From assembly GCA_006969625.1 (NCBI GenBank), contig CP030885.1:4103430-4167429 (forward strand): a DNA stretch of 64,000 bases. Reading direction: 5' to 3'. Below the pieces are notes generated by a model. It had not been told where the DNA came from and did not search any database. It saw only the letters and a list, made by a program, of their open reading frames with translations. Source of the stretch: Rhodospirillaceae bacterium (lineage in GTDB: Bacteria > Pseudomonadota > Alphaproteobacteria > Kiloniellales > DSM-21159). The position numbers and the translations under genes are program-made. Below are positions 1 through 64,000 of this stretch, piece after piece. The stretch's first letter is position 1. Every line of letters starts with the position of its first letter.

Positions 1-191
1 TAGACCGCCGCCAGCCGCTCCGTCGCCTCCGCCTTAGCCTCGTAGCCGCCGGTCAGCGCCTCGCGCTGCAGGTGCGCGATCTGGGCATGCAGCACCGGCT
101 GCGGCATCAGGCCGGCGCCGGCGTTGTTGAAGTGCGCGACATGGGCGCAGCCCGGCGTCTGCTCCCGGACCCTCGCCAGGTCGATGCTCAT
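1..191 (-). CDS. Class V aminotransferase / cysteine desulfurase-like enzyme, N-terminal fragment
   Basis: The minus strand opens with an ATG at 191 preceded by a G-rich stretch, and the frame stays open to the window edge for 63 codons. The translation begins MSIDLARVREQTPGCAHVAH and continues with FNNAGAGLMPQPV and, later, LTGGYEAKAEATERL. An HxNNAG(A/S)xLMP motif near residue 20 is typical of the N-terminus of PLP-dependent class V aminotransferases, a family that includes cysteine desulfurases and isopenicillin-N-epimerase-like proteins. The catalytic lysine lies outside the window, so the exact reaction cannot be named. It is divergent from the ankyrin gene to its right. Confidence 0.75.
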   Translation of the reverse strand, partial: MSIDLARVREQTPGCAHVAHFNNAGAGLMPQPVLHAQIAHLQREALTGGYEAKAEATERLAAV

Positions 192-295
192 GCGCAATGC
201 CCCCAAGTCGTGTCGGCTTGACCGCCGGCTCCCGGCACAGGAATAACCTGTCCCCCTCGGCAACGGAACCGCACCGCGCACAGGACAGACCCGCC

Positions 296-691
296 ATGAG
301 CGACCGCCAGCGCCTCTTCGACCTGCTCGACCGCGGCCAGACCGCGGAACTGCTCGCCGCCCTCGACGCCGGCGACGAAGGCGCCAACGCCAAGGCGCGC
401 GATCGCTGGGGCGCCAGCCTGCTGTACTACGCCGCCGGCAAGGGCGACCTGGATCTGGTCGAGGCGCTGCTGGCGCGCGGCGCCGAGGTCGAGCGCTCCA
501 ACGACGCGGGCAACACGCCGCTGATGCTGGCGGCCGCGCGCGGCCACCTGGAGGTGGTCAGGCGGCTGTTGGCCGCAGGCGCCGCCCCGCGCCACGCCAA
601 CCGCTGGGGCTTCGACGCCGCCAAGTGGGCCGACTGGGCACCGAACGCCGAAGAGGTCAAGGCAGAGCTTTTTGCCGCGCAGAAGAGCTAA
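296..691 (+). CDS. Small ankyrin-repeat protein
   Basis: A 131-residue protein starting MSDRQRLFDLLDRGQTAELL. Two clear ankyrin units are visible around residues 38-66 (WGASLLYYAAGKGDLDLVEA) and 71-99 (GNTPLMLAAARGHLEVVRRL), with a degenerate third (WGFDAAKWADWAP). Ankyrin repeats mediate protein-protein contacts; no catalytic domain or signal peptide is present, so a cytoplasmic adaptor role is the only inference. An in-frame ATG at 197 would add 33 residues of low-complexity sequence; I prefer 296 because the protein then begins directly with the repeat fold. Its stop codon interlocks with that of the convergent AlaX gene. Confidence 0.8.
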   Translation: MSDRQRLFDLLDRGQTAELLAALDAGDEGANAKARDRWGASLLYYAAGKGDLDLVEALLARGAEVERSNDAGNTPLMLAAARGHLEVVRRLLAAGAAPRHANRWGFDAAKWADWAPNAEEVKAELFAAQKS

Positions 692-1419
692 GCGCCGCCG
701 CCGGCCGGCTCCACCAGCGCGATGCGGATGCGGCGGTTCTTGCGGCCCTTGTTGTCGACCTTGGCGATGCGCACCGGCACCGAGCCGCCGGTCGAGGCCA
801 GGTGGGTGCCGCCGCAGGCCTGGCGGTCCAGCCCGACGATCTCGACCACGCGGATGGTGCCGTCCGGGTCCGGCGGCGGCGCCACCGACTGCGAGCGCAG
901 CAGGCCCGGCTCGGCCGCCGCCTCGGCGTAGGGGATGCGGCTGCAGCGCACCGGCATGTCGGCGGCAATCACCGCGTTGATCTGCGGCTCCAGGTCACGC
1001 AGGGCGGCGCTGTCGGCGCCGGGCACATCGAAGTCGATGCGCGCCGTACCGTCGGCGTTCATCTGCACGCCGGTCACCAGCGCGCCGTCGAAGTGGCGGA
1101 ACACCAGGGCGTTGACGATGTGCAGGTCGGTGTGGAGCTGCGCCTGCCGGCCGCGGAAATGGGCGTCCACTTCGGCGATCACCGGCGCGCCGGACGGCAC
1201 CGCCCGGTCCAGCTCGAGCCATAGCCGCCCGCCCGCCTCGCGGAAACCGGCGACTTGCGCCGTGCCTTCGTCCCACAGCAGGCGGCCACGGTCGGGAAGC
1301 TGGCCGCCGCCGCCGGGATAGAAGGGGTGCTCGGCCAGGCGCACCCGCCCCTCGCGCACCTCCTCGACCCGCGTCTCCAAGCGCAGGACATCACCGTGGT
1401 CCTGACAGAAATAGCGCAT
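688..1419 (-). CDS. Alanyl-tRNA editing protein (AlaX family)
   Basis: A 243-residue protein related to the editing domain of alanyl-tRNA synthetase. It would hydrolyse mischarged Ser-tRNA(Ala) or Gly-tRNA(Ala) in the cytoplasm. The family's zinc motifs are both present: HTDLH (H96 and H100) and CGGTH (C202 and H206). The N-terminal FYPGGGGQLPDRG is also typical of the AlaRS-like second additional domain. There is no aminoacylation domain, so this is a free-standing trans-editing factor. The ATG at 1419 begins MRYFCQDHGDVLRLETRV. The C-terminus overlaps the ankyrin gene by 4 bp tail to tail. Confidence 0.9.
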   Translation of the reverse strand: MRYFCQDHGDVLRLETRVEEVREGRVRLAEHPFYPGGGGQLPDRGRLLWDEGTAQVAGFREAGGRLWLELDRAVPSGAPVIAEVDAHFRGRQAQLHTDLHIVNALVFRHFDGALVTGVQMNADGTARIDFDVPGADSAALRDLEPQINAVIAADMPVRCSRIPYAEAAAEPGLLRSQSVAPPPDPDGTIRVVEIVGLDRQACGGTHLASTGGSVPVRIAKVDNKGRKNRRIRIALVEPAGGGA

Positions 1420-1458
1420 GGTCCGCCCGCTCCGGCCGGTGAGACGAAGTTCGGCAGG

Positions 1459-2310
1459 TTAGGCGTCGGTGGGCCGTCGGTCTTGGCCAGGATTGCCGGC
1501 CTCGGCGCGGGCGAACTGACCGGGGGTGACGCCGAAGGCGCGCTTGAAATGGCGGTTCAGCGCGCTCTGGTCGTAGAAGCCGGCCTCAGCCGCGACCTGC
1601 GCCGGCGGCAACCCGCCGCGCATCAACTCGGCCGCCCGGTCGAGGCGGAACTGCAGCAGCCGCGCGTGCGGCGTCATCCCCAGCCGCCGCTTGAAGCGGG
1701 CGATGAGCTGGAATGGGGTGAGGCCGACCTCGGCAGCGATCTCCTTCAACAGCACCGGCTCGGCGTGCCGGGCGCGCAGCAGCTCCAGGGCGCGGGCCAG
1801 GCGCCGGTCGTCCAGCGGCTCGGGTGTCGGCGGCGGCCGGCCGTCGCCGTAGCGCCGGAACAGGCGGCCGAAGCTGACCTGCAGCAGCTCTTCGGCCAGC
1901 AGGGGCTCGGCCGCGTCCAGCGCCCGGTGCAGGCGCAGAAAGGCCCGCACCAGGTCCGCATCGTCCACCGTGTTGGCGGTAAAGCCGGTGCAGGGGTCGA
2001 GGCCCAGGTGATCGCGAAGCTGCCTCAGGCCGGCCTCGTCCACGTAGAAGGCGCAGTAGTGCCAACCCCGGCTGTGGTTCAAGTGGCCGGCGTGCGGCTC
2101 GTCGGGATTGAAGACCAGCAGGCGCCCCGGTCGCGCCGTCTGCGAGGTGCCGCGGCTGACGAAGTCGGAACCGCCGGCTTCGGTCGCCGCGACCACGATG
2201 GCTTGGTGGCTGTGCGGCGGGTAGCGGTGGTCGCTCAACTCCGCGCGCATCAGCCGCACGCCGGGCAGCCGGGCGCTGCGCCAATAGGCGGTGCGATTGG
2301 GCGCTGCCAT
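1459..2310 (-). CDS. AraC-family transcriptional regulator
   Basis: A 283-residue regulator. Residues about 1-140 resemble the cupin-like AraC ligand-binding domain (PHSHQAIVV, FNPDEPHAGH), and residues about 175-275 carry the two helix-turn-helix motifs (LKEIAAEVGLTPFQLIARFK, then AAEAGFYDQSALNRHFKRAF and GVTPGQF). I chose the ATG giving MAAPNRTAYWRSARLPGVRL because the 47 codons upstream of it overlap only intergenic sequence and have no family similarity. It lies 79 bp downstream of the SDR gene on the same strand. Its effector is unknown, and it could control that oxidoreductase or itself. Confidence 0.88.
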   Translation of the reverse strand: MAAPNRTAYWRSARLPGVRLMRAELSDHRYPPHSHQAIVVAATEAGGSDFVSRGTSQTARPGRLLVFNPDEPHAGHLNHSRGWHYCAFYVDEAGLRQLRDHLGLDPCTGFTANTVDDADLVRAFLRLHRALDAAEPLLAEELLQVSFGRLFRRYGDGRPPPTPEPLDDRRLARALELLRARHAEPVLLKEIAAEVGLTPFQLIARFKRRLGMTPHARLLQFRLDRAAELMRGGLPPAQVAAEAGFYDQSALNRHFKRAFGVTPGQFARAEAGNPGQDRRPTDA

Positions 2311-2389
2311 GCCGGGACGCTCCCTCCCGCGGACATCCGAAGCCGTCAGGCTAGCAGGTCGCACGTTTCGCACCAAACGAGCGTCCCCC

Positions 2390-3172
2390 TCAGCTCGCCA
2401 GGAAGCCGCCGTCGACGCCCAGGTTCTGGCCGACGACGAAGCTGGCGGCATCGGAGGCGAGCCAGAGCAGGGCCGCCGCCGCCTCCTCCGGCCGGCCCAT
2501 GCGGCGGATCGGCAGCCCCTCGCCGACGACCTTCGGGTCGAGCCCGGAGCCCAGCATCATCGGCGTTTCGATGCGCCCGGGCGACAGTGCGTTGATGCGG
2601 ATGCCGCGCGGGCCGTACTCCAGCGCGGCCGCCTTGGTCATGTGGACGACGGCCGCCTTGGCGGAGCTGTAGAGCGAGAATCCCGGGTTCGGGTTGCGCA
2701 CGCCGCTGACCGAGGCGACGTTGACGATCGCGCCTGCCCCGCGCCCGCCGTCGGCCGGCAGCATCGCCGCCAGCTCCGCCTTCATCGCCTGGAAGACCGC
2801 GCGCACGTTGACCGCGAAGACCCGCTCGTAGACGGCGTCGGGCTGCTCGGCAAGCAGCGCCCGACGCTCCTGGTAGCCGGCGTTGTTGACCGCGACGTCG
2901 AGGCCGCCGAGCCGCTCGGTGGCCATGGCCACCATGGCGGCGGGGCCGTCCGGCCGCTCCAGGTCGGCCGGCACGAAGACGGCGGCGCCGCCGGCCGCCT
3001 CGACCTCGGCAACGACCGCCTCGCCGCGCGCGACGTCGCGCCCGGACACCGCGACGCGCGCGCCGGCCGCGGCGAACGCCAGCGCCGCCGCCCGCCCGAT
3101 GCCGGAGGTCGCCCCGCTGACCAGAACCCGCTTGTCGGCAAAGACCTCCGCCTTCCCCTCCGCTGTCGCCAT
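2390..3172 (-). CDS. SDR-family NAD(P)-dependent oxidoreductase
   Basis: A classical short-chain dehydrogenase of 260 residues. The cofactor-binding GATSGIG motif is near residue 19, NNAG near residue 94, the catalytic serine in [14 protein letters not shown], and YxxxK as YSSAK around residue 168. The PGRIETPMM segment after the active site and the C-terminal [13 protein letters not shown] are standard for the family. The substrate cannot be told from sequence. It is the first gene of a two-gene minus-strand arrangement with the AraC regulator downstream and is separated from rpoD by that gene's terminator. Confidence 0.9.
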
Positions 3173-3275
3173 TTGCCCCTACCTGTCGCCTCGATCAGAG
3201 GCCATCCAGGACACGCGCTTGCGCGACGTCTTGGCGAAAATTGCAGCGGCTGCGACCGACCCGGCGGGGCACACG

Positions 3276-3302
3276 GAAAAGGGGCGCCCACACGGACGCC
3301 CC
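3276..3302 (-). terminator. Intrinsic terminator of the dnaG-rpoD transcript
   Basis: Read on the minus strand, GGGGCG and CGCCCC (plus-strand 3297-3302 and 3281-3286) form a GC stem around a 10-nt loop and are followed directly by TTTT. It begins about 30 bp past the rpoD stop codon, before the next codirectional gene. Confidence 0.7.
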
Positions 3303-3331
3303 GCTTCCCTGCGTCGCGACCCGGCGCGCGC

Positions 3332-5356
<2,025 letters not shown>

Positions 5357-5496
5357 GCTCGATCGTCTTCCTGCCCTAACAAGCGCCCTGCGCAGCCGCC
5401 GCGGGACCCCGAGATCCTCCTAGCGGACGGCGTGCGAGCCGGGTCGGACGTGCCCCGACGCCCCCTCCAGACCACAGTCCCGCGCGATGACGCAGA

Positions 5497-5525
5497 TAAC
5501 TATTCACCTGTGTTCGCTGGTTCAA
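5497..5525 (-). promoter_or_regulatory. Candidate promoter upstream of rpoD
   Basis: On the minus strand TTGAAC (plus 5520-5525) and TAGTTA (plus 5497-5502) are spaced by exactly 17 bp in the dnaG-rpoD gap, about 140 bp before the rpoD start. The -35 is good and the -10 weak. An internal promoter here would let rpoD be expressed apart from dnaG, as is known in other macromolecular-synthesis operons. The assignment is inference from spacing. Confidence 0.35.
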
Positions 5526-5557
5526 TGTCTGCGCCGCACGGAAATCCATATCGTCGG

Positions 5558-7429
5558 TTAGCTCTTGCGACCGGCCCCGCCGAAGCGCGGATCGGCCTCG
5601 CCGACCAGGCGCTGGCGCGCGCGCAGACGTTCGAGCGTATCCTCCCCCATGTCCTGCGCCAGAAGGCGCACGGCCTCGGCCGCCTCGGGATCCGGCTGCG
5701 CGGCCTGCAACCGGGCGCAGAGCCGATGCCAGCCTTCGCGCGCCTCGGCCAACGGTGCCCCCCGTCTGGCGAATGGCGCGTGCAGAAACACGGCATCCGC
5801 CAGCACACCGTCCGCGGCATCGGCCGAATCCGACGCCAACAAGTGGCGCCTGAGGGTATCCGAGTCAAGGTCGGGGGCGAGCGCCAACGCGTCGGCAATC
5901 GCCCGCCGCAGGCGGTCGAAGGCCGGCGTCGTCAGCGGAAGGGCGGCGAAGGTCTCGCAATCCTCGGCCGGCAACTCCGGATGGCCGATGGCGCAGGCGA
6001 GCAGCGCCTGCTCGAGCCGCCGGCGAAGCTGGCCCGGCGCAGGACGCGCAAGCAGCGGCACCGCCGGCCGCTCGGGCTGGTGCCGCCCGCCGCGGTGGCG
6101 CCGATGGCCGGCTGCGGCAAACGCCGGCCGGGCCTCCCAAGCCTGGCGCCGCCGCGCACCGCGGCCGTAGGTCTCCTCGAAGCGAGCCAGCAGGTCCTCG
6201 CGGTAGGCGCGGCGCACGCTCTCGTCGGCGATCCGTCCGGTGACCTCGAGCAGCGTCTGGCGCAGCCCGGCCCGGCGCTCCGGCGTGGAGACGTCGCGCC
6301 CGGCGGTGGCGCGCAGCCAGACCAGCTCCGACAGCGGCTTGGCGGCCTGCAGCACCTGACGCAGCGCCCTCGCGCCCTGGCCGCGCAGCAGGGAATCCGG
6401 GTCCTCGCCGGCCGGCAGCACCGCAAAGCGCAGGGACCGGCCCGGAGCCAGGCCCGGCAGTGCCCGTTCGGCGACGCGCATGCCGGCGCGCTGGCCGGCC
6501 TCGTCGCCGTCCAGGCAGACGATCGGCTCCGGCGCCAGCCGCCAGAGCTCGGCGATCTGCTCCTCCGTGACCGCCGTGCCAAGCGGCGCGACGGCGGCGG
6601 CGAAGCCGGCCTCGCTGAGGGCGATCACGTCCATGTAGCCCTCGGCGACGACGACCTCGCCGCTGTCGTGCGCCGCCTTGCGCGCGCGGTCCAGGTTGTA
6701 GAGCTGACGTCCCTTGCGGAACAGCCCGGTCTCCGGCGTGTTGAGGTACTTGGGCTTGCCGTCGGGCGCCAGCGTGCGGCCGCCGAAGCCGATGATCCGG
6801 CCGCGCCGGTCGGCGATCGGGAAGATCAGGCGGTCGAAGAAGTAGTCCCGCGGCTCGTCACCCTCCTCGGGGATCTTCACCAGACCGGCGGCCGCCGCCT
6901 GCTCCGGTGTCACACCCTTGGCCTTGAGGTGCTTGAGCAGGGCGCCGCGCTCGTTCGGCGCATAGCCCAGGCGAAAGCTCTTGACCGCATGCCCGGACAG
7001 GCCGCGGCGCTCCAGGTAGGCCCTGGCCTCGCGACCCCAGTTGCGCTCGAGTTGGGTCTCGTACCAGGCGCAGGCCGCCTCCAGCACCTCGTAGAGCCCG
7101 GCGCGCCGCTCCTCTTCGGCGCGCTCGGCCGGGCTCGACTTCGGCACCTCCAGCCCGACCTCGCCGGCCAGCCGCTCGACCGCCTCGGGGAAGGACAGGC
7201 CCTCAATCCGCATCACCCAGCCGATGGCATCGCCGTGCTCGCCACTGGAAAAGCAGTGGAAGAAGCCCTTGTCCGGGACGACCGTGAAGGACGGCGTCTT
7301 CTCGCTCTGGAAGGGCGACAGGCCGACCCACTCGCGCCCGCGCTTCTGCAGCTTGACCCGCCGGCCGATCAGGTCGACCAGCGAGACGCGGGCGCGCAGC
7401 TCGTCGAGGAAGTGGGGCGGGAAGGCCAT
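5558..7429 (-). CDS. dnaG: DNA primase DnaG
   Basis: A 623-residue replicative primase that lays RNA primers on the lagging strand and contacts the DnaB helicase through its C-terminus. The N-terminal CHC2-type domain is recognisable (residues 36-75, SPFQSEKTPSFTV, HCFSSGEHGDAIGW), but three of the four usual zinc ligands are replaced (S38, Q41 and S62; only C59 remains). The RNA polymerase core follows with FFDRLIFPIADRRGRIIGFG and the TOPRIM motif VVVAEGYMDVIALSEAGF. The helicase-binding C-terminal domain is poorly conserved, as usual. It sits between yqeY and rpoD on one strand, a classical arrangement. An ATG at 7429 gives MAFPPHFLDELRARVSLVDL, the family N-terminus. Confidence 0.98.
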   Translation of the reverse strand: MAFPPHFLDELRARVSLVDLIGRRVKLQKRGREWVGLSPFQSEKTPSFTVVPDKGFFHCFSSGEHGDAIGWVMRIEGLSFPEAVERLAGEVGLEVPKSSPAERAEEERRAGLYEVLEAACAWYETQLERNWGREARAYLERRGLSGHAVKSFRLGYAPNERGALLKHLKAKGVTPEQAAAAGLVKIPEEGDEPRDYFFDRLIFPIADRRGRIIGFGGRTLAPDGKPKYLNTPETGLFRKGRQLYNLDRARKAAHDSGEVVVAEGYMDVIALSEAGFAAAVAPLGTAVTEEQIAELWRLAPEPIVCLDGDEAGQRAGMRVAERALPGLAPGRSLRFAVLPAGEDPDSLLRGQGARALRQVLQAAKPLSELVWLRATAGRDVSTPERRAGLRQTLLEVTGRIADESVRRAYREDLLARFEETYGRGARRRQAWEARPAFAAAGHRRHRGGRHQPERPAVPLLARPAPGQLRRRLEQALLACAIGHPELPAEDCETFAALPLTTPAFDRLRRAIADALALAPDLDSDTLRRHLLASDSADAADGVLADAVFLHAPFARRGAPLAEAREGWHRLCARLQAAQPDPEAAEAVRLLAQDMGEDTLERLRARQRLVGEADPRFGGAGRKS

Positions 7430-7556
7430 GGGAGGTGCGACTCGGCGTCCGGTTCGTCGGGGGCGCCAGCATACGCCGCGGGCGCCGCGCCGCCCAAATC
7501 CGGCCGCGCGGCGGCTTGCAAGGATAGCGGGGACAAGTGCGGCACAGACGCCGGGA

Positions 7557-8012
7557 TCAGGCCAGCTTGCGCTTGGCCAGCGCGCTGGCGCGGCCGAAGT
7601 CCATGCGGCCGGCGTAGCGCTCCTTCAGGGCGCCCATGACGCGGCCCATGTCCTTGATCGAGCCGGCCTCCAGCTCGGCGATCATGCCGTCGACCGCCTG
7701 CTCGGTCTCCGCCTCGTCCATCTGCTGCGGCAGAAAGCGCTCGATCACGGCGATCTCCGCCTGCTCCTTATCGACCAGATCGCTACGCCCGCCCTTGGCG
7801 TAGAGGTCGATCGCCTCGCGGCGCTGCTTGACCATCTTCTGCAGCATCTCGAGGATCTCGTCCTCCGCGATGCCGTCGGCGTTGCCGGCACCGCGCGCGG
7901 CGATGTCACGGTCCTTCAGGGCGGCCATGATCAGGCGGACGGTCCCCAGCGCCTGCTGGTCCTTGTCCCGCAGGGCCTGCTTCAGGGCGTCGTTGATCTC
8001 GCTGCGCAGCAT
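7557..8012 (-). CDS. yqeY: GatB/YqeY domain protein
   Basis: A 151-residue protein beginning MLRSEINDALKQALRDKDQQ and containing the conserved ALGTVRLIMAALKDRDIAAR and FLPQQMDEAE segments of the YqeY family, which shares the tail domain of the GatB amidotransferase subunit. Its function is not firmly established; association with tRNA metabolism is suggested from domain similarity. The upstream in-frame extension to 8411 runs into the divergent carA gene and has no similarity, and the chosen ATG is preceded by a purine-rich AGAGAGAG. It lies 127 bp upstream of dnaG on the same strand, so yqeY, dnaG and rpoD may be cotranscribed. Confidence 0.92.
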   Translation of the reverse strand: MLRSEINDALKQALRDKDQQALGTVRLIMAALKDRDIAARGAGNADGIAEDEILEMLQKMVKQRREAIDLYAKGGRSDLVDKEQAEIAVIERFLPQQMDEAETEQAVDGMIAELEAGSIKDMGRVMGALKERYAGRMDFGRASALAKRKLA

Positions 8013-8110
8013 CGCTCGCTCTCTCTGATGCCTGGGCCCGTGATGCCTTGGCGCGCCGGTCCGTGCCGCGCCGCGCTGCAAAAGGGGGGGCGCCGAGCCT
8101 CTGCGGTGTG

Positions 8111-8140
8111 TTGCTCCGGACCGGACGACGCCCCTATATA
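8111..8140 (+). promoter_or_regulatory. Candidate carA promoter (possibly bidirectional)
   Basis: TTGCTC (8111-8116) and TATATA (8135-8140) are spaced by 18 bp in the divergent yqeY-carA gap, about 90 bp before the carA start. Because TATATA reads the same on both strands, it could also act as the -10 element for yqeY, but I see no good -35 on that side. Assignment rests on the motif only. Confidence 0.45.
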
Positions 8141-8232
8141 GACGAGCCGCCGGGGGGCGCAACCGCGCCTGCTGCAGTCCAGCCAAACCCGATACGGCCA
8201 TCTTCGCCCCAACGACCCGACGGACCCCGCCG

Positions 8233-9468
8233 ATGACCGAGACGACGGACCTGACCGCGCACAGCCTGGAGGCGCGGCGGATGGACTCGCGCGACGACCT
8301 GGCCCCGCCGCCGGGCGCGACGGCCGCCCTGGTACTGGCCGACGGGACGGTTTTCTGGGGGCGCGGTCTAGGCGCGGCCGGGGTCGGCGAGGGCGAGGTG
8401 GTGTTCAACACGGCGATGACCGGCTATCAGGAGATCCTGACCGACCCTTCCTACGCTGGGCAGATCGTCGCCTTCACCTTCCCGCACGTCGGCAACGTCG
8501 GCACCAATCCCGAGGACATCGAGACCATGACTCCGGTGGCGCGCGGGCTGGTGCTGCGTGCCGAGGTCACCGAGCCCTCCAACTGGCGGGCGCGCCAGCA
8601 CCTGGAGGCCTGGCTGGCGAGCCACGGCCTGGTCGGGGTCTGCGGCGTCGATACCCGCCAGCTCGCCCACCGCATCCGCGACCTCGGCGCCCCGAACGCC
8701 GTGATCGCCCACGCGCCGGACGGCAGTTTCGCGGACGGCCGCTTCGACCTGGCGGCGCTGCGCGCCCTGGCGCAGGCCTGGCCGGGGCTGGAGGGCATGG
8801 ACCTGGCCAAGGCCGTCACCTGCGCCCAGACCTACGTCTGGGACGAGACGCGCTGGACGCTGGAGGGCGGCTACGGCCGGCTGGCCGAGCCCAAGCACCG
8901 CGTCGTCGCCGTCGATTACGGCGCCAAGCGCAACATCCTGCGCTGCCTGGCGAGCACCGGCGCCCACGTCACCGTGGTGCCGGCGACGGCGAGCGCCGAG
9001 GAGATCCTGAGGCACGACCCGGACGGCATTTTCCTGGCCAACGGCCCCGGCGACCCGGCGGCGACCGGCGAGTACGCCGTGCCGACGCTCGAAAAACTGA
9101 TGGCCGATACCCGGCTGCCGATCTTCGGCATCTGCCTGGGCCACCAGCTCCTCGCCCGCGCGCTCGGCGCGCGCACGGAGAAGATGCACCTGGGCCACCA
9201 CGGCGCCAACCACCCGGTCAAGGACCTGAGCACCGGCCGGGTCGAGATCACCAGCCAGAACCACGGCTTCGTGGTGCAGGAGGACAGCCTGCCCGAGGGG
9301 ATCGAGGCGACCCACGTCAGCCTGTTCGACGGCTCCAACGAGGGCATCCGCGTCAAGGACCGCCCGATCTTCTCGGTGCAGTACCACCCGGAAGCCTCTC
9401 CCGGCCCGCAGGACAGCCACTACCTCTTCGACCGCTTCGCCCAGGCCATCGCCGAGAGCAAGGGGTAG
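8233..9468 (+). CDS. carA: Carbamoyl-phosphate synthase small subunit
   Basis: A 411-residue glutamine amidotransferase subunit that hydrolyses glutamine and channels ammonia to CarB for carbamoyl phosphate, feeding arginine and pyrimidine synthesis. The N-terminal CPSase domain (ALVLADGTVFWGRGLG, EVVFNTAMTGYQEILTDPSY) is followed by the class I glutaminase domain with the nucleophile in FGICLGHQLLARALG and the His/Glu pair in YHPEASPGP. The start at 8233 yields an N-terminal extension of about 35 residues before the family core; a second ATG giving MDSRDDLAPPPG at 8281 is equally possible. carB is not adjacent: a minus-strand Fic module lies between them. Confidence 0.98.
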   Translation: MTETTDLTAHSLEARRMDSRDDLAPPPGATAALVLADGTVFWGRGLGAAGVGEGEVVFNTAMTGYQEILTDPSYAGQIVAFTFPHVGNVGTNPEDIETMTPVARGLVLRAEVTEPSNWRARQHLEAWLASHGLVGVCGVDTRQLAHRIRDLGAPNAVIAHAPDGSFADGRFDLAALRALAQAWPGLEGMDLAKAVTCAQTYVWDETRWTLEGGYGRLAEPKHRVVAVDYGAKRNILRCLASTGAHVTVVPATASAEEILRHDPDGIFLANGPGDPAATGEYAVPTLEKLMADTRLPIFGICLGHQLLARALGARTEKMHLGHHGANHPVKDLSTGRVEITSQNHGFVVQEDSLPEGIEATHVSLFDGSNEGIRVKDRPIFSVQYHPEASPGPQDSHYLFDRFAQAIAESKG

Positions 9469-9490
9469 GCTGACTGATGCCGCTTTCTGG

Positions 9491-9510
9491 ATGACACCAC
9501 GTGGTGTCAT
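9491..9510. repeat. 20-bp perfect palindrome between carA and the Fic gene
   Basis: ATGACACCAC followed at once by its exact reverse complement. It lies 22 bp past the carA stop and 14 bp before the fic stop, where the two convergent genes meet. It could fold as a short hairpin and stop transcription from either side, but it lacks a T-tract, so a protein-binding site is equally possible. Confidence 0.9.
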
Positions 9511-9524
9511 TGCGCCGGCTTGAG

Positions 9525-10169
9525 TCAGCGCTCGCTCAGTTGGGCGGTCAGGAGCTTGGCCAGGTACGCTTCCATCTCGCTGAAGTCGAGATGCCCTTCG
9601 TCCCAGGCCCGATCAGCAGCCATAAGCGCTGCCTCGTAGCCCTGACGGTTTTCCCGAATCCGTTCTGGTAGAATCTTGCGGCCGGGAAGCAAAGCGCCTG
9701 CCCGCACCGACACGAGATAATAGCAGCTTGCGCGCGCCGTACGCCCGTTTCCCTCAATGAATGGGTGGATCCAGTTCAGACGCCACAACCCATAGGCCGC
9801 CAGCTCCGTTGGTGTCCAAATGTACCAGTTCTCCTGGACCGTAGCGACAAAGCGATCCATCCAATCGTCGACGTCCTTGAAATGCGGCGGCTTATGATCT
9901 CCCACGTAGATCGGCTCGCGGCGAAATCGCCCACCGAACTGGGAGATTGTGGCGACGGCGACATGATTGAGCGCCCAAAGAAAGTACTTGTCGAAGGCCG
10001 CTGGCCCCTTGCGCAGGCCGATCTCGATGCAGTTGGTCAGAAGATCGTACTGGCGGATCAGGTTGCTCTCCTGCACCCGCTCGTAGAGCTGTGGATCTTC
10101 CTGCTCGAGAATGAACACACTCTCACCCGTGACTCGGGCCTGAGCCGCGAGCGGATCAGGTGGGGTCAA
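9525..10169 (-). CDS. Fic-domain AMP transferase (probable toxin)
   Basis: A 214-residue Fic protein. The canonical active-site motif HPFIEGNGRTAR spans residues 135-146, with the catalytic H135, the metal-binding E139 and the phosphate-binding G-N-G-R-x-x-R. The preceding beta-hairpin flap, GRFRREPIYVGDHKPP, near residues 80-95 is also typical. Proteins with this motif usually transfer AMP from ATP to a target side chain; some members act as toxins on topoisomerases. No N-terminal or C-terminal inhibitory helix is visible, so restraint probably comes from the small protein encoded just upstream with a 14-bp overlap. The target is unknown. Confidence 0.93.
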   Translation of the reverse strand: MTPPDPLAAQARVTGESVFILEQEDPQLYERVQESNLIRQYDLLTNCIEIGLRKGPAAFDKYFLWALNHVAVATISQFGGRFRREPIYVGDHKPPHFKDVDDWMDRFVATVQENWYIWTPTELAAYGLWRLNWIHPFIEGNGRTARASCYYLVSVRAGALLPGRKILPERIRENRQGYEAALMAADRAWDEGHLDFSEMEAYLAKLLTAQLSER

Positions 10170-10368
10170 GAAGTCGGACGCGCTTCGTCGCCTCGATGGC
10201 CGAGGCCTTGGTAATCTGAGAATTCTCCGGCGCGTTGCCGTAAACGAAGCTCGCCCGCTGCGCCTGAAGATCGTCTTCGGTCAGGACGACCTCTTTCGCT
10301 GCGACGATCAGGGCGTCGAGCTCCGGCCGCTGAGGCGCGCGCGAGGCTGCTGCTTTCCGCTCTGCCAT
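10156..10368 (-). CDS. Small protein upstream of Fic, probable antitoxin
   Basis: A 70-residue, mostly helical protein whose last codons overlap the start of the fic gene by 14 bp, indicating translational coupling. Class I Fic antitoxins such as VbhA and YhfG place a helix with the motif (S/T)xxxE(G/N) over the Fic active site. The best match here is S40-F-V-Y-G44-N45, in which glycine replaces the inhibitory glutamate. I therefore call it an antitoxin mainly from gene order and size. The ATG at 10368 is chosen over one at 10401 because it has AGG 4 nt and GGAG 10 nt upstream. Confidence 0.65.
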   Translation of the reverse strand: MAERKAAASRAPQRPELDALIVAAKEVVLTEDDLQAQRASFVYGNAPENSQITKASAIEATKRVRLLDPT

Positions 10369-10400
10369 GCTACCTGATCTCCGAATCGCTCCGAGGCGCA

Positions 10401-10430
10401 ATCACACTCGCGGAATGTAGGCCGCTTCAA
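10401..10430 (-). promoter_or_regulatory. Weak candidate promoter for the Fic module
   Basis: On the minus strand TTGAAG (plus 10425-10430) and TGTGAT (plus 10401-10406) are 18 bp apart and end about 33 bp before the antitoxin start. Match to consensus is moderate, and no operator-like inverted repeat overlaps it. Confidence 0.3.
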
Positions 10431-10893
10431 AGACTCCAGCGAGTGCGCGGGAAGCACCGCGATTAAAAGTCCTTCACTTCGGGCAATATCGACGATTCGG
10501 CAGAATCTGTCGAGTGCGAGGGAGCCTTCCGATCAAAGCTCTGTCACGTACGCAAGGCTGGGATGTGCGCTCTCAAGCCCGCCCGCGTCGTGGGTCGGGT
10601 CAAGGCGTAGGTGTCGGCGACCGCGGCGCGGTCATTGTCCTCCAGCTCCGGAACTCGCGACATCGGGGTGGCGGGTATCCAGCGCCGGCGAGCGACGCTG
10701 GGACACCCTGGTCTGTAGGCCATCGCGCCGCTTTCCCACTTGGCTTGCGCGTGCGCCCGTGGCATAGCCCTGCCTTCAGCACATCGACGCGACTCCCCGG
10801 CCTCTCCGGCGCCGCATCCGACGGCTCCGGCGCGGGTCTTTGCGAGCGCGCGCAGCCCGACAGAGTCCGCGTCCCGCCCCCGACCAGAGCACG
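10431..10893. other. Non-coding stretch upstream of carB
   Basis: About 460 bp with no credible gene on either strand. It holds two degenerate direct repeats near 10440-10477 and 10511-10547 that share CGAGTGCG, GGGA, GAT and AAAG blocks in the same order, and it must contain the carB promoter because the Fic genes run the other way. I could not pick a convincing -35/-10 pair. The frames that extend carB upstream to 10840 are not supported by a ribosome binding site. Confidence 0.5.
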
Positions 10894-14154
<3,261 letters not shown>

Positions 14155-14261
14155 CGCCAACGCTGGGCAACGCCTCCGATTCGCGGTGCCCAGGTCGGCC
14201 TCTTCGTGACAAGCTGCACCGTCCAGCACGGATGACGCCACTTCGGGTGACGGGTACCGCA

Positions 14262-14738
14262 ATGACCGAGAAGTTTCCGATGACCGCCGAGGGCTACGCT
14301 CGCCTCGAGCAGGAACTCAAGCATCTGAAGAGCCAGGCGCGCCCCGAGGTGATCAAGGCGATCGCCGAAGCGCGCGAGCACGGCGACCTGTCCGAGAATG
14401 CCGAGTACCACGCGGCGCGCGAGCGCCAGTCCTTCATCGAGGGGCGCGTGGCCGAGCTGGAGGACAAGATCAGCCGCGCCCAGGTCATCGACCCGACCAA
14501 GCTGTCCGGCGACACGGTGAAGTTCGGCGCCACCGTGACGGTGGCCGACGAGGACACCGACGAGGAGATGACCTACCAGATCGTCGGCGAGTTGGAGGCC
14601 GACGTGAAGGCGGGCAAGATCGCGGTGACCAGCCCGATCGCCCGCGCCCTGGTCGGCAAGGCCGAGGGCGATTCCGTCGAGGTCGCCACGCCCAAGGGCG
14701 CCAAGGCCTACGAGATCGTCAAGATTTCCTATGTCTGA
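14262..14738 (+). CDS. greA: Transcription elongation factor GreA
   Basis: A 158-residue factor that rescues backtracked RNA polymerase by stimulating cleavage of the nascent RNA 3' end. The N-terminal coiled coil starts [17 protein letters not shown], with the acidic tip region in [20 protein letters not shown]; the FKBP-like C-terminal domain contains [20 protein letters not shown]. Size equals the common family length when the ATG at 14262 is used ([20 protein letters not shown]). carB-greA order is common in alphaproteobacteria. Confidence 0.97.
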
Positions 14739-14771
14739 CGCCGGCCGGCAGGGCCGATAGCGGCAGGCCGC

Positions 14772-15272
14772 CTACTCCTCCTCCGCGGCCGGAGGGGCGC
14801 TCTCGGCATCGATCGGCACGCCGGGCCGGTCGACCGCGGAGCGGATCACCTGCAGGGTCAGCACCGTCGAGACGTGCGGCAGGGCAGTCAGCTTCTGGGT
14901 CAGCTCGTTCTCGTGCGCCGTGTTGCGGGCCACCAGCTTGAGCACGAAGTCGTGCGGCCCGCGCATCATGTGGCACTCGCGCACCTCGGGCCAACTGTCG
15001 ACCTCGCCCTCGAAGGCGCGCAGCACCGCGTCGCTCTGGCTGTCGAGGCCGACAAGCGCTAGGAACATGACCTCGTAGCCGAGCGGCTCGGACGCGACGT
15101 CGGCGTGATAGCCACGGATGAAGCCGCCCTCTTCCAGCGCACGCACCCGGCGCAGACAAGGGGGTGCAGAGATCCCGGCGCGCTTGGCCAACTCGACGTT
15201 GGTCATGCGGCCATTGTCCTGCAGGTCGCGCAGGATGCGCAGATCGATCCGGTCGAGCTTGACCCGGCGCAC
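14772..15272 (-). CDS. Lrp/AsnC-family transcriptional regulator
   Basis: A 166-residue regulator: an N-terminal winged helix (KLDRIDLRILRDLQDNGRMT, NVELAKRAGIS, CLRRVRALEEGGFIRGY) and a C-terminal RAM/AsnC ligand domain (DAVLRAFEGEVDSWPEVREC). Lrp-type proteins sense amino acids and form octamers. I chose the GTG at 15272 because GGGGAGG lies 8 nt before it and the protein then begins at the conserved VKLDRID; an ATG 21 bp upstream at 15293 has no ribosome binding site. It is divergent from the ELM1-like gene. Its regulon is unknown. Confidence 0.9.
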   Translation of the reverse strand: MRRVKLDRIDLRILRDLQDNGRMTNVELAKRAGISAPPCLRRVRALEEGGFIRGYHADVASEPLGYEVMFLALVGLDSQSDAVLRAFEGEVDSWPEVRECHMMRGPHDFVLKLVARNTAHENELTQKLTALPHVSTVLTLQVIRSAVDRPGVPIDAESAPPAAEEE

Positions 15273-15400
15273 GGACACTTGCCTCCCCGGCATGAAGGAT
15301 GAAGCGATGACGACTCCCGATCCTACTGCGACCGGGACAAGGCGGCGGAACCGGGCAACCTTTAACCAATCCAGCGCCGAACTGCGCAAGGATATTACCC

Positions 15401-16540
15401 ATGCGCGGCGAGTCTGCAAGGCCTGAAGCGGCGAAAATGACCCAGCGTTCCTCGCCGCCCAATTCGCCGGCAGAGGCCGGGCCGTCGAGGCTGTCGGCCT
15501 GGGTGGTGACCGACGGGCGCACCGGCATCGAGATCCAGGCGCTCGGCTTGGCCGAGGCCGTGCTGGCCCGCGCCGGCGAGATCGGACGCCGCGCCATGCC
15601 GCCGCGCATCCTGCGCATCGCCGCCCGCCGGCCCTGGGTCTGGCTGCCGCCGCGCCTCTGGCTCGATCCCCTGCGCGCCGTGCAGGTCACCGAGGGCGGC
15701 CGCCTGGACCCGCCCTGGCCCGACCTGGTGGTCTCCACCGGCCGGCGCTCGGCGGCGGTGACTGCGGCGATCCGCCGCCAGAGCCACGCCGCCGGCGCTG
15801 CGACCCTGGCGGTGCATATCCAGGATCCCTACCAGGATTTCCGCCGATTCGACCTGGTGGTGGTACCCCGGCACGACCGGGTCGGCGGTCCCAACCTGGT
15901 GGAGACCTTCGGCGCGCTCGGCCGGGTCACGCCAGAGCGCCTCGCGGCCGCCGCACGCGACCTGGAAGCCGAGCTGGCCGGCCTGCCGCGGCCGCTGATC
16001 GCCGTCGCCGTGGGGGGCAGCAACCGGGCCTTCCGCCTCGGCACCGCGGAGGCCGAGCGCCTGGCCGCGGCGCTGCGTGCGGCGCAGGCGGAGAGCGGCG
16101 GCAGCCTGCTGGTCACGGTCTCGCGGCGCACCGAGCGAGCGCCGACGGAGGCGTTGCGCCGCAGCCTCGCCGACCTGCCCGGCCGCTTTCACGACGGCAC
16201 CGGCGCCAACCCCTACTTCGGCTTCCTGGGGGCCGCGGACGCCATCGTCGTGACCTGCGATTCGGTCAACATGGCGAGCGAGGCGGCGGCCACCGGCAAG
16301 CCGGTACACGTCTTCGAACTGCCCGGCGGCTCGCGCAAGTTCGCCCGCTTCCACGCGGACCTGCGCCAGGCTGGCATCGCACGCCCCTTCACCGGCGACC
16401 TGGCATCCTGGAGCTATCAACCTTTGGATGAGACGCGGCGCGTCGCCCAGCGCGTCCTGCAAGCCCTGGCCAAGCGCGGCGGCGCCGCCGAGCCGGTGAC
16501 GTCCGGTAAACGCCATAGTGGTGGCGAATCCCATGGTTGA
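15401..16540 (+). CDS. Mitochondrial-fission-ELM1-like protein
   Basis: A 379-residue protein of the ELM1 family (PF06258), widespread in alphaproteobacteria and related in fold to GT-B glycosyltransferases. Supporting segments are SAWVVTDGRTGIEIQALGLA near the N-terminus, PDLVVSTGRRSAAV, HIQDPYQDFRRFDLVVVPRHD, IAVAVGGSNRAFRLG and the C-terminal DAIVVTCDSVNMASEAAATG with KPVHVFELPGGSRKF. The biochemical activity is not known; a role in envelope or sugar-nucleotide metabolism is only a guess from the fold. AAGGA 8 nt before the ATG at 15401 supports that start over the one at 15437. Confidence 0.85.
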   Translation: MRGESARPEAAKMTQRSSPPNSPAEAGPSRLSAWVVTDGRTGIEIQALGLAEAVLARAGEIGRRAMPPRILRIAARRPWVWLPPRLWLDPLRAVQVTEGGRLDPPWPDLVVSTGRRSAAVTAAIRRQSHAAGAATLAVHIQDPYQDFRRFDLVVVPRHDRVGGPNLVETFGALGRVTPERLAAAARDLEAELAGLPRPLIAVAVGGSNRAFRLGTAEAERLAAALRAAQAESGGSLLVTVSRRTERAPTEALRRSLADLPGRFHDGTGANPYFGFLGAADAIVVTCDSVNMASEAAATGKPVHVFELPGGSRKFARFHADLRQAGIARPFTGDLASWSYQPLDETRRVAQRVLQALAKRGGAAEPVTSGKRHSGGESHG

Positions 16541-16713
16541 GGGGTAAAAAAATCTCGTAAGTGGTTTCAATTGCGCCGTTGCCATCACAACTTTGATACA
16601 CCGATCCGCTGCAGACTTCCGTAGCGTGTGTGGAAGCGGCGACCCAGGCCTCCGTCGCATCGGCGCGAATCAGAGAAACAACCGAGGCGCGACGGTCGTT
16701 GACTCTTCCGTAG

Positions 16714-16729
16714 CGACCCGAATGGGTCG
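16714..16729. promoter_or_regulatory. Inverted repeat upstream of the XRE regulator gene
   Basis: CGACCC-GAAT-GGGTCG, a perfect 6-bp inverted repeat 34 bp before the XRE start codon and about 10 bp downstream of TTGACT (16699-16704). Its position suits an autoregulatory operator of the helix-turn-helix protein. This is inference from position and symmetry. Confidence 0.4.
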
Positions 16730-16762
16730 GCAGTCCGATCCGTCCAGCAAAAGGAACATGTC

Positions 16763-17128
16763 ATGTACCACCCAACGGACGTCCACATCGGCCGACGACT
16801 GCGCGAGAAGCGCGTGGCCATGGGCATGAGCCAGTCGGCCCTGGCCGACAAGCTCGGCATCACCTTCCAGCAGGTTCAGAAGTACGAGAGCGGCGCCAAC
16901 CGCATGGGCGGCAGTCGGCTGTGGGACGTCGCCAACGTGCTGGGCGTGCCCGTCGGCTATTTCTTCGAGGGCCTGACCGTCGCGGGGTCCAAGCCGGCGC
17001 CCTCCAACGACGATCTGCCGCTCAGCCGCCAGACGCTGGAGCTGGCCCGCGCCATCAACGCGATCCCGGAAGGCGAGGTGCGCGACCAGGTGGTCAAGCT
17101 GGTGAAGGCCTTCGCCAAGTCGGCCTGA
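16763..17128 (+). CDS. XRE-family helix-turn-helix regulator
   Basis: A 121-residue protein with one HTH_3 domain in residues about 9-67: IGRRLREKRVAMGMSQSALA, DKLGITFQQVQKYESGANRM, then the helical LWDVANVLGVPVGYFFEGL. The C-terminal 50 residues are a helical tail (LSRQTLELARAINAIPEGEV) common to a group of short alphaproteobacterial XRE regulators. AAAGGA precedes the ATG by 7 nt. It is 128 bp upstream of trxB on the same strand, but trxB has its own strong ribosome binding site and its control by this protein is unproven. Confidence 0.9.
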   Translation: MYHPTDVHIGRRLREKRVAMGMSQSALADKLGITFQQVQKYESGANRMGGSRLWDVANVLGVPVGYFFEGLTVAGSKPAPSNDDLPLSRQTLELARAINAIPEGEVRDQVVKLVKAFAKSA

Positions 17129-17256
17129 CCGGAGACCGCCGCTCGGCCCGTCGCGCCACCCGCCATTACCGATTCGCCGCGCACAACAACGCCTCCGCTT
17201 GTCCCGCCCGGCCGCTCTGCCTAGTCTTTGTGGATATTCTCCAAGGAGATGTCCGT

Positions 17257-18216
17257 ATGGCCGAGTCGCGTCACGTCCCCGTCCTCGTCATCGGCTCCGG
17301 CGCCGCCGGACTGACGGCCGCCATCTACACGGCGCGCGCCAACCTCAAGCCGCTGGTCCTCGCCGGGCTGCAGCCTGGCGGGCAGATGACGATCACCACG
17401 GACGTGGAGAACTACCCGGGCTTTGCGGACGTCATCCAGGGCCCCTGGCTGATGGAGCAGATGCAAAAGCAGGCCGAGCACGTCGGGGCGGAGATCCTCT
17501 ATGATCTGGTCACCGACCTGGACGTGGAGCGGCGGCCGTTCCGCGCGACGCTCGACGGCGGCGGCGCGCTGACCGCCGATGCCGTGGTGATCGCCACGGG
17601 CGCGCAGGCACGCTGGCTGGGGCTGGAGAGCGAGCAGGCCTACAACGGGCGCGGCGTGTCGGCCTGCGCCACCTGCGACGGCTTCTTCTACCGCGACAAG
17701 GAGGTCTGCGTCGTCGGCGGCGGCAACACCGCGGTCGAGGAGGCGCTCTACCTGGCCAACATCGCCAGCAAGGTGACCCTGATCCACCGACGCGACACGC
17801 TGCGCGCCGAGAAGATCATGCAGGAGCGCCTGTTCCGCCACCCGAAGATCGAGGTGGTCTGGGACCATGTCGTCGCCGAGGTGCTGGGCGACGAGATGGG
17901 CGTGACCGGCGTGCGCACGAAGAACGTAAAGAGCGGCCAGACCCAGGACATCGCCTGCCACGGCCTGTTCGTCGCCATCGGCCACGATCCGGCGACCGGC
18001 GCCTTCAAAGGCAAGGTGGCGATGGATTCGGAAGGCTACATCCTGGCCGAGCCGGGGTCGACGCGCACCGATATCCCGGGTGTGTTCGCTGCCGGCGATT
18101 GCGTGGACAAGGTCTATCGCCAGGCGGTCACAGCCGCCGGAATGGGCTGCATGGCCGCCCTGGAAGCGGAGAAGTACTTGGCGGCCTTGGCCGACCGGGC
18201 GGCGGCGGCCGAGTAG
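17257..18216 (+). CDS. trxB: Thioredoxin-disulfide reductase
   Basis: A 319-residue flavoprotein that passes electrons from NADPH to thioredoxin. The FAD-binding motif is VLVIGSGAAGLTAAIYTARA near residue 8, the redox-active disulfide is CATCDG in SACATCDGFFYRD near residue 137, the NADPH motif is CVVGGGNTAVEEALYLANIA, and the C-terminal FAD contact is GVFAAGDCVD. AAGGAG lies 8 nt before the ATG at 17257, which fixes the start; the frame is open further upstream but overlaps the XRE gene. A LysR regulator gene follows codirectionally. Confidence 0.97.
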   Translation: MAESRHVPVLVIGSGAAGLTAAIYTARANLKPLVLAGLQPGGQMTITTDVENYPGFADVIQGPWLMEQMQKQAEHVGAEILYDLVTDLDVERRPFRATLDGGGALTADAVVIATGAQARWLGLESEQAYNGRGVSACATCDGFFYRDKEVCVVGGGNTAVEEALYLANIASKVTLIHRRDTLRAEKIMQERLFRHPKIEVVWDHVVAEVLGDEMGVTGVRTKNVKSGQTQDIACHGLFVAIGHDPATGAFKGKVAMDSEGYILAEPGSTRTDIPGVFAAGDCVDKVYRQAVTAAGMGCMAALEAEKYLAALADRAAAAE

Positions 18217-18312
18217 CGCCGACGGCGCAGCGCCTGTCCCGGTCCGGAAGTGCCGGGTTCGACGGGCTGGGCATTTAGCCCTTGAAACTCCTATACTTCC
18301 TTTGCGCTGCCC

Positions 18313-18401
18313 GAGTCGGGACTTCGGGCGGCTTCATTGTGTCGAGTCGGGGAAGCGGCCGCGGGCGGCGGCCGGGCCCACCGACTCGGCGTTGAGTCGG
18401 G
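18313..18401. promoter_or_regulatory. Three GAGTCGGG sites upstream of the LysR gene
   Basis: The octamer GAGTCGGG occurs at 18313-18320, 18344-18351 and 18394-18401. The last copy is the right half of CCGACTC-GGCGTT-GAGTCGG, a perfect 7-bp inverted repeat at 18381-18400 ending 9 bp before the start codon. Repeated half-sites close to the start suggest an operator, most simply for the LysR protein itself. A TATACT sequence near 18292 could be a -10 box, but no convincing -35 accompanies it. Confidence 0.45.
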
Positions 18402-18409
18402 GGCTCGTC

Positions 18410-19300
18410 ATGGACTGGGACAAGCTGCGCATCTTCCATGCCGTGGCCGAGGCGGGCAGCTTCACCCATGCGGGCGAGGTGCTGAACCTCAGCCAGTCGG
18501 CAGTCAGCCGGCAGATTTCCGCGCTGGAGGAGTCTCTCAAGGCACCGCTGTTCCACCGCCATGCGCGCGGCCTGATCCTGACCGAGCAGGGCGAGTTGCT
18601 GTACCGCACGGCGCACGAGGTCTTCGCCAAGCTGGCGATGACCGAGGCGCTGCTGACCGAGAGCAAGGATCGGCCGCGCGGCCTTCTGAAGGTCACCACC
18701 ACGGTCGCCTTCGGCTCGACCTGGCTGGCGCCGCGCATCCGCGAGTTCATGGAGCTCTATCCCGAGATCGAGCTGCACATGATCCTCGACGACCGCGAGC
18801 TCGACCTCTCGATGCGCCAGGCCGACGTCGCCATCCGACTGTCGCCGCCGCGCCAGGCCGACCTGATCCAGCGCCACCTGCTGACCGTCCACATGCACGC
18901 CTTCGCCGCACCGGGCTACCTCAAGAAATACGGCATCCCGCGCGCGCCGCAGGACCTGGACGGCCACCGCATCGTCGTCTATGGCGAGGACACGCGCCCG
19001 CCGGTGCCCGACGTCAACTGGCTGCTGCGCATCGGCATGCCCGGCAACAGCATGCGGCGGGCCGCGCTGACCCTCAACAACGTCTACGCCATCATGCAGG
19101 CGGTGGCCTCCGGCGCTGGGCTCGGCGCCCTGCCGGAGTTCATGATCCAGGAAGGCAGCGACCTGGTGCACATCCTGCCCGAGCTGGAGGGCCCGCGCAT
19201 CGACGCCTACTTCGTCTACCCGGAAGAGCTGCGCGGCACCCAGCGCATCGAGGTCTTCCGCGACTTCCTGCTGCGCCAGGTGTCCCAGAGCCGGTTCTGA
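18410..19300 (+). CDS. LysR-family transcriptional regulator
   Basis: A 296-residue regulator with the standard N-terminal winged helix (WDKLRIFHAVAEAGSFTHAG, NLSQSAVSRQISALEESLKA, PLFHRHARGLILTEQGELLY) and a periplasmic-binding-protein-like effector domain from about residue 92. The start MDWDKLRIFHAVAEAGSF is typical of a subgroup that often sits beside trxB in alphaproteobacteria. The effector and targets are not evident; the GAGTCGGG sites just upstream suggest autoregulation. Confidence 0.93.
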   Translation: MDWDKLRIFHAVAEAGSFTHAGEVLNLSQSAVSRQISALEESLKAPLFHRHARGLILTEQGELLYRTAHEVFAKLAMTEALLTESKDRPRGLLKVTTTVAFGSTWLAPRIREFMELYPEIELHMILDDRELDLSMRQADVAIRLSPPRQADLIQRHLLTVHMHAFAAPGYLKKYGIPRAPQDLDGHRIVVYGEDTRPPVPDVNWLLRIGMPGNSMRRAALTLNNVYAIMQAVASGAGLGALPEFMIQEGSDLVHILPELEGPRIDAYFVYPEELRGTQRIEVFRDFLLRQVSQSRF

Positions 19301-19391
19301 AGCATCCTGCCTTTAGCCTGAATCGACTGGGGGTTCCCAACGAGTTGCGAATATGATTCACGATGCCGACTGGAGCGGGAGGCCGGCATGG

Positions 19392-19475
19392 ATGGGACGA
19401 GCCTATTCGCAGGATTTGCGGGACCGGGTGATCGACACGGTCGAGAAGGAGGGGCTGACCTGCCGTGCGGTGTGA
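19392..19475 (+). pseudogene. IS630-type transposase, truncated N-terminus
   Basis: ATG at 19392 opens MGRAYSQDLRDRVIDTVEKE then GLTCRAV and stops at a TGA formed by the left tip of the adjacent IS3 element. The peptide matches the first helix-turn-helix of IS630-family transposases, which begin with a similar YSxDLRxRV segment. Only 27 codons remain, and no further IS630 sequence appears on the far side of the IS3 element, so the rest has been deleted. Confidence 0.7.
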
Positions 19476-19529
19476 ATCGGCATGGAAAATTGACCCCCTG
19501 GTGGAGTGGGCCCCTCGGGCCGGACACGA

Positions 19530-20324
19530 TCAGGCGGCGTCTTTGACCGGGGGCCGGGCATGTTGGTTCTCGTACTGTTCGGGGCTCAGATAGCCAAGCG
19601 ATGAGTGGAGACGCCTTGCATTGTATTTCTCTATGAAGGCCGGAAGTTGCTCCGCAACGTCCTCGGCCGTTTCGAATTCAAGCGGGTAGACGCCCTCAAC
19701 CTTCAGCGTCTTCATCAGGCTTTCCATCATCGCATTGTCGTACGGATTCCCTTGCCGACCCATTGAGCCGACGAGGTCCGCCTGGCGAAGGCGGTCGCGA
19801 TACTTCTCGGCAGCGTATTGCGAACCGCGGTCCGAGTGGTGAACGCAACCGGACGGAGGCTGGCGCAGCGCGATTGCCGCGTTGAGAGCCGCCAGCGTCA
19901 GCCGTGCATCGATCCGCCGGCTCATGGCGTAGCCGACGATCCGTCGCGACCACGCATCCATGATGAGCGCGACGTAGACGAACCCGACCGCCACGGCGAC
20001 GTAGGTCAGGTCGGCGACCCAGAGCTGGTCCGGTCCGTCGACGGTCATGTCCTTCGTCCTGTTCGGGAAGATCGGCTGGTCGTGGTCGCTGTCGGTGGTC
20101 GCGACATAGCGGCGGCGGCGTCGCGCATTCAAACCATGCTCGCGCATCAGCCGCTTCAGCTTCTTGTGGTTCACAACCCAGCCCTGCTGGCGGAGAGCCG
20201 CCTGCATCCGCCGCCAGCCGTAAGCCTCGAAATCGTCCTTGATGGCATGCATCGCCTCGGCCAGCGCGGTGTCGTCGGCGGTCCGCTTCGGCGCATCGTA
20301 ATAGGTGGAGCGCGCGATCCCCAT
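19530..20324 (-). CDS. IS3-family transposase OrfB (DDE catalytic part)
   Basis: A 264-residue reading from the ATG at 20324, with the IS3 helical region ([33 protein letters not shown]) and an rve integrase core whose acidic triad is visible in [18 protein letters not shown] and [15 protein letters not shown]. It ends [20 protein letters not shown]. The orfB frame is open upstream of this ATG as far as CTTAAAGGAGG near 20412-20424 and encodes a typical [20 protein letters not shown] junction. The natural product is therefore probably an OrfAB fusion made by -1 frameshifting, and the ATG at 20324 may be used rarely or not at all. Confidence 0.93.
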
Positions 20325-20674
20325 CAGTCGGCATCCTTCCGCGACGGTGAGGCCGCGGGGCCGACGATCACGGACATGGGCGCGCTTTTCGGCCGTGGTC
20401 CGAGCTGCTGAGCCTCCTTTAAGAATTCGAGCTCGAGCGCCTGCTTCCCGACCAGGCGCTCGAGCGCGGCGATCCGCGCTTCATAGGCTTGGATCAGGTC
20501 GGCAGCCTTTGCGTCATCATCAAAGGCGCCCGCCTCGTATTTCTCGACCCAAATCCGGATCAAATTACGGGAGATGTCGTGGCGCTTTGCCAAGCCGTGC
20601 AGGGTCTCGCCGGCCAGAAACTCCTGCACGACCTGCCGCTTGAACTCGACGCTGTGGGATCGGTGTCTTGCCAT
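20324..20674 (-). CDS. IS3-family transposase OrfA (helix-turn-helix part)
   Basis: A 116-residue protein with the IS3 OrfA helix-turn-helix ([40 protein letters not shown]) followed by a leucine-zipper-like helix ([20 protein letters not shown]). It ends in TGA overlapping the OrfB ATG by one base. A sequence C-TTA-AAG followed by GAGG lies near 20412-20424 and is suited to a -1 ribosomal frameshift into orfB, as is usual in this family. I chose the ATG at 20674 because GAGG lies 9 nt upstream; an ATG at 20683 is too close to it. Confidence 0.92.
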
Positions 20675-20870
20675 GGCTTCCATCCTCGGGAAGCCCAGCG
20701 CGCCCGGTCAATTCATTCCGCTCCAACCGTCCGGCCCGAGGGGCCCACTCCAATCGGGGGTCAACTTTCCGCGCCGATTGACACCCAAGACCGTATGGAT
20801 GGTCGCCATGCCACAATCCCCTTTTTCACTATGGGGATATAGTGCATCAAATGTGCACGCCTCACAACGA

Positions 20871-20904
20871 GAAAAAGGCTTACGGCGAGATGCCGTAAGC
20901 CTTT
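20871..20904 (-). terminator. Intrinsic terminator of the rRNA operon
   Basis: A perfect 13-bp stem, plus-strand AAAGGCTTACGGC at 20874-20886 and GCCGTAAGCCTTT at 20892-20904, around a 5-nt loop. Read on the minus strand it ends in TTTTTC. It starts 9 bp past the encoded CCA of tRNA-fMet. Confidence 0.93.
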
Positions 20905-20911
20905 GAAAAAC

Positions 20912-20989
<78 letters not shown>

Positions 20990-21122
20990 GTTGTTGGTTT
21001 TTGGGCTGTTGGGTTGCGCGTTTGGGGGGCGCGTTGGGCCGGCTTGGTTTGCTTTGCCGGTGCATTGCGGGAGGTTCGAGGTTTGGGGTGCCGAGGTTGG
21101 GCGTGTGCTGCGGCTTTGGCTG

Positions 21123-21239
21123 ACCTGGCGGCGACCTACTCTCCCACGCCTTGAGGCGCAGTACCATCGGCGCTGAGGGTTTTCACGGCCGAGTTCGGGA
21201 TGGGATCGGGTGTTTGGCCCCTCGCCATAGCCACCAGGT
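21123..21239 (-). rRNA. rrf: 5S ribosomal RNA
   Basis: On the minus strand the gene runs from CCTGGTGGCTATGGCGAGGG to GTAGGTCGCCGCCAGG, whose ends pair. The conserved CCCGATCCCATCCCGAACTC loop region is present. Ends are estimated to within a few bases. Confidence 0.93.
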
Positions 21240-21283
21240 CGGCGAAAGCCGCGGCGGGTTTTCGGTTCGGACGCGTGTCGGTT

Positions 21284-21333
21284 TGCCGGGTGCGTTCTGC
21301 CGGGTGCGTTCTGCCGGGTGCGTTCTGCCGGGT
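21284..21333. repeat. 14-bp tandem repeat in the 23S-5S spacer
   Basis: The unit TGCCGGGTGCGTTC is repeated exactly three times (21284-21325) and then partly (TGCCGGGT to 21333), giving about 3.6 copies. It lies between the 23S 3' end and the 5S gene and would be removed during rRNA maturation. Confidence 0.95.
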
Positions 21334-21376
21334 CGGGGTTTCGGGGATCGATCCGGGCAGAGCTGGAGAGGGAGAT

Positions 21377-24113
<2,737 letters not shown>

Positions 24114-24350
24114 AACTCTCCAGCTCCACCCCGATCGACCCGCCGCGAGCCGGCCCCCGACAAGGGACCGCCTCCCGGCCAACCGCCCGAGGCAGAACGC
24201 TTCGGCAGACACGCCCGGCCATGACCCGGCCCCCTTTCGGTTTTTCGTCGGCCCGCCCGCGCCCACCAGGGCTCGCGCATCGCCGACGCCCACCGAACGG
24301 GCGCCGCACACATCCGGCACGCGTCCACGCGTCTTTTTCTCGAACCTTCC

Positions 24351-24366
24351 ACAATGTCAAACAGCC
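24351..24366 (-). promoter_or_regulatory. boxA-like antitermination site before 23S
   Basis: Minus-strand GGCTGTTTGACATTGT, identical to the sequence in the 16S leader at 26775-26790, and close to the E. coli rrn boxA TGCTCTTTAACA. A short CCGG/CCGG hairpin lies just upstream. It is about 240 nt before the 23S 5' end. Its role in Nus-dependent antitermination is inferred. Confidence 0.6.
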
Positions 24367-24503
24367 CGGAGATCCCCGGCCGCCCCACGAGGGCGCGCCC
24401 CGCGACCTCCAAATCCGTCGCGTTCTTTGCGAGAACCTGTCCGCTCCTTCCTCTAACCGCCCCTCTCGCGCCCGCAGCGCCAAACCGCCCGCAGCGCCAG
24501 ACC

Positions 24504-24579
24504 TGGTGGAGCCGGCCGGGATCGAACCGGCGACCTGAAGCTTGCAAAGCTACCGCTCTCCCAACTGAGCTACGGCCCC
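24504..24579 (-). tRNA. tRNA-Ala (TGC)
   Basis: 76 nt on the minus strand including encoded CCA, starting GGGGCCGTAGCTCAGTTGGG with anticodon TGC in CTTTGCAAG and the TPsiC arm GGTTCGATCC. The identity pair G3-U70 is present. It lies in the 16S-23S spacer. Confidence 0.97.
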
Positions 24580-24597
24580 GAAACGCCGGCCCCGCAG

Positions 24598-24642
24598 CCT
24601 CGGCTCCAGAGACCTCGGCTCCAGAGACCTCGGCTCCAGAGG
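24598..24642. repeat. 15-bp tandem repeat between tRNA-Ala and tRNA-Ile
   Basis: CCTCGGCTCCAGAGA occurs twice exactly (24598-24612, 24613-24627) and a third time with one change in the last base. It fills most of the gap between the two spacer tRNAs. Confidence 0.95.
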
Positions 24643-24665
24643 CGCCGGGGACGCGCGCCTGCGTT

Positions 24666-24742
24666 TGGTGGGCCTGGGAAGACTTGAACTTCCGACCTCA
24701 CGCTTATCAAGCGCGCGCTCTGACCAACTGAGCTACAGGCCC
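24666..24742 (-). tRNA. tRNA-Ile (GAT)
   Basis: 77 nt on the minus strand with encoded CCA, starting GGGCCTGTAGCTCAGTTGGT, anticodon GAT in CTTGATAAG, TPsiC arm AGTTCAAGTCT. It follows 16S in the spacer, the standard order. Confidence 0.97.
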
Positions 24743-24934
24743 GGCCGGACCCGGGCGGCACGGCACGGCCGATGCGGCACGGCGCCGCCCTGCGGCGGGA
24801 CGAGAGGCGAGGAGGAAAGGGATGCGGAGACAGCGGCGCGTGCGCCCGGGCCCGGCCCGGCGGCTCTTGCCTGCTTGCGTCGTGTCAGGACAGCCCGGAG
24901 CCGAGGCCAAACCCCGGCTGCCGCAGGCATCCTT

Positions 24935-26421
<1,487 letters not shown>

Positions 26422-26774
26422 ATTAACCTCGCCGAACACGCCAAAACGCCAAAGCAAAACGCCGGCCTTCCGGCCAGCACCGCCACAGCGCCAAAACGCA
26501 CCCGGCTCATCCAAGGGATCCGCTCGAGCTCGAAACGCAAGGCCCCAAAGGCACAACGGCAAACCGACGTCTCCGCCAGAACCGCCAAACCAGGAACCCC
26601 GCGCCCCAAACGCTCGACTTCGCGTAACTTGAGCTACGCACTCGAACATCCAGGATACGCATGCGAAAAACCTTCGCAGCGCTCGCCTCGATACGGCCCC
26701 GGCAAAAAACCACCAGACCCAAAACCAAGACGCACAACGCCACTGCCCGCGCATCCCTTCCGCTCTCGCAAACA

Positions 26775-26815
26775 ACAATGTCAAACAGCCTGTCCGGGCG
26801 CCCCTCTTTCGGGGC
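26775..26815 (-). promoter_or_regulatory. boxB-boxA-like antitermination site in the 16S leader
   Basis: On the minus strand a hairpin GCCCC-GAAAGA-GGGGC (plus 26800-26815) is followed by GGCTGTTTGACATTGT (plus 26775-26790), the order and spacing of boxB and boxA in rRNA leaders. The same 16-mer recurs before 23S. The leader from here to 16S is about 350 nt without a gene. Confidence 0.6.
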
Positions 26816-26872
26816 CCTCAGACCAGAAGCAGCGCGGCTGAGGTCCACACCCCCGGCGCGCTGCGGAGCCGT

Positions 26873-26901
26873 GATATAGGCGGGTCGCCGGCCCGTGTCA
26901 A
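26873..26901 (-). promoter_or_regulatory. rRNA operon promoter
   Basis: Minus-strand TTGACA (plus 26896-26901), a 17-bp GC-rich spacer and TATATC (plus 26873-26878). The -35 is perfect, the spacing is ideal and the discriminator is GC-rich (ACGGCTCC), which is expected for a stringently controlled rRNA promoter. It lies about 450 bp before 16S. Confidence 0.85.
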
Positions 26902-27338
26902 ACCCTTTGTTGCAGCTTTCTTGCGGCCGATCCGGACCCGCCGCATGGCCCGGATCTGCGCCGGCGGACCGCCGCTAACGTTCTGGAATTTCTCCGAAAT
27001 CCGGACCGCGGACCGACCTAGCCGATGCCGGAGCCGAGCCGCCGCGACGGCCGCTGCCGCGCCACCGCCGCGCTTGCCGGGTCGTCTTCGGCGCGAACGG
27101 GCGGCTTAACCCTAGACATTGACATCTTCCGGACGGATCCGCATCGTCCCTGCCGTCCGCAACGCCCCTCGCACTCGCGCCTTTGCACGACGCGGATTCA
27201 TGTGCGATTACAAGGGGGCGGAACGGTGCGCTGAGACGGCATGGGAACGCATGCCGCGCCATTGCCGGGCGTGGGGACCGAGCCGACAAGGTTAACGCCT
27301 TGGCAAGGACGGCGTTGCTACTAGGGGGGAAAGCGATC
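26902..27338. other. Divergent intergenic region between the rRNA promoter and the M23 peptidase gene
   Basis: No gene is supported here on either strand. It must hold the promoter of the M23 gene; TTGCAC-17 bp-GATTAC near 27183-27211 is a weak candidate, and a perfect TTGACA at 27119 lacks a -10 at the right distance. A hairpin GGCATG-GGAACG-CATGCC lies about 85 bp before the start. In-frame extension of the peptidase up to 27183 has no ribosome binding site. Confidence 0.4.
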
Positions 27339-28805
27339 ATGACGGCCGAAGGGGCCACCGGAGGGATCTTGAGTCATCCTCGCTCTCGGCGTCGCGCGGC
27401 TGTGGCCGTCGGCGGCGCCCTCGCCATGGCGGCCCTGCTCACGCTGCCGCCCGTCACTGCGCCGAGCTCCTCGGTCATGGCGCCGGAGCTTACCAGCGCG
27501 CAGCGGCCGGCCCGCGACTTCGAAGCCGAGCTGCCGGCGATCCCGCAGGTCATGCTGGTGAGCGCCTATCACATGCAGTTGCGCGATCGGCAGCCGGCCG
27601 GCGCGCCCGGTACGCACGCGGCGCCGCAGGTGGAGGAGCGCCGCTTGACGGTGGCGCGCGGCGACACCCTGATGGGCCTGCTCATCGGTGCCGGCGCCGA
27701 GCGCGGCGAGGCCTACGAGGCAATCGAGGCACTGAGCCAGGTGTTCAGCCCGCGTAAGCTGCGCGTCGGCCAGGAGATCGCCGTCACCTTCCGCAGCCCG
27801 GCCAACGAAGGCGTCGAGGCGCCCGGCGTGATCCCGGCCGCGGCCAAGCAGGCGCCGGCGGACGAGCGCGCGCTGATGGCCATCCGGCTGCGCCCCTCGG
27901 TGGAGCAGGACGTCGAGGTGGCGCTGGACGAGCGGGGAGCCAGCTACGTCGCGCGCGCGATCGAGCGCCAGCTCGAGGCCGAGCCGCGCTTTGCCGCCGG
28001 CGAGATCGACAGCTCGCTGTTCGCCGCCGCACTCGAGGCGGACGTCCCGCACGGCGTTCTGATCGAGACGATCCGCACCTTCAGCTTCGACGTCGACTTC
28101 CAGCGCGACATCCAGCCGGGCGACCGCTTCCAGCTCCTGTTCGAGGGCTACCGCGACGAGACGGGTAGCTTCGTCAAGTCCGGCGACATCCTCTTCGCCG
28201 AGCTGGTGCTCTCCGGCAAGCCGCTGCAGCTCTACCGCTTCACGCCGCAGAGCGGGGTGACCGACTTCTTCAACGCCGAGGGCCAATCCGTGCGCAAGAC
28301 CCTGCTGCGCACGCCGGTCGACGGTGCCCGCCTGTCGAGCGGCTTCGGCATGCGCAAGCACCCGATCCTCGGCTACAACAAGATGCACAAGGGCCTCGAC
28401 TTCGCCGCGCCGACCGGCACGCCGATCTACGCGGCCGGCGACGGCGTGGTCGAGAAGGCCGGCCGCTGGGGCGCCTACGGCAACTACGTGCGCATCCGCC
28501 ACAACTCGAGCTACAAGACGGCCTACGCCCACATGTCGAAGTTCGGCAGGGGCGTGCGCGCCGGCACGCGCGTCACGCAGGGCCAGGTGATCGGCTACGT
28601 CGGCTCGACCGGCCGCTCCACCGGGCCGCACCTGCACTACGAGGTGCTGGTGGACGGCGCCCAGGTGAACCCGCGCAGCATCGAGCTGCCGAGCGGCGAG
28701 ATCCTCGCCGGCGCCGACCTCGAGGCCTTCCAGGCCGAGCGGGCGCGCATCGACGGCCTGCGCACCGGGCTGGCGAGCGCCACCCAGATCGCCAGCGAGC
28801 AGTAG
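27339..28805 (+). CDS. M23-family metallopeptidase (murein endopeptidase-like)
   Basis: A 488-residue envelope protein. One transmembrane segment follows a basic start (residues about 17-42, RRRAAVAVGGALAMAALLTL). A LysM/OapA-like region (RRLTVARGDTLMGLLIGAGA, LRVGQEIAVTF) precedes an SH3-like middle part and the LytM catalytic domain near residues 340-450 with the zinc motifs HKGLDFAAPTGTPIYA (HxxxD) and GPHLHYEV (HxH). These enzymes cleave peptidoglycan crosslinks in the periplasm. GGGGGGAAAG precedes the ATG at 27339. The architecture resembles MepM-type endopeptidases. Confidence 0.92.
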   Translation: MTAEGATGGILSHPRSRRRAAVAVGGALAMAALLTLPPVTAPSSSVMAPELTSAQRPARDFEAELPAIPQVMLVSAYHMQLRDRQPAGAPGTHAAPQVEERRLTVARGDTLMGLLIGAGAERGEAYEAIEALSQVFSPRKLRVGQEIAVTFRSPANEGVEAPGVIPAAAKQAPADERALMAIRLRPSVEQDVEVALDERGASYVARAIERQLEAEPRFAAGEIDSSLFAAALEADVPHGVLIETIRTFSFDVDFQRDIQPGDRFQLLFEGYRDETGSFVKSGDILFAELVLSGKPLQLYRFTPQSGVTDFFNAEGQSVRKTLLRTPVDGARLSSGFGMRKHPILGYNKMHKGLDFAAPTGTPIYAAGDGVVEKAGRWGAYGNYVRIRHNSSYKTAYAHMSKFGRGVRAGTRVTQGQVIGYVGSTGRSTGPHLHYEVLVDGAQVNPRSIELPSGEILAGADLEAFQAERARIDGLRTGLASATQIASEQ

Positions 28806-28828
28806 CTTTCCCTCACAGCCCGAGACAG

Positions 28829-28855
28829 CCGGGCCCGCGCCGTGCGCGGGCCCGG
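28829..28855 (+). terminator. Terminator-like hairpin after the M23 peptidase gene
   Basis: A perfect 12-bp GC stem, CCGGGCCCGCGC and GCGCGGGCCCGG around CGT, 24 bp past the stop codon, followed by CGCGTTTCG. The T-tract is short, but the next gene is convergent, so a bidirectional stop is likely. Confidence 0.65.
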
Positions 28856-28915
28856 CGCGTTTCGACCTGGGTCTCGGCTCGCGTTGCCGGCCGCGATCCG
28901 GCCGGCGGCGACGCC

Positions 28916-30289
28916 TCAGCCCGTCGCCTGCCAGGCGGCCATCGAGCCCATGAAGACGTCCACCTGGGAAATGCCGCTCGCTTGCAGCACGGAGGCCGCG
29001 ATGGTGGCGCGCACGCCGCTGCCGCACATCACCGTGTAGGCCTGCCCGGCCTCCAACTCGTCGAGCCGGCGCCGCACATCGCCGGCGAAGAGGTGGGCGG
29101 CCCCGTCGATCCGCTTGGCCGCCACCTCGTCGTCGTCGCGAACGTCGAGCAGCCGCCAGCCGCCCTGTTGGGTCTCGACGCGATCGGCCACCTGATTGAC
29201 CGAGACCATGGGCAGGGTCGCGAAGGAAAGGCCGGCGCTCGCCCAGGGCTCCATGCCGACGAGCACCGCCTCCAGGCGATCGTAGCCGATGCGCATCAGC
29301 GCCGGCGCGGCCTCCTCCGCCTGACTGCGGTCGTCGGCGACCAGCACGAGCGTCTCATCGGGCTCCAGCAGCCAGCCGGCAAAGGCCGGCACCATGGCCA
29401 CGGGCATGCTGACTGCGCCCGGAATGTGCGCACCGCAGAAGGCCGCCACGGCACGGACGTCGAGTACGCGCGGCGGAGCCCGGTCCTGCAGCAGAGCCGC
29501 CAGGGCCTTCGGCGTGATCGGCGGCGGTGCCAGGCCGCGTCCCCAACGCGTCGAAGGGGCGCCGGCGCCCTCCAGATTGAGCCGCTCCATCAAGCGGAAA
29601 TAGGGCGGCTGGCGATGGCGCTCCCGCAGCTTGGCGTCAACGAAGGCAGCACGGTCGGCGTACTGAAGCATCGGATTGTTGGCGCGCTCGTAGCCGAGCG
29701 AGGAGAACTCGCGCTCCGCCATACCGGAGCCGCAGACCGATCCGGCACCGTGGGCCGGATAGACCAGCGTCTGGTCGCCGAGGCGCAGCAGCTTGCCGAG
29801 GCTGTCGTAGAGCAGCTCGGCCACCTCTTCCGCGCGCTCGGGATAGAAATCAGTGCGTCCGACGTCGCCGATGAACAGAGCATCGCCCGTGAAGACAGCC
29901 ACCGCCTGCTCGCCGAAGCCCTCGTCGTAGAGCGCGAAGGAGAGGCTGTCGTCGGTGTGGCCCGGCGTCTCCAGAACCTCCAGCCGCAGCTTGCCGAAGC
30001 GGAAGCAGTCGCCCTCCCGCACGCAGTCCGCATAGCGCACCCGGCCGGCGGGATTTGGCCCGTGATGCACCGGTGCCCCGGTCATCTCGGCCAGGCGGGC
30101 GGCGCCGGAAACCAGGTCCTCGTTGCGATGAGTCTCGAAGACGTGGGTGATCCGCGCGCCACGCGCTCGCGCGATCTCGACATAGATCTCGCAGTCCCGG
30201 CGCGGGTCGACCACCGCCGCCTCGGCTCCAGCGCCGACGAGGTAGGAGAGGTGAGCCAATCCCGCCGTCTTGACTTTCTCGACAAACAT
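28916..30289 (-). CDS. MBL-fold hydrolase with two rhodanese domains
   Basis: A 457-residue fusion of a metallo-beta-lactamase domain (residues about 1-240) and two rhodanese-like domains. This architecture is associated with persulfide dioxygenases and related sulfur enzymes. The metal motif reads ETHRNEDLVSG instead of the usual THxHxDH, a variant with Asn for the second His; later ligands are in ETPGHTDDSLSF and TGDALFIGDVG. The first rhodanese domain lacks the catalytic cysteine (VLVADDRS). The second has it in YTVMCGSGVRAT. GAGGAG precedes the ATG by 6 nt. The substrate is unproven. Confidence 0.9.
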   Translation of the reverse strand: MFVEKVKTAGLAHLSYLVGAGAEAAVVDPRRDCEIYVEIARARGARITHVFETHRNEDLVSGAARLAEMTGAPVHHGPNPAGRVRYADCVREGDCFRFGKLRLEVLETPGHTDDSLSFALYDEGFGEQAVAVFTGDALFIGDVGRTDFYPERAEEVAELLYDSLGKLLRLGDQTLVYPAHGAGSVCGSGMAEREFSSLGYERANNPMLQYADRAAFVDAKLRERHRQPPYFRLMERLNLEGAGAPSTRWGRGLAPPPITPKALAALLQDRAPPRVLDVRAVAAFCGAHIPGAVSMPVAMVPAFAGWLLEPDETLVLVADDRSQAEEAAPALMRIGYDRLEAVLVGMEPWASAGLSFATLPMVSVNQVADRVETQQGGWRLLDVRDDDEVAAKRIDGAAHLFAGDVRRRLDELEAGQAYTVMCGSGVRATIAASVLQASGISQVDVFMGSMAAWQATG

Positions 30290-30479
30290 TCGCCGCTCCT
30301 CATGTGACGTCTGCTCCGTCTACGACGCGGGCAGGAGGAGAGTTCCGATGGACGCCGAGGCGGCCTGGGCAAGGGGATGGCGACCGCTACCCAGATCGCC
30401 CGCGAGGCAGGGTGGGGATCCGGACGACCAGGCCGTCAGGCAGGCAGACCGACCGCCGGGCACCCGCAGCCAGTCGCGG

Positions 30480-31463
30480 CTATCCGGCCTGCCCCGCCCG
30501 GGCAAAGGCGGATTCGAGGAGGTAGCCCTTCACCCCCACCTCCCGCGCCAAGGCGCTGCCGATCGGGGCGCCGGCCTCGAGTTGGGCGAGGACGGCGCCG
30601 AAGTCGTAGCGCGGGCGCCAGCCGAGCTCGCGGCGGGCCAGAGCGTTGACATAGACACGGTCGATGTCCGCGAACATGCGGAAGCCCAGTCGGCGGTAGG
30701 TGCGCGCGAAGTCCGGAAACCGCTCGGCGACCGCTTGCGCCGGCTCCCGGCGCAAGCGGTCCAAGTCCTGCCGCGAGAAGGGCGTCGTCGCGCTGACGAC
30801 GTAACGCCGGAAGCCCGGCCCCTCCGGTCGGCGCAGGGCGACCATGTGGGCCATCGCCGCATCCTCCAGGTCGACCCGGCGGTAAAGGAACTCGTTGGCC
30901 TTGGCGTTGACGTCGTCGTAGGCGTCGCGGACGGCCGCGTCGTCGTCGGCCTCAGGAAAGAAGCGCGAGGTCCGCAGAACCGTGCAGGCGAGCGCGTGCC
31001 GCGCGGCGAAGAGGGCGCAGAGGTCCTCCGCCGCCGTCTTGGTGACGCCGTAGATGTTCTTCGGCACGGAGGCGACACCTTCGTCGATCCAAGCCGCCGG
31101 CTCGCCCGGCCCGGGTGCGAGCGCCGCGCCGAAGGCACTGGTGGTGCTGGTGAAGACCAGCCGTTCGACGCCAGCCGCCACGGCCGCCTCGAGCAGGCCG
31201 AGGGTGCCGGTGACGTTGGTATCGACGAAAGCCTGATCCTCGTGCGACGCGATGTGCGGCTTGTGCAGCGTGGCGGCATGCAGTACGGCCCGACAGCCCT
31301 GCAGCGCCCGGCGGAGCAGCGCGCGATCCTGCAGCGCCCCGACATAGTGGGTGAAGGCAGAACGTCGCAAGTCCAGCCCCACGGGCTGGAAGCCGTGGCG
31401 CGGCAGGAGCCGCATCAGCGCCTCGCCGAGATGTCCGGAACTGCCCGTAACCAGAACGCGCAT
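30480..31463 (-). CDS. NAD-dependent epimerase/dehydratase family protein
   Basis: A 327-residue extended SDR. The nucleotide-binding motif is VLVTGSSGHLGEALMRLL at the N-terminus, followed by the conserved VLHAATLHKPHIA, the catalytic Ser/Thr region VFTSTTSAFGAAL and YxxxK as YGVTKTAAEDL. AAGGG lies 7 nt before the ATG at 31463, which fixes the start although the frame is open further. The substrate is likely a nucleotide sugar or similar, but cannot be named. Confidence 0.9.
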   Translation of the reverse strand: MRVLVTGSSGHLGEALMRLLPRHGFQPVGLDLRRSAFTHYVGALQDRALLRRALQGCRAVLHAATLHKPHIASHEDQAFVDTNVTGTLGLLEAAVAAGVERLVFTSTTSAFGAALAPGPGEPAAWIDEGVASVPKNIYGVTKTAAEDLCALFAARHALACTVLRTSRFFPEADDDAAVRDAYDDVNAKANEFLYRRVDLEDAAMAHMVALRRPEGPGFRRYVVSATTPFSRQDLDRLRREPAQAVAERFPDFARTYRRLGFRMFADIDRVYVNALARRELGWRPRYDFGAVLAQLEAGAPIGSALAREVGVKGYLLESAFARAGQAG

Positions 31464-31647
31464 GAGCTGGCCCTTTCGCTCGTCGTGCCGCGGTGCCCCC
31501 TCGCGCGGCGAATGCCAGATACCTGCCAGCCGCCGCCAGAGGCGTGCGGGATGGTCGCAACGAGCGGCGACGGCGGACAAACGACATTGCTGCAAACCGG
31601 CACCGAGCGAGACGCACGGGCCTGCGCATCCCGGCCTGGAGCGCGAT

Positions 31648-31685
31648 CGTCACGGGTGGAAGCGGATCCGCTTCCACCCGTGACG
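31648..31685. repeat. 38-bp perfect palindrome in a divergent intergenic region
   Basis: CGTCACGGGTGGAAGCGGA followed directly by its exact reverse complement, with GGATCC at the centre. It lies in the 380-bp gap between the epimerase gene (minus) and the MFS gene (plus), about 185 bp from the first and 158 bp from the second. No other strong signal is visible in that gap and no gene is supported there. Both genes start outward from it, so it is not placed as a terminator. Confidence 0.97.
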
Positions 31686-31843
31686 TGAATCCTGCCCTAG
31701 GCGGCTTCCGATAGAGTCGAGTCAACCTGTGGTTCCGACGCTCGGCGGTTGCGACGAGCGGCACCGGGCGAACGCATTGCCCGCAGCGCCCGTCTGACCT
31801 ACCACTTCGGACTTGAGACCCGGCGGGCGAAGGAATCCGGCCC

Positions 31844-33124
31844 ATGCGCGACGTGCTGCTCTCGGTCACGGCGCTGATCGTCAGCCTGACGTTTCTTCTG
31901 GCCGGCAACTCGCTGCAGTTCGTCATCCTCGGGCTGCGCGCCGAAGCCGAAGGCTTCTCGGTCAATGTCGTCGGCGCCATGACGGCGGCCTACTACGTCG
32001 GCTACGGGCTGGGGTCCCTGCGTGCGCCGGCCGTGGTCGAGCGGATCGGCCACATCCGTACCTTCGCCGCCATGTCCTCGATCGTCTCCGTGACGGTGCT
32101 GGCGCACGGGCTGTGGAGCGAGTCCCTCTTCTGGATCCTGCTGCGCTTCGTCACCGGCCTGGCCTTCGCCGGGCTGGCCACCTGCGCCGAGAGCTGGCTG
32201 AACGCCCGCGCCACCCGGTCGGTGCGCGGACGCGTCCTGGCGATCGCCAGCATCTGCGCGATCTCCGGCTATGCCGTCGGCCCGCTGTTCGGCGCGCTCG
32301 GCGCGGTCGAGGGCCTGCTGCTCTTCGTCGTCGCCTCGATGCTGATGTCGCTGGCGCTGGTGCCGGTGACGCTGACCCGCTTCAGCCCGCCGCTGGTCTC
32401 CGGCGACGGTAGCGGCATCGATCGCTACTCCATCGTCCGCCTCTACCGCGAAACGCCGCTCGGCTTCGTCGGCTGTCTCGGCACCGGTTTCGTGCAGGGC
32501 GCCTTCCTCGGCCTCGGCGCGGTCTTCGCCGGGCGCGCCGGTCTCAGCGACGCCGGCGCCGCAGTCTTCGTCACCGCCGCGCTGGCCGCCGGCGCCTTGG
32601 CGCAGTATCCGCTCGGCTGGCTGTCCGACCGGCTCGACCGGCGGCGGGTGATCGCGCTTGCGGCCGTCGCCCTGGGTGCCGGCGCCCTGGCGGTCGCCGC
32701 GCTGATGCAGGCGACGGTTACGTTGCCCGTGCTCGCGCTGGCGGCCGCGGTCGCCGGCATCGGCGCCATGCCGCTTTATCCCATCGTCATCGCCTACGTG
32801 AACGACCGCCTGCCCGAGACCTCCATCGTGCCGGCCGCGGCGACGCTGATTCTGACCTTCTCGCTCGGCTCGGCCGTGGCGGCGCCGGTTGCCTCGCTAG
32901 CGATGGACCTCTTCGGCCCCGGCGGGTTGTTCGGGTTCCTGGGGGTGGCGCTACTCGGCCTCGGCGCCTTCGCCGTGCTGCGGATGTTCGTGCGCGACGC
33001 GCCGGAGCCGAGCGCCGAAGGCGTGCTCGCCGTCTCCGGCCCCTTCGTGCCGCTGGACGAGATCGTCGGGGAGACGCAGCTCGATCTCGACCTGGCACCG
33101 CCGGAGGTCGCCGGGCGGAGCTAA
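31844..33124 (+). CDS. MFS transporter (YcaD-like)
   Basis: A 426-residue inner-membrane protein with about 12 hydrophobic segments. Between segments 2 and 3 it has the major-facilitator signature region GYGLGSLRAPAVVERIGHIR and, mirrored in the second half, QYPLGWLSDRLDRRRVIALA. The early LLAGNSLQFVILGLRAEAEG and ESWLNARATRSVRGRVLAI segments resemble the YcaD/sugar-like MFS group. The C-terminal 40 residues are cytoplasmic and acidic. The substrate is unknown. Its stop codon interlocks with that of the convergent oxygenase. Confidence 0.9.
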   Translation: MRDVLLSVTALIVSLTFLLAGNSLQFVILGLRAEAEGFSVNVVGAMTAAYYVGYGLGSLRAPAVVERIGHIRTFAAMSSIVSVTVLAHGLWSESLFWILLRFVTGLAFAGLATCAESWLNARATRSVRGRVLAIASICAISGYAVGPLFGALGAVEGLLLFVVASMLMSLALVPVTLTRFSPPLVSGDGSGIDRYSIVRLYRETPLGFVGCLGTGFVQGAFLGLGAVFAGRAGLSDAGAAVFVTAALAAGALAQYPLGWLSDRLDRRRVIALAAVALGAGALAVAALMQATVTLPVLALAAAVAGIGAMPLYPIVIAYVNDRLPETSIVPAAATLILTFSLGSAVAAPVASLAMDLFGPGGLFGFLGVALLGLGAFAVLRMFVRDAPEPSAEGVLAVSGPFVPLDEIVGETQLDLDLAPPEVAGRS

Positions 33125-34248
33125 TCGGCGCCGTGCACCCAGCCGTTCAGGGTCAGGCGCCCGTCCGCAGGATTGTCGCTTGCGAGCTCGACAGGCCGCA
33201 CCTCGTGCATCACCGGGCTGGGGAAGAAGACGATGGAGTTGTCGTCCGGCGCGATGCGGCTGAAGAGCTGCTCGTCCCAGTGCCGGCTGTCGGTCCAGTC
33301 GACCTGCGCGCCCTCGGTGCCGCCGTCGCAGTCGTAGAGCCTGAGCTCGCCGCCGGCAAAGGGTCGCGGCGTGCGGCTCATGTAGTAGACGAAGGAGACC
33401 CGGCGGTTGTCGATCTCGCTCTTCGCCTCCTCGGGACCGGCGACGTCGCGGTGCGGCCGGTAGAAGTCGCCGCCCGTGTGCAGCGTCATCTGCAGCTCGA
33501 CCTTGCTCGCCCGGAAAGGGGCGATGCCGAGCGCGGCGCAGACCTCCGGCAGCGCCGCCTCGACCTGCGGCACGAACCAGGCGCAGATCTCCGGCGGCTC
33601 GTAGAGCAGGCGGGCCTTGCGCGACTTGCGCTGCACCTCGGAGGCGCCCTCCTCGACCACGGTCGCCTCCTGCATCTCGCCCAGGCGGGCTATGCCGTAG
33701 GCGAAGGCCTCGTCGCGCCGGGCCCGGGGCAGGAAGGCGTGCCGGTGGACGAACGGGACCGGCAGGGTGAGGCGGGGCAGCGGCCCGCGCGGCGGCTGTC
33801 CTGTCAGGGCGCCGAGGGCGGCCTGCGCCACAACCATCTGCGGATTGGCCGCCACCAGCGCCCGATACCGTCGCACCGCCTCGCGGAAGTCGCCGCGCCG
33901 TCGCGCCAGGTCGCCCAGCCCCTTCAGCGCCTTCTGGCAGGCGGGATCGACCGCCAGGGCCTGGCGGAAGGCCGCCGCGGCGACCTCCTCGCGGCCGGCG
34001 CGCAGCAGGTCGACACCGCCGGCGGCGAGCGCATCGGCCTCCAGGGCCGCGGCAAGTGCGCGCTGGCCCTCGGCCTCCGCCGCGCGTCCCTGGGCCGCAT
34101 AGGCCTCGGCCAGGCCGCGCAGAGCCGCGATGTGCTGCGGGTTGCGCTGCAGCAGCAGGTCGAAATCGGCTTCGGCCGCCGCCGCCTCGCCGGCGGCGAG
34201 GTTCGCCTGGGCGCGCTCGAAGATCGCCTGGGTCTCGCCCCCGTCCAT
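33121..34248 (-). CDS. TPR-containing 2OG-Fe(II) oxygenase
   Basis: A 375-residue protein. The first 150 residues form TPR-like helical repeats (ALRGLAEAYAAQGRAAEAEG, ALKGLGDLARRRGDFREAVR). The C-terminal 180 residues are a prolyl-4-hydroxylase-like double-stranded beta-helix: the iron motif HxD is in DFYRPHRDVAGP, the distal His in PSPVMHEVRPV, and the 2-oxoglutarate Arg in DGRLTLNGWVHG. Such enzymes hydroxylate protein or small-molecule substrates using iron, oxygen and 2-oxoglutarate. The TPR part may recruit the target. Confidence 0.9.
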   Translation of the reverse strand: MDGGETQAIFERAQANLAAGEAAAAEADFDLLLQRNPQHIAALRGLAEAYAAQGRAAEAEGQRALAAALEADALAAGGVDLLRAGREEVAAAAFRQALAVDPACQKALKGLGDLARRRGDFREAVRRYRALVAANPQMVVAQAALGALTGQPPRGPLPRLTLPVPFVHRHAFLPRARRDEAFAYGIARLGEMQEATVVEEGASEVQRKSRKARLLYEPPEICAWFVPQVEAALPEVCAALGIAPFRASKVELQMTLHTGGDFYRPHRDVAGPEEAKSEIDNRRVSFVYYMSRTPRPFAGGELRLYDCDGGTEGAQVDWTDSRHWDEQLFSRIAPDDNSIVFFPSPVMHEVRPVELASDNPADGRLTLNGWVHGAD

Positions 34249-34346
34249 GGGTCAAGAGCCTAACCAAGATGCCGGCGGCGGCAAATCTCCGATGCGGCGC
34301 ACGCCGGCCGGAGGCTGGGCGGCCTCGGGCCGGCGCGGGACGCGGG

Positions 34347-36944
<2,598 letters not shown>

Positions 36945-37110
36945 CTCTGTCCTGCCCTCTCCGGTCGCGGCTCTTGCCCGAGCCCGCGCACGACGATGCC
37001 TGGGAAAAATCGCTGAAGCTCTGCGACGAAACGGATCCGGACCCAAAGATGCGGCGCCCGCGATCCGGCGACCTTGATGTGCGTCAGCACCCCCGCGGCC
37101 GCCTTCAGGC

Positions 37111-37138
37111 ATATGGTGTGTGGCATAAATGACACAAG
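37111..37138 (-). promoter_or_regulatory. Candidate sigma-32 (RpoH) promoter of clpB
   Basis: On the minus strand CTTGTG (plus 37133-37138), a 14-bp spacer and CACCATAT (plus 37111-37118), close to the RpoH consensus CTTGAA and CCCCATNT. The leader to the clpB start is about 165 nt. The region 36945-37268 holds no gene and separates clpB from the divergent DUF547 gene. Confidence 0.6.
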
Positions 37139-37268
37139 AGCCTTGGCTGCGAGATCCCTCGTCAATGGCCGGGACTCCGGCTCACGCAGGGGTGTTTGGC
37201 CGTGAGGGCACGACCGCACCATGTCCGCGGAGTGAGCCGACCGAAGACCCCAGCCCGGGAGCGCCGCA

Positions 37269-38147
37269 ATGGCGGCCGAAATGCACTACGCAATCCTTAG
37301 CCGGCGCCGGCTGCTGGCCGGTCTCGCAGGCGCCGCGTGCCTGCCTGCGGTCCCGGCCGCCGCCGCGCCGCGCCCACGGCCCTGGCCGCACTGGGAGATC
37401 CACAATCCGAGCAGCCTGGCGCGCCTCGACCACGCGCCGCTGGAGCGGCTGCTCGCGCGCTATCTGCACACCTCCGATGGACCGCTCGGCGCCGACAGCC
37501 TGTTCGACTACGGCGGCGTTACAGCCGAGCACCGCGGCGAGCTCGACGCCTACGTCGCCGGCCTGGCGCGCGTGCCGATCACCCAATACCGCCGTGCGGA
37601 GCAGCTCGCCTACTGGGTCAACCTCTACAACGCCCTGGTCCTGCAGCAGGTGCTCGTCGCCTATCCCGTCGCCTCGATCCGCGACGTCGACCTGTCCGGC
37701 GCCTTCTTCCTCGGCGGTCCTTGGGCCGAGAAGCTGGTCACGGTGGAGCGCTTCGATCTTTCGCTCGACGACATCCAGCACCGCATCCTGCGCCCGGGCT
37801 GGCGCGACCCGCGCCTGCACTACGTGCTGAACTGCGCCGCGCTGGGGTGCCCGCACCTGCAGCCGCGCGCCTTCGCGGCCGGCGATGCCGAGGCCCGGCT
37901 GGAGGCGGCGGCCACCGCCTTCGTCAACCATCCGCGCACCCTGCAGATGCGCTTTGAGGGTCTGCAGATCTCCAGCCTCTACGTCTGGTATGCGGACGAC
38001 TTCGGCTACGGCCGCAGCGCCGTCATGCGGCACCTGCGCCGCTACGCCACGGGACGCCGTGCCGCCCTGCTGCGCGGCTTGGAGGGCTGGAGCGGCCATA
38101 GCTACGACTGGCGGCTGAACGACCGCGCGCTCTTCGCCGCCGGATAA
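37269..38147 (+). CDS. DUF547 protein with twin-arginine-like signal, copy 1
   Basis: A 292-residue exported protein. The N-terminus has SRRRLLAGLAGAACLPAVPA, a good twin-arginine-type signal with AAA cleavage context near residue 34. The DUF547 core shows AYWVNLYNALVLQQVLVAYP, LHYVLNCAALGCPHLQP and the C-terminal YDWRLND. The conserved Asn, Cys and His positions have led others to suggest a papain-like hydrolase fold, but no activity is established to my knowledge. GGAG lies 8 nt before the ATG. A paralogue follows 17 bp downstream. Confidence 0.88.
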   Translation: MAAEMHYAILSRRRLLAGLAGAACLPAVPAAAAPRPRPWPHWEIHNPSSLARLDHAPLERLLARYLHTSDGPLGADSLFDYGGVTAEHRGELDAYVAGLARVPITQYRRAEQLAYWVNLYNALVLQQVLVAYPVASIRDVDLSGAFFLGGPWAEKLVTVERFDLSLDDIQHRILRPGWRDPRLHYVLNCAALGCPHLQPRAFAAGDAEARLEAAATAFVNHPRTLQMRFEGLQISSLYVWYADDFGYGRSAVMRHLRRYATGRRAALLRGLEGWSGHSYDWRLNDRALFAAG

Positions 38148-38164
38148 AGGGAGACTCGGCTCGC

Positions 38165-39016
38165 ATGCTGGACCGACGCCGCCTTTTGGCCCTCGCCGCC
38201 GCCGCGGGCGGCTTGGCCGCCCTGCCGCTGCCGGCCCGCGCCGCGCCCAAGGCAGAGCTGTGGGAGCGCTGGCTGCCGTATGCGCCGCAGAGCCGGCGCC
38301 GGGTGGACCATGCGGTCTGGGACGCGTTCCTCGCCCGCTACCTGCAACAGGGCACCGACGGCATCGCCCGCCTCGCCTACGGCGCGGTGAGCGCCGGCGA
38401 CCGGCGGGCCCTGCGGGGCTACCTCGCGGCGCTGTCGGCGGTGCCGGTGCGCGATCTGACGCGGCCCGAGCAGTTCGCCTACTGGTTCAATCTCTACAAC
38501 GCGCTGACGGTGGAGACGGTGCTGGCCCACTATCCGGTGGACTCGATCCGCGACATCGACATCTCGCCGGGGCTGTTCGCCCAGGGGCCCTGGGGCGCCG
38601 AACTGATCGAGGTCGAGGGCACGCCGCTCAGCCTGGACGACATCGAGCACCGCATCCTACGGCCGGTCTGGAACCAGGACCCGCTGATCCACTACGGCGT
38701 CAACTGCGCCGCGCTCGGCTGTCCCGACATGCAGCCGCAGGCCTTCCGGGCCGAGACCGCTGGTGCCGTCCTGGCGCGTGCCGCCGGCGCCTATGTCAAC
38801 CACCCGCGCGGCGCAGACTTCCGCAACGGCGGGCTGGTCGTCTCCAGCATCTACGTGTGGTTCCAGGAGGACTTCGGCGACAGCGAGGCCGGGGTGATCG
38901 CCCACCTGAGCCAGCACGCGCAGTCGGCGCTCGCTCAGCGGCTGGCGGAAGCCGAGGGCATTTTCGACGACCGCTACGACTGGGCGCTGAACGACGCCGG
39001 GTCGCGCGGCACCTAG
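38165..39016 (+). CDS. DUF547 protein with twin-arginine-like signal, copy 2
   Basis: A 283-residue paralogue of the preceding gene, starting MLDRRRLLALAAAAGGLAAL with a probable Tat or Sec signal ending ARAAP. It carries the same core motifs: AYWFNLYNALTVETVLAHYP, IHYGVNCAALGCPDMQP, SIYVWFQEDFGDSEAGV and YDWALND. The two proteins share roughly half of their residues by eye in the core. They are almost certainly cotranscribed and arose by tandem duplication. Their role in the periplasm is unknown. Confidence 0.88.
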   Translation: MLDRRRLLALAAAAGGLAALPLPARAAPKAELWERWLPYAPQSRRRVDHAVWDAFLARYLQQGTDGIARLAYGAVSAGDRRALRGYLAALSAVPVRDLTRPEQFAYWFNLYNALTVETVLAHYPVDSIRDIDISPGLFAQGPWGAELIEVEGTPLSLDDIEHRILRPVWNQDPLIHYGVNCAALGCPDMQPQAFRAETAGAVLARAAGAYVNHPRGADFRNGGLVVSSIYVWFQEDFGDSEAGVIAHLSQHAQSALAQRLAEAEGIFDDRYDWALNDAGSRGT

Positions 39017-39030
39017 ACCATCGCGTGGCG

Positions 39031-39047
39031 GCCGGCCCAGGGCCGGC
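39031..39047. terminator. Bidirectional hairpin between convergent genes
   Basis: GCCGGCC-CAG-GGCCGGC, a perfect 7-bp GC stem in the 34-bp gap between the DUF547 copy 2 stop and the small minus-strand gene. No T-tract follows. Confidence 0.4.
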
Positions 39048-39050
39048 GCC

Positions 39051-39245
39051 TCAGGACTGGCCTTCGAACTGACCGATGTCGACCTCGCCGCCGGGATCCG
39101 TCTCGACGCGCTCGGCGACCATCTCGAAGGTCTGCGCGTTCTGGTCCATTTCGGCCTTGAGCTGCGGATTCTGTTCGCCGACGTTGCGGAAGAACTCGGC
39201 GGCGCCGCGCATCAAGTGCGCAGCCAATTGTGCGTGAGTGGCCAT
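39051..39245 (-). CDS. Conserved small hypothetical protein
   Basis: A 64-residue protein, MATHAQLAAHLMRGAAEFFR then NVGEQNPQLKAEMDQNAQ and an acidic tail. AGGAG lies 4 nt before the ATG at 39245. It is predicted all-helical with no membrane segment or cysteine. I recall similar short proteins with an LxRxAAxFFR...QNP pattern in related bacteria, but I know of no function. It lies between the convergent DUF547 pair and the nnrU-like gene upstream of it. Confidence 0.7.
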   Translation of the reverse strand: MATHAQLAAHLMRGAAEFFRNVGEQNPQLKAEMDQNAQTFEMVAERVETDPGGEVDIGQFEGQS

Positions 39246-39344
39246 ACGGCTCCTCCCGGTCAAGTCAAGATCGCGATGTGCGGAAGAAATCTCAGGCTAG
39301 CATGCCCAATCGCCGGCGTCACCCCCGCGGCAGGCAAGCCGAAG

Positions 39345-40052
39345 CTACATCAGCCCTGGCGGGAAGGGGCTGGCGCCGAAGAGGTGCAGATGGCCGCCGA
39401 GGAAGACGATGTAGAGCAGCAGGCCGAGCAGCGGGCGCCACAGCCCGATCCCCGGCCAGTCCATGGTCGTGCGGCGCGACAGCACGGCGGCGAAGGGAAT
39501 GGCGCTGCTGCGCAGCTTGATCGGGCCCCAGGCGCTGCCCAGCGTCGCCTCCCGGCGCGCGTCGATGTGCTGCATGCCGCCCAGCGAAAGCACCAGGAAG
39601 CCGCCCATGAAGATCAGGCTGGCGGCGTCGCCGTTGACCAGCAGGTGGCTGGCCGCCCAGATCGCCACGCCCCACAACGCCGGATGTCGGGTGACGCGCA
39701 GGATGCCCGGGATCGGCACGTTGGGCTGGTCGACCAGCGCCTCGCCGCCGACCGCCGTCGGGCTCTTGGTGGTCATGCCGCACACCACCAAGACGAAGGC
39801 GAGCGGCATGGCGAGCAGCGCCACCCAGGCGAGCGCCGGCACCGGAGGCCAGACTTCCATGTAGGGCGCCCGCCCGTAGGCGATCAGCATCCACAGCAGC
39901 CCGCCGCCGGCCACCAAGCTGTAAAGCCCGCGGAAGCCGCCGGCGCCGATCCGCTCGCCGATCCAGGCGCGCACGGGCAGGCTCGACAGGAAGAAGTGCC
40001 CCCCGACGAAGACGACCGTGGCGGCCAGCAGTGCGTTGATCCCCTCCAGCAT
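39345..40052 (-). CDS. NnrU family membrane protein
   Basis: A 235-residue integral membrane protein with about six hydrophobic segments. The NnrU signature RVTRHPALWGVAIWAASHLL is near residue 120, preceded by VGGHFFLSSLPVRAWIGERI and followed by GGMQHIDARREATLGSAW. NnrU-type proteins are tied to nitric-oxide metabolism in some denitrifiers and relate to isoprenylcysteine methyltransferase-like membrane proteins. No denitrification genes are nearby, so the role here is open. Confidence 0.88.
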   Translation of the reverse strand: MLEGINALLAATVVFVGGHFFLSSLPVRAWIGERIGAGGFRGLYSLVAGGGLLWMLIAYGRAPYMEVWPPVPALAWVALLAMPLAFVLVVCGMTTKSPTAVGGEALVDQPNVPIPGILRVTRHPALWGVAIWAASHLLVNGDAASLIFMGGFLVLSLGGMQHIDARREATLGSAWGPIKLRSSAIPFAAVLSRRTTMDWPGIGLWRPLLGLLLYIVFLGGHLHLFGASPFPPGLM

Positions 40053-40135
40053 GGAACGCAGTCTACTGATCCGCTGCGAAGCCCGTCCACCGCCGCGGCA
40101 TGACAGTGCGCCGGCTGCGTGCTACCACCAGGCGC

Positions 40136-40498
40136 ATGAGCGAACGCGACACCGACGAGACGCTGGACCCGGTGGCCGAGACTCTGCTGGCGCTGGTCGC
40201 CGAGCGCGGCGCCGGCAAGTCGATCTGCCCGAGCGAGGCGGCACGCGCCTTCGCCGAGCCGCGCCGCAAGAAGAGCGACCCCAGCGACCTCTGGCGGCGC
40301 TACCTGCCGGCGGTGCGCCAGCAGGCCCTGCACCTGGCGCGCCAGGGGCGCCTCGACATCCTGCACCGCGGCAAGCGGCTGGACCCGCACAAGCCGGTCA
40401 AGGGGGTGGTGCGCCTGACCGTGCCGGGCTGGGCGCCTGAGGCGCCGGCCCGCCGCAGCCGCGCGGAGGACGACGACGCGGAGGAGGCGGAGGTCTGA
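40136..40498 (+). CDS. DUF3253 domain protein
   Basis: A 120-residue protein, MSERDTDETLDPVAETLLAL, with the DUF3253 pattern ERGAGKSICPSEAARAFAEP, RYLPAVRQQALHLARQGRLD and the closing PVKGVVRLTVPG. The fold resembles a winged helix and the family is widespread in alphaproteobacteria without an assigned function. An acidic tail ends the protein. An ATG at 40100 would add 12 residues but has no ribosome binding site. The severed acyl-CoA-ligase-like gene begins 20 bp after its stop. Confidence 0.8.
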   Translation: MSERDTDETLDPVAETLLALVAERGAGKSICPSEAARAFAEPRRKKSDPSDLWRRYLPAVRQQALHLARQGRLDILHRGKRLDPHKPVKGVVRLTVPGWAPEAPARRSRAEDDDAEEAEV

Positions 40499-40518
40499 GC
40501 CCGCTGCTGGCGCCGCTG

Positions 40519-41304
40519 TTGCGGAGCGAGGGAGCGGCGCTGGGCCGCCTCGACTTCCTCGGCCAGGCCATCCCGGGCGCACGCCTGTTGGCCGCCGCCG
40601 CCCCCCTGGCCGGCGGCCTGAAAACGCTCGGCGACTCGGCGCACCCGGTGCTGCTCTTCCTGCCCAACACGCCGACCTGGGTCGTCACGCTGCTGGCCGT
40701 CCTGGCCGCCGGCCGCCAGCCACTGCTGGTCGACCCGCGCGCCGCCCCCGACGCGCTGGAAGAGCTGATCGGCCGTCATGCCCCGGACCTGGCGGTCACG
40801 CTCGACATCGGCACGGTGCTGGACAAGCTGATGCGCCTGCTGCCGGCGATGCCGGCGGCGCAGGTGCGCATCGCCCGCTTCGCGGCGGAACTGCCGTTTC
40901 CGCGCAACCTGCTGTTCCCGCTGCTGCGCGGCGGCGGCCTCGCGAATCTCCCGGACGATCCGCGTTTCGCCCGTTTGGAGTCCTTACAGGGCCCCGCGCC
41001 CGACCCGGCCGGAGCCTGGTCCGGCCCGCTGCTCACCGCGGCCGGCCCGGTGGCGCAGGCGGCCGTCTGGGCCGATGCGGCTCTGCTGAAGGCGCAGGCA
41101 GGCGAGGAGGCGTCGCCGCGCTGGCTGCTGACGGCGCCGCTCGGCACGCCCCAGGGCCTGGCCGCGCTCTTCGCTGTGCTGAGCCAGCCCGCAGCCCTGC
41201 TGCTCAGCCCGCGCCTGGACGCCAGGAGTCTGGACAAGCTGGCCGTCCAGGGCCGGGCGACGCGGCGACTGCCCGATCGAGCCGGCGGTTCTACAGACGG
41301 GTGA
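40519..41304 (+). CDS. Truncated AMP-binding (acyl-CoA ligase-like) N-terminal domain
   Basis: A 261-residue reading from a TTG at 40519. The part VLLFLPNTPTWVVTLLAVLA through AGRQPLLVDPRAAPDALEEL and LAVTLDIGTVLDKLMRLLPA, then FPRNLLFPLLR, closely follows the N-terminal subdomain of long-chain acyl-CoA ligases. The ATP-binding loop (SGTTGxPK) and the whole C-terminal domain are missing, and the remaining 120 residues no longer resemble the family. It may be a decaying gene or a repurposed domain. The start is uncertain because no ATG or good ribosome binding site is present. It overlaps the convergent gene by 14 bp. Confidence 0.55.
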   Translation: MRSEGAALGRLDFLGQAIPGARLLAAAAPLAGGLKTLGDSAHPVLLFLPNTPTWVVTLLAVLAAGRQPLLVDPRAAPDALEELIGRHAPDLAVTLDIGTVLDKLMRLLPAMPAAQVRIARFAAELPFPRNLLFPLLRGGGLANLPDDPRFARLESLQGPAPDPAGAWSGPLLTAAGPVAQAAVWADAALLKAQAGEEASPRWLLTAPLGTPQGLAALFAVLSQPAALLLSPRLDARSLDKLAVQGRATRRLPDRAGGSTDG

Positions 41305-41947
41305 CGACGCTCTCGATCGCCGCCGCGATCTGGCGGTTCACCTGCGGGCCGAGGCCGTTGAGGTTGATGCGCCCCGACTGCAGCAGGTCGCGCACGGCAA
41401 CCAGGTGCTGCTCGGCCTGGGCGTACTCCGCGCGCTCCTCGTAGACGCCGGCGAGCAGCAGGTGGGCCAGCAGCACCTGCGGCGAGTGGTCCAGCCCCAG
41501 TTCCCCGGCCAGGGCGATCAGCCGCACGTTGTAGACCTCGAAGAAGACGTCGCGGGCGTACTGCTCGTGGCTCAGGCGCGCGCCGCGTTCGACCATCGCC
41601 GGGTAGTAGCGGTCGAAGAGCTGGCGCTTGACCGCCATCAGCTCGGGGCCGGCCTGGCCGTTGCGCGTCATCTCGTTGATGCGGCGTTCGAGCCGCACCA
41701 CCTCCGGATCGGCCGCGCCGGTCTCCAGCGACTTCTGCACCGACTCGAGGAAGGCGGGGTCGTCGGTCGACTGGCCCTGGGCGTTTTGGCCCGGCATGCT
41801 TTGCCCTGTCCCCTGCGCATCGCCCGCCGCGGGGCGCGGCGCCTGCGCCGCCGCCTGGCTGGGCGGCTGCTGCGGCGGCGCCTGGAGACCGAGGTTCGGC
41901 AGGCCGGCCATGGCGCCGAAGGGGTTTTGCCTGTGGGGCTGCTGCAT
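41291..41947 (-). CDS. Hypothetical protein with disordered Pro/Gln N-terminus
   Basis: A 218-residue protein starting MQQPHRQNPFGAMAGLPNLG. Residues 1-70 are rich in Pro, Gln and Ala and probably disordered. The rest is helical (EVVRLERRINEMTRNGQAGP, YARDVFFEVYNVRLIALAGE, LGLDHSPQVLLAHLLLAGVY) and ends INLNGLGPQVNRQIAAAIES. TPR-like helices are possible near the C-terminus. I do not recognise the family. It is divergent from pstC. Confidence 0.7.
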   Translation of the reverse strand: MQQPHRQNPFGAMAGLPNLGLQAPPQQPPSQAAAQAPRPAAGDAQGTGQSMPGQNAQGQSTDDPAFLESVQKSLETGAADPEVVRLERRINEMTRNGQAGPELMAVKRQLFDRYYPAMVERGARLSHEQYARDVFFEVYNVRLIALAGELGLDHSPQVLLAHLLLAGVYEERAEYAQAEQHLVAVRDLLQSGRINLNGLGPQVNRQIAAAIESVVTRL

Positions 41948-41987
41948 CGCGCGTCGCTTTCCGTCCTGAGGACCGTCGGGCCTGCCG

Positions 41988-42005
41988 CTCGATCGTGCGA
42001 TCGAG
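41988..42005. promoter_or_regulatory. Inverted repeat upstream of the pst operon
   Basis: CTCGATCG-TG-CGATCGAG, a perfect 8-bp inverted repeat in the 251-bp divergent gap between the hypothetical gene and pstC. I found no convincing Pho box (paired CTGTCAT-like repeats) in the gap; CTTCACA at about 42108 is only a partial match. Confidence 0.4.
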
Positions 42006-42198
42006 GCCGGCAACGTCTCGCCGACTAGACGCGGGAGAGCGACGTCTTGTGAGCCCCAGCGTCGTCGCCGGCCTGACCTGCCGCGCTCGGACGACCTACT
42101 CCAAAACTTCACAAAAATCGGTGGAGCAACCCGGCCCATGCGCGAGTTGAGGGGGCGTAGCGTCGTCGCGAGGGTGTCGGCAAGAGGCCTGAGACAGC

Positions 42199-43566
42199 AT
42201 GATCGAGTACGGTGCGTCCGCAGCTCTGGTCGCCGGGGTCGGCAGCAGCCACTTGGCCTACCGGCGCGGACGGAGCTTCGTCGCCGACGACCCACGGGCG
42301 GCCGAGGCGAAACCCAGCCAGTACGCCCTTTTCGTCGGCCTCTGCGCGAGCCTGCCGGCCGCGGGCTTCCTGCTCGCCGCCCTGCTTTTCGACGGCTCGC
42401 TGATCGCCTGGATTCTGCAGCGGCGGATCCCAGCCGAGATGTTGCAGGGCGAGCCGCCCAGCCTGGTGTTCGGCCGCATCGCCGCCATCGCCGCGGGCGG
42501 CCAGGTCTTCGGCGAGGTCAGCGCACAGGAGCAAGCGCTGGCCGATCGACTCGTGCAGTTGCAGATCTGGGCCGAGCGCGTCATCGCCCTCGCCACCTTC
42601 GCGCTGGCCCTGGCCGGCGGCGGGCTGGCGCTGCGGGTCGTGCGACCGCGCCTGCGCGCGCGCCAGCACAGCGAGGCGATCCTGCGCGGGTTGCTGTTCC
42701 TGTGCGCCGCCATCGCCACCATCATCACCATCGCCATCGTCGCAGCCCTGACCGGCGAGGCGGTGCGCTTTTTCACCATGGTGGCGCCACACGAGTTCTT
42801 CTTCGGGCTCTCCTGGGCGCCGGACAGCGGGCTCGAGCAGGGGGCCCGAGACCTGCAGTTCGGCCTCGTCCCCGTATTGCTCGGCAGCCTGCTGATCACC
42901 CTGATCGCCATGGCGGTGGCAGTGCCGGTCGGCATCCTCTCCGCCATCTACATGTCGGAGTTCGCGCCGCAGCGCGTGCGCGCGGTGGCCAAGCCGGTGC
43001 TGGAGATCCTGGCCGGCGTGCCGACCGTGGTCTACGGCTTCTTCGCCGCTATCCTGGTCGCTCCGGTGGTCGCCGACTTGGGCCAGGTCTTGGGCTTCGA
43101 TACCAGTCACCAATCGGCGCTGGCGGCCGGCGTGGTGATGGGGGTGATGATCATCCCCTTCGTCTCCTCCCTGTCCGACGACGCCTTCGATGCAGTGCCG
43201 CAGCGCCTGCGCGACGGCGCCTATACCCTCGGCGCCACCCAAGGCGAGACGATCCTGAAGGTGGTACTGCCGGCCGCCTCGCCGGGCCTGCTCAGCGCCA
43301 TCGTGCTGGCGGTCAGCCGAGCGCTCGGCGAGACGATGATCGTCGTCATGGCTGCTGGGCTCTACGCCAACTTGACCTTCAATCCGCTGCAGGGGGTGAC
43401 GACGATCACCGTGCAGATCACCACAGCGCTGACCGGCGACCAGCCCTTCGACAGTCCCTTCACGCTCTCGGCCTTCAGCCTGGCCCTGACGCTCTTCGTT
43501 CTCACCTTCGCGCTGAACTTCCTCGGCCTCCAGGTCCTCAAACGCTACCAGGAAGACTATGAGTGA
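42199..43566 (+). CDS. pstC: Phosphate ABC transporter permease PstC
   Basis: A 455-residue inner-membrane permease of the high-affinity phosphate importer. The C-terminal 280 residues form the conserved BPD_transp_1 domain (GLVPVLLGSLLITLIAMAVA, IYMSEFAPQRVRAVAKPVLE, GVPTVVYGFFAA) with the ATPase-contact loop GATQGETILKVVLPAASPGL. The first 170 residues are an extension with two or more membrane segments and a periplasmic stretch, as in the long PstC form of many alphaproteobacteria. pstA overlaps it by 8 bp. No phosphate-binding protein gene precedes it in the window. Confidence 0.95.
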   Translation: MIEYGASAALVAGVGSSHLAYRRGRSFVADDPRAAEAKPSQYALFVGLCASLPAAGFLLAALLFDGSLIAWILQRRIPAEMLQGEPPSLVFGRIAAIAAGGQVFGEVSAQEQALADRLVQLQIWAERVIALATFALALAGGGLALRVVRPRLRARQHSEAILRGLLFLCAAIATIITIAIVAALTGEAVRFFTMVAPHEFFFGLSWAPDSGLEQGARDLQFGLVPVLLGSLLITLIAMAVAVPVGILSAIYMSEFAPQRVRAVAKPVLEILAGVPTVVYGFFAAILVAPVVADLGQVLGFDTSHQSALAAGVVMGVMIIPFVSSLSDDAFDAVPQRLRDGAYTLGATQGETILKVVLPAASPGLLSAIVLAVSRALGETMIVVMAAGLYANLTFNPLQGVTTITVQITTALTGDQPFDSPFTLSAFSLALTLFVLTFALNFLGLQVLKRYQEDYE

Positions 43567-44869
43567 GATCGACCAGACCACCGGCTCGCTCTACACCACA
43601 CAGCGGTTCGACCGGCGCATGGCACGGCGCCGGCGGCGGCAGAGCCGGCTGAAGTGGATCAGCGGCTCGGGGATCGTCCTCGCCGTGACCGCGCTGCTGG
43701 TCTTGCTCGGCAGCATCGCCTGGCTGGGCTGGAGCGGCTTCCAGCAGGTTCAGGTCGGCCTGCCGATGGACTTCTCGAGCGGCGAGCTGCAGCCGCAGGA
43801 GGGCAAGTCGCCGGCCGCAGCAGTGGAGGACGCCAACTTCCGTGCCCTGGTCTCCGACGCGGTGACGCGCGTGCTCGGCGACCCGCAGGACCGCCAGGCC
43901 GAGCGGGCGCGCGACGCCTTGCTCAGCACGTCGGCGGCACGCGAGGTCGGCCGCAAGCTGTTGGCCAGCCCCGACTGGCTGGGTCGGGGCCGTGTCGTCG
44001 TCTGGGTCCCGGCCGGCGACGAGGTCGGCCAGATCGTCAAGGGCAGAGCGCCACGCGACGTTCCCGCATCCGACCGCCTTCTGAGCGACCGACAGCTCGC
44101 CTGGATCGACCGCCTGCAGGCCGAGGGTCTGCTGCGCACCGCCTTCAACTGGGACTTCTTCACCCGCACCGCCTCGCGCGAGCCGGAGATCGTCGGCATC
44201 AAGGCCGCCGTCGTCGGCTCGGTGCTGATGCTGCTGACCACCTTCGCGGTGGCCATCCCGCTGGGCGTGGCCGCCGCCATATACCTGGAGGAGTTCGCGC
44301 CCAAGACCCGGCTGATGGAGCTGGTCGACCTCAACATCCGCAACCTGGCGGCCGTACCCTCCATCGTCATGGGGCTGCTGGGCCTAGCGCTCTTCATCCG
44401 CTTCGCCGAGCTGCCGCGCTCCTCGATCCTGGTCGGCGGCCTCACCCTTGCGCTGATGACGCTGCCGATCATCATCATCGCCGCGCGCGCCGCCATCGCC
44501 GCCGTCCCCGATTCCCTGCGCACCGCGGCGCTGCAGCTCGGCGCCTCGAAAATGCAGGTCACGGCACGAGTGGTCCTGCCCAACGCCATGCCCGGCATCC
44601 TGACCGGCACCATCATCGGACTGGCCCAGGCCCTGGGCGAGACGGCGCCGCTGTTGATGATCGGCATGGTCGCCTTCATCCCGGACACGCCCGCGGGCCT
44701 GAGCGATCCCGCCGCGCCGCTGCCGGTGCAGATCTATCTCTGGTCGACCAGCCCCGAGCGCGCCTTCATGGAGAAGACGGCGGCGGCCATCCTGGTGCTG
44801 CTGGCGATCATGGTCTGCCTGAACGCGCTCGCGGTCTTCCTGCGCAACCGACTGCAGAAGAGGTGGTGA
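43559..44869 (+). CDS. pstA: Phosphate ABC transporter permease PstA
   Basis: A 436-residue permease partner of PstC. A basic N-terminus and a first membrane segment ([20 protein letters not shown]) are followed by a long periplasmic region of about 150 residues ([15 protein letters not shown]-like), a feature of the long PstA form. The permease domain contains [40 protein letters not shown] and the coupling loop [20 protein letters not shown]. Its stop overlaps the pstB start in TGATG, so the three genes are translationally coupled. Confidence 0.95.
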
Positions 44870-45660
44870 TGCCTGGCGAATCGAAAGACCACGGCAGTGG
44901 CACGGCCGAGAAGATGTCGGTGCGCGGCGTCGACGTCTTTTTCCATGAGTTCCAGGCCGTCAAGTCGGCGGACCTGAAGGTGCACCCGCGCGAGGTGCTG
45001 GCGCTGATGGGGCCGTCCGGCTGCGGCAAGTCCACCCTGCTGCGCTGCCTCAACCGGATGAACGACCCCATTCCCGGTGCCCGGGTTACCGGCGAAGTCC
45101 TGTTGGAAGGCGATGACATATACGCCCCGCGCGTCGACCCCGCCAAGGTGCGTGCGCGCGTCGGTATGGTGAGCCAGGCGCCCAACCCCTTCCCCAAGTC
45201 AATCTTCGACAACATTGCCTTCGGCCCGCGTATCCACGGCTTCTACAAGGACCGCGCGGAGCTGGCGCGTATCGTCGAGGAGAGCCTGCAGCGCACCGGC
45301 CTGTGGGACGAGGTGAAGGACAAGTTGAACCAGGCCGGCACCTCCCTGTCCGGCGGCCAGCAGCAGCGCCTGTGCATCTCCCGCGCCATCGCCAACCGGC
45401 CGGACTTGGTGCTGATGGACGAGCCGACCAGCGCGCTGGACCCCAAGGCGTCGGCCACCATCGAGGAGCTGGTCCGCGAGCTCGCCGAAGACTTCTGCAT
45501 CGTCATCGTCACCCACAACATGGAGCAGGCCCAGCGCGTCGCCGATCGCACCGCCTTCCTCTACCTCGGCGAGGTGGTCGAGGTGGGCGAGACGCGGCAG
45601 ATCTTCGAGGCCCCGCAACACGGCCGCACCAAGGAGTTCCTGGGCGGCCAGTTCAGCTAG
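44869..45660 (+). CDS. pstB: Phosphate ABC transporter ATP-binding protein PstB
   Basis: A 263-residue ABC ATPase energising phosphate uptake. Walker A is GPSGCGKST near residue 48, followed by the PstB-typical [20 protein letters not shown], the Q-loop region [20 protein letters not shown], signature [16 protein letters not shown], Walker [13 protein letters not shown] and the switch His in [18 protein letters not shown] precedes the ATG closely. The operon ends here, with phoU absent. Its stop interlocks with that of the convergent methyltransferase gene. Confidence 0.96.
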
Positions 45661-46418
45661 CCGGCTTCCGGAAGCTGTGCCCGCCGCACCGGACTGGGCG
45701 CGACCTGCGGGAAGCCGGCCAGGACGCCGCGGCGGCGGCGCTCGGCGGCGCGCAAGGGTGTCGGCGCATAGAGCTGCTTGCTCGCCTCGATCAGGTTGAC
45801 GCCGCAGATCTGCGGGAACCAGCGCTGGCCGACGCGCTCCCAGGCGGGGGCCGAACGCAGCAACGCCGCCGATCGGGTCGGCGGAATGAAGAGCGCGTGC
45901 TCCGTACGCTGAGGCACGAAGAGGTTGTCCTTGAGCAGCCGCTCGATCTGGCTCGGACTGTAGGGGTGGCCGTGGCCGAAGGGCGTCCGCTCGAAGCGGG
46001 CCCAGATGCCGCGCCGGTTCGGCACCACAACCAAAAGGCGACCCTGCCCGGTGAGCACCCGCCAGACCTCGCCCAGCATGTGCTTGAGGTAGTCCGAGTT
46101 CTCGACGCCGTGCACCAGCAGCACCCGGTCGACCGAGTAGTCCTGCAGCGGCAGCTCGGTCTCGTCGACCAGGGCGGCGAGATACGGCCCCTCCGGCGGC
46201 CAGTGCATCACCCCCTGCGCCGCCGGCATGAAGGCGATCACCCGCTCGGCCTCGCTGCGGAACTGGCGCAGGTAGGGGCTGGCGAAGCCGAGGCCGAGGA
46301 TCGCCTGGCCGCGCACGTCCGGCCACATCGAGCGCACGGCCCGGCGCAGCAGGTGACGCGCCACCTGCCCGGTGCGCGTCTCGTAGAAGGCGCGCAGCTC
46401 GATCACGTCCTGCCACAT
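45657..46418 (-). CDS. Class I SAM-dependent methyltransferase family protein
   Basis: A 253-residue protein, [20 protein letters not shown]. The glycine loop reads [14 protein letters not shown], an atypical motif I; the later [20 protein letters not shown] and [20 protein letters not shown] correspond to motifs II-IV of UbiE-like methyltransferases. The middle segment [20 protein letters not shown] is characteristic of an alphaproteobacterial group. The substrate is unknown. It is divergent from gloB and convergent with pstB; the common neighbourhood with gloB suggests no clear pathway. Confidence 0.82.
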
Positions 46419-46544
46419 GGCGGCGGCACCAGCCCCCAAGTCGATCCGCAATTGGGCCGCAGTCGGTTTGACCGCTCGCCGGCCGGTGTTAGCTTTGCCG
46501 GCGCGACACGAGCATACATCTAGGAAGCGATGAGGCACTGCGCG

Positions 46545-47315
46545 ATGTCCCGACTGGAGGTGCACCAGATCCCGGTGCTCAACGACAACTACGTCTACCT
46601 GGCGCGCTGCCGCGCGACGGGGGCGACGGGGGTGGTCGATCCCGCCGTCGCCGAACCGGTGCTGGCCGAGGCCGAGCGGCTCGGCTGGCGCATCACCCAC
46701 ATCCTCAACACCCACCACCACGGCGACCACACCGGCGGCAACCTGGAGATCAAGCAGGCGACCGGCTGCACCATCGTCGGGCCGAAGGCCGACCGCGACC
46801 GCATCCCCGGTATCGACGTCGAGGTCGACGAGGGCGACCGCTACACCATGGGCGAGGCGGAGGCCGAGGTCTTCTTCGTGCCAGGCCACACCCGCGGCCA
46901 CATCGCCTACTGGTTCGCTGAGAGCGACGCGCTGTTCTGCGGCGACACGCTCTTCGCGCTCGGCTGCGGACGGCTGTTCGAGGGCGCGCCGGCGCAGATG
47001 TGGGACTCGCTGTCGAAGCTGAAACGCCTGCCGAAGACGGCGAAGGTCTACTGCGCCCACGAGTACACCCAGGCCAACGCCCGCTTCGCCCTGTCGGTCG
47101 ACGCCGCCAACGACCGCCTCAAGGCGCGCGCGGAAGAGATCGACCGCCTGCGCGCGGCCGGCACGCCGACCGTGCCCTCGACCCTGGGCGAGGAGCTGGC
47201 GACCAACCCCTTCCTGCGTGCCGACGCCCCCGATCTCGCCGCCCAGCTCGGCCTGTCCGGCGCCGATCCGGTCGAGGTCTTCGCCGAGGTGCGCGGACGG
47301 AAGGATAGGTTCTAG
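46545..47315 (+). CDS. gloB: Hydroxyacylglutathione hydrolase (glyoxalase II)
   Basis: A 256-residue metallo-beta-lactamase-fold enzyme that hydrolyses S-lactoylglutathione to lactate and glutathione in methylglyoxal detoxification. The binuclear metal motif is THHHGDHTGG near residue 54, with further ligands in FVPGHTRGHIAYW and FCGDTLFALGCGRLFEG, and YCAHEYTQANARFAL near the glutathione site. The start MSRLEVHQIPVLNDNYVYL gives the usual length; an ATG 15 bp upstream with AGGAAGCG is an alternative. A hairpin follows the stop. Confidence 0.96.
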   Translation: MSRLEVHQIPVLNDNYVYLARCRATGATGVVDPAVAEPVLAEAERLGWRITHILNTHHHGDHTGGNLEIKQATGCTIVGPKADRDRIPGIDVEVDEGDRYTMGEAEAEVFFVPGHTRGHIAYWFAESDALFCGDTLFALGCGRLFEGAPAQMWDSLSKLKRLPKTAKVYCAHEYTQANARFALSVDAANDRLKARAEEIDRLRAAGTPTVPSTLGEELATNPFLRADAPDLAAQLGLSGADPVEVFAEVRGRKDRF

Positions 47316-47327
47316 GGGCAGAGCCGA

Positions 47328-47347
47328 TAGCCGCCTGACGGCGGCTA
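47328..47347 (+). terminator. Hairpin after gloB
   Basis: TAGCCGCC-TGAC-GGCGGCTA, a perfect 8-bp stem 12 bp past the gloB stop codon. No T-run follows, so it is a possible rather than a clear terminator. Confidence 0.45.
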
Positions 47348-47412
47348 GCCTCGTCCCTCGAGACGCCGACCTCCAGTCGGCTCCTCTGGATGAGGCATCA
47401 AGTCGAAATCTG

Positions 47413-47455
47413 CCCTCATCCTGAGGCGGGCGCGATAGCGCCCGTCTCGAAGGCA
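47413..47455 (+). repeat. Palindromic intergenic element, copy 1
   Basis: CTCATCCTGAGG (47415-47426), an inner hairpin CGGGCGC-GATA-GCGCCCG (47427-47444) and TCTCGAAGG (47445-47453). The same three-part layout recurs on the minus strand at 49895-49934. I recall repeats of this type (CCTCATxCTGAGGxGC...CTCGAAGG) scattered between genes in alphaproteobacteria. Here it is 66 bp before the cupin gene. Confidence 0.65.
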
Positions 47456-47521
47456 GCACAATTGGCTCGGGCCGCAAGGCCGGGCCCGCCGGCGGAGCCG
47501 GCGAACGCCAAGGCAGGCCGG

Positions 47522-47959
47522 ATGCAGCACCTGACGCCCGAAAAGATCGTCGAGACCCTTGGGATGCAGCCGCACCCAGAAGGCGGGCACTTCGTCGAGG
47601 TCTACCGCCACGTGGCCGAGGACGGCGGGCGCGGGCTGAAGACGGCGATCTACTTCCTGCTGCAGGCCGGCGAGATCAGCGCCTGGCACCGGGTCGACGC
47701 GGTGGAGATGTGGCACTGGTATGCCGGCGCGCCGCTGGTGCTGACGATCAGCGAGAACGGCCACGACGCGCGCGCCGAGTACCTCGGCCCCGACCTGGCG
47801 GCGAACCAGCGCCCACTGCGCGTCGTCCCGCCGCACGCCTGGCAGACGGCCGAGAGCCTCGGCGCCTGGACCCTGGTCGGCTGCACCGTCGCGCCGGCCT
47901 TCGAGTTCGCCGGCTTCGAGCTGGCCCCGCCGGACTGGCGCCCGACGCCGCGGAAATAG
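47522..47959 (+). CDS. Cupin-fold protein, DUF985 family
   Basis: A 145-residue protein, MQHLTPEKIVETLGMQPHPE then GGHFVEVYRH. The family signature (I)YFLLQAGEISAWHRVDAVEM then WHWYAGAPLVLTI and the closing PPHAWQTAESLGAWTLVGCT are all present. The fold is a small jelly roll. Some members are described as sugar or sulfur-compound related, but function is not settled. Its stop codon abuts that of the convergent EamA gene with no bases between. Confidence 0.9.
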   Translation: MQHLTPEKIVETLGMQPHPEGGHFVEVYRHVAEDGGRGLKTAIYFLLQAGEISAWHRVDAVEMWHWYAGAPLVLTISENGHDARAEYLGPDLAANQRPLRVVPPHAWQTAESLGAWTLVGCTVAPAFEFAGFELAPPDWRPTPRK

Positions 47960-48865
47960 TCATTCCGCCGGCTTGACCTTCCGGCGCTTCAGGCGGCTGA
48001 CGTTGATGCCGAGCAGAACCAGGGCGAGCGCAACCCAGGCGGTCTCCTCCGGCACCTGCGCGAGGAACAGCCAGGCCCAGAAGACGCCGAAGACGGGCAC
48101 CAGGTAGCTCACCTGGCTCATGAAGACGGCGCCGGTGTCGCGAATGAGCTGGAAGCGCAGCAGGTAGGCGACGCCCGAGGACACCAGGCCGAGGAAGATC
48201 AGAGCGGAGAGTGCCTCGGGCGTCGGCCGGAGCTCCCACGGCCGCTCCAGCAGCAGCATCGCCGGCAGCAGGTAGAGCGAGGCGGTCAGCAGCACGCCGC
48301 CGGCCGAAACCCGCGGGTCGAGGTGCGAAAGCTTGCGCGTCAGAAAGCCGGAGAGGGCATAGCAGACCGAGGCGCCGAGCACCGCGAGCTGGCCCAGAAG
48401 GCTGGCCCGCTCGCCGGTCAGCGCCTCGACGCCGACGAGGCTCAGCATGCCGGCGAAGCCGAGCGCGACACCGGCCAGCTTCGGCCAGGTCAGGCGGTCG
48501 TCGGCGGTGAAGAGGTGGTTCAGGCTCAGGGCGACGAAGGGGCCCATGCCCATCAGGATCGCCGCCGTCCCGGCCGTGATCGCCTGCTGCCCCCAGGAGA
48601 TCAGCACGAAGGGCAGCGCCGCGTTGGTCAACCCGAGCAGGGCCAGCAGCGCCCAGTCGCCGCGGCTGCGCGGCAGCTTCAGGCCGGCGGCGAAGGCGAC
48701 GCCGAGCAGCAGGGCGGCGGCCAGCACGACGCGCAACCCGGCGATCGCCAGCGGGCTGAAGGACTCCAGCGCCACCTCGATGCAGAGAAAGGCGGAGCCC
48801 CAGATGGCGCCGAGCGCCACCAGCTTCGTCGTGTCCCGGCCCGTGGCCTGTCGGATCGCCCTCAT
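47960..48865 (-). CDS. EamA/DMT-family transporter
   Basis: A 301-residue inner-membrane protein with ten predicted hydrophobic helices in two EamA repeats (LGAIWGSAFLCIEVALESFS and LAVLGASVCYALSGFLTRKL). It belongs to the drug/metabolite transporter superfamily, whose members export amino acids or other metabolites. The start MRAIRQATGRDTTKLVALGA overlaps the upstream hydrolase stop in ATGA, so the two genes are coupled. The substrate is unknown. Confidence 0.9.
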   Translation of the reverse strand: MRAIRQATGRDTTKLVALGAIWGSAFLCIEVALESFSPLAIAGLRVVLAAALLLGVAFAAGLKLPRSRGDWALLALLGLTNAALPFVLISWGQQAITAGTAAILMGMGPFVALSLNHLFTADDRLTWPKLAGVALGFAGMLSLVGVEALTGERASLLGQLAVLGASVCYALSGFLTRKLSHLDPRVSAGGVLLTASLYLLPAMLLLERPWELRPTPEALSALIFLGLVSSGVAYLLRFQLIRDTGAVFMSQVSYLVPVFGVFWAWLFLAQVPEETAWVALALVLLGINVSRLKRRKVKPAE

Positions 48866-49953
48866 TCGGTCGCCTCCGCCTCCAGCGCGGCGGCGGCCAG
48901 GCGCTTGCCTGCCCGGCGGTCGGCGCGCGAGGGCAGCGGCGCCCCCGGCCGGAACACCCAGGCAGCCACGTCGGAGGTCGGTACCGCCGCCTGCAGGTCG
49001 CGGAACAGCAGGTGCCACCCCTCCTGGTAGTAAGCGAGACGCTGCCCCGGGCCGCCGGGCAGATCCCGCCACAGCCGCAATGTCGGCGCCTTGGGCACCA
49101 GCTCGTCGTTGGCGCCGTACAGCAGCAATAGCGGCATCTCCACGCGCGGTGCCGCGGCCAGGGCGGCGTCCATCAGGTCGACCAGGCCAGCGATGGCGTC
49201 GATGCGCGTTTCCTTAATCACCAGCGGATCGCGGCCGAGCGCGATCAGCGCGGCGACGTTGTCGGAGGCGCGGATGTCGAGGCCGCGGCCGGAGGGTGTC
49301 GCCCAAGGAAAGAAGCTCCGCCCGAACCAGAGGGCGGCGCGTTGATACCAGGGCTGAGTGTCGCGCGCCCAGACCGCCGGCGCCGAAAGGATCAGCCCGT
49401 CGGCGGCCAGCGGCTCCGGCTGCCCGGCGGCGGCCAGCAGGACGGCGCCGCCCATAGACTCGCCGAGCAGGTAGAGCGGGACGCCCGGATGTCGCCGCCG
49501 CAGCAGTGCGGCGGCATCGCGCAGATCGGCGGTCATCGCTTGGACGCCCGGCCACAGCCCACGGTGCGGCGCCGCCCCGAAACCGCGCTGGTCGTAGGCA
49601 TAGACGGCGATGCCCAGCGCCGCCCAGGCGGCCGCCGGGTCGGCGAAGCCGCCGGCATGGTCGTTGAAGCCGTGCAGGGCGAGGATCGCCGCCTCGGGGT
49701 CGCGCGGGTTCGGCGCCCAGCGGCGCAACGGCAGCTCCAGACCGTCCAGGGTGACGAAGCGGCCGGCATCCGTCGCCGCCAGCTCCAGCCGCGGCTCGGT
49801 CGGGCCGGGCCCGGGCGGGGCGAGCTGCGCGCAGGCCGCGAGCAGCAGCAGAAGAAGGCTGGCCGCGATGCTTCCGGCGAGACGCTGAGCACGCCCTTCG
49901 ACTCGCGGCCTGCGGCCGCGGCTCAGGGTGAAGGTGTAGGTCTGGTGCGCCAT
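48862..49953 (-). CDS. Lipoprotein alpha/beta hydrolase (lysophospholipase-like)
   Basis: A 363-residue serine hydrolase with a lipoprotein signal: basic residues, SIAASLLLLLLAAC and the lipobox cysteine near residue 36. The Hydrolase_4 domain has LALHGFNDHAGGF, the nucleophile elbow GESMGGAVLL, the acid residue in LLLYGANDELVPK and the catalytic His in YQEGWHLLFRDL. PldB-like proteins deacylate lysophospholipids or monoglycerides. AAGG lies 7 nt before the ATG at 49953. The first 23 codons overlap a palindromic repeat element, giving an unusual arginine-rich n-region. Confidence 0.88.
   Translation of the reverse strand: MAHQTYTFTLSRGRRPRVEGRAQRLAGSIAASLLLLLLAACAQLAPPGPGPTEPRLELAATDAGRFVTLDGLELPLRRWAPNPRDPEAAILALHGFNDHAGGFADPAAAWAALGIAVYAYDQRGFGAAPHRGLWPGVQAMTADLRDAAALLRRRHPGVPLYLLGESMGGAVLLAAAGQPEPLAADGLILSAPAVWARDTQPWYQRAALWFGRSFFPWATPSGRGLDIRASDNVAALIALGRDPLVIKETRIDAIAGLVDLMDAALAAAPRVEMPLLLLYGANDELVPKAPTLRLWRDLPGGPGQRLAYYQEGWHLLFRDLQAAVPTSDVAAWVFRPGAPLPSRADRRAGKRLAAAALEAEATE
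49895..49934 (-). repeat. Palindromic element, copy 2, inside a coding region
   Basis: Minus strand: CTTCACCCTGAG, the inner hairpin CGCGGCC-GCA-GGCCGCG and AGTCGAAGG, the same order as copy 1 at 47413-47455. It encodes about FTLSRGRRPRVEG near the start of the lipoprotein hydrolase, between the only usable ATG and the hydrophobic signal segment. Confidence 0.65.
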
Positions 49954-49992
49954 CTCCGCGCCTTCATGCAGAACTGGTCGAAGCACGAAGGC

Positions 49993-50009
49993 AGCCGGCG
50001 AAGCCGGCT
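49993..50009 (-). terminator. Hairpin between the ABC ATPase and hydrolase genes
   Basis: AGCCGGC-GAA-GCCGGCT on the plus strand, a perfect 7-bp stem 19 bp past the ABC ATPase stop. No T-tract follows on the minus strand, so attenuation or mRNA stabilisation is as likely as termination. Confidence 0.35.
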
Positions 50010-50027
50010 TTCGTCACCCCATGCACG

Positions 50028-51086
<1,059 letters not shown>

Positions 51087-51286
51087 GACGGCGCTTACCT
51101 AGAGGGCCGCGCCCAGAATTGCCAGTCTTGCGGTGCGAAAACACTGTTGCGCGCGTGCGGCGGGGTCGGCGTCGCATGGTCGGGCGTTGATGGCCGCGCT
51201 TCGGCCAGGGTATAGCTTCACGGCCGCGCGCGCAGCCGCCGCGTTGTCCGCCGGCGCCACCGCGAACCGGGAGCCCGATTGAGCCG

Positions 51287-51469
51287 ATGCAGCCGACCGA
51301 GATCTTCCACGTCGACGAGGAGGTCGTCTCCTGCGACGGCGGCGACGGGCCGCTGGGGCACCCGCGCGTCTGGCTGAACATGGAGGGCAACGGCAAGATC
51401 GACTGCCCCTACTGCGGCCGCCGCTTCGTCCTCAAGGGCCACGAGGATGCCGAGCCGGTGCAGATCTGA
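51287..51469 (+). CDS. Zinc-finger protein, zf-CHCC (NDUFS6-like)
   Basis: A 60-residue protein with one zinc site: C in VVSCDGGDGPLGHPRVWLNM, H in the same segment, and two cysteines in DCPYCGRRFVLKG. The zf-CHCC family includes the respiratory complex I accessory subunit NDUFS6, and alphaproteobacterial members are thought to be its bacterial counterparts. No nuo genes are in the window. It is 9 bp upstream of the next cysteine-rich gene and likely cotranscribed. Confidence 0.9.
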   Translation: MQPTEIFHVDEEVVSCDGGDGPLGHPRVWLNMEGNGKIDCPYCGRRFVLKGHEDAEPVQI

Positions 51470-51478
51470 GCTGCCGCC

Positions 51479-51700
51479 ATGTCCGAGGCCGCCGTCCCCC
51501 AGCTTCGATCGACCCTGACCTGTCCGCGCTGCGCGCACGTCGAGACCGAGACCATGCCGACCGACGCCTGCCAGTTCTTCTACGACTGCAAGGGCTGCAG
51601 CACGCTGCTCCGGCCGGCGCCCGGCGACTGCTGCGTCTTCTGCTCCTACGGCGACGTGCCCTGTCCGCCGGTGCAGTTGCACGGTCGTAGCTGCTGCTGA
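51479..51700 (+). CDS. GDCCVxC-domain small cysteine-rich protein
   Basis: A 73-residue protein with nine cysteines in CxxC-type pairs: LTCPRCAHVETE, YDCKGCSTLLRPAPGDCCVF, CSYGDVPCPPVQ and a terminal SCC. The GDCCVxC motif defines a family in which some members carry selenocysteine in this motif; here all positions are Cys. It probably binds metal or handles thiols, but no activity is established. It forms a pair with the zf-CHCC gene. Confidence 0.82.
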   Translation: MSEAAVPQLRSTLTCPRCAHVETETMPTDACQFFYDCKGCSTLLRPAPGDCCVFCSYGDVPCPPVQLHGRSCC

Positions 51701-51717
51701 GCCGCGCGCCGCGCGCG

Positions 51718-53118
51718 CTAGATGTGCAGCGTCCGGCCGTCGACGGCGAGGGCGGCTTCCTTGACCGCCTCGTTCAGGGTCGGGTGGCCGTGGAAGGCGC
51801 GGGCCAGGTCCTCGGCCGAGCCGCCGAACTCCATCGCCACCACCACCTCGTGGATCAGGGTGCCGGCCTCCGGCCCGATGATGTGGGCGGCGAGGATGCG
51901 GTCGCTGCGCGCGTCGGCCAGGATCTTGACGAAGCCGTCGGTCATGCCGGCGGCGCGCGCGCGGCCGTTGGCGGTGAAGGGGAACTTGCCGACGCGGTAG
52001 TCGACTCCCTGGTCCTTCAGCTCCTCCTCGGTCGGGCCGACGCTGGCGACCTCCGGCCAGGTGTAGACGATGCCGGGCACGGTCGCGTAGTTGACGTGGC
52101 CCGGCTTGCCGGCGATCCGCTCGGCGACGGCCACGCCCTCCTCCTCGGCCTTGTGCGCCAGCATCGGGCCGGCGATCACGTCGCCGATGGCATAGACGCC
52201 CGCGGCGCTGGTCTGCCAGTGGCCGTCGGTGGCGATGCGGCCCTTGGCGTCGGTCTCGACACCGGCCGCCTCCAGGCCCAGGCCCTCGGTGAAGGGCTTG
52301 CGGCCGATGGCGACCAGCACGACGTCGGCCTTGATCTCCTCCGCCTCGCCGCCTTTCGCGGGCTCGACGGTCAGGGTGACGCCCGTCTTGGTCGTCTTCG
52401 CGCCGGTCACCTTGGTGCCCAGCTTGAAGGTCATGCCCTGCTTGCCGAGGATCCTCTGGAACTGCTTGCCGATCTCGCCGTCCATGGTGGGCACGATGCG
52501 GTCGAGGAACTCGACCACCGTCACCTCGGCGCCCAGGCGCTGCCAGACCGATCCCATCTCCAGCCCGATGTAGCCGCCGCCCACCACCACCAGGTGCTTG
52601 GGCACCTTGGTCAGCTCCAGCGCGCCGGTGGAGCTGACGATCTTCTTCTCGTCGATCTCCAGGCCCGGCAGGTCGACGTGGGTCGAGCCGGTGGCGATGA
52701 CGATGGCCTTGGCGCCGTAGGTCTTGGTGTCCTTGTCGCCCTTGACCGCGACGGTGCCGCCGCCCTGCAGCTCGCCGCGCCCCTTCAGCCAGTCGATCTT
52801 GTTCTTCTTGAACAGGAACTCGACGCCCTTGACGTTGGACTCGACCACCTTGTCCTTGTGGCCGAGCATGCCCTTGAGGTCGAGCTTCACGCCGGAGACC
52901 TGTATGCCGAAGTCCTTGAAGGCGTGGTTCGCCTCCTCGAACTTCTCGCTGGCCTGCAGCAGCGCCTTGGAGGGGATGCAGCCGACGTTCAGGCAGGTGC
53001 CGCCCAGCGTCGCGCGCGACTCCACGCAGGCCGTCTTGAGGCCGAGCTGCGCCGCCCGGATGGCGCAAACGTAGCCGCCCGGCCCGCCGCCGATGACGAT
53101 CACGTCGTAGTCGCTCAT
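51718..53118 (-). CDS. lpdA: Dihydrolipoyl dehydrogenase
   Basis: A 466-residue flavoprotein, the E3 component that reoxidises dihydrolipoamide in 2-oxo acid dehydrogenase complexes and the glycine cleavage system. FAD motif [20 protein letters not shown], redox disulfide [19 protein letters not shown] motif [20 protein letters not shown], and the active-site His-Glu pair in [15 protein letters not shown] are all present. The ATG at 53118 is the family start; a GTG at 53142 would add eight residues. The E1 and E2 genes that often precede it are not here; a plus-strand lipoprotein gene occupies that position. Confidence 0.97.
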
Positions 53119-53346
53119 GGAGGTCCCCAAGGAGAATGTCACCAGGAAAACGAAGATCAGAGACGGCGCGCACCATGCCGGAAAGCCGGAAGGGCGGCAA
53201 GGCGGCGGTGATGGACTGCGACGGGTCTACTGACGCACCGACCGACCCTGTCGCGGCATGTGGGAGTGGCGCGCCTTGTGATGCCGTCTTCAGCGAGATA
53301 TCATAACAGTAGTTGTATTCGCGATAGGGTTGTTGGAGGCTGAGGC

Positions 53347-54045
53347 TTGGCGGCGAGACCGGTAAGGGCCATCTGGCGTCTGCTCACTTTCGGGGCCATG
53401 CTTGGCATCCTCGCGGCGTGCAAAGTCGACGCCGAGACGACACTTTACGTGCGCGACCTTCGCGAGGCCGCAGCGGGCGAACTCCTGGTCCCGGTCACGC
53501 TGACAACCTACGCGCCGGGCGCGTCCGAGCCTGATACCTGCCAGAAAATGGAAGAGTTCGTGCCTTTGCTTACCCAGTATGTCGCAAATGCGCGGCTGGA
53601 GGCTTGCATCGAGCGTCCGGGCGCGATGGAAGACGCGGTGATATTCGCGGCCGAGATCCCAATGCGAGCGACACGCGCTCCTGAGGAGACACTCGCAGTC
53701 CTGGTGACACCTGCGGCGCAGGACCATATGACCTACTCGGTCGGGATGTCTGCGGATCCGGCACGCATCGAGCGACTCGTCGCCGGGCTTCGCCGCGTCA
53801 ACATGATGGCGACCGTCGACTTGGACGACGTCAGCGTGACGCTCAAGCTGATTAACGACCTGCGCGAGCCCGTTACCGTATCCTTGGCCAATGCGTTCTT
53901 CGACCGCAGGCCGATCGATTCAGGCGGTTCGACGGTAGAACTAGAGCCACGTCGGGAAAGCGATCTTGCTCTTTCGGACGTGAAATCGCTCTACCTGCTC
54001 ACGCAGGGCGAGACCTCTGTCTTCGATGTTCGGTTCGCGCAATAG
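53347..54045 (+). CDS. Hypothetical lipoprotein, less GC-rich than its neighbours
   Basis: A 232-residue protein from a TTG at 53347 with GGAGG about 8 nt upstream. The N-terminus VRAIWRLLTFGAMLGILAAC is a lipoprotein signal with the modified cysteine near residue 25, followed by KVDAETTLYVRDLREAAAGE. The rest is predicted beta-rich with a late VTLKLINDLREPVTVSLANA segment. I do not recognise it with confidence; a phage-related lipoprotein family shows a similar cysteine-K-V-D start. Codon use is visibly less GC-rich than the flanking genes and the upstream region is AT-rich, which suggests recent acquisition. Confidence 0.75.
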   Translation: MAARPVRAIWRLLTFGAMLGILAACKVDAETTLYVRDLREAAAGELLVPVTLTTYAPGASEPDTCQKMEEFVPLLTQYVANARLEACIERPGAMEDAVIFAAEIPMRATRAPEETLAVLVTPAAQDHMTYSVGMSADPARIERLVAGLRRVNMMATVDLDDVSVTLKLINDLREPVTVSLANAFFDRRPIDSGGSTVELEPRRESDLALSDVKSLYLLTQGETSVFDVRFAQ

Positions 54046-54072
54046 GCGCGCCGCGCTCCCGCGTCCGCGGCG

Positions 54073-54924
54073 CTACTCGAACATATCCGGTTGGGTGGCC
54101 TGAAGGTCGTTCCAGATGGTCTGGAAGTGCAGCCAGCCGATGAAGTCGTTGCCGACATGCTCGCGGCTGTGCCGGGCGTCTTCCTCGCCGACCAGCTTCG
54201 GGGCGACGCCGGTGGCCTTGACCGCCAGCGCCTGCTGGCAGCAGCGCTCCAGCGCGATGAACCAGAAGGCGGCGTCGTCGACCGAGTGGCGGCTGGCGGT
54301 CAGCAGGCCGTGGTTCTGGTGGATCACCGCCCGCACCTCGGCGAAGGCGGCGGCGAGCGGGTTGCCCTGGCCTTCCATCACGGTGACCTTGCCGGCGCTG
54401 TCGGTGACCACCTGGTGGTCGTTCCAGAAGGCGCAGGCGTCCTGGCTGATCGGCGCCAGCGGCTCGCCCAGCGCGGCATAGGCCGTGCCGTAGACCGTGT
54501 GGGCGTGGCAGACGGCGACGATCTCCGGGTTCTCCTCGTGGATCGCCGCGTGCAGGATAAAGCCGGCGCGGTTGACCGCGTGGCGCCCCTCGACGACCCG
54601 CCCCTCGTGGTCGGCCAGCACCAGGTTGGAGACCTTCACCTGGTTGAAGTGCACCGCCATGGGGTTGGTCCAGTAGAGGTTTGGGTGCTCGGGATCGCGC
54701 ACCGAGATGTGGCCGGCGAAGCCGTAGTCGAAGCCGTGCAGGTGGAAGGCGCGGCAGGCGGCGACCAGACGCTCCTTGCGGTGCTGGCGCTCCGCGGCCG
54801 GCGTGTCGAAGACCGGCACTTCGGGGAACTCCAGGCCCGCCTGCTCGGGCTGGTAGATCGACTCGCGCGTCGGCGCGGCCGTTTCGTCGGCCCCCCGTAC
54901 GCTCTTCTCGGCGACATCGAGCAT
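54073..54924 (-). CDS. Class II aldolase/adducin family protein
   Basis: A 283-residue protein. The zinc site of class II aldolases is visible as VCHAHTVYG and, later, IHQNHGLLTA, with the N-terminal HGFDYGFAGHISVRDPEHPN and YWTNPMAVHF. The family includes fuculose- and rhamnulose-phosphate aldolases and related decarboxylases, but this subgroup, with a long N-terminus (SIYQPEQAGLEFPEVPVFDT), is of unknown substrate. It is convergent with the lipoprotein gene. Confidence 0.88.
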   Translation of the reverse strand: MLDVAEKSVRGADETAAPTRESIYQPEQAGLEFPEVPVFDTPAAERQHRKERLVAACRAFHLHGFDYGFAGHISVRDPEHPNLYWTNPMAVHFNQVKVSNLVLADHEGRVVEGRHAVNRAGFILHAAIHEENPEIVAVCHAHTVYGTAYAALGEPLAPISQDACAFWNDHQVVTDSAGKVTVMEGQGNPLAAAFAEVRAVIHQNHGLLTASRHSVDDAAFWFIALERCCQQALAVKATGVAPKLVGEEDARHSREHVGNDFIGWLHFQTIWNDLQATQPDMFE

Positions 54925-55147
54925 CTGCAGCGTCTCCTCAGCCTTGCCTGTCCGCGTCCCGGTCTGAGCCTATACGAGATTTCGCGTGTCTGCAGCGAGA
55001 CCGCCCGTCCCGCACGCGTGGCGCCCTTACCCCGGCACTGCGACTGCGCGCAAGGGATAGGTTAACCAATTTTTCAGGCTGGTCGAAGCAACGTCCGCGC
55101 CCAGGTAAGTCGGCGGCCCACGCCACAAGACGAAAGCCTCTCGCACC

Positions 55148-56233
55148 ATGACCTGTCCGATCTGCGGTCAAGCCCCAGCGCTCGCGTCCGGCCGGCAAAG
55201 CTACTTCCTTTGGGCGCCGCCCGGCCATTCCGAAAACAAGCTGCGGCGCGCCCTGGAGACGGCCGGCGCCGAGCCGGAGCGGCGGGCGGAAAGCGGCGCG
55301 ATCGCTTTCGCCGCCGATGCGGGCGCGGCCTTGAAGCACCTGAATGCAGGGGCGCAGGCGCTGACCGCCGCAGAACGCCGCGACACCCTGATCCTGGAGT
55401 GCCCGGAAGAGGAAGGCGGAAACGCCGGCGCCTCGCCCAAACCTTACCCGCGCGACCTGCGTGCGGTGCGCTCGCTGGAGCAGTTCCTGGCGCTGCGCGG
55501 GGCCCGCTGGTTGATCGGAGCGGTCGAAGAGGGCCGGCTGGAGGTCGGCCTCGCACGCATCGCCTTCGCCGACGACTTGGGCGAGACTTTCGGCTACGAG
55601 GCGGCCTACCACGGTCGCGACGCGCAGGGCGCGCTGGTGCCGTTCCGCGACCTGCTGCAGACCGCCAAGCGCGCGGGCATGCTAGCCCCGGTCGACCGCA
55701 CGGGGCGCATCTCGGCGATCGGCCGGGCGAGCCGGGTCGCCCTCGACTACCCGGTCTTCATCCCCTTCTCCCCCGCGACCATCTACGATCCGGAATTCTG
55801 CCTGCAGACCTCGGTCCAGGCGGCCGAGGACCACGGCATGCCGGCCGACTCCCTGATCTTCACGATTTTCGCGCCCGAGCCGGAGGACGACCCCGGCCAC
55901 TTGGAACGCATTCTCGAGTTCTACCGCCGTCACGGCTTCCGCGTCGCCCTGGCCGGCGTCGGCTCGGGGCTGACCGCCTTCGACCTGCTGCCGCGCCTGC
56001 GTCCGGATTTCCTGTTCCTGGATGCGAGCCTGACGGCGAGCGCGCCCAGCGACCCCCTCTATGGGGTCATCGCGCGCAAGCTGCTGGAAATCGCCCACCG
56101 CGTGAACGTCGAGACGGTCGTCGAGGGCATCGAAGACACGGCTCAAGCCGACTGGGCCTACGAGAACGGCGCCAACTACGTCTCCGGCCCGCTTGTCGCC
56201 GACGCGCTGGCGCCCGCCAGCGCGGCCGAATGA
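55148..56233 (+). CDS. Degenerate EAL-domain protein with CxxC N-terminus
   Basis: A 361-residue protein starting MTCPICGQAP, a possible zinc site with a single CxxC. From about residue 125 it follows the EAL phosphodiesterase fold: ETFGYEAAYHG (E151-A-A where EAL/EVL is usual), VFIPFSPATIYDP, FRVALAGVGSGLTAFD and VETVVEGIEDTAQADWAYEN, then GANYVSGPLV. The metal-binding Asn, the paired Asp of the DDFG loop and the loop lysine are replaced, so c-di-GMP hydrolysis is very unlikely. It may bind a ligand or a partner. A PAS histidine kinase gene begins 10 bp after its stop. Confidence 0.85.
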   Translation: MTCPICGQAPALASGRQSYFLWAPPGHSENKLRRALETAGAEPERRAESGAIAFAADAGAALKHLNAGAQALTAAERRDTLILECPEEEGGNAGASPKPYPRDLRAVRSLEQFLALRGARWLIGAVEEGRLEVGLARIAFADDLGETFGYEAAYHGRDAQGALVPFRDLLQTAKRAGMLAPVDRTGRISAIGRASRVALDYPVFIPFSPATIYDPEFCLQTSVQAAEDHGMPADSLIFTIFAPEPEDDPGHLERILEFYRRHGFRVALAGVGSGLTAFDLLPRLRPDFLFLDASLTASAPSDPLYGVIARKLLEIAHRVNVETVVEGIEDTAQADWAYENGANYVSGPLVADALAPASAAE

Positions 56234-56243
56234 CCTCCGCCGA

Positions 56244-57812
56244 ATGACCGCAGTCGCGCCCCGCCACGGCGAGCCTTCGCCGCCGCCTAAGGAGATCGGC
56301 GGAGGCGCCTTGGCGAGCCTGCTGAACGCGATCGTCGAGGCCATGGGCACGGCTCTGATCGCCGACGCCGAGGGGCGGGTGATCTGCGTCGGCAGCGCGC
56401 TTCAACGCGTCTTCGAGGCGGCCGGGGAGACCCTGCCGGACCGCCTGCCGGCGGGAGACTGCCGGCGCGCCGCCCGCAAGCCGGAGGGCGTGCGCTGCGA
56501 CCGGCTGCTCGGCAGCGGCGCCGAGCGTCGGCACTTCCGCCTGCGCCTGCGTCCGCTCGAGCTGTTCGGCCAGACCTACGTCGGCGGCCGCTTCGAGGAG
56601 GTGACAGGCGAGCAGCGCTGGGCGGAGCGCAACCGCAGCGCGGCCGACCGCTCGGAACAGCTGCTCAGCGTGGTCTCCGACTACATCTTCTCGACCGACG
56701 CCGACGGCCTGATCGCGAGCTTCGATGCGCGCAGCCGCCATGGCGAGGCCCTGCAGCCGGAGCGGTTGCTCGGCCGCCACCTGTGGGACGCGGGCCGCTT
56801 CGTCGCCCACCCCGACCATCCGCGCGTGCGGCCCCCGCGGCGGCGTCAGCGGGCACCGCTGCGGCGCTGCCTCTGGCTGAGCGACGAAGACGCCGGCGGC
56901 GGGCGCTACCTCGAAATCAACGCGATCCCTCTCTATGACCGGCATACCGACGCCTTCCTGGGCTTCCTGGGTTCGGCCACCGACGTGACCGCCCGGGTGC
57001 TGGCCCAGACGGACGCCGAAGCCTTCCAGGCGCAGCTCTCAAGCGCATTGCACCGACTGGAGGCGAAGAACCGCGAGCTCTCCGCAGCGCTCGAGGCGGC
57101 CCAGGCGTCCGACCGCGCCAAGTCGGAGTTCTTGGCGATGATGAGCCACGAACTGCGCACGCCGCTGAACGCCATCATCGGCTTTTCCGAGCTGATCCAG
57201 ACCGAGGCCTTCGGGCCGATCGGTAACCCCAAGTACGCCGACTACATGAGCGACGTTCTGTGCAGCGCGCGGCGCCTGCTCGGCACGATCAACGACATCC
57301 TCGACTACGCCAACTTCCAGGGCGGCACCATGCCGCTCGAACTGGTGGAGACCGAGGTTGCGGCCTTGGTCGAGGAGGCGCGGCGGTTCGTCGCCGACCA
57401 GGCGGGCGACCGGTGCGTCGCCGTCGACATCCAGCTTGCCGACAGGCAGACGTGGCGTCTCGACCGGCGCAAGGTCCGCCAGGTGCTGCTGAACCTGCTT
57501 TCCAACGCACTGAAGTTCTCGCCGGAGACCTGCGACATCGCCGTCACGTGCGCGCTCGACCCCGACCTCCGGCTCCGCCTGGAGGTCAGCGACCGGGGAC
57601 CGGGTATCCCGCCGACGCTGCTGGAGCGTGTCTTCGAACCTTTCGTCCAGGCCGATGCCCGACTGGCACGCGCGCACGAGGGCACCGGCCTCGGTCTGCC
57701 GCTGTCGAAGGCGATCGTCGAGGCGCACGGCGGCGTGCTGGAACTGGAAAGCCGGTTGGGCGGAGGCACCATCGCGAGGGTGCGCCTGCCGCAGCCGTCT
57801 GCGACGGCTTGA
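56244..57812 (+). CDS. PAS-domain sensor histidine kinase (soluble)
   Basis: A 522-residue kinase without membrane segments. A PAS-like region spans about residues 25-125 and another 140-250 (DYIFSTDADGLIASFDARSR to FLGFLGSATDVTARV). The HisKA box FLAMMSHELRTPLNAIIGFS has H302. The HATPase domain shows LLNLLSNALKFSP (N box), VSDRGPGIP (G1) and GTGLGLPLSKAIVEAHGG (G2). No response regulator lies next to it. Spacing of 10 bp from the degenerate EAL gene suggests a common transcript and a functional link. The start MTAVAPRHGE is chosen because it follows the upstream stop. Confidence 0.92.
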   Translation: MTAVAPRHGEPSPPPKEIGGGALASLLNAIVEAMGTALIADAEGRVICVGSALQRVFEAAGETLPDRLPAGDCRRAARKPEGVRCDRLLGSGAERRHFRLRLRPLELFGQTYVGGRFEEVTGEQRWAERNRSAADRSEQLLSVVSDYIFSTDADGLIASFDARSRHGEALQPERLLGRHLWDAGRFVAHPDHPRVRPPRRRQRAPLRRCLWLSDEDAGGGRYLEINAIPLYDRHTDAFLGFLGSATDVTARVLAQTDAEAFQAQLSSALHRLEAKNRELSAALEAAQASDRAKSEFLAMMSHELRTPLNAIIGFSELIQTEAFGPIGNPKYADYMSDVLCSARRLLGTINDILDYANFQGGTMPLELVETEVAALVEEARRFVADQAGDRCVAVDIQLADRQTWRLDRRKVRQVLLNLLSNALKFSPETCDIAVTCALDPDLRLRLEVSDRGPGIPPTLLERVFEPFVQADARLARAHEGTGLGLPLSKAIVEAHGGVLELESRLGGGTIARVRLPQPSATA

Positions 57813-57873
57813 CCGGCGGGGCGCGGGCGGGAATCGTGCGGTGATCCCATCCGTTCGCAGAGCCCGTGCCGCC

Positions 57874-58620
57874 ATGACCGACGCGCAAGACACCGCCCGC
57901 ACGCCGAACCGAACCGAGGGCGCCGCAGCGCAACCCCGGCGCGGCAGCGGCAGCCTGATGCCGGTCTTCGCCACGCCGGTCGGCCAGTTCGCGGTGCCGG
58001 ACGCAGCGGAGCTCAATCCGGCCATCGAGGCGGCGATCCTGGAGCGCGAGGCGGCCGATCTGGCGCAAGGCGGCAGCGTCGCCCGCTCGAACGCCGGCGG
58101 CTGGCACTCGCGCGCCGACCTGCTGGACTGGGGCGTACCGGAGATCGATCGGCTCTACGACGCGGTCGAGCGTGCCGCCCTCGCGCTCGCCGCCGCCATG
58201 GCCCACGCGCCGCGTCTGGAGGCCCAGGTCGTGCGGCAGGCCTGGGCCAACGTCTCGCGGCGCGGCAACTACAACAAGATCCACGACCACCCGGACTGGC
58301 ACCTGTCCGCTGTCTACTACGTGGAAGCCGGGCAAAGCGACCCGGACGCGCCGCCGCAGTCAGGCTGGATCGAGTTCGTCGACCCGCGCGGCGCCCTGGG
58401 GGCCGGCGACCCGCCGGGCATCGATCCCGACAAGCCGGTGCGCCTGCCGACCCAAGGCGGCGCGCTGTTCGGCAACGTCTTCGCGCTACCGCCACGGGCG
58501 GGTGGACTGCTGGTCTTCCCGAGCTGGCTGCGCCACTGGGTACATCCCTACGCCGGGCCCGGCGCGCGCATCTCGCTGGCCTTCAACCTCCGCCTGGAGA
58601 GCGTCCGGCGGGTGGGGTAG
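57874..58620 (+). CDS. 2OG-Fe(II) oxygenase family protein (TIGR02466-like)
   Basis: A 248-residue protein with a putative 2-oxoglutarate oxygenase fold. The metal motif is likely H139-x-D141 in NKIHDHPDWHLSAVYYV, with the distal His in WLRHWVHPYAGP and an Arg in GARISLAFNLR. The pattern ending in LVFPSWLxHWVHPY is typical of the TIGR02466 group. Hydroxylation of an unknown substrate is the inferred activity. A shortened second copy lies 1.9 kb downstream beyond the chemoreceptor gene. It starts 61 bp after the kinase stop. Confidence 0.85.
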   Translation: MTDAQDTARTPNRTEGAAAQPRRGSGSLMPVFATPVGQFAVPDAAELNPAIEAAILEREAADLAQGGSVARSNAGGWHSRADLLDWGVPEIDRLYDAVERAALALAAAMAHAPRLEAQVVRQAWANVSRRGNYNKIHDHPDWHLSAVYYVEAGQSDPDAPPQSGWIEFVDPRGALGAGDPPGIDPDKPVRLPTQGGALFGNVFALPPRAGGLLVFPSWLRHWVHPYAGPGARISLAFNLRLESVRRVG

Positions 58621-58780
58621 CGGCCTTGGCCGAAACGGCGATTCCACGCTCGCCTCCAAGAGGCTCGCAGCGCCCAGCTATCCGATGTCGCGTTGGAGTG
58701 GCCGGGCCGCGCCCAGGCCACGGCAGGCAGACAAAACCCAATCTCGGCAAACAAAGCCGGATTGGATATAGAACGATTTT

Positions 58781-58818
58781 CTCATGTGAATTCTGTTCAA
58801 TTCGCCTCAATTCATGAG
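58781..58818. promoter_or_regulatory. Inverted repeat upstream of the chemoreceptor gene
   Basis: CTCATGTGAATT (58781-58792) and AATTCATGAG (58809-58818) form an imperfect inverted repeat with one unpaired base in an AT-rich stretch. TTCATG and GATACA 17 bp apart (about 58811-58839) are a weak promoter candidate overlapping it. The strong local drop in GC fits a promoter region. Confidence 0.35.
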
Positions 58819-58887
58819 TCTTTTACGGATCTGGATACAGTTAAGGGTGTCCGCCGCCGTTCCGGCCGCCAACGGGGAGAGTTCGCC

Positions 58888-60423
58888 ATGCGCAGGCTTC
58901 CGTACACCCTGGTGATTCCCGCGACGCTTGTCGCAGGTGTCCTGCTGTTCTCTGCCGTCATGCTGTTTACCGTTCACCGGGCCGCCCAGGACCTGCCGGC
59001 GCCAAAGGCGGCGTCCCTCATGGAGATGGTGACGATCGAGGTCGGAGTCCTGGCCACCGTGGCCGCGGTACTTGGCGTGGTGTTCGGCCGTCTGCTTGCG
59101 GGCCGTCTCCGGCATATCGCGATGGCGCTCGACAGCGTGGCGCGCGGTGTGCCAATCGCCGAGGTTCGCCGCGACCTCGGCGACAACGAGATCGGGCGCC
59201 TGTGGAAGGCGGTGTTCGCGTTCGAGAAGAGCCTGGCCGAGACGCACCGCCGGAGCGAGATGCTGGAGAACCTCAGCGCCAACATCATGCTGTGCGAGCC
59301 GGAGAACTTCCGGATCACGTACATGAACCGCTCGACCCGCACCACCCTCAAGCGGCTGGAGCACCTGCTGCCCCGCAAGGTGGACGAACTGGAAGGCGAG
59401 TCGATCGACATCTTCCACAAGAACCCGGAACACCAGCGGCGCATCCTGCGGGACCCGAAGAACCTGCCCTGGAACGCCAAGATCCAGCTCGGCGACGAAT
59501 GGCTGGAGCTGCGCATCGCCGCCATCTACGACAGGGACGGCCGCTACGCCGGCCCGATGCTGACCTGGAACATCGTCACCGAGACCGTGCGGCTGGCCGA
59601 GGAGTTCGAGGCCCATGTCCGCAGCACCGTGCGGGAGGTGCAGGCGGCCGCCGACGCCATCGGCGAAGCTTCGACGACCATGAACAGGTCAGCGGAAGCC
59701 GCCTCCACTTGCGCGCGGGAGGTCAGCAAGTCCTCCGGCTCGGCCACCGAGAACGTGCAGACGGTCGCCAGCGCCTCCGAGGAGATGTCGGCCTCGATCC
59801 TGGAGATCGCCGGGCAGACCTCGAAGGCCTCGCAGATCGTCCAGGACGCCGGGCGCGTGGCGGAACGCGCGAACGGCGACATGAAGCGCCTGGACTTGGC
59901 GGCGCAACAGATCGGCGAGGTGACCGAAGTGATCTCCGGCATCGCCGAGCAGGTCAACCTCCTGGCCCTAAACGCCACCATCGAGGCCGCCCGCGCCGGG
60001 GAGGCCGGCAAAGGCTTCGCCGTGGTCGCCGGCGAGGTCAAGAACCTGGCCAGCCAGGCCGCCGGTGCGACCGACCAGATCGCCAAGCGAATCTCCGAGA
60101 TGCAAGGAGTCAGCACGACAGCGATCGAAGCCATGGCGCAGATCACCAAGGTGGTCGACGAGATCGGCGCGATCTCCACCGCCATCGCCGGGGCCATGGA
60201 CCAGCAGAAGACCGTCACTGCCAACATCTCGGAGAACGCCGGTATGGCGGCGAACTCGGCAACCGCCGTCTCGGAGAACATCGAGAAAGTGCAAGGCGCG
60301 GCGCAAGCCGTCCTTGAGGGCTCCAGCGGCGTCAGCACCAAGAGCGAGATGCTGCGCCAGAGTTCCGCCCAGCTCGGCGAGCGAATCGACCAGTTCCTCG
60401 ACCGCATCCGCTCTGCGAGCTGA
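58888..60423 (+). CDS. Methyl-accepting chemotaxis protein with cytoplasmic PAS domain
   Basis: A 511-residue chemoreceptor. Two membrane segments (about residues 6-28 and 46-70) enclose a periplasmic loop of only some 15-20 residues, so ligands are probably sensed inside. A short HAMP-like linker ([20 protein letters not shown]) and a PAS-like domain ([20 protein letters not shown]) follow. The signalling coiled coil from about residue 250 has the conserved hairpin tip [20 protein letters not shown] and [23 protein letters not shown] precedes the ATG by 9 nt. Confidence 0.93.
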
Positions 60424-60502
60424 GGCCGGCCGCACCTGGCGACCAGGGCCGCGGCGGACCCACGGCCCGCGCCTGTCGCATGGGCGGCCGATTCGGGGGC
60501 GC

Positions 60503-60778
60503 GGCGGCAGGGTCGCGCACTCAAATGCCGGCGGCGGGTACGCGCGCGCCGAGCTGGTGGATTGGGGCGTGCCGGACATCGACCGGCTCTGCGATGCGGT
60601 CGAGCGCGAGGGCGGCGCGCTGTTCGGCAACGTCTTCGCGCTGCCGCCGAAGGCCGGCGGACTGCTGGTCTTCCCGAGCTGGCTGTGCCATTGGGTGCAC
60701 CCCTACGCCGGGCCCGGCGAGCGCATCTCGCTGGCCTTCAACAACCTGCGCCTGGAGAACGTCCGGCGGGTGGAGTAG
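60503..60778 (+). pseudogene. Partial, internally deleted copy of the TIGR02466-like oxygenase
   Basis: The frame GRVAHSNAGGGYARAELVDW then GVPDIDRLCDAVER joins directly to GGALFGNVFALPPKAGGLLV and runs to the stop. It matches residues about 67-100 and 195-248 of the intact gene at 57874-58620, with around 95 residues missing between, including the iron-binding HxD. DNA identity over the 3' part is very high and continues past the stop (TAGCGGCCT). No start codon or ribosome binding site is evident. A remnant of a duplication spanning the chemoreceptor. Confidence 0.88.
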
Positions 60779-60783
60779 CGGCC

Positions 60784-62112
60784 TCAGCCGGCCGAGGCCG
60801 CGACGCCCGAGTCGTCGTCGAGCATGGCGTCGGTCAGGTCGGCGCCCTCGAAGGTCGCGCCCTCCAGCACCGCGCCGATCAGGTTGGCATCGACCAGCAA
60901 GGCGCCCGAGAGGTCGGCGTCGCTCAGATTGCTCTCGCTGAGGTTGGCCCCGCGCAGACGGGCCCGCGACAGGTCGGCCTGACGCAGGTCGCAGCCGGCC
61001 AGGTTGCATGGCCAGAAGCGGCCGGTGGGCACGCCGTCGCGACCCCGCAGCTCGATCTGCCCGAGCTGCGCCCCGACCAGGGCCGACTTCGAGAGATTGG
61101 CCTGGGAGAAGATGGCGCCGTCGAGCACGGCTTCGGTGAAGTCGCTCTCGGCCAGCATGGCCCCGGAGAAGTCGGTCATCGCCAGACGCGCGCCGCGGAA
61201 GACGGCACCGACGAGCAGGGCGCCGGACAGGCAGGCGCCGCTGAGATCGATGCCGGCAAAGTTGATGCGGCTGAGATTGCGTCCGCTCAGGTTGGCCCGC
61301 GCGCCCGACGCCCCCATGGTGTCGGCCCAGACCTCGTGATTGCGGATCAGCGTCTGCAGGTCCTCGTCGAGGGTCGAGATGTCGAGGGCGATCTTGGCGT
61401 CGTCGAGCACCGAGCGCGAGAAGTCGACGCCCTCCAGCTTGGCCCCGGTCAGGTCGCAGCCCTCGAAGCTGGCACCGTCGACCTGCGCGCCGGTCAGGTC
61501 CGAATTCGAAAGGTCGGCCTGCAACAGGTTGGCATCGCTCAGATCGACCCGCCTGAGATCGGCGCCGCGCAGGTTGCTGCCCTGAAGGTCGGCCCCAACC
61601 AGCCTGGCGCCCGACAGGTCGGCGTCGGCCAGATCGGCGTCGGTGAAGACGGCATGGGCGAGGTTGGCGTCGGCCAGATTGGCGCGCGCCAGATTAGCCC
61701 CGCCGAGTTCGACGTGCCCCATCTCAGAGCCGACGAAGCTGACGTTGCCGTTCTCGCCGGGCCCGAGCAGGGCGCCGGCGCTGAGATTGGCATCGTCAAG
61801 CCGCGCACCCGTCAGGTTCGCCTTGGTCAGCCGGATACCGCGCATGTCGGCGTTACGGAGATCGCTCTGGCGCAGGTCGGCGCCCTGCAGGTTCGCCGAG
61901 AAGAGATCGCAGCCCCGAAAGTCGCCGCCGCGCAGCCGCGCGTAGGACAAGTTGCAGCCCGTCAGCTTGGCCTGGCGGATCCGGATGTTGGGTGCGCTGA
62001 GGCTGGAGAGGTTCTGGAAGGTCAGGTCTGCCCGGCGTCCGCCGGGCGCCTTGTCCAACCAGCGCTCGTGCAATTCCAGGATGCCGACGATCTCTTGCGG
62101 GGATTTCTGCAT
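60784..62112 (-). CDS. Pentapeptide-repeat protein
   Basis: A 442-residue protein made almost wholly of A(D/N)Lxx repeats from about residue 25 (LTFQNLSSLSAPNIRIRQAK, ANLQGADLRQSDLRNADMRG) to the C-terminus, predicted to form a right-handed four-sided beta-helix. The helix is broken near residues 225-255 by a helical insert (DISTLDEDLQTLIRNHEVWA). The start is MQKSPQEIVGILELHERWLD. Members of this class include gyrase-protecting Qnr and MfpA proteins, but this size and its insert differ, so the role is open. It lies 8 bp after the next gene and shares its operon. Confidence 0.9.
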   Translation of the reverse strand: MQKSPQEIVGILELHERWLDKAPGGRRADLTFQNLSSLSAPNIRIRQAKLTGCNLSYARLRGGDFRGCDLFSANLQGADLRQSDLRNADMRGIRLTKANLTGARLDDANLSAGALLGPGENGNVSFVGSEMGHVELGGANLARANLADANLAHAVFTDADLADADLSGARLVGADLQGSNLRGADLRRVDLSDANLLQADLSNSDLTGAQVDGASFEGCDLTGAKLEGVDFSRSVLDDAKIALDISTLDEDLQTLIRNHEVWADTMGASGARANLSGRNLSRINFAGIDLSGACLSGALLVGAVFRGARLAMTDFSGAMLAESDFTEAVLDGAIFSQANLSKSALVGAQLGQIELRGRDGVPTGRFWPCNLAGCDLRQADLSRARLRGANLSESNLSDADLSGALLVDANLIGAVLEGATFEGADLTDAMLDDDSGVAASAG

Positions 62113-62120
62113 GGCGTGTC

Positions 62121-63617
62121 CTATTCCGCGGCGCCGGGGGCCGACGCATCGGCAGCGGCATTCAGGCGTTCCACGACCTTCCGGCGGGTGCCTTCCGGCA
62201 GCCGACTGGCGGCAAAGCCTTGCGCCAACGCAAGGCAGGCGGCGGAGGCGCCGCTGACGTTCTCGCTCAATTCGACGGCGTAGGTGGCGAGGCAGAGCTT
62301 GGCATCCTCCGCCCGGAACTTCTCGTCGGCCTCCAAGACCTGCTGCAAGCGCTCGAGCGGCGCCTCGCTGCGGAAGGCCAGGTCGACGAAGCCGTTGCGC
62401 AGGCCCAGGTTGCGCGCGCGCCGTCCGAAGGCGTCGGCGGCGGCGCCGCCGCCGAGCAAAGTCCCGTCCGGAGTCATCAGCAGCGCGGCGATCGCCTTCA
62501 GCAGCTTGCGCTGGACCGTCGCGTCCTCGCGCGACAGCGGCCGGTCGCCGCCCAGTTCGCGCAGAAGCCGGTCCAGCAGCACGGCACGCGACGCCGGCAG
62601 GCCGTGAGTGCCGATCAAAGTCTCCACGGTGCTGAAGAAGGCTGGTGCGTCCGGCGGCGGCCCGTCGCTACGGCAGGTGACGAGGCGGGCCAGGTGGGTC
62701 AGCGCCGCACCCAGGTCGGGCTGGCGGCCGAGCAGATCCTGGGTGGTCTGGGCGCAGCCCAGGCAGTCGGCCAGCAACCCGTCGACCAGCGCCAGGTCGG
62801 CCAACTCGGCACCTGCTGGGGTCTCGGGCAGCAGCTCGAGCACGCGCTCGAGCTTTCCGGTGACGTTGGGGATCTGCCGCAGCGCCTCGGCGACCGCCGC
62901 CTGCACCGCATAGAGCTGCTTGAAAGGGTCGGACGCGAAGCGCCGCGCCGCCTGGCGCAGCGCCGGCAGCCCGCCGTGCGCGCCGTCTTCGGCGCGCAGC
63001 CGCGGCCGCCGCCGCTCGGCACCGTGCGCGCGCGCCAGCTTCACCGCCTCGGCGACCAGCTTTTCCAGTTCGCGGGTGCGCCCGCCGACGTCCAGGCCGC
63101 GGCGTTCGGCCTGCAGCGTGGCCATGCGCTGGATCGCCGCCGAGGCCAAGGAACCCTCTGCGTCGAGCTTGCGATACAGGCGGTAGTCGCACAGCAACTC
63201 GATCGGCGTCGCCTGATGGCGGTCCAGGAAATTACGCAGCAACCGCCCGATCATCCGGCGGCTGTCGTCGGCGAAGAGATCGGGGAGCGTCGCGCACCAG
63301 GCTTCGCCGGCCGCCGGCGCCGCCAACGTGACCGGCGGCTTGCCCGGCCGGCCGGTCTGGCTGCGCTCGTAGACGACCGCGGTCAGGCGCGGCCCGCGCT
63401 TCGAGCTGCGCTCGCGCACGACCTGCACTTGTCGGACGCTCTTTTCGCCCAGCATCTCGTCGGCGCGAGCGAGCGCGGTCTCCTCCTCGTCGAAGACCTG
63501 GTCTATGACCCAGCATCCCTCCTCGCCCATCGCCAGGACTTCGTAGACGATTTCGCGGTTGGGCGGGCGTTTGGGCTTGTCCTGGCCGTCCCAGCCGCCG
63601 AGCAGACCCCTGAACAC
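62121..63617 (-). CDS. Hypothetical protein, partner of the pentapeptide-repeat gene
   Basis: A 498-residue cytoplasmic protein read from a GTG at 63617 with GGAG 8 nt upstream, starting VFRGLLGGWDGQDKPKRPPN. After an N-terminal alpha-beta part (EIVYEVLAMGEEGCWVIDQV, ADEMLGEKSVRQVQVVRERS) the protein is mostly helical. There is no membrane segment, recognised motif or catalytic signature. I do not recognise the family, though long helical proteins beside pentapeptide proteins recur in alphaproteobacteria. Translation with the downstream pentapeptide gene is probably coupled (8-bp gap). Confidence 0.75.
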   Translation of the reverse strand: MFRGLLGGWDGQDKPKRPPNREIVYEVLAMGEEGCWVIDQVFDEEETALARADEMLGEKSVRQVQVVRERSSKRGPRLTAVVYERSQTGRPGKPPVTLAAPAAGEAWCATLPDLFADDSRRMIGRLLRNFLDRHQATPIELLCDYRLYRKLDAEGSLASAAIQRMATLQAERRGLDVGGRTRELEKLVAEAVKLARAHGAERRRPRLRAEDGAHGGLPALRQAARRFASDPFKQLYAVQAAVAEALRQIPNVTGKLERVLELLPETPAGAELADLALVDGLLADCLGCAQTTQDLLGRQPDLGAALTHLARLVTCRSDGPPPDAPAFFSTVETLIGTHGLPASRAVLLDRLLRELGGDRPLSREDATVQRKLLKAIAALLMTPDGTLLGGGAAADAFGRRARNLGLRNGFVDLAFRSEAPLERLQQVLEADEKFRAEDAKLCLATYAVELSENVSGASAACLALAQGFAASRLPEGTRRKVVERLNAAADASAPGAAE

Positions 63618-63816
63618 GCGTCGCTCTCCGGGAAAAGATGGATACACCGAGCGGCAAATGTGCGGCGAATTGTCTTAATTCCGGGTAACCGGCGGACGTC
63701 GACCGCAGCCTCTGGGCAACGCTAGCCCGCCTCAACCAATGCATAGGAGAGCACGGCCGCCCTGATCGGCAGCCGCAGCGACGGCCGGCCCGCCGGCGCA
63801 GGAGTGGTTCCCTGTG

Positions 63817-64000
63817 CTAAAGAATCTCGTAGATCCGCGCGTCCATCACCGCGGACAGGGCGATCGCCTTCTTGTCGCCGCGATGGCGCAGGATCGCATA
63901 AGGCAGGTTGTCGCCCAGCGTCTTCAGTTCCGAAATCGTCCAGAGGCGCCGGGAGTCCAAGTCGGTGTCGCCAAGCATGCGGACCTGGCGGCCGATCAGT
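63817..64000 (-). CDS. Hypothetical protein, C-terminal fragment
   Basis: The minus-strand frame is open from the window end to a TAG at 63817-63819. It reads LIGRQVRMLGDTDLDSRRLW, TISELKTLGDNLPYAILRHR, GDKKAIALSAVMDARIYEIL. Codon use is GC-rich at third positions, as in the neighbours. I do not recognise it. The gap of 199 bp to the next gene holds no other frame. Confidence 0.5.
   Translation of the reverse strand, partial: LIGRQVRMLGDTDLDSRRLWTISELKTLGDNLPYAILRHRGDKKAIALSAVMDARIYEIL

Follow-up and report, generated by a model that had tools for sequence, protein, structure and literature searches.

Why does a long, perfect palindrome lie between two divergent genes in this Rhodospirillaceae bacterium? 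In the window, the whole stretch of 64,000 nucleotides that we analysed, positions 31648-31685 read CGTCACGGGTGGAAGCGGATCCGCTTCCACCCGTGACG, which is the same as its own reverse complement (19+19 bp, no mismatches, no spacer). A scan of the window for inverted repeats with perfect arms of at least 10 bp and spacers of 0-20 returned it as the longest perfect one, the runner-up having arms of 15 bp. The letters and the scan thus confirm the perfect 38-bp palindrome of the initial annotation, and the distances of 158-185 bp that it gave to two outward-facing start codons are right: 158 bp separate the palindrome from the ATG of an MFS transporter gene (31844-33124, plus strand), and about 184 bp from the ATG, at 31463, of an epimerase-like gene (NAD-dependent epimerase/dehydratase, 30480-31463, minus strand), both flanking genes serving as context only. 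Folded as RNA, the palindrome reaches -35 kcal/mol, while its shuffled versions average -11.7 (z -8.8). Elsewhere in the window, an inverted repeat with perfect 15-bp arms and a 3-bp spacer lies inside the epimerase-like coding sequence (30729-30761), and the adjacent paralogous genes at 37269-38147 and 38186-39016 form a tandem duplication with 70-87% identity over several stretches.

To place the palindrome, we searched the whole genome for its half-site, a check that the initial annotation had proposed. The search returned 49 half-site matches. A 22-bp core occurs at 29 places with 0-1 mismatch and at none with 2-3 mismatches. All 29 loci were retrieved and aligned; the match at 4620622 duplicates the copy at 27286, the last ~24.8 kb of the contig repeating its start, and 28 distinct copies stand once this assembly duplicate is removed. 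These many copies establish a repeat family, the last of the options which that annotation had listed. Concerning the assembly itself, positions 4596096-4620894 of the contig repeat its beginning (within 1-27559) over ~24.8 kb in near-identical form, judging from stretches of 5.3 kb and 3.2 kb. The opening ~2.77 kb of the contig, moreover, duplicate the neighbouring sequence in inverted orientation; the terminus is an untrimmed, fold-back assembly end in a contig labelled complete.

The aligned copies take the form TA-GAGCGCGATC-stem-GTGAATCCTGCTC-TA, with sharp boundaries and unrelated flanks outside. By this alignment, the repeat unit at our locus extends from about 31637 (TGGAGCGCGATC) to 31699 (GTGAATCCTGCCCTA), so that the limits first assigned to it were incomplete. 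The whole element (31637-31699, plus strand) is a short form of ~63 bp, one hairpin without a second arm, and its terminal inverted repeats, TAGAGCGCGATC...GTGAATCCTGCTCTA in the majority of copies, are imperfect. In the window copy, the left repeat (31637-31648, plus strand) has its terminal TA mutated to TG, the right repeat (31685-31699, plus strand) carries one GANTC site (GAATC), and the palindromic core or stem (31648-31685) is a CACGGG..CCCGTG variant of the majority CACTGG..CCAGTG. The fold of 31634-31702 reaches -50 kcal/mol (z -8.5). In 18 of the 28 copies, a conserved linker (CTCTATGAATAGAGC) joins this element to a further, different palindrome that has ends of the same type; the resulting unit of ~135 bp forms two strong hairpins as RNA (-98 kcal/mol, shuffled sequences averaging -42). 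The second arm is absent from the remaining 10 copies, the window copy included, and is also met on its own. The family is thus short, non-coding, present in many near-identical copies and set in unrelated flanks, as a MITE should be. Two loci deserve separate mention. At 1148600-1148820 and at another locus, an identical left flank of ~50 bp adjoins two different family copies; it apparently marks where another mobile element, or a gene, ends, and suggests another IS targeting the ends of these elements. At 4014250-4014500 lies a diverged two-arm copy (78% identity) with changes in both stems, most of whose pairing persists; it probably belongs to an earlier generation of the family.

Beyond this genome, the sequence of the stem changes while its pairing persists. 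None of 38 related genomes gave a match to the core as a 24-mer with up to 2 mismatches, and the exact 24-mer had no match in the GTDB genome collection, where records of this genome, or of one very near it, may be missing. By DNA search, both congeners have elements that are about 72-91% identical, and the two-arm composite form is frequent there too. A pattern for the ends only matched the same ends around other cores in one congener (G002) and in a second family of the order, and gave a few more elements in a sample of 289 alphaproteobacterial genomes; the reversed control pattern had zero matches in the relatives' scan and in this sample. Searching the GTDB genome collection returned at least 111 stretches; among the matches listed, about 100 were titled as Alphaproteobacteria, and those listed include Bradyrhizobium, Mesorhizobium, Sphingomonas, Brevundimonas, Caulobacteraceae and Acetobacteraceae. 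Going by their sequences, elements with the same ends and different, compensated stems are widespread in Alphaproteobacteria. When 23 diverse members were aligned, 14 of 27 stem pairs showed changes on both sides and 92% of cells were paired. Covariation amounted to 75 cells versus 22.7 in shuffles and was higher than in every shuffled or slid control. The shuffle control takes no account of relatedness, and the structure was derived from the same sequences, but the slid controls were far lower. An Rfam scan of three copy-bearing loci, that of the window and two others, gave just one chance-level match and no family. In CAIOBP010000253.1, a Rhodospirillales MAG, four elements with TAGAGC ends lie close together, alternating between two types.

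The ends point to a source of mobility. Full IS630-type elements (PF13358) number eight in the genome. They are about 1059-1060 bp long, are bounded by TA and fall into two groups, each of near-identical copies, with the ends TAGAGCGGATTCC / TAGAGCCGTTTTC in one group and TAGAGCGGTTTCC / TAGAGCGTTTTCC in the other. All four kinds of IS630 end start with TA-GAGC, as do both ends of the palindromic element, and one of them reads GAGC-GGATTC, like the element's GAGCAGGATTC; agreement between element and IS630 ends is good over about 6-12 bp only. IS630 elements with TAGAGCG ends also occur in four relatives (G004, G012, G022 and G023), and other IS630 subgroups have other ends.

A TA-duplicating insertion of the IS630 type predicts an empty site, and one is seen at smpB. 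In our genome, a two-arm element sits exactly in the smpB stop codon (AAC AAC TAG-AGC...), the gene ending AACAAC-TA(133 bp including one TA)-GCG. In congener G002, smpB ends AGAAT-TAG-CG without the element, the flank following directly after TAG, and has the same downstream convergent gene; the two smpB sequences are 82% identical over the last 60 bases before the insertion. Removal of the element and one TA from our sequence leaves ...AACAACTAGCGA..., which matches ...CAGAATTAGCGC... in G002. In congener G001, smpB ends with TGA and has no element. This agreement comes from one site, with flanks only ~80% identical and a downstream intergenic sequence that barely aligns, so exact TA duplication rests on a single, moderately diverged locus. 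The smpB site also bears on an expectation of the initial annotation, that missing conservation at the palindrome's locus would count as refutation. It does not, since a mobile repeat is expected to be absent at orthologous loci, as at smpB; the epimerase and MFS genes were not found adjacent in the congeners by DNA search.

We consider it very probable that the palindrome is a copy of a dispersed, non-coding, CIR-like MITE of the IS630 type. The dispersed family has defined boundaries, a conserved structure, ends in common with the resident IS630 elements and one empty site. In the mechanism that we propose, the ends TA-GAGC(N2)GAT.../...ATC(N2)GCTC-TA are those of a resident subgroup of IS630 (Tc1/mariner superfamily), whose transposase would most likely cut there. 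The element would then be pasted into TA, preferably within CTAG and often in a TAG stop codon, with duplication of the TA. Its interior is a long stem maintained by compensating changes, with two stems and a linker in many copies. Judged by the shared ends and sites, mobilisation by an IS630 transposase is most likely. The window copy, slightly decayed and with mutated ends, is probably immobile; it may incidentally insulate two divergent units, and we infer that it has no dedicated function at the epimerase/MFS locus.

Other readings start from the position of the palindrome or from its shape. Its perfect dyad symmetry between divergent start codons would suit an operator for a dimeric regulator of the epimerase and MFS genes, as the initial annotation had offered. 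Such an operator is highly improbable: of its 28 near-identical copies, 26 lie elsewhere than between divergent genes and about half abut a stop codon, it has the ends and the internal structure of a transposable repeat, and its stem varies freely among species with pairing kept, the opposite of what a protein-read operator should show. We reject an operator for these two genes on copy number and location. An REP/BIME-type repeat moved by a RAYT (TnpA-REP, a Y1 transposase) would likewise be palindromic, extragenic, 3' of genes and arranged in pairs, and the 38-mer even begins with CGTC, the tag of an REP superfamily that predominates in Alphaproteobacteria (PMC3733652). CGTC REPs have an unpaired CGTC, stems of 8-9 bp, loops of 4-5 nt and a CCA tail (PMC3733652). 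Our element has a paired CGTC, a stem of 17+ bp and TA-GAGC inverted repeats as its borders. CGTC REPs share with it that they are palindromic extragenic repeats frequent in Alphaproteobacteria, and differ in stem length, in the unpaired tag and in lacking IS630-like ends. No Y1/RAYT transposase (PF01797) was found in the genome or the congeners by a search that finds PF01797 in controls. We regard this origin as improbable, rejecting mobilisation by a RAYT for absence of the Y1 transposase and a CGTC REP for its departure from the published definition.

Two further explanations would give the hairpin a use of its own. Transposition might have dispersed it, and selection then retained it at gene 3' ends as a terminator or an mRNA 3' stabiliser, which we think possible but rather doubtful. 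By gene context, taken from a simple codon-score gene caller, 13 of the 28 copies are convergent, 13 tandem and 2 divergent, the window copy being one of the 2, and about half adjoin a neighbour's stop codon or provide it (e.g. smpB, HSP20, a peroxiredoxin-like gene and a porin); the hairpins are very stable and their stems show compensatory changes. The location is explained by insertion into TAG stops with purifying selection against gene disruption. CTAG occurs 36 times in the window versus about 181 expected from base composition, fewer than predicted, and TA is scarce in this genome of 69% GC. Because of this scarcity TAG stop codons are natural targets, and placement by itself is therefore no proof of terminator function. 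Moreover, the hairpins have no T-tract and the window copy lies between divergent genes. The initial annotation's view that a terminator role does not fit is fair at this locus and does not hold in general, as most copies are at gene 3' ends. A cell-cycle epigenetic site, at which CcrM would methylate the right-end GANTC and GcrA or other proteins would read it, seems unlikely. GAATC stands at the same place in nearly all 28 copies, the genome encodes a CcrM-type RAMA domain protein, a similar methylation role was once speculated for CIR repeats, and 84 of 156 distinct class-wide elements bear GANTC at one end and not at the other, typically as GTGAATC with GATCG opposite; against this, GAATC belongs to the terminal repeat, where transposase binding may account for its retention, and GANTC is missing from 68 of the 156. 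A broader version, in which a class-wide family of IS630-ended hairpins with a selected stem and a fixed CcrM (GANTC) end would form a transposition-delivered layer of methylation/termination control at gene 3' ends, is no less unlikely. Against the MITE reading as it stands weigh the short agreement of the ends, the diverged flanks of the one empty site and the mutated ends of the window copy. Stem conservation across the class, too, exceeds what a pure MITE needs, and some selection on the hairpin is possible.

Known repeats offer close parallels to the MITE that we favour. CIR repeats are the CcrM-associated intergenic repeats CIR1-CIR4 of Caulobacter and Brucella (Chen and Shapiro 2003, as cited in PMC2229807). 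As described there, they are alphaproteobacterial, intergenic and ~110-140 bp long, with two long inverted-repeat arms and a linker, TA ends and a conserved GANTC. Our long form has this architecture (two arms, linker, TA ends, GANTC and a CcrM-bearing host), whereas the window copy is one-armed. CIR GANTC reportedly lies at a terminal loop (PMC2229807), while here a constant GAATC lies at the base of arm A, with another GAATC near the loop of arm B; also unlike CIR, 10 copies here, the window's included, are without arm B. The likeness is one of architecture, drawn from the description of CIR1-CIR4. The precedent is RUP, the repeat unit of pneumococcus, a non-coding MITE for which trans-mobilisation by IS630-Spn1 has been proposed; it lies at TA sites, and its ends match those of a resident IS630 (PMC2229807). 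It differs in host phylum, in sequence and in being a single unit of 107 bp rather than two hairpins. The Rhizobial mosaic repeats RIME and the Br-REP1/2 repeats of Bradyrhizobium are also multi-palindrome intergenic repeats of Alphaproteobacteria and have different core sequences; elements of the form TAGAGCATGATC...GATCATGCTCTA occur in Bradyrhizobium and Mesorhizobium.

We conclude that the element is an ordinary mobile repeat, not novel in kind and not a gene-specific control switch. A striking palindrome is thereby explained as a mobile repeat and tied to a specific subgroup of resident transposons. A 2007 review noted that the mobility mechanism of CIR-like repeats needs more information (PMC2229807). 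If confirmed, our reading would link CIR-like intergenic repeats to IS630-type transposition in Alphaproteobacteria, and this class-wide link of hairpin repeats with an IS630 subgroup is where its modest interest lies.
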